Source: a virus. Taken from it: 32,408 nt of DNA. The translations under genes and the position numbers were made by a program. Below are positions 1 through 32,408 of this stretch, one piece after another; within the stretch, counting starts at the first letter, position 1, and every line of letters starts with the position of its first letter. The stretch covers positions 1-32,408 of the IMG/VR virus record IMGVR_UViG_3300030060_004061. One strand, written 5' to 3'. Under the pieces are notes generated by a model, which was given only the letters and a program-made list of their open reading frames with translations, made no database searches and was not told the DNA's origin.

Positions 1-1
1 G

Positions 2-78
2 AGACAGGCTGAAGCCAACCTCGAAGCGGCGAAAGTTCTGGCTGCTGAAAGAAGAGGCAAAATTCTTGAAGACCCGGC
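2..78. repeat. Left copy of the 77-bp terminal repeat (contig closure overlap)
   Basis: Bases 2-78 are identical to 32332-32408 (offset 32330). Base 1 (g) differs from 32331 (a). The repeat lies inside one continuous reading frame, so it most likely marks a circular assembly closed by a 77-base overlap, not a true physical end. Base 1 would be the third position of a Val codon (GTG versus GTA), a synonymous difference. Confidence 0.9.
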
Positions 79-1216
79 CGGTTATGTGGCCAGCACGTTT
101 CAAGCTGAAAATGACAGAACGCCGACCCCAACCGAACTTGTTGATTTGCAACGCAAAATTGGGGTGCCAGAATTTAACATCGTGCCGTTCACCAGTGCTC
201 AGTTTGACAAACTTAGCGATGAGCTTAAACAACTAGACCCGTTTGAGCAGATGGACGCGTTGCAGAGCTTCTTTGGGCCTCTGGACGCCGCCGGTTTGAG
301 CAACATGGCCATGAGCCAGGCAGTCCGGTCTGGACTTACGCCCGTGCAAATGATAGCTGCGCGCAGCCTGGACCGCGGGGCGGCAACCAGACGGAAGGTG
401 GCCGAATTGCTGGAAGCCGAGAAGCTACACCAAGAAAATAAAGAAGCCCTTGACGCGCTTGTGCCCGAAGCTGACCAAAAAGCTATCCGCCAAAAAGTAG
501 CAGAACTTATGACTGATTACTTTCAGAGCGTTGTTGGTGGTGAGCTTACTTTACGCTCGAGTGGCCAGCGGCTTGGTGGACTTCTCGGTATGCAGGGTGC
601 CGTCTTAAAGTTGGCTGTATATTATGCTAGTCAAGGCGAGTCCACAGACGCGGCCTCCGGAAAAGCAGTGGCGCTAATTACAGACCGCTACGAATTTACC
701 ACAGCTGGCGGGCAATTTACTACTGACCCGCTGCGCATCCCAAAAGAGTTTTTAGAGCGACCTGAGCAGGTGGACTATATGCGGACTATAATGAAAAAGC
801 ATCTGGCCCCAAATGGTTTTCTTGAGTCTGTTGTTGCTCCAATCGAAAAGGAGGACGGCACAGTTTTTTCAGAAGCGGAAATGAAAAAGTATATTGACGA
901 AGTGCGACTTTACGGTGCGTGGGTTAACACTGACGACGACAGCGGGGTGTACCTTGTTGACCAAACGGGCTCCCCAGTAATTATGCTTACTAACAACTTG
1001 TCAGAACAGGGAAATTTCCGTCTTGAGAAATCTTTCGAAGAATTGGCTGACATGGCCACAGAAATATTAAGAATTGAAGAGGAATTTGGAGACACTTCTT
1101 ACATGGATTCCACTCCATTTATCACACTTCAACAGCTCATGGCAGTACAAAGACGTCGCCGGGGGCCCGCCGCTGCATCTGACGCGCCGCGCCCCCAGCC
1201 TCGCCCGAGAGGATAA
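2..1216 (+). CDS. Large coiled-coil internal virion protein, C-terminal part (continues from 31189-32408)
   Basis: This is the 3' part of a gene that starts at 31189 and runs off the right end. With the 77-bp overlap merged the frame stays open, giving a protein of about 785 aa. The visible part is charged and helix-rich, with few hydrophobic stretches and a Pro/Arg-rich C-terminus (residues PQPRPRG). A GTG at 86 could look like a start, but the frame is already open from base 2, so it is internal. It follows T7 gp14-like and GNAT-like virion genes and precedes two very large virion proteins. By position it is the counterpart of a T7 gp15-type ejection protein, although no catalytic motif is visible. 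Family membership is inferred mainly from context. Confidence 0.75.
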   Translation, partial: RQAEANLEAAKVLAAERRGKILEDPAGYVASTFQAENDRTPTPTELVDLQRKIGVPEFNIVPFTSAQFDKLSDELKQLDPFEQMDALQSFFGPLDAAGLSNMAMSQAVRSGLTPVQMIAARSLDRGAATRRKVAELLEAEKLHQENKEALDALVPEADQKAIRQKVAELMTDYFQSVVGGELTLRSSGQRLGGLLGMQGAVLKLAVYYASQGESTDAASGKAVALITDRYEFTTAGGQFTTDPLRIPKEFLERPEQVDYMRTIMKKHLAPNGFLESVVAPIEKEDGTVFSEAEMKKYIDEVRLYGAWVNTDDDSGVYLVDQTGSPVIMLTNNLSEQGNFRLEKSFEELADMATEILRIEEEFGDTSYMDSTPFITLQQLMAVQRRRRGPAAASDAPRPQPRPRG

Positions 1217-1224
1217 CCTTACTG

Positions 1225-2883
1225 ATGGGCGGTTTTTTTATCCCGGCGCAGCCAGACACGCCAGAGCTAAGACAGAATTACTTCGAGGTTACTGATGCAA
1301 CCACTGCGCAGGTTCTGGGGGCGACTCTTGGTCAAACGCTCTATGAAAACCCTTTGGCATCGGCCATGCGGTCCATTGAGTATCTGACTAACAGGGGAAA
1401 AGGGCGCAAGCTTTCCGCTCAAGAATGGGAAGAAAGTGAATTTTTTCGGAAGGGATTAACCATTCCAGATGACGGCATCAATGAGGCGGCCGCATCAATA
1501 TTAGCAGAAAGGCATGACCAACGTGCTGTGCGCAACCTTGTGTTGCAACGCTCCCCAGGAGGATTTGGCCTAGCCGCGAGTCAGTTCGCTGTCGGGCTGG
1601 TTGGCACTGCATTTGACCCTTTGAATGTAGCGGCATCTTTTATACCAGTTGTAGGGCAGGCGCGATTCGCCACGCAAATTGCCAAATATGGCAAGGGCGT
1701 AGCTCGAGCAAGAAAGGGCTTGGTGGAGGGCGCGGTAGGCGCAGCCGCGGTGGAGCCGATTGTGCTGTCTACAGCGGCGCTCGAGCAGAACGAGGATTAC
1801 ACCTACGCTACTGCATTTATGAATATAGCTTTTGGTTCTGTGCTTGGTGGCGGGTTGCACGTGGTTGGCGGCAAGTTTTCAGACGCGCTCGAAAAGGCCA
1901 ACCCAAAAACAGTGCGGGCTTTGCAAGAAAATGCTGTATCCAAGATGGTACAGGGGCAAGAAATTGAACAGAACCTGACAGTCAGACAAGACCCACAAAT
2001 GCGGAGCAACCCAATATTCCGCGATGTAACAGAGGTCCGTCAGGGTCAAGCGGACCTGCCTGCCATGCTACCGAAAAAAGGGAAAGCATACCCAGATGAG
2101 TTGCGGATTGCCTATAGGGAGGATGCCAGGCCACAGAGCATTACCAAGTTTATTAGGTCTATCGGAGGCATCCTGCGAGACGACCCTAACGCTGCTGATG
2201 TGCGCGCGGCTATGGGTGGCAAAGACACCTTGTTAAGGAAGTCGCCAAAGCGTAAAGGGAAACCACTGCCTCCAGAGCAAAAACCTTTAGACAAAGTCCG
2301 CGAAGCAGCCGAAGAGGCTGGCTATCTGCGTGAAGGCTCTGATATTAACGATTTGCTAGCCGCCATCGAGAGTGATGCAAATGGTAATTTTGTGTATCCG
2401 ATTGCAGACGCTGACTTTCCTGCGCGTCTTGAGCAACAGCTTACAATTAAAGACGAGCTAGAAAGATACGACATCGACCCCCGGGGCTACACAGACAAAC
2501 AAGTTGAACAGATTCTTGAAGACTATAGGCGGGTAGACGAAGTCCCTGAGGATATCCCAGCGGGGCTAACCGAAGATGATTTCTTTGCCGCCTTGCAGCG
2601 TGAGCAAGATAATCTTGGCGAGTCTCTTGATGTAAAAGATTTTGAGGCCCGCATGAGCGAAGCCGACGAAGGCGTCAAAGCGTTTGAAAAAGATATGTTA
2701 GTAAGACTGCAAGAAGAAAACGAACGCCTCGAGGATGACATTCGCTACTTTATAGATAGCGAACAGTTGGGCGCAGAAGTGCAAACAGAGATTGAGGCGT
2801 ATAATCGCCTCGGGCAAAAAGCCGACGAAGGCTACAGCGTTGCCTTAAGGGCGGCTCAAAACTGTGTACCAGGAGAGTTGTAA
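1225..2883 (+). CDS. Internal virion (ejection-type) protein, first of two very large ones
   Basis: This 552-aa protein starts 8 bp after the previous stop. Residues about 110-145 and 165-215 are rich in Gly, Ala and Val (for example FAVGLVGTAFDPLNVAASF), suggesting segments able to enter a membrane. The rest is acidic and helical, with strongly charged coiled-coil-like sequence near residues 430-520. Such segments are typical of proteins carried in podovirus heads and ejected into the cell envelope. The stop overlaps the next start (TAATG), which points to translational coupling. The start ATG at 1225 is not preceded by a strong ribosome site, so coupling with the upstream gene is likely. 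No enzyme motif is seen. Function is inferred from composition and position. Confidence 0.7.
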   Translation: MGGFFIPAQPDTPELRQNYFEVTDATTAQVLGATLGQTLYENPLASAMRSIEYLTNRGKGRKLSAQEWEESEFFRKGLTIPDDGINEAAASILAERHDQRAVRNLVLQRSPGGFGLAASQFAVGLVGTAFDPLNVAASFIPVVGQARFATQIAKYGKGVARARKGLVEGAVGAAAVEPIVLSTAALEQNEDYTYATAFMNIAFGSVLGGGLHVVGGKFSDALEKANPKTVRALQENAVSKMVQGQEIEQNLTVRQDPQMRSNPIFRDVTEVRQGQADLPAMLPKKGKAYPDELRIAYREDARPQSITKFIRSIGGILRDDPNAADVRAAMGGKDTLLRKSPKRKGKPLPPEQKPLDKVREAAEEAGYLREGSDINDLLAAIESDANGNFVYPIADADFPARLEQQLTIKDELERYDIDPRGYTDKQVEQILEDYRRVDEVPEDIPAGLTEDDFFAALQREQDNLGESLDVKDFEARMSEADEGVKAFEKDMLVRLQEENERLEDDIRYFIDSEQLGAEVQTEIEAYNRLGQKADEGYSVALRAAQNCVPGEL

Positions 2884-5423
2884 TGTATAAATGCGTGACT
2901 GACATCGTTAGGGCCGCCGCCCAAGAAGGGCACGAAATTACCGAAGAGGAAGCAACCGACATCCTTGACGCCATTGCTGGCGACATTGAGAAGCGCATCG
3001 GCAAAATATATTCTCAATCTCAAGAAGATGAGATTGCTTTGCGTCGAATTAAGTTGCACAAGCAGGCCAAGATTAACGCGGCCCTTCAAAAGCGTAACTT
3101 CCTCATCAACCAGAAGCGCTTAGCTTCCATCCGCCAGCGTGTCTCTGATTATGTGAGCGAGGGGCGTGGTACAGCAGACCAGGCTATCTACGACATTATG
3201 GTGGGCTCTCTAAAAAATTATCGTAGCGGCAGATTAAGTGTAGATTCGCGTAGGCAGGGCATCCTTAACGACGGTGCCGGGCTGCTTCTGGCGGAGCTTG
3301 AAAGTAAAAACCTTGTGGGAGCATTTGAATCTGGGGAGCTGGATGAACTTATTTACAAAGCGATGTTTGATGCGGGCCCGAGCGCAAGCCCGGAAGCGCA
3401 GGAAATTGCAAACGCTATCCACAAAGTGCAAAAGAACTTGCTCGACCGAAAAAACCGCGCTGGGGCAAACATTTTTGAGTTGATAAACTATGTCGTGAGA
3501 CAAATGCACGACCCCAACCGGTTGCGCGATGCTGGGTTTGACAAGTGGTACGACGACATTTTGCCGCTGTTGGACAAGGCAAAGACATTTGACGGTATTA
3601 GCGGTGCGGCAAAAAAGCGGGAGTTTTTGCGAGAAGCCTACAACCACCTCGAGAGCGGCAACTTCCAAAAAACTTCTTCCGTGTTCGGCGAGGATGGCAA
3701 GCCAGACCCACTAACAGCATTCAAGGGGCAGGCCAACCTAGCTAAAAAGCTTAGTGGCTCCAGGGTGCTACATTTCAAAGATGGGGCATCATCTTTCAAA
3801 TATGCGGAACAATACTCCGGCAAGCCCCTTATCACCTCAGTGCTCGATAGCATTGCTAACGACGCTCAGTCAATCGCGCTGATGGAGGAGCTTGGCACTA
3901 ACCCACAAGCAATGCTGACCCGACTGATTGACGAGTACAACATTGAGGGCATGGCTAAAAAACGGCTTGAAAACGGCATGAAGGAGCTAGATGGCACAAC
4001 AAGAGCCGTTGGGGCCCAGCGCACAAGGGCTATGGGCTTAGATGGGGCAGCTATCTCTGCATCTGCAAGGGCAATTCAAAATATGTCCAAACTGGGGTTT
4101 GCTACAATTTCGTCTTTTTCGGACATCGCCTCCAAGGCGACATTGTTACAACGTGAGTCGGGCCGCAGTTTTTTGGAGTCGTATAACATTGCCATCATGG
4201 ATGTGTTTAAAGCGTTCAACGACAAGCAAAAGAAAGAGTTTTCTTATTTGCTGGGCACCGGCACAGATGCGTTTATGGGCAGTATTCATTCAAGGTTTGG
4301 TGCCGATGACCAGTTGCCGGGCCGCTTCTCGAAAGCTCAACAAATATTTTTTAAATTAAACGGGATGGAGTTTTGGAACGGTGCCCAGAAAGACGGCTTG
4401 GCCAGGGTGTTGGCAGCAGACCTGTACCTAAATACTAAGAAATCATTCTCATCTATCCCCGAATCACAAAGGCGGACGATGGCCCTGTATGATATTGGTG
4501 AGCCAGAGTTGCGTATGTTCCGCAAGCTCGACACCAAGGCACCGGACGGCAATAATTATATACTTGCCGCCATGATTAACGACCTCGAAGACGCCGATGT
4601 TGACCAGGCAGCGGCGGCTATGTTTCAGCGCACAGAAGTGACGCCAGAGATGCGGCAAACATATAAGGACGAGCTGCGAACCAAGCTTTCTGCTTACTAT
4701 GCCGACAGTGCTGACGCCGCCGTGCCAACACCAGGCGCGCGCGAACGCAACATCATGAATCAAGGAACCGAGCGCGGGACGCCACTTGGAGAGGCGTTGC
4801 GCATGATTATGCAGTTCAAATCATTTCCAATTACTTTTGTGACAAAAGGTCTGTATCGGCAGTATTACGGAAAACAAGCGCAGGGCAAGTCTGGCGCGCT
4901 CGGGATTGTGCAACTTATCACCGGCATGACAGCTATGGGTTACGTGTCCAACGCCACAAAGGACATTCTAAAAGGCCGCGAACCTCGGGATGTGTTTACA
5001 CGAGAGCGGGCGTTCTCAGGTTTGGCGGAAGCCATGACAGCCGGTGGTGGCCTTGGCATCTACGGTGACTTCCTGTTTGGCGAATACAACCGTTATGGTC
5101 AGTCTCTGACACAGACAATCGCTGGCCCTACGTTTGGCATGGTTGACGACATCGCGGGTGTTTACAGCAGCATGATGAGCGGTGAGTTTTCCAAGGCCGC
5201 CAGCAAATCAGTTAACCAAGCATTTCGGTTGATTCCGGGGCAAAACTTGTTTTGGGCAAAGTTCGGTATTGACTACTTACTGTTGTACGGTTTGTCGGAA
5301 GCTGCCAACCCAGGATACACTGAAAGGCTGGAGCGCAGAGTTGAAAAAGAAACCGGCAGCGAGTTTTTTCTATCGCCCTCAAAACACGGCGGCGGCATCC
5401 CAGGTGCGCTTGGTATGACTTAG
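2883..5423 (+). CDS. Internal virion (ejection-type) protein, second and larger one
   Basis: This 846-aa protein has its start overlapping the preceding stop (TAATG). The N-terminal third is highly charged. The C-terminal half contains a segment typical of large podovirus internal or polyvalent proteins: helical sequence near residues 390-560, then MQFKSFPITFVTKGLYRQYY around residue 640, followed by a Gly/Ala/Met-rich hydrophobic stretch (GIVQLITGMTAMGYVS) near residue 675. The conserved-looking FKSFPI region is familiar to me from phage internal virion proteins of this class. Related phages often encode one protein covering both this gene and the previous one, so the two may work as a split pair. 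No lytic transglycosylase motif is visible. Confidence 0.7.
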   Translation: MYKCVTDIVRAAAQEGHEITEEEATDILDAIAGDIEKRIGKIYSQSQEDEIALRRIKLHKQAKINAALQKRNFLINQKRLASIRQRVSDYVSEGRGTADQAIYDIMVGSLKNYRSGRLSVDSRRQGILNDGAGLLLAELESKNLVGAFESGELDELIYKAMFDAGPSASPEAQEIANAIHKVQKNLLDRKNRAGANIFELINYVVRQMHDPNRLRDAGFDKWYDDILPLLDKAKTFDGISGAAKKREFLREAYNHLESGNFQKTSSVFGEDGKPDPLTAFKGQANLAKKLSGSRVLHFKDGASSFKYAEQYSGKPLITSVLDSIANDAQSIALMEELGTNPQAMLTRLIDEYNIEGMAKKRLENGMKELDGTTRAVGAQRTRAMGLDGAAISASARAIQNMSKLGFATISSFSDIASKATLLQRESGRSFLESYNIAIMDVFKAFNDKQKKEFSYLLGTGTDAFMGSIHSRFGADDQLPGRFSKAQQIFFKLNGMEFWNGAQKDGLARVLAADLYLNTKKSFSSIPESQRRTMALYDIGEPELRMFRKLDTKAPDGNNYILAAMINDLEDADVDQAAAAMFQRTEVTPEMRQTYKDELRTKLSAYYADSADAAVPTPGARERNIMNQGTERGTPLGEALRMIMQFKSFPITFVTKGLYRQYYGKQAQGKSGALGIVQLITGMTAMGYVSNATKDILKGREPRDVFTRERAFSGLAEAMTAGGGLGIYGDFLFGEYNRYGQSLTQTIAGPTFGMVDDIAGVYSSMMSGEFSKAASKSVNQAFRLIPGQNLFWAKFGIDYLLLYGLSEAANPGYTERLERRVEKETGSEFFLSPSKHGGGIPGALGMT

Positions 5424-5444
5424 ATTTTACGGTATAAGATACCG
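5410..5444 (+). promoter_or_regulatory. Candidate sigma70-type promoter and small hairpin before the tail-fibre genes
   Basis: A TTGGTA box (5410-5415) and a TATAAG box (5433-5438) are separated by 17 bp, matching a bacterial sigma70 promoter at four and five of six positions. The -10 lies inside a short inverted repeat CGGTAT-AAG-ATACCG (5430-5444), which could act as an operator or as an RNA hairpin in the leader. The ribosome site GAAGGAG follows, 6 bp before the fibre start. It would allow separate fibre expression, but is unproven. Confidence 0.4.
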
Positions 5445-5456
5445 AAGGAGTGACGC

Positions 5457-7094
5457 ATGACAGTCAGCAGCCAAACAACCAAGGTAAGCTACAGCGGTAA
5501 CGGCAGTACCACTGTCTTTGCTTACACTTTCAAAATCTTTGCGGATGCAGACCTTACGGTTATCGTGCGTACCGACGCGACTGGCGCTGAATCAACCAAG
5601 AGCCTGACGACAGATTACACTGTGTCGGGAGCTGGTAATGCTAGTGGCGGCAACGTCACTATGGGCACGGCTCCTGTTTCTGGCGAAACCCTGCTGATTA
5701 AGCGCAGTCTGAGCCTAACGCAGTCTACCGATTATGTGCCTAATGACCCATTTCCTGCTGCCAGCCATGAAGACGCACTAGACCGGCTGACATTTATTGC
5801 GCAGCAGCAGCAAGAAATCTTCGGCCGCGCTGTTGTTTTGCCGGAGACAGACACGGCCTCCACGGTTCTCCCGGCCACTGCGGCTCGTGCCAATAAATAT
5901 TTGTCGTTTGACGGCAACGGCGATTTTAATGTTACTTCTCAAACCTCAGACGCGGCTGTGGAAGTGGTTGAAGACACCACACCGCAGTTGGGTGGAAATC
6001 TAGATGTTAATACAAAAAATATTGTGTTTGGCGACAGCGGCAGCGCGTCGGATGACCGCCTGACTTTCGGCGCAGGCACAGATGTTTCAGTGTATTGGGA
6101 CGGCACAGACGGCCACATAACTGCTCTAGGCACATTAAACATTGATGGTGCTGATGGTCACGAAATGGCAAAGTTTGTCGATGGTGGTGCCGTAGAGCTT
6201 TATCACAACGACAGTAAAAAATTAGAAACCACATCTAGTGGTGCAACAGTTACTGGAACTTTAGCAGCAACCTTGTCCACTGCTGCACAAGCAAACATTA
6301 CATCTGTTGGAACTCTTACTGGCTTAACACTGAGTGGTAATGTTGCTCTGACAAGTGATGACCCGACCATCACAATGACCGATTCCTCGGGTACAAATGA
6401 TATTGTCACTCTCCAATCTGCCAGCGGTGCGCTTACTATTACGACACGAGATGGTAGTGCTGACGGACAAATCATTTTTAAGAAGAATGATGGCTCTGCA
6501 ACAGATGAAACGATGCGTATCAACGGCAGCGGCCACGTCGGCATCGGCACTGACTCCCCGACACAAGCCCTTCATGTTGATGAGGCTACAAGTAACAATC
6601 AGGCAGCAATCATACACAGTTCACTTTCGTCTTTTCAGGGGCAGGTTCTTAAAGTCACATGTGTAAGGACTACTACGGACTCTAGTTATAACTTGTGCTT
6701 GATGGGCGCAGATAAAATGGCGGTTCGTGACAGCGGGAATGTTGTCAATGCCAACAACAGTTATGGTGCTTTATCTGATAGTCGCATAAAAGAAAACATC
6801 GTTGATGCCTCCTCGCAGTGGAACGACATCAAGGCACTAAAAGTTCGTAAATATAATCTTATAGGCAGCACGCTGACACAAATCGGAGTTGTGGCGCAAG
6901 AGGTGGAAGCTGCTGGGATGTCAGGTTTGGTTGATGAAGCTAAGCTGAGTGAGCCGGACGCGGATGGAAACGACATAGTCCGAAAAAATGTTAAGTACAG
7001 CGTTCTTTATTTAAAGGCAGTCAAGGCGCTGCAAGAGGCTATGGCTCGTATTGAAACTCTTGAAACTAAAGTCGCGGCTTTAGAATCTGAGTAA
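5457..7094 (+). CDS. Tail fibre with T7-type N-terminus and C-terminal S74 self-cleaving chaperone
   Basis: This 545-aa protein begins 6 bp after a GGAG ribosome site. Residues 1-135 form a podovirus fibre N-terminal module of the T7 gp17 type (YSGNGSTTVFAYTFKIF, later FPAASHEDALDRLT), which normally attaches the fibre to the tail. The middle is Thr/Ser/Gly-rich beta-type repeat sequence. The C-terminus has a peptidase S74 intramolecular chaperone: the motif SDSRIKEN starts at Ser440 with Lys445, spacing that matches the Ser-Lys dyad of endosialidase chaperones, and it ends in a heptad coiled coil (MARIETLETKVAALE). The chaperone should assemble the trimer and then cleave itself off before Ser440. 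The receptor-binding region is probably the central part. It shares modules with the next gene. Confidence 0.9.
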   Translation: MTVSSQTTKVSYSGNGSTTVFAYTFKIFADADLTVIVRTDATGAESTKSLTTDYTVSGAGNASGGNVTMGTAPVSGETLLIKRSLSLTQSTDYVPNDPFPAASHEDALDRLTFIAQQQQEIFGRAVVLPETDTASTVLPATAARANKYLSFDGNGDFNVTSQTSDAAVEVVEDTTPQLGGNLDVNTKNIVFGDSGSASDDRLTFGAGTDVSVYWDGTDGHITALGTLNIDGADGHEMAKFVDGGAVELYHNDSKKLETTSSGATVTGTLAATLSTAAQANITSVGTLTGLTLSGNVALTSDDPTITMTDSSGTNDIVTLQSASGALTITTRDGSADGQIIFKKNDGSATDETMRINGSGHVGIGTDSPTQALHVDEATSNNQAAIIHSSLSSFQGQVLKVTCVRTTTDSSYNLCLMGADKMAVRDSGNVVNANNSYGALSDSRIKENIVDASSQWNDIKALKVRKYNLIGSTLTQIGVVAQEVEAAGMSGLVDEAKLSEPDADGNDIVRKNVKYSVLYLKAVKALQEAMARIETLETKVAALESE

Positions 7095-7110
7095 TTGGAG
7101 GCTGTCTGAA

Positions 7111-9723
7111 ATGACCGTTAGTGCAGGTTCCGAAACTTACAAACTTTACACAGGCAATGGCACAACTCATGTCTTTGCCTACACATTCCGTGTTTTTACA
7201 AGCTCAGAACTACTTGTTTTAATTAGAAATAATACTAGCGGGGCAACACACATTGCGACCGACACGGCCCGCAGCGGGGCATATGACCCTGATACGCATG
7301 TCGGCGGTCAAGGTCTTAATACAGCTTATATCCTGTCTGGTGTGGATTCAGCTAGTGGCGGCAACGTCACATTTAAGTACGACACAGGCAGCCCATCAGA
7401 TGCGCATTACAGCGGCACCGACTATCGCCCGCAGGCCGGTGAAAGTGTCATCATTATCCGCGTTCCAGCCGTCAGTCAGGAAACCAACTATGTACCTGGC
7501 GGGGCATTCCCTGCCGAGTCGCACGAGGACGCGCTCGACAAGCTGACGTTCCATGTGCAACGCATAGAAAACCAGCTGAATAAAACAATCCAACGGCCAG
7601 AGGCTGACACCGGCGTAGTAAGCAGCAGCATAGATAGCTCTCTGTCTGTGCTGCCTGACAACACAGGATTGAAGGGCAAATATCTGTCTTTTAATTCAAG
7701 CACGGGGGCACCGGAGGCTGGCGCTAGTGTAAGCGACGTTGCTTTGCTTACATCTAGTCAAGCGCTAACTAACAAAACAATTAATGCCGACAGCAACACG
7801 ATTAGCAATATCGAGGTAGACAACCTCAAGGCCAGCGCTGTCGTCACTGAGGCAGAGGGCATCCAGAGTAACGACAACGACACATCGCTGCCAACCAGCG
7901 CGGCGGTTAAAGACTACGTTGATTCGCAGGCTACCGGCGAAACTTTGAATGTAGACACAGATGGTGGCAGTTTTGCTCTGACAATAGATAGCGAAACGCT
8001 CAATGTCGATGGCGGCTCGGGCATCACTACAAGCTCTAGCGGCACCACGGTGCAGGTTGGTATTGATACATCGGTTGTCACTCTCAATGACACACAAACG
8101 CTTACAAATAAAACATTAACCAGCGCAGTGTTGAATGGCACTATTTCTGGCACCAGCATCAAAGATGAAGATAACATGGCGTCTAACAGCGCCAGTCATT
8201 TGGTTACACAACAGTCTATAAAGGCTTATGTGGATGCGCAGGTAGCTACCGTGCCAACAGGCGATATCACTGCTGTTACGGCTGGCACAGGGCTGTCTGG
8301 CGGCGGTTCTTCTGGTGATGTTACTCTTAACATTGATACCGGTATATCAAATGGTCAGATAGCTGCCTTTACCAGTGGTGCTGTAGACAACGATTTTCTT
8401 AGGATAGATGGCACAGCCATCGAAGGTCGTTCTGCCTCCGAAGTATTGTCTGATATCGGCGGTCAGGCCAGCTTGACATTTGGCATCAGTAATACAAATG
8501 CCGTTAAGATTGACAGCAGTTCCGTCGCTGATGATGAATATGCAAGGTTTACAGCAAACGGCTTGGAGAGTCGGTCAACGAGCGAGGTGCTATCTGACAT
8601 TGGTGCGCAAGCCGCGCTGACTTTTGGAATATCCAATACCAATTCCGTCAAGATTGACAGCGCATCTGTTGCTGATGATGAGTTTGCAAGGTTTACGGCG
8701 AGTGGTCTGGAAAGCAGGTCAGCCTCTGAAGTCCTGTCTGATATAGCGGCCATGCCTCTTGCGGGTGGTGCGTTTACAGGTGATGTAACCTTCACGGGCG
8801 ACAACTACAATGTCGTCTTTGACAAGTCAGATGATTCGTTAAAGTTTGCTGACAATGCGGCCATAAAGCTTGGAACAGGCGATGACTTTTCCATGCTGCA
8901 TAACGGCTCAAACACAGTGTTTCACGACGCTGGCACTGGCGGGTTTGTTCTTAGGGCTTCACAGCACACCTTTAAAAATCAAGCAGGAACAGAGATTAAT
9001 GCTCAATTTACCCAAGACGGCGCAGTCGAACTTTACCACGACAACTCCAAGAAGCTGGAAACAGCTAGCGGTGGGATTACTGTAACGGGCGAAATTACAA
9101 CCAGTTCTGGCACAGTAGCCGTGACTAACGGCAACGCAGTCCTGCTTAACACGACAACGGTCAGCAGCGGAGTGTCCAGCGTTGATTTTGGGTCAAGCCT
9201 AATTACTGATACTTACAACGATTATTTGCTAGTTGTATCAGGGGCAACAGTTTCGGCATTGACTAGACTGAGGATTCGACTAGGCACAAGCAACGCTCAA
9301 GACGCAGGCGGTAATTATGTAAGTCGTGTAGTGACGGAGGGTCGTGCTTTAGATGCCTCAGCGACCTCTACAGATGCTCCTTCTAGGTTTATAAACACAA
9401 ATAATGGCGCACAATGGCAGTTAACTGGAGACAGCACATACGAAACAAGCCCTTCTTCAACCGCACAATTCAACGCTGTAATTCGTCTATCAAATCTGCG
9501 TTCAACTGCTTTTCACAAAACATTTCAAATAGAATCTATGACACACATTGTCCAAGACCTCAGTGGCGGCACAGATAATGGGCAAGACTATTATCAAGTA
9601 TTAAGATTAGGCGGCGGCGTTTATAAAATAACAACAGCCGTTAACTTTATTCGTTTTTTTGAGCATGATTTGAGTAATCAAATAAATGGCGGCACTTTCA
9701 GTTTGTATGGGTTACCGGCATGA
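7111..9723 (+). CDS. Second tail fibre, paralogue of the upstream fibre, with internal 48-aa repeats
   Basis: This 870-aa protein starts 9 bp after a GGAGG site. It repeats the fibre N-terminal module (LYTGNGTTHVFAYTFRVF; FPAESHEDALDKLTF), so it should bind the same tail socket as the preceding fibre. The shaft contains ALTNKTI / TLTNKTL motifs common in phage fibres and two full plus one partial copy of a 48-aa repeat. A segment DGAVELYHDNSKKLET is also nearly identical to one in the first fibre. The C-terminal 190 residues look like a beta-rich globular domain (ending GGTFSLYGLPA) and lack the S74 chaperone, so its tip differs. It is probably a second receptor-binding protein. The stop overlaps the next start (ATGA). 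Confidence 0.85.
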   Translation: MTVSAGSETYKLYTGNGTTHVFAYTFRVFTSSELLVLIRNNTSGATHIATDTARSGAYDPDTHVGGQGLNTAYILSGVDSASGGNVTFKYDTGSPSDAHYSGTDYRPQAGESVIIIRVPAVSQETNYVPGGAFPAESHEDALDKLTFHVQRIENQLNKTIQRPEADTGVVSSSIDSSLSVLPDNTGLKGKYLSFNSSTGAPEAGASVSDVALLTSSQALTNKTINADSNTISNIEVDNLKASAVVTEAEGIQSNDNDTSLPTSAAVKDYVDSQATGETLNVDTDGGSFALTIDSETLNVDGGSGITTSSSGTTVQVGIDTSVVTLNDTQTLTNKTLTSAVLNGTISGTSIKDEDNMASNSASHLVTQQSIKAYVDAQVATVPTGDITAVTAGTGLSGGGSSGDVTLNIDTGISNGQIAAFTSGAVDNDFLRIDGTAIEGRSASEVLSDIGGQASLTFGISNTNAVKIDSSSVADDEYARFTANGLESRSTSEVLSDIGAQAALTFGISNTNSVKIDSASVADDEFARFTASGLESRSASEVLSDIAAMPLAGGAFTGDVTFTGDNYNVVFDKSDDSLKFADNAAIKLGTGDDFSMLHNGSNTVFHDAGTGGFVLRASQHTFKNQAGTEINAQFTQDGAVELYHDNSKKLETASGGITVTGEITTSSGTVAVTNGNAVLLNTTTVSSGVSSVDFGSSLITDTYNDYLLVVSGATVSALTRLRIRLGTSNAQDAGGNYVSRVVTEGRALDASATSTDAPSRFINTNNGAQWQLTGDSTYETSPSSTAQFNAVIRLSNLRSTAFHKTFQIESMTHIVQDLSGGTDNGQDYYQVLRLGGGVYKITTAVNFIRFFEHDLSNQINGGTFSLYGLPA
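8428..8751 (+). repeat. 144-bp in-frame tandem repeat in the second tail fibre
   Basis: Units start at 8428 and 8572, and a partial third unit starts at 8716. Each encodes a 48-aa block beginning R-S-x-S-E-V-L-S-D-I and containing LTFGISNTN and VADDE-ARFTA. The protein copies are nearly identical while many codons differ, which suggests an old duplication kept by selection. The repeats probably form coaxial shaft segments. Confidence 0.9.
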
Positions 9724-9974
9724 GCAAACGATACTTAGATGGCGTTCTAGTTGATTCCGCAGAGGGTGACACCGCTGGTGTTCCTACAGACGCAGAAAAG
9801 CTAGAGGATATACGTCAAAGGCGTTGGCCTTTGTTAGAAGAGGCAGATATTGAAATTTACAAACTGGAAGATTCTGGTAGCAACACGGCTGCGTGGCGCA
9901 CTTACAGGCAAGCCCTGCGCGATGTGACAAAACAGTCTGATTTAGACAACATTTCGTGGCCGAGTAAGCCGTAA
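9720..9974 (+). CDS. Tail fibre assembly chaperone-like protein
   Basis: This 84-aa protein overlaps the fibre stop by ATGA and so is probably coupled to it. Its second half has the pattern RQRRWPLLEEADI-IYKLED, W-TYRQALRDVTKQ and a closing WPSKP. This is the signature of small phage tail-assembly chaperone proteins (Phage_tail_APC type) usually encoded directly after a fibre. It probably helps fold or assemble the fibre of 7111-9723. The assignment rests on motif pattern and position. Confidence 0.75.
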   Translation: MSKRYLDGVLVDSAEGDTAGVPTDAEKLEDIRQRRWPLLEEADIEIYKLEDSGSNTAAWRTYRQALRDVTKQSDLDNISWPSKP

Positions 9975-10141
9975 TGCCGGAAGAACAAAAAACATTTGTA
10001 GATGTAGTCGCTGGCACTGGCACAGCAGCAGCCTACTTTGATATGGCACCTAATATAGTAGCTGTGTTCACAGGCATTTGGGTGCTTATTCGCATCTGGG
10101 AAACGGAGACTGTGCGCAAATGGACTCGACGTTTAAAGTAA
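9974..10141 (+). CDS. Holin-like single-span membrane protein (55 aa)
   Basis: The ATG at 9974 overlaps the preceding TAA (TAATG). The 55-aa product has an acidic N-terminus, one hydrophobic span at about residues 24-42 (MAPNIVAVFTGIWVLIRIW) and a basic tail (VRKWTRRLK). Size, topology and position after the fibre cassette resemble small podovirus holins such as T7 gp17.5, which permeabilise the inner membrane at lysis. No sequence family can be proven by eye. It could also be another small phage membrane protein. Confidence 0.65.
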   Translation: MPEEQKTFVDVVAGTGTAAAYFDMAPNIVAVFTGIWVLIRIWETETVRKWTRRLK

Positions 10142-10569
10142 GGATTATACAAATTGTTTTCGCAATGTCTCTTATGGGATTCGCGGCCTGTGACCGTGTC
10201 GACTTGTCAGACATTTCTACGGCGTCTGGCGCGTCTAGTGCGGCGCTGGGCACGGCTGTTATTACGGCCAACCCCGTTGCTATAGGTGCGGCGGCTACCG
10301 CTGGTGGGCTGGCAGGGGCGGCGTTGGTTGAAGACGACAAGAGCCTGACAACCGAACAAATTAAAGAGGTGGACAACCCGTGGCAAGCCCTGCTCATTGC
10401 CTTTGACCAGGTTCTTGCCCACGCTTTTGAGATTGTCATTGCCATTGGCATAGCTGTTGTGGGGATGCCCATGCTATTCTCTTATTTGCTGGGCCGTTTC
10501 AGACAGCGCCCCGAGGACCGTAAACAGATTCAGGAGCTAACCACAAGAGTGGCGAAGATGAGGGAATGA
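10120..10569 (+). CDS. Putative lipoprotein with C-terminal transmembrane segment
   Basis: The ATG at 10120 is chosen over an upstream alternative at 10078 because it places a clear signal sequence first: basic residues, a hydrophobic core and LMGFAAC with Cys24 as a possible lipidation site. The product is 149 aa. A Gly/Ala-rich region follows (residues 35-75), then a hydrophobic span near 112-136 (IVIAIGIAVVGMPMLFSYLL) and a charged coiled tail. It overlaps the holin-like gene by 22 bp and the next gene by ATGA. A lipoprotein next to a holin suggests an envelope role in lysis, spanin-like perhaps, but no spanin motif is evident. The lipobox is imperfect (Phe at -3). Confidence 0.65.
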   Translation: MDSTFKVRIIQIVFAMSLMGFAACDRVDLSDISTASGASSAALGTAVITANPVAIGAAATAGGLAGAALVEDDKSLTTEQIKEVDNPWQALLIAFDQVLAHAFEIVIAIGIAVVGMPMLFSYLLGRFRQRPEDRKQIQELTTRVAKMRE

Positions 10570-10748
10570 CAAAGCGCAAGTCTACAGTTAACAAGGCTGG
10601 TAATTACACCAAGCCCACCATGCGGAAGAACCTGTTCAACAAAATTAAGGCAGGCGGTAAGGGTGGCAAGCCTGGCCAATGGACAGGGCGCAAGGCGCAA
10701 ATGCTGGCCAAAAAGTACAAAGCCAAGGGAGGCGGTTACCGCGACTGA
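10566..10748 (+). CDS. Small basic protein, DUF5872-like
   Basis: This 60-aa protein starts within the previous stop (ATGA). It contains GGKGGKPGQWTGRKAQML, then AKKYKAKGGGYRD. This pattern matches a small conserved basic family I recall from bacteria and marine phages (DUF5872-like). It is strongly positive, so nucleic-acid binding is plausible, for example genome condensation or packaging, but no function is established. It is the first of a run of basic microproteins at the end of the late block. Confidence 0.75.
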   Translation: MTKRKSTVNKAGNYTKPTMRKNLFNKIKAGGKGGKPGQWTGRKAQMLAKKYKAKGGGYRD

Positions 10749-10750
10749 CC

Positions 10751-10945
10751 ATGCAGCATGCCTTCCTCCTCTTTGTTTTTCTTGGCACGGGGGAAGACAA
10801 GAAAATGGTTAGCAGCGACCTATACTTTCGCAACCTCAACGAATGTGTCTGGTACGCTCAGACACTGCACAACCAGGGCAAAACGATTACAGCCTACTGC
10901 TTGCCCAAATTAATAGCAGATGGCTCTAACGTGAAGGTGTACTGA
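10751..10945 (+). CDS. Small exported-type protein with two cysteines
   Basis: This 64-aa protein has a short hydrophobic N-terminus (MQHAFLLFVFLGTG) that looks like a signal peptide. It is followed by a soluble part with the pattern YFRNLNECVWYAQTL and ITAYCLPKLI, where the two Cys could form a disulfide outside the cytoplasm. A GGAGG site lies about 17 bp upstream, inside the previous gene, so coupling is also possible. The stop overlaps the next start (TGATG). Similar small Cys-pair proteins occur at 16151-16345 and 18607-18807. Function unknown. Confidence 0.65.
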   Translation: MQHAFLLFVFLGTGEDKKMVSSDLYFRNLNECVWYAQTLHNQGKTITAYCLPKLIADGSNVKVY

Positions 10946-11379
10946 TGCTGGCGGAAATCGCTGCCGCCAACGCGGCCTTTGGAATCATCAAGCAAGCTAT
11001 CAGCAACGGCAAGGAACTGTCCTCTGCCGCGTCCGCGATTGCGCAGTTTGTGGGCGCAAAAGAAGGTCTGCAACGCAAAATTGACAAAAAGGGCTCACAC
11101 CGCACCGACCTCGAGGAGTTTATGGCGCTCGAGCAACTGCGGGGGCGTGAGGAAGAACTTAAGCAACTTATGATTTATGCGGGTCGTCCGGGTTTATGGT
11201 CCGATTGGCAGAAGTTTCAAGCGAAGGCCAGGGTTGCCCGACGCGAAGCGGAGTTAGAAGCAGAACGGAAGCGCAGACGGTTAATGAACGTGATAATTAT
11301 TACGTTTTTCTTTATACTGGGACTGGCAATACTGGGCTCGATTCTGGCTCTGGCCCTACATGCAGCGGGTAAATTGTAA
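10945..11379 (+). CDS. Coiled-coil protein with C-terminal membrane anchor
   Basis: This 144-aa protein overlaps the previous stop. Its N-terminal region (AAANAAFGIIKQAISNGKEL) and the motif ELKQLMIYAGRPGLWSDWQ are familiar to me from conserved hypothetical proteins in marine phages. A charged helix (residues about 85-112) leads into one strong membrane span at about 114-138. The tail-anchored arrangement and the lysis-like neighbourhood suggest action at the inner membrane. No enzymatic motif is visible. Confidence 0.7.
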   Translation: MLAEIAAANAAFGIIKQAISNGKELSSAASAIAQFVGAKEGLQRKIDKKGSHRTDLEEFMALEQLRGREEELKQLMIYAGRPGLWSDWQKFQAKARVARREAELEAERKRRRLMNVIIITFFFILGLAILGSILALALHAAGKL

Positions 11380-11639
11380 TGGCATTAAAAAAATCACAGC
11401 GTAGCCTCAAGTCTTGGACAAAACAAAAATGGAGAACCAAGAGTGGCAAACCGTCCACGCAGGGTCCGCAAGCAACAGGGGAAAGATATCTACCGTCTCG
11501 AGCAATTAAGTCCTTGTCTCCCCAAGAATATGCGGCGACCACGAGAGCCAAGAGGAAAGCTACTAGAGCCGGAAAGCAAGTATCTAAGCAACCAAAGAAA
11601 ATTGCAGCCAAAACCAGAAAGTACAGAAAGGTGAAGTAA
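11379..11639 (+). CDS. Very basic small protein
   Basis: The ATG overlaps the preceding TAA (TAATG). The 86-aa product is about one third Lys and Arg, with SQRSLKSWTKQKW at the N-terminus, a central RYLPSRAIKSLSPQEYAATT and a KRKATRAGKQ tail. I recall similar short proteins in phage late regions. The SLSP-EYAAT segment suggests a short folded core between basic arms. DNA binding or head filling is a reasonable guess. Codon use looks like its neighbours. Confidence 0.7.
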   Translation: MALKKSQRSLKSWTKQKWRTKSGKPSTQGPQATGERYLPSRAIKSLSPQEYAATTRAKRKATRAGKQVSKQPKKIAAKTRKYRKVK

Positions 11640-11640
11640 G

Positions 11641-11775
11641 ATGGCTATGTCTAAGGCGCAAAAGGCAAAGGTTAAGAAGGTGGCAACAAAGCTCAAGGGC
11701 GCGTCAAAAGCTCACGCTGGTCAGGCAAAGACACTTATGGGTATGATGAAGAAAACAAAGAAGAGGGGCAGGTGA
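11641..11775 (+). CDS. Basic microprotein (44 aa)
   Basis: An ATG one base after the previous stop begins a 44-aa Lys-rich peptide (MAMSKAQKAKVKKVATKLKG..., ending KKTKKRGR). Its stop overlaps the next start (TGATG). It consists of one likely amphipathic helix plus a basic tail and has no acidic residues at all. It belongs to the compact chain of basic late proteins. No function can be assigned. Confidence 0.65.
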   Translation: MAMSKAQKAKVKKVATKLKGASKAHAGQAKTLMGMMKKTKKRGR

Positions 11776-11921
11776 TGCCAGGCCCGTACTCTAACAAACA
11801 AAAGAAAATTGCTCGTGTAGCTCCGCCGCGTAACAAAATTACCGGCGCGGACTTTGCTAAACTACGTGGCAAGAAAAAGCCCACTATGGGCGCAGCCAAG
11901 AAAAAGAAACGTCGTGCCTAA
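11775..11921 (+). CDS. Basic microprotein (48 aa), MPGPYSxKQKKIA family
   Basis: The start overlaps the preceding stop (TGATG). The product opens MPGPYSNKQKKIARVAPPRN and continues ITGADFAKLR before a Lys/Arg tail. I recall short phage proteins with this opening and the ITGADF-KLRG motif, so it appears conserved rather than random. It overlaps the next gene by 8 bp in another frame. Role unknown; nucleic-acid binding is possible from charge alone. Confidence 0.65.
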   Translation: MPGPYSNKQKKIARVAPPRNKITGADFAKLRGKKKPTMGAAKKKKRRA

Positions 11922-12222
11922 GACACCGGCATGGCAGCGCAAGGAAGGCAAGTCGCCGTCGGGTGGTTTGAACGCCAAAGGCAGGGCTTCTGCTAGGCGA
12001 CAGGGCATGAACCTTAAGCCGCCTGTGAAGAGCGGCGATAACCCTCGCAGGGCTAGTTTCTTAGCACGCATGGGCAACATGAGGGGGCCAGAGCGGAAGA
12101 ATGGCAAACCAACGCGCTTACTACTTTCACTCCGCGCATGGGGTGCAAGCAGCAAGGCTGACGCAAGGAAGAAGGCGGCAGCTATCTCCAAACGGAACAA
12201 AGCCAAGAAAGGAAAGACATAA
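11914..12222 (+). CDS. Basic protein, DUF6321-like
   Basis: The likely start is GTG at 11914, giving MPKTPAWQRKEGKSPSGGLN. This matches the usual N-terminus of a small conserved phage and marine bacterial family (DUF6321-like). A longer upstream reading from 11854 would overlap the previous gene by 68 bp and is less likely. The 102-aa product carries SGDNPRRASFLARMGNMRGP and GKPTRLLLSLRAWGASSKAD before a Lys-rich tail. It is very well conserved as I remember the family, yet its function is unknown. The high Gly, Arg and Lys content suggests nucleic-acid contact. Confidence 0.75.
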   Translation: MPKTPAWQRKEGKSPSGGLNAKGRASARRQGMNLKPPVKSGDNPRRASFLARMGNMRGPERKNGKPTRLLLSLRAWGASSKADARKKAAAISKRNKAKKGKT

Positions 12223-12344
12223 TGCCAATGGGAAAAGGGACTTACGGCTCAAAGAGAGGCCGTCCACCAAAGTCATCAAAGATGAAGAACCAAACAGCCA
12301 CAGCTATGGCGATGAAGAAAAAGAAACCAATGAAGCGTAAATAA
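12222..12344 (+). CDS. Basic microprotein (40 aa), last gene of the late block
   Basis: The ATG overlaps the previous TAA (TAATG). The product reads MPMGKGTYGSKRGRPPKSSK, then a Met/Lys tail ending KKKKPMKRK. The MxxGKGTYGSxxGRPPK opening is one I recall from other phages. GRPPK resembles an AT-hook core (GRP), so minor-groove DNA binding is possible. A strong terminator hairpin follows 20 bp after the stop. Confidence 0.65.
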   Translation: MPMGKGTYGSKRGRPPKSSKMKNQTATAMAMKKKKPMKRK

Positions 12345-12364
12345 AAAAAGAACTTTTTCAAAAG

Positions 12365-12400
12365 ACCCCCACCGGCGGGTTCTCATAAACCGGTGGGGGT
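12365..12400. terminator. Strong hairpin terminator between convergent blocks
   Basis: An 11-bp perfect stem, ACCCCCACCGG (12365-12375) with CCGGTGGGGGT (12390-12400), is separated by a 14-base loop. It lies 20 bp after the last late gene and before the end of the leftward block. Read leftward it is followed by CTTTTG and further AT-rich bases. It probably stops both transcription units. Confidence 0.8.
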
Positions 12401-12406
12401 TAGTTA

Positions 12407-12437
12407 GGCAGAGGGGAAACTGTAAAAACCTCTGCCT
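12407..12437. terminator. Second hairpin, possible terminator for the leftward block
   Basis: A 9-bp stem AGGCAGAGG (12407-12415) pairs with CCTCTGCCT (12429-12437) around a 13-base A-rich loop. It sits 9 bp beyond the stop of the last leftward gene. There is no long T-run on either side, so it may work together with the 12365-12400 hairpin. Confidence 0.55.
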
Positions 12438-12446
12438 GGGGAGGAA

Positions 12447-12680
12447 CTATTCAATACGCCAAATGCGCCAGCCTGTGCCATTGGACTCCTTGCGTGACCT
12501 ATACTTTATACCTCTATCGTACATAGCCCTGCGCACCCTGTCGCATTCTTTTTCAGTAGTCGTGATGAGGCTGTCCCCGACCTGCATACGGTCAAGAATT
12601 TTCCATTTGCCCCGCCTTGCGGCGGGCACTGGTATGCCTTTATTTAAAATTACTTGATTGCATTCTCCACACCTTGTCAA
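12447..12680 (-). CDS. Small conserved phage protein, DUF7303-like (copy 1)
   Basis: The start chosen is TTG at 12680, five bases after a GGAGG site. An ATG at 12701 would add seven residues. The 77-aa product carries NKGIPVPAARRGKWKILDRM, QVGDSLITTTEKE, an Arg-rich helix and a terminal GWRIWRIE. The same order (K-IP-P, VGDS, aromatic C-terminus) recurs in the 14225-14449 gene, so the two are paralogues. Similar proteins are common in phages, but their role is unknown. An N-terminal CGEC pair may bind metal. It overlaps the upstream zinc-ribbon gene by 41 bp. Confidence 0.7.
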   Translation of the reverse strand: MTRCGECNQVILNKGIPVPAARRGKWKILDRMQVGDSLITTTEKECDRVRRAMYDRGIKYRSRKESNGTGWRIWRIE

Positions 12681-12831
12681 AGCAACCTCCTTCTCCGTCA
12701 TAGCATAAGATATTTCCGTCCCCATTCGCAACCCACGTCCCATCCATGACGTAATGCTCTTTAGCACAGAAATCACAGGTTATTTTCCTTCTGTAGGTTT
12801 TGTTGAAACCTATCTTTTTCTTCTTTCGCAT
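12640..12831 (-). CDS. Small Cys4 zinc-ribbon-like protein
   Basis: This 63-aa protein has a basic N-terminus and four cysteines in the pattern CDFC (19, 22) and CYDGEGGC (43, 49), as expected for one structural zinc. An AGAGG site lies seven bases before the ATG at 12831. It overlaps the upstream gene by 59 bp and the downstream gene by 41 bp, large overlaps even for this phage, but each gene has its own ribosome site or conserved motif. It may contact nucleic acid in the recombination block. No exact family is recognised. Confidence 0.6.
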   Translation of the reverse strand: MRKKKKIGFNKTYRRKITCDFCAKEHYVMDGTWVANGDGNILCYDGEGGCFDKVWRMQSSNFK

Positions 12832-12985
12832 TCATCGCCTCTATTCCGTGCTTGAGGAAGCGCTCGGCCATCCAGAGTAGCTGTTGAGCTGTCATGTCCT
12901 TAAAGTAAGACACACCATCGACACTCACCAGCACCCCGTCACACCGAGGCACTACCAAGATTGTTTTAGAAGGGCACGTCGTCAT
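12773..12985 (-). CDS. Small unknown protein
   Basis: This 70-aa product begins MTTCPSKTILVVPRCDGVLV and continues VDGVSYFKDMTAQQLLWMAE, a beta-hairpin followed by a helix, with a charged Gln/Lys-rich tail. It overlaps the upstream gene by 20 bp. The start has no strong ribosome site, so the true start may be internal or coupled. I do not recognise the family. Its place suggests the same early/replication transcript. Confidence 0.5.
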   Translation of the reverse strand: MTTCPSKTILVVPRCDGVLVSVDGVSYFKDMTAQQLLWMAERFLKHGIEAMNAKEEKDRFQQNLQKENNL

Positions 12986-13295
12986 CGAGGTTCATTGCCG
13001 ACGCAGGACGCTCTTGCAGGCCAATCGTTTCGGCAACCTGCCGCATGCCTGGCTGACTCACATCGTTTGCGAGATTGTCTGTGTTTGTGTACGGTAGCTT
13101 CTCGCTAATCTTCAGTGTCATGCTGCCGTCATCATTCTCAAACACTCGCACGCTATACTGCACGCTGCCGCGCAAATGTATGTCTCCGGGGGCACCTTCC
13201 TTGTACGGTGTCCATTTGCTGTTGCCATACTTGGCCATGCCCTTGTCGTTAGGCCAGACGCGAATTTGTGTTACGTCTCTATATTGCTGTGCCAT
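12966..13295 (-). CDS. Possible single-stranded-DNA-binding protein (SSB-like acidic tip)
   Basis: This 109-aa protein has a beta-rich body (HLRGSVQYSVRVFENDDGS, then MTLKISEKLPY) followed by a low-complexity linker and a C-terminus DLDDDVPF-type: its last six residues are DDDVPF. E. coli SSB ends DDDIPF, and this tip recruits partner proteins. The gene lies 2 bp after an annealing-protein gene, and SSB and annealing proteins normally cooperate. An OB fold cannot be proven by eye. A ribosome site GGAGG lies 7 bases upstream of the ATG at 13295, inside the end of the previous gene. Confidence 0.6.
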   Translation of the reverse strand: MAQQYRDVTQIRVWPNDKGMAKYGNSKWTPYKEGAPGDIHLRGSVQYSVRVFENDDGSMTLKISEKLPYTNTDNLANDVSQPGMRQVAETIGLQERPASAMNLDDDVPF

Positions 13296-13297
13296 CG

Positions 13298-13963
13298 TTA
13301 ACCTCCGAGGCGCTTTTCGTGCATTTGAAACAGTCCAAGAAGCTTGTCCGCACGACTAGGATTCCGCTTCTTGATTCTACTAAGAGCGGGTTTCGTTTCT
13401 GCGAACAGATTGTGAACCCCCCCAATAATTTTTATATTATCCAGCTTCTTGGACAGAGAGATGTAAAGGTCTTTATCCTCCTTGTCTTGAGCGGCATCGG
13501 ACGGCGTCTCGTTGACGGTCGAAGTGGAGGGTTCTTGACCGGAGCCGCCGCCCGAACTGGATTGCTCCAAATTCTGCTGCTTCCTCGGTACAGCCTCCAT
13601 CTCGTTGGCGCTTGCATACTCACCACCGGACAAGCCGATGCTTGCAAGAGCCCTACCGATTGCCGAAGTTTCACAGTTTTCTAGGGCACTGGTCTTGTTG
13701 ACGTGTCCCTGTCCTCTGATTTCCTCGGCTGTCCCTGCACCGATAACGTGACCATTATGGTCTGTTACCGTCGCTTTGACAACCACCCGTTGCCCATCAT
13801 CGACCATGACTTGCGTGTCGATGCCACACTCAAAGCCAAACACAGTGCGGAATGCCTCCATCCGGTGCACGACTTGTGTATACTTCTTGCCTCCCTGCTG
13901 CTTGACGCCATGCGTCTTGTTCAGCTCGGAGACCAGGCCCATTGCATCAATTACCTTGCTCAT
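13298..13963 (-). CDS. ERF/Rad52-type single-strand annealing recombinase
   Basis: The start is ATG 13963 (MSKVIDAMGLVSELNK), seven bases after GGAGG; a longer reading upstream lacks support. The 221-aa protein has the core YTQVVHRMEAFRTVFGF, a beta-rich section, and the motif HVNKTSALENCETSAIGRAL followed by ASIGL-GGEYASANE. The ETSAIGRAL-ALG motif is characteristic of ERF-type annealing proteins, which pair complementary single strands during phage recombination and genome circularisation. The C-terminal 80 residues are a Ser/Gly/Gln linker and a basic helix. Its neighbours are an SSB-like protein and a PD-(D/E)XK nuclease. Together they would make a Red-like recombination module. Confidence 0.8.
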   Translation of the reverse strand: MSKVIDAMGLVSELNKTHGVKQQGGKKYTQVVHRMEAFRTVFGFECGIDTQVMVDDGQRVVVKATVTDHNGHVIGAGTAEEIRGQGHVNKTSALENCETSAIGRALASIGLSGGEYASANEMEAVPRKQQNLEQSSSGGGSGQEPSTSTVNETPSDAAQDKEDKDLYISLSKKLDNIKIIGGVHNLFAETKPALSRIKKRNPSRADKLLGLFQMHEKRLGG

Positions 13964-14121
13964 TTTAGTTCCTCCGTTACCTTCGTTTTGTGCAAATGGT
14001 CCGCCATGAGGTGCATGAACACCCCCCACGCTGCCTTTGTGTCTGTTAATTCTTGCTCGAGCACCTCAACGCGGTGCTCGAGTTCGTCCAGACGTTGCTG
14101 ACGTTCTTCTTCCTCTGACAT
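13960..14121 (-). CDS. Short coiled-coil protein (53 aa)
   Basis: The ATG at 14121 overlaps the preceding stop and its own TGA overlaps the recombinase start (ATGA). The product (MSEEEERQQRLDELEHRVEV..., then LEQEL) is a clear heptad leucine zipper in its first half, followed by WGVFMHLMADHLHKTKV. It probably dimerises. Position suggests an accessory subunit of the annealing protein, but this is inference. Confidence 0.65.
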   Translation of the reverse strand: MSEEEERQQRLDELEHRVEVLEQELTDTKAAWGVFMHLMADHLHKTKVTEELK

Positions 14122-14210
14122 TACTTCATGCCAGCGGCCGTAGCAGTGGCGTCAATAATCGCTACGCCCCATGCAAACTTCACAATAAACGGCATTGCTA
14201 TTGCAAACAT
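14121..14210 (-). CDS. 29-aa hydrophobic membrane microprotein
   Basis: A perfect ribosome site (AAAGGAGG, then five bases) precedes ATG at 14210. The 29-aa peptide (MFAIAMPFIVKFAWGVAIID, then Ala/Thr-rich, ending GMK) is one membrane span. Its TAA overlaps the next ATG (TAATG). The strong site, exact coupling and composition argue for a real gene. Possible roles include an early membrane toxin, a superinfection-exclusion peptide or a replication anchor. None can be chosen. Confidence 0.65.
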   Translation of the reverse strand: MFAIAMPFIVKFAWGVAIIDATATAAGMK

Positions 14211-14224
14211 GATGTCCTCCTTTC

Positions 14225-14449
14225 TCAGTCAATAAGCCACAAACGGTAGGTGCCGTCATCGAGCTTTCGTTGCGTTAATTTAAAACCGTAATACTTAGCC
14301 AAAGACTGCGTGCGATTGGCTTCGTAGTCTTTTTTGACGGCGAAGCTGTCACCAACTTTCATGGACAAGAGCAGGCTTTGGAAGTTGCTCTTAACCCCAC
14401 GCTTTTTTTTCGGCGGCATTGGGATATTCTTTTCAATCACTACATTCAT
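14225..14449 (-). CDS. Small conserved phage protein, DUF7303-like (copy 2)
   Basis: ATG 14449 follows GGAGG by eight bases and overlaps the nuclease stop. The 74-aa product has VIEKNIPMPPKKKRG, a MKVGDSFAVKK motif, and a C-terminal DGTYRLWLID. It shares order and key residues (IP-P, VGDS, terminal aromatic strand) with the gene at 12447-12680, so the block carries a diverged pair. Biochemical role unknown. The basic first half suggests nucleic-acid or nucleoprotein binding. Confidence 0.75.
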   Translation of the reverse strand: MNVVIEKNIPMPPKKKRGVKSNFQSLLLSMKVGDSFAVKKDYEANRTQSLAKYYGFKLTQRKLDDGTYRLWLID

Positions 14450-15339
14450 CTGTCTAACCTCCAGATTTGTTTGGCTATTGCCAGGATGTCGGGGCCATGT
14501 CGCCCCACGATTTGCCCATAGTCCGGTTGAACTAAAGCAAACAGGTTGCTCCACTTGCCTTCAGCGGCACGGAGTAAATTCTGAATGACGAGCCAGCGTT
14601 GACGCACCTGTTGGTAGGACTCCTCAAGTGCGTGAGGCTTAAGCGCATCGCAGTTGCTAGCGTCTACAATGTTGAAGCCAAGCGGTGTCACGAACAGCAG
14701 CCCCGGCTCGTCACCGGTTGCCTTCCAATACACGGCTTGCTGCATGATTTGTTGCGGGGTAGGCTCTGTTCTGGGCTTGGGAAAGCGCCAGGAACGTGTG
14801 CCATCCTTTTTAAGCGGGTTGCGGGTGGGGAAGCTGCATTTGAGGTCTACCTGTCGGCCACCGCCAGTGTAGTCCTGAAACAGCATCGTCGGCACGTCAA
14901 TCAGCTCGTCCTGATGCCAGCGTTGGAACTCACCCTCAAACTTAGTGTCGCCGTAAAACTCGCGTATGCCGTTGACGGCGTGCTGCGCCATCTCCGGGAT
15001 AATTTCTTTAAACTTGTGATATTCCTCGGTGTCCTTGCCGTTGTCCCAGTCGCGCGGCTTGTAGAACTCAAATTTATTCATGCCTTTACGCACAGCGTCG
15101 GCCATATCCATAGGCTTGGTGGGGCCAGAGATAGGGCTGTAGTCATGGACGCCATGCGCCATGTCCGCTATGCTTTGTACTATCTGCCCAGCCCGAGGAC
15201 GTGCTGCGAATGGGAATGACCGGCCAAGCTCTTTGCGCATATAGAGCTTCAATATGTGCTCATCAACGGGCTGCGTTGCACCCGATGCGCTAGTGTGGGA
15301 GCTGCCAAACGGCTGTCTATATACTGGTATTTCGTGCAT
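14446..15339 (-). CDS. PD-(D/E)XK exonuclease-like protein
   Basis: The start taken is ATG 15339, four bases after GGAGGG; an ATG at 15357 lies in the promoter side and is less likely. The 297-aa protein carries the nuclease core: FEGEFQRWHQDELIDVP (131-150), an Asp156 strand, then VDLK with Asp165 and Lys167, and a later QQIMQQAVYW motif of the Q-xxx-Y type seen in RecB/Cas4-like and phage recombination exonucleases. It would resect DNA ends to give single strands for the downstream annealing protein. It is the first gene of the leftward block, directly below a good promoter. Confidence 0.75.
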   Translation of the reverse strand: MHEIPVYRQPFGSSHTSASGATQPVDEHILKLYMRKELGRSFPFAARPRAGQIVQSIADMAHGVHDYSPISGPTKPMDMADAVRKGMNKFEFYKPRDWDNGKDTEEYHKFKEIIPEMAQHAVNGIREFYGDTKFEGEFQRWHQDELIDVPTMLFQDYTGGGRQVDLKCSFPTRNPLKKDGTRSWRFPKPRTEPTPQQIMQQAVYWKATGDEPGLLFVTPLGFNIVDASNCDALKPHALEESYQQVRQRWLVIQNLLRAAEGKWSNLFALVQPDYGQIVGRHGPDILAIAKQIWRLDR

Positions 15340-15358
15340 GTAACCCTCCATAACCACT

Positions 15359-15386
15359 ACAATAATGAAGGCTTCACGTCTGTCAA
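15359..15386 (-). promoter_or_regulatory. Sigma70-type promoter for the leftward recombination block
   Basis: On the minus strand a perfect TTGACA (15386-15381) is followed after 16 bp by TATTGT (15364-15359). The nuclease start is 20 bp further on. This is the clearest host-type promoter for the nuclease/annealing block and fits the absence of a phage RNA polymerase. It lies in the 70-bp divergent gap with the 15410 gene. Confidence 0.65.
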
Positions 15387-15409
15387 CAAAAAAAATAAAG
15401 GAGTCCTAA

Positions 15410-15607
15410 ATGCTTATAATTGTTACTAAAGACGACTTAATTACCTGTACGCACTGTGACGGCTCCGGCGTTATCTCTGTTGACCTGTACGCTCACACTG
15501 ACGTAGGGTTTGCCATCACTCGGCAGCAGAAGTGGCGCTGCGGTGTATGCGATGGAGAGGGCGAAGTTTTACCCGAGTTTGAAGTGGAGCTTGAGGATTA
15601 TGACTAA
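15410..15607 (+). CDS. DnaJ-type zinc-finger small protein
   Basis: This 65-aa protein starts six bases after AAGGAG. It has two CxxCxGxG-type knuckles: CTHCDGSG (13-20) and CGVCDGEG (44-51), the pattern of the DnaJ central zinc domain, with an acidic tail (EFEVELEDYD). There is no J domain, so it is not a full DnaJ. Single zinc modules like this appear in phages with unknown clients. It overlaps the next gene by 8 bp. Confidence 0.8.
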   Translation: MLIIVTKDDLITCTHCDGSGVISVDLYAHTDVGFAITRQQKWRCGVCDGEGEVLPEFEVELEDYD

Positions 15608-16049
15608 TGGACGTGCGAAGGGCGCTCAATTCGAGCGCGACGTGGCGCGAATGTGCCACGAAGCCATGGGGTTCGAGGTAAAGAGAGACCTCGAGCAATA
15701 TAGACAAGGCGACAGGGGTGACTTGCTCGGCGTGCCGGGTTGGGTCATCGAATGCAAGCGGTACGCATCCGGTTCCTGTCGTTCGGAATGGTGGGTCCAG
15801 GCCACCAAGGCGGCTGATGCTGCGATGTGTGAGCCTGTGCTCATCTACAAGTTTGACCGGCAGCCAGTGCGGTGCCAGGTGTACTTGTCTGCCATTAACC
15901 CCAATTATTGGGGCAAGGATGACGTTGCCACGATTAGCTTTGACACGTGGTGCATGATTGTTAGAGAGGGATTGTCTGATGAAGAACGCGGCCGACATGA
16001 CGGTGGGAGAGTTTCGGAATTTGCTAGCTACTATAACGGCTCCGCCTGA
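15600..16049 (+). CDS. Holliday-junction-resolvase-like PD-(D/E)XK nuclease
   Basis: The start is ATG 15600, inside the end of the zinc-finger gene; a reading from 15510 overlaps that gene heavily and is rejected. The 149-aa product has GAQFERDVARMCHEAMG with Glu12, then DRGDLLGVPGWVIECKR with Asp41, Glu51 and Lys53. This is the E...D-x9-E-x-K arrangement of archaeal-type Hjc resolvases and related phage endonucleases. It would cut branched DNA before packaging. It complements the annealing module in the divergent block. Confidence 0.75.
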   Translation: MTNGRAKGAQFERDVARMCHEAMGFEVKRDLEQYRQGDRGDLLGVPGWVIECKRYASGSCRSEWWVQATKAADAAMCEPVLIYKFDRQPVRCQVYLSAINPNYWGKDDVATISFDTWCMIVREGLSDEERGRHDGGRVSEFASYYNGSA

Positions 16050-16185
16050 CGTGCCGCCTCTGCATCCGGGGCGTTATCAACGCAGGCAAAAGCCAAGCGA
16101 AGCGCAGAAGCCGTTTTGGTCGCGCAGGAAAAAGGGCAACAAAACCCGGCCTAAACCGCGTCGGGTGCCTCGCACTGGTAATTAG
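15979..16185 (+). CDS. Small basic protein of unknown function
   Basis: The likely start is ATG 15979 (MKNAADMTVGEFRNLLATIT), nested in the end of the resolvase gene with an overlap of 71 bp. The 68-aa product has a short helical N-terminus (TVGEFRNLL, reminiscent of a small DNA-binding wedge but too short to classify) and a Pro/Arg/Lys-rich tail. It ends in the 3' end of the convergent gene at 16151-16345. Confidence is limited by the large overlap and weak ribosome site. Confidence 0.5.
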   Translation: MKNAADMTVGEFRNLLATITAPPDVPPLHPGRYQRRQKPSEAQKPFWSRRKKGNKTRPKPRRVPRTGN

Positions 16186-16345
16186 CTGTCATTGGCATTG
16201 GGAACATGGGCGCAACTTGCGCTACCATTTCTGCTGCCCGAACCTTGCATGCTTCTTCTGTGGCTTTGAGGCCAGTTGTGTCCTCGAACACAACGCAGTT
16301 GGTCGGGTATGCAGCCATGCACAGCATAATCATAGCCTTAAACAT
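16151..16345 (-). CDS. Small exported-type protein with cysteine pairs
   Basis: This 64-aa protein starts seven bases after AGGAG. Its N-terminus (MFKAMIMLCMAAYPTNCVVF) looks like a signal peptide. The mature part has the pattern T-EACKVRAAEMVAQV and YQCEAPDA, allowing a disulfide. It overlaps the convergent 15979-16185 gene by 35 bp. Its layout (signal, charged helix with Cys, final C) matches 18607-18807. Function unknown; action in the periplasm or outer envelope is likely. Confidence 0.65.
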   Translation of the reverse strand: MFKAMIMLCMAAYPTNCVVFEDTTGLKATEEACKVRAAEMVAQVAPMFPMPMTANYQCEAPDAV

Positions 16346-16402
16346 ATCGTTCTCCTAGTCGTTCAGCCTACCATGTTGGCGGCGTGTGGTCAGGGCCGTA
16401 AA

Positions 16403-16432
16403 AAAGAGGCGCAGATTGCTCCGCGCCTCTTT
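16403..16432. terminator. Bidirectional hairpin terminator
   Basis: A 10-bp stem AAAGAGGCGC (16403-16412) pairs with GCGCCTCTTT (16423-16432) around a 10-base loop. Leftward it continues into a run of six T (complement of 16400-16405), a standard intrinsic terminator. It would end the leftward XRE-block transcript and could also stop rightward read-through from 15410-16185. Confidence 0.75.
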
Positions 16433-16611
16433 GAAAAACACTCGCGTGTCTCCCTAACAAGACAATATATGGACAATCTATACACTTATGTAAAGATGAT
16501 TTCCATGTCCGTGTCCTCCTCTTTACAGACGGTTTGAAATGTGATATTTGAGTTCTCATTGTCATGCGGCAGAACTGCTTTGCAATGTCATTGCGATGCA
16601 CCATGCAAAAC

Positions 16612-16627
16612 TTTTTATATATAAAAA
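16612..16627. repeat. AT-only 16-bp palindrome
   Basis: TTTTTATATATAAAAA is a perfect self-complementary stretch made only of A and T, lying 15 bp from the first CATTGCATTGT element. It could be an easily melted origin element, or a -10-rich promoter region. Confidence 0.7.
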
Positions 16628-16642
16628 AGACATAAGCCTGAC

Positions 16643-16683
16643 CATTGCATTGTCAGGTGCATTGCATTGTATACAATGCAATG
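16643..16683. repeat. Three CATTGCATTGT elements (two direct, one inverted)
   Basis: CATTGCATTGT occurs at 16643-16653 and 16660-16670 (17 bp apart), and inverted as ACAATGCAATG at 16673-16683. Each is itself a doubled CATTG. A degenerate relative (TGCAATG-TCATTGCGATGC) lies at 16581-16599. The arrangement is that of protein-binding iterons or operator half-sites. Confidence 0.8.
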
Positions 16684-16687
16684 CACC
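16656..16687. promoter_or_regulatory. Perfect 32-bp palindrome beside the XRE regulator gene
   Basis: The half-site GGTGCATTGCATTGTA (16656-16671) is followed at once by its exact reverse complement (16672-16687). It starts 5 bp after the XRE stop. It could be a dimer or tetramer operator, a cruciform origin element, or an RNA 3' hairpin. No T-run follows, so it is not a standard terminator. Confidence 0.75.
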
Positions 16688-16692
16688 AAGTT

Positions 16693-16866
16693 TTACTTAT
16701 ATTCGAGTTCGAGTGCTTGCAGTGCAAGCTGCACGGTTCGAGGTATGTCCAGCTCTCCGCTTTCGTAGTACTGGACAGTGCGCCGGGCCAGCCCTAGACG
16801 TTCTGCAAATCTCTGTTGCGTCATGCCTAGCATTTCACGGCGAAGTTTAAGCTCGTCGGCTTTCAC
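16693..16866 (-). CDS. XRE-family helix-turn-helix regulator (Cro/C1-like)
   Basis: The GTG at 16866 overlaps the preceding TGA (GTGA). A GTG at 16881 would add five residues inside the upstream gene. The 57-aa protein is one HTH domain: LKLRREMLGMTQQRFAERLG, then LARRTVQYYESGELDIP, the standard XRE pattern (TQQ-FAE-LG-...-T-Q-YE-G). It lacks an oligomerisation or cleavage domain, so it is Cro-sized. It probably represses its own transcript or switches early to late expression. The palindromes at 16656-16687 and 18506-18520 are candidate binding sites. Confidence 0.85.
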   Translation of the reverse strand: MKADELKLRREMLGMTQQRFAERLGLARRTVQYYESGELDIPRTVQLALQALELEYK

Positions 16867-17099
16867 TTGTCCGACCCCCACACTTCTTTTTTCTCAATCC
16901 AGTGCGGCTCTGATGCGTCCAGCACCTCGCTAATAGCCCACGCATACAGGTCATATTCTCCCGGCACGTAGTCCCTGGCCTTGTGTTTTGCCAAAATAAG
17001 CTGCGCCTCCTCGAGCGTATCGGCTAGCTCGTAATGGTCTGTACAGGCTGGCTTTCCATAAGAGCGTTGGAAGCGCAGCGTTCGGTGAATGATGAACAT
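16863..17099 (-). CDS. Small unknown protein
   Basis: The start is ATG 17099, just after the previous stop and a GGGAG site; a longer frame to 17162 overlaps the neighbour. The 78-aa product (MFIIHRTLRFQRSYGKPACT, then a helix EEAQLILAKHKARDY and a Trp-rich end) looks like a small alpha/beta fold. It overlaps the XRE gene by 4 bp. No family recognised. Confidence 0.65.
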   Translation of the reverse strand: MFIIHRTLRFQRSYGKPACTDHYELADTLEEAQLILAKHKARDYVPGEYDLYAWAISEVLDASEPHWIEKKEVWGSDK

Positions 17100-17100
17100 G

Positions 17101-17298
17101 TCACTCTCCCTTTGTAGACAGGTAAATGTTGTGTTGCTTGAGAATAAGCCCGACGGTGTCAAGGCTCTCCCGGACAGCTTGCCGCCACTCGTCGTCCCAT
17201 TGTTCCGGCGGTGCGGTGTCCATGAGGTCGAGCATGTCTGACGCAGCGGTCAGAATTTCGTGAAATGCCCGTTTCTGAGCGTTGTTAATCATGTGCAT
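17101..17298 (-). CDS. Small acidic helical protein
   Basis: This 65-aa protein is mainly helical (AFHEILTAASDMLDLMDTAP, then WRQAVRESLDTVGLILKQ). A GGGAG site precedes the start by about ten bases; a second Met two codons on is equally possible. Its stop lies one base before the next start, so the pair is coupled. Function unknown. Confidence 0.6.
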   Translation of the reverse strand: MHMINNAQKRAFHEILTAASDMLDLMDTAPPEQWDDEWRQAVRESLDTVGLILKQHNIYLSTKGE

Positions 17299-17315
17299 TA
17301 GCTTGATTCTCCCTT

Positions 17316-17597
17316 CTAGTGCTTGGTGTTTTCACGTTCTTCCTCAAGGCATTCGCTCACGTAATGCTTCACGGCGTCCTGTTTGGCTTCGTCTGCGGTC
17401 ATAATCGACATGAGCAGGCCAGCGTCACGGCCATCTGCGCATTGCTCGGCAAGGCGACATAAGGCAGAGAAGTACATGAGGCTTAGGTTGTAGGTAACCT
17501 CGAGCGCCCCCTTGTGGGGGTGCTCGTTGATTGCGTCCAAGCATGCCTTCATGAATGCGGCGTCATGCTCGGTCAGTGGGTTGTCCTTGCTGTTCAT
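17316..17597 (-). CDS. Small unknown helical protein
   Basis: This 93-aa acidic protein starts within the previous stop (ATGA). Segments include LTEHDAAFMKACLDAINEHP and VTYNLSLMYFSALCRLAEQ, both helical. No motif or family recognised. It lies in the leftward small-protein block, likely early-expressed proteins that act on the host. Confidence 0.65.
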   Translation of the reverse strand: MNSKDNPLTEHDAAFMKACLDAINEHPHKGALEVTYNLSLMYFSALCRLAEQCADGRDAGLLMSIMTADEAKQDAVKHYVSECLEEERENTKH

Positions 17598-17842
17598 TGG
17601 TTTGCCTCCTTACGCTTTGCTTCACGCAACTTGGCAATCCTCATGTAAAGCTGGCAGCGCCGCATGGCGTTGCGAATGTCTGACATTGTCCAGTCAAGGA
17701 TGTCGGAGTCTACCCGCCCGGCGTCATGCAGCTCTGCCTCGGCATGAGCCAGTGATTTCATAGCCCGGTAAACCCGGCGCGTTGCGTCGGCCTCCGGCGT
17801 TGTGGTCTCGGTGCGCTTGGCCTTGTGTCGTGTGTTGTCCAT
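17594..17842 (-). CDS. Small basic helical protein
   Basis: The start ATG 17842 overlaps the preceding stop (ATGA) and follows a GGGAGG site; a longer frame to 17884 is rejected. The 82-aa product is Thr/Arg-rich at first, then two helices (RVYRAMKSLAHAEAELHDAG; IRNAMRRCQLYMRIAKLREA). The positive tail could bind nucleic acid. No family recognised. Confidence 0.65.
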   Translation of the reverse strand: MDNTRHKAKRTETTTPEADATRRVYRAMKSLAHAEAELHDAGRVDSDILDWTMSDIRNAMRRCQLYMRIAKLREAKRKEANQ

Positions 17843-18177
17843 TATGCCGCCTCCCCTTGGCGTGGTTCGCCCTCGTGCTGGCACAATGTCCAGTATTGTT
17901 CCATGATGCGGCTCTGAATCTCGCCATAGACAATCAGGGACGCCATGTCGTTGTAGCTGCGCGGTGTGTCGCCGCCTACGTCATGCGCGAAATCCTCGCC
18001 AGCTTCTACGTCGCAGTGCTGGCAGATTTCGTGCGCCTTGGCGTAATAAATGACGTACTCGGAGCCGTCGGCGTATTCGTGCGCCATGTCGGTTACCTCG
18101 CCGCCATTCTTGGCGATGTCGTCCCAAATGTACCGGGCAATGTCGGCGCAGTATTCGTCGAGCTTGTGATTGTTCAT
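17842..18177 (-). CDS. Small unknown acidic protein
   Basis: A GGAGGG site lies eight bases before ATG 18177. The 111-aa product has a CQHC motif (residues 52-55) with CADIARYIWDDIAKNGGEV near the start and IVYGEIQSRIMEQYWTLCQH near the end. It is aromatic-rich and acidic, a composition seen in phage proteins that block host enzymes, but this is only a possibility. No family recognised. Confidence 0.65.
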   Translation of the reverse strand: MNNHKLDEYCADIARYIWDDIAKNGGEVTDMAHEYADGSEYVIYYAKAHEICQHCDVEAGEDFAHDVGGDTPRSYNDMASLIVYGEIQSRIMEQYWTLCQHEGEPRQGEAA

Positions 18178-18217
18178 TTGCTATCCCTCCAGATTAGCGT
18201 TGTGTTGTGGGTGGCTT

Positions 18218-18271
18218 CACCCTCTCACAGCATGCGTGATGCGGTCAGAGGGTGGCAGGGCTGGCCCTGCC
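18218..18271. other. Structured intergenic leader (two nested stems)
   Basis: Between the genes at 18283 and 18177 a stem CACCCTCT (18218-18225) / AGAGGGTG (18247-18254) is followed by GGCAGGG (18254-18260) / CCCTGCC (18265-18271). They share bases at their edge and so could be alternative RNA folds. No T-run follows in the leftward direction. It may be an attenuator, a processing site or mRNA stabiliser. Confidence 0.5.
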
Positions 18272-18282
18272 GCCCGGTTGCG

Positions 18283-18465
18283 TTACTTGCGGAAACCTTC
18301 CGCGAAAAGGTTGGCGGTAGGTGTCGAGACAACCGCATAGACAGCGCGGTGGAATGCGGTGGTCCCGTGCCGGTAGTCTTTCGAGAAGCGAAAGCCTGTC
18401 AGGCGAAGGATAGGTGCCAGCATGTGCGCGGTTGCGATAGTCAGGTTATAGTGGATGGTTTCCAT
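18283..18465 (-). CDS. First small protein of the leftward regulator block
   Basis: A GGAGGG site lies seven bases before ATG 18465. The 60-aa product (METIHYNLTIATAHMLAPIL, later FHRAVYAVVSTPTANLFAEG) is moderately hydrophobic and basic, possibly membrane-associated. It is the first gene after a strong promoter (18499-18528) and is separated from the next gene by a 105-bp structured gap, so it may be made in higher amount. No family recognised. Confidence 0.6.
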   Translation of the reverse strand: METIHYNLTIATAHMLAPILRLTGFRFSKDYRHGTTAFHRAVYAVVSTPTANLFAEGFRK

Positions 18466-18498
18466 TGTTTAGCCCTCCATTGGCGTTGCGATAATAAG

Positions 18499-18528
18499 AT
18501 AATAGGCGCAATGGTTGCGCTTAGTCAA
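18499..18528 (-). promoter_or_regulatory. Promoter of the leftward XRE block with operator palindrome
   Basis: On the minus strand TTGACT (18528-18523) and TATTAT (18504-18499) match sigma70 boxes at five of six positions each, 18 bp apart. The spacer holds an inverted repeat GCGCAA-TGG-TTGCGC (18506-18520), centred where a bound repressor would block RNA polymerase. The XRE protein from the same operon is the obvious candidate. Confidence 0.7.
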
Positions 18529-18553
18529 GTGGGTAATGAAAAAAAAGTGTACA

Positions 18554-18582
18554 GCTCTGACAGCATTGGATAAAATCAGAGC
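18554..18582 (+). promoter_or_regulatory. Inverted repeat around a -10-like box before the rightward late block
   Basis: GCTCTGA (18554-18560) and TCAGAGC (18576-18582) are exact inverted repeats 15 bp apart. A TAAAAT box (18571-18576) lies in the interval, with no good -35 at the expected distance. This may be a regulated late promoter or an RNA hairpin. It is followed by TTGGAGGG and the 18607 start. Confidence 0.45.
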
Positions 18583-18606
18583 GTAAAAGCCTTGGAGGGT
18601 TTCAAC

Positions 18607-18807
18607 ATGATAAAATTATTGGTAGCGGTTTGCATCCTGTCAGGTAGCAATAATGCAGCATGCTTTGAACTGGCAAGCACGTCACACTTCGAGAGCATGA
18701 AGGAATGCACCGCAGAGCGTGACCGGATGGTGAGCGAAACATGGGCACTGCGTATGCGCGAGGATATGGTGGCGAATGCGCGTTGCGTTGCCGAACTTGG
18801 GGAATGA
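18607..18807 (+). CDS. Small exported-type protein with cysteines
   Basis: The start is ATG 18607, seven bases after GGAGGG. The 66-aa product has a signal-like N-terminus (MIKLLVAVCILSGSNNAACF), a charged helix (MKECTAERDRMVSETWALR) and a final ARCVAELGE. It shares size, signal, charged middle and closing Cys with 16151-16345. It is the first gene of the rightward strand and probably acts outside the cytoplasm. Function unknown. Confidence 0.7.
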   Translation: MIKLLVAVCILSGSNNAACFELASTSHFESMKECTAERDRMVSETWALRMREDMVANARCVAELGE

Positions 18808-18902
18808 TTGCTGTGTGGAATGTGGTGTGGTTTGAGTGTCAGTACACACACAAAGGGCACACCACCGCGCGGCATTGTATAGCCGAGCCTAGCATGCTGT
18901 GA
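18804..18902 (+). CDS. Possible 32-aa peptide coupled to the preceding gene
   Basis: ATG 18804 overlaps the preceding TGA (ATGA). The 32-aa peptide (MIAVWNVVWFECQYTHKGHT..., later RHCIAEPSML) has two Cys and an aromatic N-terminus. Its stop falls inside the first 19-bp repeat. The only support is the exact overlap; it may be real or chance. Confidence 0.35.
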   Translation: MIAVWNVVWFECQYTHKGHTTARHCIAEPSML

Positions 18903-18953
18903 CATTTTTGCAACACTGTGACAAAACAGCAACAGTGTTACAGCAATGCAACA
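18897..18953 (+). repeat. Three tandem 19-bp repeats upstream of the terminase genes
   Basis: Units at 18897-18915 (CTGTGACATTTTTGCAACA), 18916-18934 (CTGTGACAAAACAGCAACA) and 18935-18953 (GTGTTACAGCAATGCAACA) follow with no gap; TG(T/A)-ACA at the start and GCAACA at the end are kept. An overlapping inverted repeat AACACTGT (18912-18919) / ACAGTGTT (18932-18939) is also present. Candidate terminase pac site, operator or iteron set. Confidence 0.75.
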
Positions 18954-19049
18954 GGGTACCGGGGGGGTCTAATTAAACCGATGCACCCTGTGCGTGCGGG
19001 GCCGTCGTTATGTGTGTTAAATGACCCCTACACACTCACAGAGAGGACC

Positions 19050-19430
19050 ATGACCAAAATAACCAAAACCAGAACAGACGAAATCATTGCGCTCTTATCC
19101 GATGGTCATAGCCTGGTGCATGCTTGCAAGAAGACAGGCATATCCAGAACGGGGCTATACAAGCGTATGGGGGCTGATGAGGAGCTGCGGGGCGCTATCT
19201 ACTCTGCACGTGCTCAAAGCGCTGAGAAGGCTTTAGACGAGCTTGACGGCATGTATTTGAATGCACTCGAGGGGCGCAGGCGCTACGACCCCAACATCCT
19301 CCGGGACTATGCGCAACACGTGCGCTGGAAAGCAAAGACATCTATGCCGGAGCAATACGGTGAGCACAAGAGTAGGGCTGGCGTCGAGGTTAGTGACGGC
19401 ACAGTGCGCATCTTGTGGGAGACTGACTAA
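19050..19430 (+). CDS. terS: Small terminase subunit
   Basis: The start is ATG 19050 after an AGAGGA site; a longer frame from 18918 would run through the repeats and is rejected. The 126-aa protein begins with a helix-turn-helix (about residues 17-40, GHSLVHACKKTGISRTGLYK) like many DNA-binding small terminases, followed by helices for oligomer formation and HVRWKAKTSMPEQYGEH. It would recognise the packaging site and load the large subunit, whose gene overlaps its stop (TAATG). The repeats at 18897-18953 lie directly upstream. Confidence 0.85.
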   Translation: MTKITKTRTDEIIALLSDGHSLVHACKKTGISRTGLYKRMGADEELRGAIYSARAQSAEKALDELDGMYLNALEGRRRYDPNILRDYAQHVRWKAKTSMPEQYGEHKSRAGVEVSDGTVRILWETD

Positions 19431-20716
19431 TGGACGTTAAGATTCCCTATAAGCCCCGTCCCTTGCAAAAGGAAATGCACAAGGAGTTAAAAAGATGGAA
19501 TGTGCTAGTGATGCACCGCCGCTTCGGCAAGACGGTGTGGGCAGTGAATCAGCTAATCAAGACGACGCTGACTTGCCCGTTGCCACGACCGAGGACGGCT
19601 TTTGTAGCTCCTACCTTTGCCCAGGCGAAGCGAATAGCGTGGGACTACGTCAAGTTCTACGCGGGGGTCATCCCTGGCGTTCAGTTCAACGAGACAGAAC
19701 TACGAGCTGACTTTCCTAACGGCGGCAGACTTATGCTGCTGTCTGCTGAAAACCCGGACGCCCTTCGTGGCATCTATCTTGATGAGTGTGTCTTTGACGA
19801 GTTTGGCATGCAGAACCCAAGGGTATGGGGGGAGGTTGTGCGCCCGGCGCTATCTGACAGGCAGGGCTCGGCATGTTTCTTGGGCACCCCGGCAGGCCAC
19901 AACCATTTTTTTGATTTGCTTGAGACAGCCAAAGGCCAGATTGCCGAAAAGAGCGATGACTGGTATTTTAAGATTTGCAAGGCCAGTGAGACAGGGATTG
20001 TAAAAGAAGGAGAGCTTGAGGCTGCACAGGCACAGATGACGCCGGAGCAGTACGAGCAAGAATACGAGTGTTCCTTCACAGCGGCAATCATTGGCGCATA
20101 CTACGGTAAGTTACTGACCGATGCTGACGACAGCGGCAGAATAAGCCGGGTGCCATATGACCCTGCCTATCCCGTGCATACAGCTTGGGACTTGGGTATC
20201 AACGACGCAACAGCCATCTGGTTTGCGCAAGTGTTCCGTGGGGGCGCAATTCATGTTATTGATTATTACGAGAGTTCTGGGGTTGGTCTCGACCATTATG
20301 CAGATATACTCTCAAAGAAAGACTATCATTACGGTGACCACCTCGCTCCTCACGATGTTGAAGTCAGGGAACTGGGGTCAGGCAAAAGCAGAGTGGAGAC
20401 GGCTTATTCGCTCGGAATCAAATTCAGAGTCGTCCCCAAAATGAAGGTAGCAGATGGCATCAACGCTGCGCGTATGTTAATACCTAAATGTTACTTTGAC
20501 AGAGACAGGTGCGGCGACGGCATTGAAATGCTTCGCCAATACAGGCAAGAGTGGGATGACAGGAGAAAAATTTTCAGAGACCATCCGCGGCATGATTACA
20601 CGTCTCATGCAGCCGATGCTTTCCGGTATCTTGCTGTTGGCCTGGAAAATCGCGCAAACTTCCAACGACCTGCACAGCAAGTTGCACAGATGGAATACAA
20701 CCCTTTCACGCTATAG
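19430..20716 (+). CDS. terL: Large terminase subunit (packaging ATPase and nuclease)
   Basis: This 428-aa protein has all expected parts. The ATPase has a Walker A-like HRRFGKT (29-35), a Walker B IYLDECVFDEFG with Asp123-Glu124, and a coupling motif GTPAG (152-156). The C-terminal RNase-H-type nuclease shows TAWDLGINDATAIWF with Asp254, HDVE with Asp309, and HAADAFRYL with Asp396. It is compact compared with many terminases but complete. It pumps DNA into the prohead and cuts the concatemer. The start overlaps the TerS stop. Confidence 0.95.
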   Translation: MDVKIPYKPRPLQKEMHKELKRWNVLVMHRRFGKTVWAVNQLIKTTLTCPLPRPRTAFVAPTFAQAKRIAWDYVKFYAGVIPGVQFNETELRADFPNGGRLMLLSAENPDALRGIYLDECVFDEFGMQNPRVWGEVVRPALSDRQGSACFLGTPAGHNHFFDLLETAKGQIAEKSDDWYFKICKASETGIVKEGELEAAQAQMTPEQYEQEYECSFTAAIIGAYYGKLLTDADDSGRISRVPYDPAYPVHTAWDLGINDATAIWFAQVFRGGAIHVIDYYESSGVGLDHYADILSKKDYHYGDHLAPHDVEVRELGSGKSRVETAYSLGIKFRVVPKMKVADGINAARMLIPKCYFDRDRCGDGIEMLRQYRQEWDDRRKIFRDHPRHDYTSHAADAFRYLAVGLENRANFQRPAQQVAQMEYNPFTL

Positions 20717-20725
20717 GATTAAAAA

Positions 20726-21304
20726 ATGAGTGAGAGTGTAGGCGTAAGCCCCGGACCTAGTGGCCGAGAGCCAGCTAAGCAAGCAACCGGCAACACGGCC
20801 AAAGTCTTAGCCAAACAAAGAGAATCAGCAATCGCGGAGATTAGTGCCCGCGACAAAGATACCATGATGCCCAGCACGCTTGGCGCATTAGGTAGCCAGG
20901 TCAGGAAAAACATCATTTCTGCGTTGGAACGTGGGGGGCGACCTGTGCAGGTAAGGTCAAGGTCAGGCAAGTTAATTACTGTCGGTGCCCTTGAGGGCGA
21001 CGGCACTTATACAGGTCGCAGCCAATACCGGGACATTGCAAGGGAAGCACCAGGTGGGGGCACCATTATGACCTCGGCAATGGAGGGCTTACAGCGCCAA
21101 CAGCAAGAAGAAAAAGCGCTGGGCGATGACGAGCGCGCGCCGAAACCCGAGATTGAACCTCCTTCCCCAGAAGAAATACCTAAAGGCTTTGAATATGACG
21201 CGGCGACTAACGAGCTTGTTGAAACGTCTACCGGCCGCCGTACTCGTTTTCAGCGCCGCCGTGGCGGCTCCCTTGTGGAAGGCGGAGGCGTACTCTATGG
21301 ATAA
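20726..21304 (+). CDS. Unknown protein of the head region
   Basis: This 192-aa protein starts 9 bp after the terminase stop. It has a Ser/Pro/Lys-rich start, a basic middle (RGGRPVQVRSRSGKLITVGA, then GDGTYTGRSQYRDIARE) and an acidic Pro-rich linker (residues about 130-160) before a Gly-rich end. It overlaps the next gene by 8 bp. No family recognised. Its position between terminase and portal suggests a head or packaging accessory. Confidence 0.65.
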   Translation: MSESVGVSPGPSGREPAKQATGNTAKVLAKQRESAIAEISARDKDTMMPSTLGALGSQVRKNIISALERGGRPVQVRSRSGKLITVGALEGDGTYTGRSQYRDIAREAPGGGTIMTSAMEGLQRQQQEEKALGDDERAPKPEIEPPSPEEIPKGFEYDAATNELVETSTGRRTRFQRRRGGSLVEGGGVLYG

Positions 21305-22337
21305 TGATGAGCTTGAAGCAATCCTCGATTTAGTTGAAAAACTTGAAAGAAGCGACGGGCGAGTCTCTCGAACCGTTGTCAATCCTGACAAGGGAACTGC
21401 TGGTAGTTACCACATAAGCCGAAACAAAGCTCTTGATGTTATCGACTTTAAACATGTTTTGCCTGAAAATTTACAGCAGCAGATAGCTTGGGCCGAAGGG
21501 CTGTTAAAACAAACTAGGCGCACTCGACTTCCAATTATATCTATAAGCGGTGGGGTCGAAGGGTATCAAAACCCTGAAGTAATGAAAGAGCAAGTCCCGA
21601 CATTCGCCCTCCGAAATCATGTTATAGCCAACCCAGAAGACGAGAAGAATCTTGCTAAAGCCGTGATTCTTGTGAATAACGACAAGTTGGGCAAAAGATA
21701 CGAGCGCGACGTTAAAGGAAAAAAGGTGACTTATGAAGCCGTAGACACGTCCAAACTTACAACCCGGCAAAGAAAATTTCTTGCAACTTATTTGTACAAT
21801 TCAGACGTAAACCAGCCCCTCTTAAGAAGAAACCTAAATCACTTGATTCGAATACAGAACGGTCCGGCGGCTGGTAAACAATTTATCAATCCGGCAATGA
21901 ACGCCGTGATTGGCCAAATGGATGCTGTCAAGGCGGGTGGGGAAGTACTGCCTGGGTTAGTAAACCGTGTTGCACGTTTGCAGGATGGGTTTGGTGGCAT
22001 TGATGGAACCAATTACAACTTTAATTCAGGCAATAGTGGCGATGCGGAAAACTTGATTAACACTCGAAGACAGCTAAGTTTGGTTGGTTATGAGGAATTG
22101 CAACCTTGGTACAATATGATGCGTATGCTTCCGCCACCGGCCTTGTTAGCGGCCGAGACAGCCGAAGTAGCAGCAGAGGCAAAGCCGGCCGAAGTAGCAG
22201 CAGAGGCCGCGGCAGCACCGGGCGACGGCACCTTCGTCAACCGTGACCAAGTGAACGCCATGGTAAAATTTCTTTATGGTAAGGTCGACACCGTGTCAGA
22301 CGCAGTGAACCCACGGCAGTCCTTGTTAGAACAATAG
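21297..22337 (+). CDS. Unknown protein of the head region (346 aa)
   Basis: The start is ATG 21297, eight bases after GGAGG and inside the end of the previous gene; a longer frame from 21126 overlaps that gene entirely. The product has an acidic helix at the start, then a mixed central region (RLPIISISGGVEGYQNPEVM) and a C-terminal Ala/Glu/Pro-rich linker with the repeated AEVAAEA before a last short domain. No known fold is seen. It lies between terminase and portal, so a virion or packaging role is likely. Confidence 0.7.
   Translation: MDNDELEAILDLVEKLERSDGRVSRTVVNPDKGTAGSYHISRNKALDVIDFKHVLPENLQQQIAWAEGLLKQTRRTRLPIISISGGVEGYQNPEVMKEQVPTFALRNHVIANPEDEKNLAKAVILVNNDKLGKRYERDVKGKKVTYEAVDTSKLTTRQRKFLATYLYNSDVNQPLLRRNLNHLIRIQNGPAAGKQFINPAMNAVIGQMDAVKAGGEVLPGLVNRVARLQDGFGGIDGTNYNFNSGNSGDAENLINTRRQLSLVGYEELQPWYNMMRMLPPPALLAAETAEVAAEAKPAEVAAEAAAAPGDGTFVNRDQVNAMVKFLYGKVDTVSDAVNPRQSLLEQ
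22161..22207 (+). repeat. 27-bp in-frame direct repeat
   Basis: GCCGAAGTAGCAGCAGAGGC occurs at 22161-22180 and again, identical, at 22188-22207, spaced 27 bp (nine codons). It encodes two copies of AEVAAEA within a flexible linker. The exact DNA identity suggests a recent slippage duplication. Confidence 0.85.
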
Positions 22338-22347
22338 GAGAATAGAT

Positions 22348-22557
22348 GTGAGTTTTCTTACACCCGCTGCACCACCACCACCGCCCCCTCCGCCTCCACC
22401 GCCCCCGGAGCCTGACTTTGGTCGCGCCCGTGCTTTGGCTGAAGAGGCCCAATTACAAGCCGGTGCCCGTCGCAGAGGCCGGGGTGCTACAATTGTTGCT
22501 GGTGCTCTTGGTGATACGACAGAAGTCAAAACCGGCACACCGACATTGATGGGTTAG
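22348..22557 (+). CDS. Proline-rich small protein before the portal gene
   Basis: GTG 22348 follows TAGGAG. The 69-aa product has a run of 12 prolines near the start (SFLTPAAPPPP...), then EPDFGRARALAEEAQLQ and RGRGATIVAGALGDT. The final block RGRGATIVAG-LGDTT is a pattern I recall from small podovirus proteins encoded next to the portal. Its function is not established. The poly-Pro stretch may be a rigid spacer. Confidence 0.75.
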   Translation: MSFLTPAAPPPPPPPPPPPPEPDFGRARALAEEAQLQAGARRRGRGATIVAGALGDTTEVKTGTPTLMG

Positions 22558-22559
22558 TC

Positions 22560-24146
22560 ATGGCTAAAGCATTAGACCACGTTAGACGTTTCGAGCACCT
22601 TAAAACACGGCGAGACACCTGGGACACTCACTACCAGGAGCTTGCCGATTACATGTTGCCGCGCAAGGCAGACATCGTAAAGAAGCGTTCTCGCGGCGAA
22701 AAACGCATGGAGCTGATATACGACGGCACTGCGTTACAAGCCATTGATTTAATGGCAGCTTTTCTGCACGGTATGCTCACCAGCGGGGCCTCTCCTTGGT
22801 TCCACCTTGATGTAAAAGACGACGCTATCAACCGGGATGATGATGTGCGCGAATGGCTACAGGATAGCAGCATGCGCATGATGCAAGCGTTCCAGCGCTC
22901 TAACTTTGAGACAGAAGTGCATGAGGCGTATGTGGACCTGGTTGTGTTTGGCACGGCCTGTATGTTCTGCGAAATGTCAGACAAAACTTTGCGGTTTAGC
23001 ACCCGCCATATTGGCGAATATTATGTGCAAGAAGACCAGCACGGGATGGTTGATACGGTTTACCGGCTCTACAAAATGACAGCAAATCAAGCTATTGAAA
23101 GATTTGGTGTGGAAAATGTCGGTGACTTTATACGCAAGCGTGCAGAAAAGAACGGCGACGAAGAGGTCGAGATACTGCACGGGGTTATGCCCCGCCGCGA
23201 CAGGGATGTAACCCGTCCCGATAACTTAAACATGCGGTTTATGTCTGTGTATGTGTGCATGCAGACTAAGATGGTAATTAGCGAGGGTGGTTTCGAGGGG
23301 CTGCCTTACGTGGTGCCGCGCTTCCTAAAAGCTACCGGGGAAGTAATGGGTCGCAGTCCTGCGATGACAGCGCTGCCTGACGTTAAGATGTTGAATCTTA
23401 TGTCAAAAACCATTATCCAGGCGGCTCAAAAGCAAATTGACCCGCCACTGTTAGTGCCCGATGACGGGTTTCTTTTGCCAATCCGCACACAGCCAGGCGG
23501 CCTAAACTTTTTCCGCTCGGGTTCGCGTGAGACAATCACACCTCTGAATACTGGGGCAAATATCCCGATTGGTTTAAGCATGGAAGACCAGCGTCGTGCG
23601 TCTATACGACAAGCATTTTACGTGGACCAGATACTGACTGCTGGCTCCCCACAGATGACCGCGACAGAAGTTATTCAAAGGCAGGAAGAGCGTATGCGCG
23701 TTATTGGGCCTGTTCTTGGCAGGCTTATGAACGAGATGCTGCGCCCACTAATTGACCGTGTGTTCTCGCTTATGCTGCGCAACAACATGCTCGCTCCCGC
23801 CCCTGAGGTTCTCCAAGGCCGTGACATCGACATTGAATACGTTTCACCGCTGGCACGGGCGCAAAAATCTAGCAGCCTAAACAATACTATGCGGGCTCTT
23901 GAGATTCTGTTGCCTTTGGCTCAGAGCCTGCCGGTAGGCGACCACATTGACCCTGACGGACTTGTGCGCCATGTAACAGATGCCCTGGGGGTTCCGAAGT
24001 CCACACTACGGTCACAACGCGAGATTGATGAAACCCGTGAGGCACGCGCACAGGCAGAAGCCGAACAGGTTCAGCGCCAGCGTGACCAAGAAGATGTTTA
24101 CACAACAGCACAGGCCGCACAGGCTGTGAGGATGGTGCAACAGTGA
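22560..24146 (+). CDS. Portal (head-to-tail connector) protein
   Basis: This 528-aa protein has the usual length and layout of podovirus portals (head-to-tail connecting protein, PF12236 type). Visible features are DTHYQELADYMLPRKADIV near the start, LMAAFLHGMLTSGASPWFHL about residues 62-85, and the C-terminal QRQEERMRVIGPVLGRLMNE typical of the wing/crown helices, followed by an Ala/Gln-rich tail. Twelve copies would form the DNA channel at the head vertex and bind the terminase. The stop overlaps the next GTG start. Confidence 0.95.
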   Translation: MAKALDHVRRFEHLKTRRDTWDTHYQELADYMLPRKADIVKKRSRGEKRMELIYDGTALQAIDLMAAFLHGMLTSGASPWFHLDVKDDAINRDDDVREWLQDSSMRMMQAFQRSNFETEVHEAYVDLVVFGTACMFCEMSDKTLRFSTRHIGEYYVQEDQHGMVDTVYRLYKMTANQAIERFGVENVGDFIRKRAEKNGDEEVEILHGVMPRRDRDVTRPDNLNMRFMSVYVCMQTKMVISEGGFEGLPYVVPRFLKATGEVMGRSPAMTALPDVKMLNLMSKTIIQAAQKQIDPPLLVPDDGFLLPIRTQPGGLNFFRSGSRETITPLNTGANIPIGLSMEDQRRASIRQAFYVDQILTAGSPQMTATEVIQRQEERMRVIGPVLGRLMNEMLRPLIDRVFSLMLRNNMLAPAPEVLQGRDIDIEYVSPLARAQKSSSLNNTMRALEILLPLAQSLPVGDHIDPDGLVRHVTDALGVPKSTLRSQREIDETREARAQAEAEQVQRQRDQEDVYTTAQAAQAVRMVQQ

Positions 24147-24364
24147 ATGACGATGAAAAGCTCAAAGCAATTGAAAAGCTAAAGTCTATGTACCGCGAAT
24201 CATTTAAGAGCGAGAACGGGCAAAAAGTTTTGTTTGACCTTGAGGCCCGCTGCAACTTGCGCAGCATTAGCTATGTGGCAGGCGACCCAAATGCCACGGC
24301 GTTTGAGGAGGGTAAGAGGGCCGTTATCCTCCACATTCACAACATGATAATTGAGGAGTCATAA
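24143..24364 (+). CDS. Bbp19-like small head-region protein
   Basis: The start is GTG 24143, overlapping the portal stop. The 73-aa product (MYRESFKSENGQKVLFDLEA, later FEEGKRAVILHIHNMI) matches the pattern of the Bbp19 family described from Bordetella phage BPP-1 (F-s-eG-kVL-dL ... F-eG-R-v-l-I). It is usually found between portal and scaffold. Biochemical role unknown. The stop overlaps the scaffold start region. Confidence 0.75.
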   Translation: MNDDEKLKAIEKLKSMYRESFKSENGQKVLFDLEARCNLRSISYVAGDPNATAFEEGKRAVILHIHNMIIEES

Positions 24365-25206
24365 TGTCAGAAGAAGCAGTCGAACAGGTAGCCCAGCCTG
24401 AGGGCACTATGCTGGAAACCCCAGCAGAAGTGGCAGAAGGCGGGTCTGGTAACGATTTCTTGTCAACCATACCGGAGGACTTGAGAGAGCACCCCAGCCT
24501 CTCCCCTATCAAGGATGTGGGCAATCTTGCCCGCTCATATGTAAACGCCCAACGCCTCATTGGCGCTGATAAGGTGCCACTACCCGTAAACCCAACAGAT
24601 GAGGATTTGGATAACATCTACAGCAAGCTAGGCCGCCCTGACAGTGCCGACGGATACGAAATTGCTGTTGACGGAAATATTGTCACAGAGGATGTAGCCA
24701 AATCTTACTCTGACGTAGCGCATAAGCTGCGCCTTACGCCTGACCAAGCAAGCGGGGTGATAGAGTATTACCGTTCTATGGTCCAGGAAACGGGCAGCAT
24801 GAGTGAGGCGGCAGAGACTCAACAGCGCAATGATACAGAAATGTCGTTGCGCAAGGAGTGGGGTGATGAGTTTGATGCCCGCATTGAAGATGCTGGTAAC
24901 ATTGCGAAACAATTTGGTGGCAACGGAATATTGGACATGCGCCTATCCGATGGGACTAAGGTGGGTAACCACCCTGATTTCATTAAGGCATTTGCAAATA
25001 TGGCAGAGTTCAGGCAAAGTGTCACAAGTGAAGACACAGTTTCTGATGCGTCGATTTCTAACGTAGCTACCCGTCAGGCAGCGCAACAAGAGATTGACGC
25101 AATTATGAACGACAAGTCACACGCTTATTGGGACAGAAAGAATCTGTCTGGCAGGCAGCGTGCGATTGAAAGAATGCAAGAGCTGATGGAAGTCGTACAT
25201 GGGTGA
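24364..25206 (+). CDS. Scaffolding (capsid assembly) protein
   Basis: This 280-aa acidic protein is mostly helical, with an N-terminal low-complexity part, then NLARSYVNAQRLIGADKVPL and VNPTDEDLDNIYSKLGRPD, and a C-terminal helix of the kind that binds capsid protein (KNLSGRQRAIERMQELM). The motif SYVNAQKLIG plus L-RPDSADGYE is familiar from phage scaffold and capsid-assembly proteins. It directs prohead formation and is lost from the mature head. It overlaps the next gene by 8 bp. Confidence 0.85.
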   Translation: MSEEAVEQVAQPEGTMLETPAEVAEGGSGNDFLSTIPEDLREHPSLSPIKDVGNLARSYVNAQRLIGADKVPLPVNPTDEDLDNIYSKLGRPDSADGYEIAVDGNIVTEDVAKSYSDVAHKLRLTPDQASGVIEYYRSMVQETGSMSEAAETQQRNDTEMSLRKEWGDEFDARIEDAGNIAKQFGGNGILDMRLSDGTKVGNHPDFIKAFANMAEFRQSVTSEDTVSDASISNVATRQAAQQEIDAIMNDKSHAYWDRKNLSGRQRAIERMQELMEVVHG

Positions 25207-25426
25207 CGGCGATACTGACATCAGGCTCGAGTGTTTAAGGCTTGCGCTTGAGTTTGGTACTCAGCGCGAGGTAACTAATCCGGCCCACCTAGCAGACAGA
25301 TATTATGGGTGGGTCACGCAGGGTAGCGGCAACAGCCGTCCTGTTGGCAGTCGGGAAGACGACAGCCCCAAGGAGGCTAAAAAACCTAGAAGTGTCCGCA
25401 AGGGTAGCACATCGCAATTAGTGTAA
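25199..25426 (+). CDS. Small conserved protein before the capsid gene
   Basis: This 75-aa product begins MGDGDTDIRLECLRLALEFG and has DRYYGWV before a basic Ser/Lys-rich tail. The ATG overlaps the scaffold end by 8 bp. Similar short proteins (an IRLECL-LA helix) occur at this position in related phages as I recall. Function unknown; it may assist capsid assembly. Confidence 0.65.
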   Translation: MGDGDTDIRLECLRLALEFGTQREVTNPAHLADRYYGWVTQGSGNSRPVGSREDDSPKEAKKPRSVRKGSTSQLV

Positions 25427-25456
25427 GTGCCAACTGTGTAGAAAGAGGAGACAACC

Positions 25457-26353
25457 ATGTCTACACAAGTCAATACGGCATTTGTGCAACAGTATTCTGC
25501 AAATGTGCAGATGCTCTCACAGCAGATGGGTTCCCGTCTGCGTGACGCGGTGAGCATTGAGAATGTTGTTGGGCAACATGCTTTCATAGACCAAATCGGC
25601 AAAGCAACTGCCGTGAAGCGCACGACACGCCACGGGGATACTCCACAAATGGACACCCCGCATTCCAGGCGTCGTCTTTCGCTTGATTCCTACGAGTATG
25701 CAGACCTGGTTGATGACCAGGACAAAGTCCGCATGCTTATCGACCCGACTTCCTCCTATGCCCGTGCCGCTGCTGCTGCAATGGGACGCGCGATGGATGA
25801 GGTTATTATCTCGGCTGCAACCGGCGCTGCTACCACAAACGGTGGTGTAGAGAGCGGTGGCGTAGCCAGCTCGACTGTCAGTCTTGACGCGACCAACAAT
25901 TCCGTTGGTTCTTCTTCCTCAAACGACGGCCTGACTATTGCCAAGTTGCGTGAAGCAAAGCGTAAGATTGACCTTAACGATGTTGACCCGTCGATTCCGC
26001 GTTACATCGCTGTTGGCCCGAAGCAGATTGAAGACCTGCTCGGAACAACCGAAGTAACATCAAGCGACTTCAACACCATTAAGGCTTTGGTACAGGGCGA
26101 CGTGGATACCTTCATGGGCTTCCGCTTCATTATGACCAACCTCCTGGCTATTGATAGCAACGACATTCGTAAGTGTTTTGCTTGGGCAGAGGATGGCATC
26201 ACCCTGGGCGTTGGCAAAGACATCATGGCCCGCATTGATGAGCGTGCAGACAAGGGTTACGCAACCCAAGTTTACTACTGCATGGACATCGGCGCGGTTC
26301 GTATGGAAGAAGCCAAGGTCTGCCAAATCTTTTGTGATGAAACCCCAGACTAA
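25457..26353 (+). CDS. Major capsid protein
   Basis: This 298-aa protein starts seven bases after GAGGAG, one of the best ribosome sites in the block, as expected for an abundant protein. It has the opening FVQQYSANVQMLSQQMGSRL, then LDSYEYADLVDDQDKVRMLI and the C-terminal DKGYATQVYYCMDIGAVRME. This pattern matches the Phage_capsid_2 type (BPP-1 Bbp17-like) of HK97-fold capsids. The insertion of Gly/Ser/Thr at about 125-160 may be a surface loop. Confidence 0.9.
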   Translation: MSTQVNTAFVQQYSANVQMLSQQMGSRLRDAVSIENVVGQHAFIDQIGKATAVKRTTRHGDTPQMDTPHSRRRLSLDSYEYADLVDDQDKVRMLIDPTSSYARAAAAAMGRAMDEVIISAATGAATTNGGVESGGVASSTVSLDATNNSVGSSSSNDGLTIAKLREAKRKIDLNDVDPSIPRYIAVGPKQIEDLLGTTEVTSSDFNTIKALVQGDVDTFMGFRFIMTNLLAIDSNDIRKCFAWAEDGITLGVGKDIMARIDERADKGYATQVYYCMDIGAVRMEEAKVCQIFCDETPD

Positions 26354-26366
26354 GAGGAACTGAGAG

Positions 26367-26870
26367 ATGGCTAACGTAAATACCACTCTGGTAACCAACT
26401 TTGAGTCCTCGCCACACATCGCAAGCCCTGCACATCAACTGCATGGCGCAAAGCGTGTGGCTATGGGAACCATTGCTTTGGTAGCCGGTGACCTTTCTGC
26501 AAGCGATACTGTTATGCTTGCGCCAATACCAACCAACGCTTCTGTAACCAGTATCAAGCTGTTTAACGATGACCTTGATAGCGGTACTACCAACACCTGT
26601 GATGTTGGCTTGTACTCTGCTGACGGCAACGTGACAGCGGTTGATGATGATGCGTATGCTTCTGCAATCACTGACCTGCGTGGCGCTGTTACGACAGGCA
26701 CAGAGGTTGCGTTTGAAGCTCGTAACATCAACAAGCTGGGCCAGCAGGTTTGGGAAGATGCCGGTCAGTCTTCTGACCCAGGCGGTTACTACTACGTCGG
26801 GCTCGTGTTCGACGCGGCTGGTGACACTGGCGGCGACCTCTCGTTTATTATCGAGTACGTCGTTAACTAA
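26367..26870 (+). CDS. Capsid decoration-type protein
   Basis: This 167-aa protein starts 13 bp after the capsid stop with a GAGGA site. It is beta-rich and acidic (KRVAMGTIALVAGDLSASDT, LFNDDLDSGTTNTCDVGLYS), a composition typical of head decoration proteins following the capsid gene. It resembles in position the BPP-1 Bbp16 protein. It could stabilise or cover the capsid lattice. The role is inferred from place and composition. Confidence 0.75.
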   Translation: MANVNTTLVTNFESSPHIASPAHQLHGAKRVAMGTIALVAGDLSASDTVMLAPIPTNASVTSIKLFNDDLDSGTTNTCDVGLYSADGNVTAVDDDAYASAITDLRGAVTTGTEVAFEARNINKLGQQVWEDAGQSSDPGGYYYVGLVFDAAGDTGGDLSFIIEYVVN

Positions 26871-26873
26871 TGC

Positions 26874-26899
26874 AGAGGGGGCGGGTAACCGCCCCTTCT
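26874..26899 (+). terminator. GUAA-loop hairpin after the capsid genes
   Basis: An 11-bp stem (26874-26884 with 26889-26899, one G-U pair) closes on GTAA, a stable GNRA-type tetraloop. It begins 4 bp after the decoration stop. Only a weak T-run follows. It may be a partial terminator or a 3' stabiliser keeping capsid mRNA abundant, and it overlaps the leader of the next gene. Confidence 0.65.
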
Positions 26900-26923
26900 C
26901 ACTCTTGCTCGGGAGAACGGGCG

Positions 26924-27274
26924 GTGGAGTTCAATAGAGATTTTAGATATGACCTTAAAGTGGGTCAGATGGCCGAAAGCTGGCTGGCTGACCTGTTCCA
27001 AAACCGAACTATTGAAATAAAAAGGGATTTCAAGGCTTCACGAACCGGTAGGGTGTTTGTGGAGTTTTTTTCTAGGGGGAAGCCATCGGGCATCTCCGTT
27101 ACAGAAGCAGATTTTTGGGCGTTTATCATTGACAACGAAACTGTGATATTATTGCCCCGAGAGCGCCTCAAAGCGATGGTGGAGACGGCGAAGCACGAAG
27201 GCAAGGTCTGGGAGGGCGGCGACTCTAATACCAGCCGGGGCGTTTTGATAGAGTTAGAAAGGTTAGTGAGCTAA
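26924..27274 (+). CDS. Small PD-(D/E)XK-nuclease-like protein
   Basis: The start is GTG 26924 after GGGAG; a longer reading from 26870 would run through the hairpin. The 116-aa product has AESWLADLFQNRTIEIKRDF (Glu31-x-Lys33), then RVFVEFFSRGKPSGISVTEA with Glu47, and a hydrophobic strand/helix end. The order E, EIK-D, VE-x-x-x-RGKPSG is the pattern I associate with small phage PD-(D/E)XK-fold proteins. It sits in the head/tail region, so it may trim DNA during packaging or be a structural relative without activity. Confidence 0.6.
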   Translation: MEFNRDFRYDLKVGQMAESWLADLFQNRTIEIKRDFKASRTGRVFVEFFSRGKPSGISVTEADFWAFIIDNETVILLPRERLKAMVETAKHEGKVWEGGDSNTSRGVLIELERLVS

Positions 27275-27870
27275 TGCCATCCGTAGTAGATATATGCAAT
27301 GAAGCTATGCACTTATTGGGTGCAGACACAATTACGTCCCTTACGGAAAACTCAAAAGAAGCCCGGTATTGTAATTCAGCTTACACTGAAAAGCGTGACG
27401 CTGTCCTGCGTGGCCACCCTTGGAATGTTGCAATTACTCGCGCAACATTGGCAAAAGATGCGGAAGCCCCGGCGTTTGGCTTTGACAACCAATTTACTCT
27501 GCCAACCAACCCGTACTGTCTGCGCGTGCTATCTTTCTGGGACAATAATGTTGATAACGAGCTATCGGCATATGACAGTCAGGTTATGTTTAAAATTGAA
27601 GGGCGCAAAGTCCTGACCAACGAAAGCGAGTGTAAAATTACTTACATAGGGAGAGTCATAGACACAGAACAATACGACCCTCTTCTTGTAAGCTCAATAG
27701 CGTGCCGCCTTGCGGCAGACGGCGCGTATCATTTGACAGGAAGCATGAGTGTATCCCAACAAATGCAAGTACTTTACGAAGCGCGTTTAAGAGAGGCACG
27801 CGGGATTGATGCGATGGAGGGCCAGCCTGACAAGCTGCTTGCTGACGACTTTGTAAATATAAGGTTCTGA
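27274..27870 (+). CDS. Tail tubular protein A-like (head-tail adaptor)
   Basis: This 198-aa protein overlaps the previous stop (TAATG). The opening MPSVVDICNEAMHLLGADTI, RDAVLRGHPWNVAI and the later ACRLAADGAYHLTGS-type helix are the hallmarks of T7 gp11-like tail tubular proteins. It forms the ring under the portal. The adjacent 27872 gene encodes the partner nozzle protein. Confidence 0.9.
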   Translation: MPSVVDICNEAMHLLGADTITSLTENSKEARYCNSAYTEKRDAVLRGHPWNVAITRATLAKDAEAPAFGFDNQFTLPTNPYCLRVLSFWDNNVDNELSAYDSQVMFKIEGRKVLTNESECKITYIGRVIDTEQYDPLLVSSIACRLAADGAYHLTGSMSVSQQMQVLYEARLREARGIDAMEGQPDKLLADDFVNIRF

Positions 27871-27871
27871 G

Positions 27872-30289
27872 ATGGCGCGTGTTTCAACTATTGTCACAAA
27901 TTTTCAAGCTGGGGAATTATCTCCGCGCCTTGAAGGCCGCATAGACTTACAAAAATATAACAGCGGTGCTCAGAAGCTGGAGAACATGCTGGTGTTCCCG
28001 CAAGGCGGTATTACGCGCAGACCCGGCACCAAGTACGCTGGCTCATCAAAAGATGGCGGCAAGGTGCGTATCATCAATTTTGAGTTTAGCGACGAGCAAG
28101 CATATGTGCTTGAGTTTGGCGCAAACTACATACGTTTTTACAAAGATGGCGGCATACTCACCGAATCAACCAAAACCATCACGGCTGCTACAGCAGCCAA
28201 TCCTGTTGTTATAACGTCCAACTCTCATGGCTTCAGCAACGGTGATAGGGTGTTTATCTCTGCCGTTGCTGGCATGGTTGAGCTTAACAACCGTGAGTTT
28301 ACTGTAGCCAACAAAACCACAAACACTTTTGAACTGTCGGGCATAAACGGCAGTGCGTTCACCGCATACAGCAGTGGCGGCACTGCGGGCAAGATTGTTG
28401 AGGTGACGACCACATACAGTGTTACAGAAATCTTTGAACTAAACCATGTGCAGTCAGCAGATGTTTTGTTCTTGGCTCACAAAGACCATGAGCCTGCAAA
28501 GCTGACGAGATTGACAGCCACCAGCTTCAGTCTGGCTGATATAGATTTTATAGATGGCCCCTACGAAGACGAAAACTCAACAACGACGACGATAACTGCA
28601 AATGCAAACACCGGCACAGTGACTTTGACCGCATCCGCTGATTTGTTTGATGCGTCTAAAGACGTTGGGTCTCTGTTCAGATTTAGAGATGTGATTGAGG
28701 TGTCTCATAGTGAATGGGCTACAGGTGACACATATTCTCAAAATGACATCATTCACTTCAACGGCAATGTTTACAAAAAGACAGATTCTGGTTCAGGAGA
28801 AGCGACAGGCGCACAAGCCCCTGTGCATCTCTCCGGCTCAGAGGTTTATGGAAACCACACCTGGCAATATCAACATAGTGGCACAGGTTTTGTAAAAATC
28901 ACTGCCGTTACAAACGCAACCACAGCAACCGCGGTGGTTCAGAATAGCGGAACTAACAGTCTTATCAATGACTTAGTATTGCCGGCAAATGCAACGGCAG
29001 GCACAACTCGTTGGTCGCGGGGCGCATTTAGCGTGCGTAACGGTTTCCCTAGAGCTATTGCCTTTTTTGAAGAGCGTTTGTTTTTTGCTGGCACAACAAC
29101 ACAGCCGCAAACAATCTTTGGCTCTGTGACGGCTGACTTTGAGAACATGACGCCTGGTACGAATGACGATGATGCCATCAACATTACGATTGCATCCGGT
29201 CAGGTTAATGTTATCCGGCATATGATTCCGGGTCGCTTCCTGCAAATTATGACAACAAGCTCGGAGTTCACGTTATCCGGCGGCACTGGCACTCAACCCG
29301 TAACGCCTACAAGCGTCAATGTTTTGCGTGAAACAACATTTGGTTCTGGTGACGTGCGTCCGCTCCGTGCTGGTGCAAGCACAATTATGGTGCAGAAGGG
29401 ATTGGAGAAGGTCAAAGAAGTCACGTTTGATTTGGATACTGACGGTTTAGTAGGCCGCGACCTGACCATACTGGCAGAACATCTGACACGTGGTGGCATC
29501 AGCGACATGGTGTGGCAACAAGAGCCGGAGCTTGTGCTTTGGTTTGTTCACTCTGACGGCACGCTGATTGGTCTGTCCTATGACCCGCAGAACCAGACTA
29601 TTGGTTGGCACAGTCATCCGGTAGGTAACAGCGGCATAGTTGAGAGCATAGCGGCCATCCCAAGCGGCGCAGAAGACCAGGTTTATCTGTCGGTCAAGCG
29701 CACTATTAACAGCGCTACTGTGCGGCATATTGTGTTCATGGAGAACATATACTTTGGCACCGACATAGACGATGCCTTTTATGTGGACTCTGGCTTGACG
29801 TATGACAGCACGGCCACAACTACCATTAGCGGCCTCAGTCACCTCGAAGGTGAGACCGTACAAATTTTGGCAGACGGCTCGGCGCACCCGGATAAGACTG
29901 TAAGTGGTGGCGCTGTCACATTGGACCGCAGCGCCAGCACAGTGCATGTTGGCTACTCCTACGACTCAAAGATGCAGACGCTCCGTCTTGAGGCTGGCGC
30001 TGATGATGGAGTGTCACAGGGCAAGATTAAACGTATCCACGGCGTTACTGTAAGGTTTATCGACACTGTTGGCGCGGAAGTGGGAACGGATGAGAACAAT
30101 ATGGACCGTATTCCGTTCCGTGACAGCAGCATGGCGATGGATAACGCGGTGCCCCTGTTTGATGGAGACAAAGAGATTTCGTTTCCTTCAGGATACGACA
30201 ACGACGCTAGGGTTTTTGTTAGGCAGACGCAACCGTTGCCAATGACTATTCTGGCAGTGATGCGGAGGTCTAACACATTCGATGCTTAA
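27872..30289 (+). CDS. Tail tubular protein B-like (tail nozzle/stabilisation)
   Basis: This 805-aa protein starts 1 bp after the previous stop. The N-terminus TIVTNFQAGELSPRLEGRID and LVFPQGGITRRPGTKYAGSS is the recognised opening of podovirus tail nozzle proteins (T7 gp12 / tail stabilisation type). A beta-rich insert (HGFSNGDRVFISAVAGM, then NTFELSGINGSAF) resembles an Ig-like or ubiquitin-regulatory module found in such proteins. It closes the tail and ejects DNA. It overlaps the next gene by 8 bp. Confidence 0.9.
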   Translation: MARVSTIVTNFQAGELSPRLEGRIDLQKYNSGAQKLENMLVFPQGGITRRPGTKYAGSSKDGGKVRIINFEFSDEQAYVLEFGANYIRFYKDGGILTESTKTITAATAANPVVITSNSHGFSNGDRVFISAVAGMVELNNREFTVANKTTNTFELSGINGSAFTAYSSGGTAGKIVEVTTTYSVTEIFELNHVQSADVLFLAHKDHEPAKLTRLTATSFSLADIDFIDGPYEDENSTTTTITANANTGTVTLTASADLFDASKDVGSLFRFRDVIEVSHSEWATGDTYSQNDIIHFNGNVYKKTDSGSGEATGAQAPVHLSGSEVYGNHTWQYQHSGTGFVKITAVTNATTATAVVQNSGTNSLINDLVLPANATAGTTRWSRGAFSVRNGFPRAIAFFEERLFFAGTTTQPQTIFGSVTADFENMTPGTNDDDAINITIASGQVNVIRHMIPGRFLQIMTTSSEFTLSGGTGTQPVTPTSVNVLRETTFGSGDVRPLRAGASTIMVQKGLEKVKEVTFDLDTDGLVGRDLTILAEHLTRGGISDMVWQQEPELVLWFVHSDGTLIGLSYDPQNQTIGWHSHPVGNSGIVESIAAIPSGAEDQVYLSVKRTINSATVRHIVFMENIYFGTDIDDAFYVDSGLTYDSTATTTISGLSHLEGETVQILADGSAHPDKTVSGGAVTLDRSASTVHVGYSYDSKMQTLRLEAGADDGVSQGKIKRIHGVTVRFIDTVGAEVGTDENNMDRIPFRDSSMAMDNAVPLFDGDKEISFPSGYDNDARVFVRQTQPLPMTILAVMRRSNTFDA

Positions 30290-30704
30290 AATACGTCCTT
30301 ATACACAAGATGATGTGTACCACATTGACCTGGATTATTCGCTGCCGAAGACATCACGCCAGGGGTTGGTCGGACATGACAATATTGTGGGGTTCACACT
30401 AGAGGATAGCGGCACAGTGATGGCCGTAGGCGGTGTGCATGTTATGTGGTTTGGTGCTGGTGAAGCGTGGGTGCTTGTGTCTCCTGAATGCTTAGACATA
30501 CCGGCATCCTTTGCTCGTTATGCAAAACGGCAGTTTAATAGTATATTGCAAGACACAGGGTTACGTAGGGTCCAGGCCAGCATTCATGTAGACGACGACA
30601 GGGCGTACAGGTTTGCCGAGTGGCTTGGTTTTGAGAACGAGGGCGTTATGCGCAAATACGGCGTCGAAGGTGACGATTACTACAGAATGGCGAGGGTGCA
30701 ATGA
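30282..30704 (+). CDS. GNAT-like virion protein (internal virion protein A type)
   Basis: This 140-aa protein has the fold pattern of a small GCN5-type acyltransferase: IRPYTQDDVYHIDLDYSLP, GTVMAVGGVHVMWFGAGEAW, and the late FAEWLGFENEGVMRKYG. T7 gp13-like proteins at this position share the GNAT fold and are needed for particle assembly. The acetyl-CoA P-loop is not clear, so enzyme activity is doubtful. It overlaps both neighbours (8 bp and ATGA). Confidence 0.75.
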   Translation: MLKIRPYTQDDVYHIDLDYSLPKTSRQGLVGHDNIVGFTLEDSGTVMAVGGVHVMWFGAGEAWVLVSPECLDIPASFARYAKRQFNSILQDTGLRRVQASIHVDDDRAYRFAEWLGFENEGVMRKYGVEGDDYYRMARVQ

Positions 30705-31189
30705 GCTACGCAGCTATCGCAGCGGGCGCGTCTGTCGCTTCTGGCATCATGGGTTTCAAAGGCAACCGTGCGGCAGCCCGGCAAGCCGAGCAAATATCTG
30801 AATACAATGCCCAGGTTGAAGAGAACAACCTCGTTATCCTGCAACGTGCACGCAGGGAAGCAGAGATTAACATCAGGCAGCAAGGTGAGCGGCTTATAAG
30901 CGCGCAGCGAGTCGCGGTTGGCGCTAGTGGCCTACAAGAACGCGGTTCAAATCTTAATATCTATGCCAACGCATATTTTGGCATCGAACGTGACGCAGCC
31001 CGCCTTCAGTACGCCTCAAGCGTCGACGAGGTCCGGGCAACGACAGCGGCGAGGAAAGAAGTTATTGAGGGCAGGGCCCGCGCATCATCATACCAAGTCG
31101 CAGCTATGGGCTCTTTGCTTGGCGGCACAACGCAAGCCTTTAGCACTTACGGCCAACTTGGCGGGTTTGACACGACAGGAACAGGTTAA
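30701..31189 (+). CDS. Virion core protein (T7 gp14-like internal protein B)
   Basis: This 162-aa protein has a Gly/Ala N-terminus (AAIAAGASVASGIMGFKGNR), long helices (QAEQISEYNAQVEENNLVIL and REAEINIRQQGERLISAQR) and AVGASGL-ERGSNLNIYANA. This is the pattern of podovirus internal virion protein B / core proteins, which form the ejection channel with the two larger ones. The start is at the previous stop (ATGA), the stop overlaps the next ATG (TAATG). Confidence 0.85.
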   Translation: MSYAAIAAGASVASGIMGFKGNRAAARQAEQISEYNAQVEENNLVILQRARREAEINIRQQGERLISAQRVAVGASGLQERGSNLNIYANAYFGIERDAARLQYASSVDEVRATTAARKEVIEGRARASSYQVAAMGSLLGGTTQAFSTYGQLGGFDTTGTG

Positions 31190-32408
31190 TGCCACAAATC
31201 CCTATTTATAACCGTGGGCAAGGCCCGACAGTGCAGATGACAACCGGCACTCTCGGCCCAAAACTGTCATCCCAAGTCTTTGAGAGAGCCGCCGCAGCGC
31301 CTGGTGAGGTTGCCGCAAGGGCTCTTGGAGATATTGCCAACGTAGCCGCTGACTTTGAGGTTAGAGAGCAAAAAGCAGAGCTTGAGGCTGCTGAACGCGA
31401 CCTGATGAACAAGGCTGATGAAGCCGCAGACAGGTTTGTCTTTGAAAACAACGACGACAACTACCGCGCCTACGGCATTAATTCTGGCAATTTCAAGACC
31501 GACTGGCTGCAATCAAACGTGGACACATACGAGGGCTTGAACAACCGCCAACGTGCAGCGCTGTCAAACAACATCGACCGCCGTATGCAGCTTAAACTGC
31601 AACCCGGCAAGGTAAATGCTTTTAATCGCGGTCAAGCCCGCAAAACCGATGTCTTCAACAAAGCGGCAGAGATTCTGGTAAAGGAGATGGCGTCTGCTGT
31701 TGACACGCCTGCCGAGTCGGGCGTTGCGTTGGATGTGACGACGGCGGAGGAGTACCGGGCAAAGATAAAGGAAGAAGCTGACGCACTGCACGAATCTGCT
31801 ATGGAACAAGGGTTGTCAATAAATTGGACACCCGACAGCATTGTTTTTAACGCCACGAGAGAGCAGTTAATTGATTTTAGCCTAAATCCAACTACGACCG
31901 CAGACGCTATGCGTAGAGAGGGCGACCTAATCAGGGGAGGAGATGGAAAATACAGCCAGTTTACGGCAGACGAACGAGCAGTTTTGTCACAGACACTTAC
32001 AAACTCCCTTAATAAATTAGAAAATGAAGAAGTTGCTAATGCGGAGTCTAATATCCAAGGCGCTACGGCTGCGATAAAACTAGCAGACACTGCCGACGCG
32101 CGATTAGCCGCGTTTGCAAATGGCATGGAAAATGTTGCTACACTACGTCGAGCTGGAAACTATGCCACTGCGCAAACCAGAGAGTCTGAACTGCGCGCAT
32201 TTTTGTCTGCTGCAAATACGTTTGACCAAATCAAGTACGCTACAGCAGCAGAAGTTACTGATGTCATTCTAGAGCTACGCGAGACTGCTACGACGCTGGC
32301 GAATGACCCAAATGCCGACTTGGGGGAAGTAAGACAGGCTGAAGCCAACCTCGAAGCGGCGAAAGTTCTGGCTGCTGAAAGAAGAGGCAAAATTCTTGAA
32401 GACCCGGC
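31189..32408 (+). CDS. Large coiled-coil internal virion protein, N-terminal part (continues at 2-1216)
   Basis: ATG 31189 overlaps the preceding TAA. The visible 406 codons begin MPQIPIYNRGQGPTVQMTTG and pass into charged helices (FEVREQKAELEAAERDL; NNRQRAALSNNIDRRMQLKL). Nothing interrupts the frame before the window end. At 32408 the sequence is within the 77-bp overlap and continues in frame at base 79, giving about 785 aa. It is probably the medium internal (ejection) protein of the tail/core, by order with T7 gp13-gp14-gp15-gp16. Confidence 0.8.
   Translation, partial: MPQIPIYNRGQGPTVQMTTGTLGPKLSSQVFERAAAAPGEVAARALGDIANVAADFEVREQKAELEAAERDLMNKADEAADRFVFENNDDNYRAYGINSGNFKTDWLQSNVDTYEGLNNRQRAALSNNIDRRMQLKLQPGKVNAFNRGQARKTDVFNKAAEILVKEMASAVDTPAESGVALDVTTAEEYRAKIKEEADALHESAMEQGLSINWTPDSIVFNATREQLIDFSLNPTTTADAMRREGDLIRGGDGKYSQFTADERAVLSQTLTNSLNKLENEEVANAESNIQGATAAIKLADTADARLAAFANGMENVATLRRAGNYATAQTRESELRAFLSAANTFDQIKYATAAEVTDVILELRETATTLANDPNADLGEVRQAEANLEAAKVLAAERRGKILEDP
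32332..32408. repeat. Right copy of the 77-bp terminal repeat
   Basis: Identical to bases 2-78. The two copies overlap the same codons of one protein, so they represent one stretch of DNA sequenced into both contig ends. Confidence 0.9.

Follow-up and report, generated by a model that had tools for sequence, protein, structure and literature searches.

Small basic proteins closing the late gene block of an aquatic phage: candidate nucleic-acid-binding mini-proteins associated with head and packaging genes

What the tiny and strongly basic proteins encoded at the end of an aquatic phage's late block might do is the question raised by this locus. The window, meaning the whole stretch of DNA analysed, is a 32,408-base IMG/VR virus record, and a nucleotide search with it matched only five distant phage records. 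A preliminary description had singled out six Lys/Arg-rich open reading frames (ORFs) joined in an overlapping chain. All six are present (gA and gD to gH; Table 1) and their unusual composition is borne out, with a K+R content of 28-35% and a pI of 11.05-12.0 against a K+R content of 5-20% (mean 11%) in 15 other genes of the window. The late placement also holds: the cluster closes the plus-strand late block and is followed by a hairpin, which a consensus scan did not pick up, and then by convergent minus-strand genes. The chain itself stands in part. The junctions from gC onwards are TAATG (C-D), a 1-nt gap (D-E), TGATG (E-F), an 8-nt overlap with a GTG start for gG (F-G) and TAATG (G-H) on inspection of the sequence, while gA joins its upstream ORF through ATGA and is followed by gB and gC, neither of which is basic. 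From these junctions and the gB/gC interruption, gD to gH form a tight chain of five genes, with gA set off from it. Pooled pN/pS values across homologues are 0.17-0.33 for the six genes (about 0.2 for gA), a signature of purifying selection that indicates that all six are translated and under selection.

Table 1. Features of the window, with positions counted from its first base.
Feature	Position	Strand	Length	Description
Internal virion proteins	1225-5423	+		
gA	10566-10748	+	60 aa	First half of A-D family; phrog_17747, E 3.4e-34
gB	10751-10945	+	64 aa	Intervening; not basic, K+R 9%
gC	10945-11379	+	144 aa	Intervening; K+R 16%; C-terminal hydrophobic segment; phrog_32327
gD	11379-11639	+	86 aa	Second half of A-D family; phrog_14910, E 4.5e-35
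gE	11641-11775	+	44 aa	Basic; homologues fused to gA N-terminus
gF	11775-11921	+	48 aa	MPGPYSNKQKK...ITGADFAKL
gG	11914-12222	+	102 aa	GTG start; DUF6321 (PF19846)
gH	12222-12344	+	40 aa	MPMGKGTYGSKRGRPPK; AT-hook-like
12-bp hairpin	12364-12401	.		Terminator-like; z -2.7; boundary between late operon and convergent minus-strand genes
Terminase large subunit	19430-20716	+		
Head-tail adaptor (portal-type)	22560-24146	+		
Protease or scaffold-like	24364-25206	+		
Major head protein	25457-26353	+		
Tail	27872-30289	+		

The clearest relationship within the cluster is that between gA and gD. Neither has a family in Pfam or NCBIfam; both match PHROGs profiles of unknown function strongly. Our profiles were built on the 158 best-matching viral loci, on contigs that are often incomplete, and the pairing percentages therefore describe close relatives: gD occurs in 103 of these loci and gA in 90 of the 103, where it invariably precedes gD on the same strand and is fused to it in three. 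The named-phage records agree, all 13 gA matches lying among the 17 gD matches. A single gA-gD ORF is found in Hodr (L002:6985-7383), and the fusion is also seen in three IMG/VR loci and in many bacterial matches. With both PHROGs profiles matched and a pair or fusion in 90 of 103 loci, gA and gD are two halves of one family (here A-D) common to phages and bacteria, whereas PHROGs holds them as two. A gE-like sequence precedes gA within nine ORFs (L162, L163, L144, L152, L164, L166, L124, L101 and L102). The scan of viral contigs with gD gave at least about 600 matches among those listed. In 40 of the viral loci gG and gD are no more than 1.5 kb apart.

The same family is found on cellular chromosomes. 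A genome scan identified A-D proteins, mostly of about 165-180 aa, in Pseudomonas, Stutzerimonas, Methylobacterium, Sphingomonas and Azospirillum, and 7 of 299 sampled Pseudomonadota species carry one. In the two proteins tested (Pseudomonas and Sphingomonas) the C-terminal extension resembles Rho_N (PF07498) at a sub-threshold score of 19.9 bits against a cut-off of 24.9; this domain is absent from the phage A-D proteins. SAR11 single-cell genomes (L181-L221) encode the halves in permuted D-A order as one gene, mostly of 138-142 aa, and a D-A match was found in 8 of 60 sampled genomes of the SAR11 family. Most of these loci share as neighbours a cyclopropane synthase, DUF3833, SDR proteins, TspO and an oxidoreductase, a cluster that may resemble the photo-oxidative stress cluster of other Alphaproteobacteria. 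On another SAR11 single-cell contig (L174:5697-8246) an M15-type peptidase, gF, gA and gD abut apparent host genes; it is likely that these late phage-like genes belong to an integrated pelagiphage ending at the basic-gene cluster.

The second group consists of gG and gH. gG matches DUF6321 over the entire model (positions 1-72 of 72) with 70.1 bits against a gathering cut-off of 28.5 (2.6e-19), and the opening TPAWQRKEGK, named in the preliminary description as conserved across marine phages, belongs to this domain, for which more than 590 viral-contig matches were listed. DUF6321 (phrog_4689) also ends long proteins of T4-like cyanophages (S-E7, S-SM1 GC 119 and S-CREM2 gp137), whereas gG is a stand-alone protein of 102 aa with a C-terminal helical extension. 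A literature search for DUF6321 found no paper, and one on small, lysine-rich virion proteins was unproductive. Three large genomes (L251-L253) among the 299 Pseudomonadota also gave weak DUF6321-like matches (E 5e-10 to 1e-8). The gH opening named in the preliminary description is real as well: MPMG(K/V)GTYG and an invariant GRP are found in 17 of 17 viral gH homologues. With its GRP core and basic flanks gH recalls AT-hook proteins, yet it scores 15.2 bits against a Pfam cut-off of 17.4 (PF02178), and the first Arg of the RGRP core is not kept among the 17 homologues, GRP being preceded by R, K, M or V. A weak match to phrog_29980 was also obtained. S-RIP2 carries a gH-type opening and DUF6321 in one ORF, followed by a gF-like ORF. 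In S-RIP2, at L007:4205-4717, a gF-like basic ORF is in frame with signal-peptide-like and outer-membrane-like sequence, which may reflect either a mis-called start or a real fusion.

For gE and gF no match was found in Pfam or PHROGs. BLAST masks Lys-rich sequence, which is why it matched gF to one record only; local profiles, used in its place, recovered eight gF homologues, most of which start with a YSxKQKK-type motif, in line with the MPGPYSxKQKK opening named in the preliminary description. By eye gF resembles the YANIHAKRKRIAAGSGEK family, a likeness based on HTVC022P gp31 and S-RIP2.

Do the six genes form one unit? Members do recur across viral contigs and named phages from aquatic environments, as had been supposed, and the fusions A-D, E-A and H-G support a functional link among them. 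The idea of a fixed set of six does not survive. In HTVC104P and HTVC115P some 17 kb separate gG from A-D, gG occurs without A-D in HTVC022P, HTVC204P and S-RIP2, and A-D without gG in CRP-345; the set is therefore not a fixed operon. A-D is a near-strict pair, and gE and gF are more restricted in distribution. The surroundings of these genes are themselves enriched in basic proteins: across the 158 viral loci, of 550 other small ORFs situated up to 1.5 kb from gA, gD or gG, 158 have at least 25% K+R, as against 11 of 489 lying more than 4 kb away, so that basic small ORFs are 13 times commoner nearby. Only 2 of the neighbouring small ORFs are on the opposite strand, and some of the basic ones match DUF6496, DUF5824 or HNH_3. 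Since further basic families share their surroundings, the six genes are a sample from a larger exchangeable repertoire. Recurrent families within 1.5 kb include RPYPNL(V/I)DN, YANIHAKRKR, HNH_3-like, DUF6496 and DUF5824, together with a GDPNMxIK...RARH family that is Tlr6f/DUF5754-like by eye.

Structure predictions suggest that the core members are more than polycations. AlphaFold2 gave a mean pLDDT of 86.9 and a pTM of 0.53 for an A-D fusion and 87.7 and 0.72 for gG. The underlying alignments were shallow, with 22 and 33 sequences respectively, and contain conserved non-basic residues in both cases. gA-gD and gG are thus probably small folded domains and not simple polycations. Sequence and fold searches of the PDB returned no match and no structural homologue with a known function, and no match to HU, histones or other described nucleoid proteins was found by Pfam, NCBIfam or PDB fold. 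In a search of viral models the A-D fold matched unnamed phage proteins and, partially, one protein annotated as ParB/Sulfiredoxin.

To which process do these proteins belong? In dereplicated viral loci the annotated large neighbours of gG are mostly terminase, portal, head, scaffold, head closure, adaptor and tail genes, with portal, terminase large subunit and major head protein named among them and a methyltransferase, exonuclease, ferredoxin and amidase as the few exceptions. HTVC022P has its gH, gF and gG counterparts in consecutive order, flanked by scaffold and capsid; HTVC104P gp76 follows the capsid gene; and one further locus (L218) reads capsid-like gene, A-D fusion, two basic ORFs, gG and tail-like genes. 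Passages of a pelagiphage RNA-seq study that sorts genes into temporal classes (PMC12753301) do not name the genes of this cluster, so lateness in HTVC022P is judged from gene position.

Evidence from virions comes from the cyanophage S-CREM2, in whose purified particles published mass spectrometry detected ORF137 (108049-109521) through 4 unique peptides, at a coverage of 4.1% (PMC10665884, Table 3). This protein, gp137, carries DUF6321 at residues 415-488 (3.5e-10, over the Pfam cut-off) joined to a 400-aa non-basic region, and its gene sits between the small and large terminase subunits; given the coverage of 4.1%, the peptides need not derive from DUF6321. The adjoining basic protein gp136 (L249:14802-15515; 237 aa, K+R 22%) is represented by 8 peptides in the virion proteome. 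Counting against a virion role, the DUF6321 protein of S-SM1 (GC 119) is left as hypothetical in its GenBank record, and the virion proteome of this phage was measured, as passages of PMC3037559 report. A 'structural protein' label on S-E7 GC0119 (L003:3660-5249), apparently without experimental basis, was discarded as evidence because S-SM1, with measured virions, leaves the same cluster hypothetical. Each window protein yields just 1-3 tryptic peptides of usable length, so that absence from tryptic virion data is weak evidence.

Our preferred reading, which we hold tentatively, is that these are late, head- or packaging-associated, nucleic-acid-binding mini-proteins, some of which enter the virion. 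The small basic proteins would be expressed together with the late genes, the core ones as separately folded domains, and would bind nucleic acid while the head is being assembled and filled with DNA; their target would presumably be the phage genome. gA and gD would act as a single two-domain unit to which gE is an optional N-terminal add-on, gH and gG would form a second unit, and in at least some lineages the domain would be carried into the virion. We infer the binding of nucleic acid, the action at packaging, the late timing and the presence in the phage's own virion; the charge speaks for binding, as do the Rho_N-like tail of the bacterial A-D homologues and the HNH_3-type proteins among the basic neighbours. 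The partial match of A-D to a ParB-annotated phage protein also counts in favour of this reading. The internal head proteins IPI-III of T4 are likewise small and basic and are made alongside head proteins, yet no family match between them and the window proteins was found. Besides the S-SM1 record and the low S-CREM2 coverage, several observations count against this reading: the Rho_N scores are sub-threshold; the PDB searches found no structural homologue with a known function; both here and in HTVC204P, where it is near likely lysis genes, the cluster ends the late block and is not adjacent to the capsid gene; and the Pseudomonas and SAR11 chromosomal homologues act without a phage head.

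The last point leads to the alternative that the proteins work inside the infected cell rather than in the particle. As late basic proteins they could attach there to DNA, RNA or ribosomes, of the host or of the replicating phage, aiding takeover or protecting nucleic acid before lysis. The chromosomal A-D genes with their Rho_N-like tail, and the SAR11 D-A gene in a conserved host cluster, imply that the family works in cells without virions, and the scarcity of tryptic peptides means that absence from virion data says little either way. We nevertheless consider this explanation somewhat unlikely, given how strongly gG is linked to head and packaging genes and the presence of a DUF6321 protein in S-CREM2 virions. 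Ribosome binding in particular was dropped because Pfam, NCBIfam and fold searches found no similarity to ribosomal or ribosome-binding families.

One could also imagine that the basic surface meets acidic phage proteins instead of DNA, the members being small scaffolding, connector or terminase cofactors. Genes placed between those for scaffold and capsid, for terminase and portal, or for the two terminase subunits would suit such assembly factors, as would the predicted folds with their conserved non-basic residues and the fusion of DUF6321 to longer late proteins. However, members shift freely in position, some far from head genes, and the many unrelated basic families that share their place are more easily explained by a common charge-based role, which makes contact with proteins alone an unlikely account.

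Protamine-like bulk condensation, in which many packaged copies neutralise a real share of the genome charge, is very improbable, because one copy of each member sums to a net charge of +112 against about 64,800 phosphates in 32,408 bp, so that offsetting 10% of them would take about 58 copies of each, and because the folded domains with conserved non-basic residues differ from protamines and S-CREM2 gp137 yielded just 4 peptides. The precedent for such packaging is PBCV-1, where basic DNA-binding proteins are packaged at hundreds to thousands of copies, but the same source states that there is no evidence of basic proteins contributing much in dsDNA phages (PMC3281028). PBCV-1 A278L and A282L are likewise basic modules carried with the genome of a dsDNA virus (PMC3281028), a likeness that we offer as an analogy only, and the PBCV basic adaptor domain has no Pfam match among the window proteins.

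The families are very common in aquatic phages, with at least about 600 matches listed in each viral scan, yet they lack a known function, and proteomics by the standard tryptic route is biased against such basic proteins. Through the A-D family, phages are connected with genes on the chromosomes of SAR11, Pseudomonas and Methylobacterium, which offers an entry point for laboratory work. DNA binding in the head, if shown, would test the claim that dsDNA phages package their genomes without basic proteins. A bolder possibility, which we regard as rather improbable, is that many aquatic phages coat or organise their genome, in the head or just after injection, with mini-domains from an exchangeable, chromatin-like kit, one of whose core units, A-D, is shared with bacterial chromosomes and lies in a putative stress cluster in SAR11. 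If true, it would overturn the notion of protein-free DNA packaging in tailed phages.

Follow-up and report, generated by a model that had tools for sequence, protein, structure and literature searches.

The window analyzed here spans an entire 32,408-base virus record (G+C ~51%), whose TerL is ~50% identical to that of HTVC010P-type pelagiphages and gave at least 599 matching stretches in viral contigs; 80 of these TerL matches, at 83–99% identity, were kept for comparison. Bacterial genomes returned only partial, gammaproteobacterial TerL matches of 39–45%, and no DNA similarity to the region was found among cultured phages. In aquatic environments, HTVC010P-type phages occur in very high abundance, yet their regulation is poorly known. 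Published phages of this type have no DNA polymerase, and it is assumed that they depend on host RNA and DNA polymerases (PMC10504331).

Near the middle of the window, a small minus-strand gene encodes an XRE regulator of 57–62 aa, depending on the choice of start codon, whose HTH_3 domain scores 36.1 bits against a Pfam cut-off of 23. When the XRE profile was searched against the PDB, the sequence matches included Aca1 (E 4e-4) and 434 Cro (E 9e-4); no relatives of the protein were found in bacterial genomes. In phiCbK, an XRE protein acts early and mainly as a repressor (PMC10688885). Next to the gene in the window lies a group of dyads and repeats, of which the largest is a palindrome designated O1 (Table 1). 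An earlier note on this DNA had placed this element beside an XRE regulator, and the two do adjoin; however, since XRE is on the minus strand with its stop codon 5 bp from the palindrome, the element lies 3' of the gene, past the stop codon and outside the XRE promoter. Elsewhere in the window, TTGACT-N18-TATTAT at 18499–18528 on the minus strand is likely to drive the leftward early operon; its spacer holds a dyad, GCGCAACCATTGCGC, that differs from both O1 and the second dyad O2 and may bind another repressor. Autoregulation at this early promoter (18528, minus strand) through GCGCAACCATTGCGC was considered and rejected, as the sole comparable relative, G034, has a different upstream region. 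Recombination-type genes occupy 13298–15357 (minus strand), including a 243-aa product read as ERF-like and a 303-aa product read as a nuclease; neither protein had a Pfam match, and the 243-aa protein matched only PHROGs of unknown function.

Table 1. Features at the XRE-adjacent locus, in order of position in the window
Feature	Position	Strand	Remarks
HEG 3' relic, FYGPDHTPPTW then stop	16368–16403	−	88% over 33–34 nt to relatives
Terminator-like hairpin and T run	16403–16432	−	In the sequence replacing the HEG body
HEG 5' relic, MEII then FT and stop	16486–16506	−	Behind a strong Shine–Dalgarno, AGGAGG
P+, promoter-like TTTACA-N17-TATTTG with extended -10 (TGA)	16522–16550	+	8/12 consensus
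CATTGTCATGCGGCA	16557–16571	+	Directly 3' of P+
Predicted untranslated P+ transcript, ~140 nt	16557–16697	+	Predicted to end at O1 and a TTTT tail
O2, perfect dyad GCAATGTCATTGC	16582–16594	.	Predicted second XRE operator
T/A tract, AT-only palindrome TTTTTATATATAAAAA	16612–16627	.	Separates O1 from O2
Dyad CCTGAC-N9-GTCAGG	16637–16657	.	Contains the first CATTGCATTGT copy and abuts O1
CATTGCATTGT, direct copies	16643–16653 and 16660–16670
CATTGCATTGT, inverted copy	16673–16683
O1, 32-bp perfect palindrome GGTGCATTGCATTGTA/TACAATGCAATGCACC	16656–16687	.	Predicted XRE operator and terminator-like hairpin
XRE/HTH_3 regulator, 57 aa	16693–16866	−	Pfam HTH_3 E 6.7e-9 and 16-sequence alignment

The 32-bp perfect palindrome, the two direct and one inverted copies of CATTGCATTGT, and the AT-only palindrome described in the earlier note are all present. 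What it had read as a degenerate TGCAATG cluster is not merely degenerate, as it includes the perfect dyad O2, which is the sole match to this dyad in the window genome at ≤1 mismatch. The longest gapless palindrome arm measures 16; when the window was simulated 60 times under a first-order Markov model, the longest was 11 and the mean 7.4. Likewise, CAATG/CATTG occurs nine times in 16551–16692 where 0.39 would be expected (a ~23-fold excess), and four times at most in every stretch of equal length outside 16300–16800. Both the palindrome and the CATTG repeats are far above chance. The exact palindrome core had no match among viral contigs, and no Rfam family was found for the element at the gathering threshold; weak miRNA-like Rfam matches on the palindrome were discarded as chance. 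A candidate promoter within O1 (16650, TTGTCA-16-TACAAT) was also dropped, no equivalent being seen in other types of the locus.

On the far side of the dyads, the window carries the remains of a homing endonuclease gene (HEG), of which 16368–16506 retains the first four codons and the last eleven; the body is missing, and the gene is hence classed as a relic. The 26-nt stretch surrounding the 5' relic is 100% identical to HEG-bearing relatives, and ~90 bp, including the terminator-like hairpin, lie between the two relic ends. The dyads are intact in the window without the HEG body. Relatives carry intact HEGs of several kinds at this place, many sharing the N-terminus M[EQ]IITR[QK]EA, with GIY-YIG (Pfam, one), endonuclease-VII-like (PHROGs, two), and HNH-like classes represented. 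A reading of TGACAATGAG...GTAAAGAGGAGG as a HEG leader only was dropped because the opposite strand reads as a promoter too.

Related contigs have the same arrangement at the corresponding position, i.e., XRE, O1, T/A tract, O2, and a plus-strand sigma70-like promoter (P+) aimed back through the dyads, with dyad sequences that differ between them. In the search of related phages proposed in the earlier note, the layout and the dyads recur, but the words differ and the exact core was not found. All 21 close XRE relatives identified in viral contigs (76–92% identity) have GCAATG/CATTGC-type dyads directly 3' of XRE. A fuller alignment of these type A loci gave the order XRE, O1, T-rich tract, O2, conserved stretch, AGGAGG, and HEG start, and the type A dyad GCAATGNCATTGC is restricted to the locus at ≤1 mismatch in the A-type records searched. 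In L001 and L002, the nearest kin of the window (TerL 99% for L001), the element reads GGCGCAATGCATTGTATACAATGCATTGCACC in the XRE direction, with changes relative to the window that are matched on both arms and preserve the palindrome.

More distant members, collected by TerL, XRE profile, and PDDEXK, were assigned to types B to H, with types and O1 boundaries picked by eye. XREs of the same clade in these contigs share 33–68% identity with the A-type XREs or with one another (TerL 81–87% to A-type), and the dyads at the same place include GCAAGTT/AACTTGC, AACAAGTT/AACTTGTT, ACATAGCTATGT, GCACTGCAATG, and others; a T/A tract is also seen at the same position in other types. In 14 of the 17 assembled contigs holding the locus, no inverted repeat on the whole contig is stronger than O1; dyads are shorter in G001, G035, and G036. 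In type D and in L187, an additional gene may separate XRE from O1. In L187, located 1.5–2.6 kb past the PDDEXK gene, the array has an endonuclease on either side: an HNH-like gene separates XRE from O1, and the second lies beyond P+. O1-type palindromes are also present in type F and G contigs, which are short and in which no XRE was found. Distant PDDEXK relatives (~40% identity) show no such element. One record, G004 (IMGVR_UViG_3300025889_000115, 64,029 b), contains two TerL and two PDDEXK matches (L191, L203), and may represent two joined genomes or an assembly artefact.

With 8/12 matches only, P+ in the window was assigned by position: it sits where types B, C, E, and F have their 11–12/12 consensus promoter. 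On the strand opposite XRE, this promoter reads TTGACA-16-TATAAT in types B, C, and E (TAAAAT in L063) and TTGACA-18-TAAAAT in type F, and for eight contigs, including two of 33–35 kb, P+ is the sole 11–12/12 promoter on either strand and is always directed at O1. Versions in types A, D, G, and H are weaker and found at the same place. Since a terminator-like hairpin precedes P+ in type D, P+ looks like a separate unit. At the position of CATTGTCATGCGGCA, relatives of types A, D, E, and G show GTCACGCGGCA or a near variant. Within type F, L100, L101, L102, L105, L107, and L110 carry the DnaA box TTATCCACA within the consensus promoter's spacer, and their palindrome has no adjoining XRE gene.

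Across 15 representatives, the spacing from the -10 element to O1 ranges from 76 to 137 nt, and no Shine–Dalgarno ATG frame, nor any credible coding frame, was found in the P+-to-O1 stretch. The predicted P+ transcript would be ~110–180 nt long across types and run into O1. Types A and F carry a U run past O1 on the plus strand, and C, E, and D_G019 carry one on the minus strand; O1 resembles a bidirectional intrinsic terminator. For this hairpin-then-U-run pattern, the strong cases are F (+), A (+), E (−), and D_G019 (−), and that of the window is weak (AAGTTTTACTT). Overall, the promoter is clear in types B, C, E, and F and the plus-strand terminator in types A and F, with both weak in the window. 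Strong hairpins are predicted in every type, and folds outside O1 differ between types.

We also evaluated whether the two dyad clusters of a given genome use the same words. The number of 7-mers shared between a contig's own O1 and O2 exceeded that shared by O1 with the O2 of other types; it summed to 61 over nine representatives, a value matched in 0 of 20,000 permutations (p ~5e-5), to be read in light of the fact that the metagenome contigs are related, so that samples are not independent, and that independent types are few. The excess was large for types B, C, D, and E, moderate for A and F_L107, and small or absent for F_L100 and G. Such sharing is consistent with both clusters being used by a type-specific DNA-binding protein, and could also stem from O1–O2 RNA pairing. 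Co-divergence of XRE and dyads beyond general phage divergence was not significant after correction for TerL (partial Mantel r 0.18, p 0.08), and divergence of the dyad region was better explained by TerL than by XRE in this partial Mantel test.

Taken together, these sequence comparisons suggest that the palindrome is probably part of an XRE operator array set in a short, convergent transcription unit that is not translated. The locus shows the parts of such an arrangement, which recur, occupy one locus per genome, reuse dyads within a genome, and are without coding potential. The layout recurs, in altered words, at an equivalent place in the genomes of a large group of aquatic phages that have not been cultured. 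Under this model, P+, a sigma70-type host promoter on the plus strand, would fire at the 3' end of the XRE gene, and the first ~100 transcribed bases would hold both dyad clusters, with O2 near the start, O1 at the far end, and the T/A tract between. XRE, as a product of the leftward early operon, would bind both O1 and O2 and block P+ by a roadblock or a DNA loop, whereas P+, when free, would yield a short untranslated RNA stopping at the O1 hairpin. In several types, this hairpin would seemingly terminate the leftward XRE operon too. We infer XRE binding, the resulting repression, the transcript, and the start and end of this transcript from the arrangement of the locus. For the role of the RNA, our likeliest guess would be local antisense or transcriptional interference on the XRE operon and on any endonuclease gene inserted opposite. 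The earlier suggestion of a switch bound by the XRE protein is therefore the one favored by the comparison, given the 3' dyads in relatives, the reuse of words in two clusters, and the confinement of the type A dyad to the locus.

A broader and more tentative possibility is that the locus constitutes an oop-like small RNA gene at a fixed place, with the contigs' best consensus promoter and a fast-changing, private repressor–operator pair, in lineages without known lysogeny genes or DNA polymerase, where it could control replication start or early-to-late timing. No report of a regulatory RNA in phages of the HTVC010P kind was found in the literature searched, and, if real, this RNA would provide one for the group. 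The locus also represents one testable switch, composed of the 57-aa regulator, its predicted 32-bp site, and the putative short transcript, and supplies a natural series of predicted repressor–operator pairs with differing words.

Not all observations point toward the operator array. The co-divergence of dyads with XRE is not significant, types F and G have O1-type palindromes without a detected XRE, and the window itself combines an 8/12 P+ with a weak plus-strand U run. These same type F and G loci, which retain O1 and P+, would be expected if P+ yielded a structured, oop-like small RNA with O1 and O2 kept as stem and terminator, as would the consensus promoter, the terminator-like O1, the missing coding frame, and the strong hairpins predicted across all types. 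We nevertheless consider this unlikely, because O1/O2 word sharing peaks where XRE is present, folds outside O1 are dissimilar between types, most inspected departures from pairing are minus-strand wobbles and not wobbles of the P+ RNA, and no Rfam family matches. Alternatively, the element could regulate the leftward HEG cassette, with XRE controlling an adjacent selfish gene. The HEG begins just past O2 in long-enough A-type loci, L063, L121, L125, and type F, and stands behind a conserved AGGAGG in type A; yet the array remains in loci without a HEG (L061/L062, L140, L141, L130, G019, G020) or with a relic (the window), and P+ is directed away from the HEG, with no comparable minus-strand promoter found there, which makes this scenario improbable.

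The earlier note had also raised the possibility of an origin recruiting host initiation proteins, and DnaA or phage proteins could in principle open the AT tract between the dyad clusters, which flank it beside the gene of a DNA-binding protein; HTVC010P-type phages have no DNA polymerase (PMC10504331). A DnaA box, TTATCCACA, does lie in the P+ spacer of all five aligned type F loci. However, no such box was found at the window locus or in the scanned A, B, C, and E loci, and cumulative GC skew, proposed as a check, tracks the orientation of genes and shows no sustained change of direction at 16.6 kb, the GC3 skew of plus-strand genes being equal on the two sides of the locus (-0.059 vs -0.059). 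An origin is thus unsupported in the window: the element does not look like one, and we regard this function as very improbable. Slightly less probable still is that the element acts only as a bidirectional intrinsic terminator between convergent operons. Its location 3' of the XRE operon and the U runs that follow O1, be it on one strand or on both, would be accounted for, but O2, the reuse of dyad words, the extra arm length, and the adjacent consensus promoter would be left unexplained.

The predicted XRE operator array can finally be compared to known systems. The window shares with HTVC010P-type pelagiphages a TerL ~50% identical, a similar gene order, and the lack of a DNA polymerase (PMC10504331), but HTVC010P shows no matching XRE in the set of genes inspected and lacks a comparable palindrome at the corresponding position, and was for these reasons rejected as a model for the locus. 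As the predicted unit would, lambda pO-oop-tO combines a short RNA, a promoter convergent to a regulator gene, and a hairpin terminator at the 3' end of that gene, and includes a LexA repressor site near the promoter (PMC5869508); pO activity affects replication (PMC3985674). In contrast, lambda OOP overlaps 52 bases of cII, while the RNA predicted here would stop just outside the XRE coding region, O1 being 5 bp beyond the XRE stop in the window, and an oop-type overlap with the end of the regulator's coding sequence is not seen. The operator is also large, doubled, and apparently served by the neighboring protein, unlike that of lambda oop. Promoters of anti-CRISPR loci controlled by Aca similarly associate a small phage HTH protein with a strong host-type promoter and one or two inverted repeats (PMC9410906). 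However, Aca sites include one within the core promoter of an acr-aca operon, whereas the dyads here are downstream of the -10 element, with no inverted repeat in the core promoter, P+ faces the regulator gene, and no acr or credible frame was found on the predicted transcript. As the locus lacks a defining feature of each, we assign it to neither lambda oop nor Aca. Unlike operators of the 434 Cro/lambda type, those predicted here lie 3' of the regulator gene and are not set in a divergent promoter pair; as in these systems, an HTH_3 protein would act on repeated dyads.
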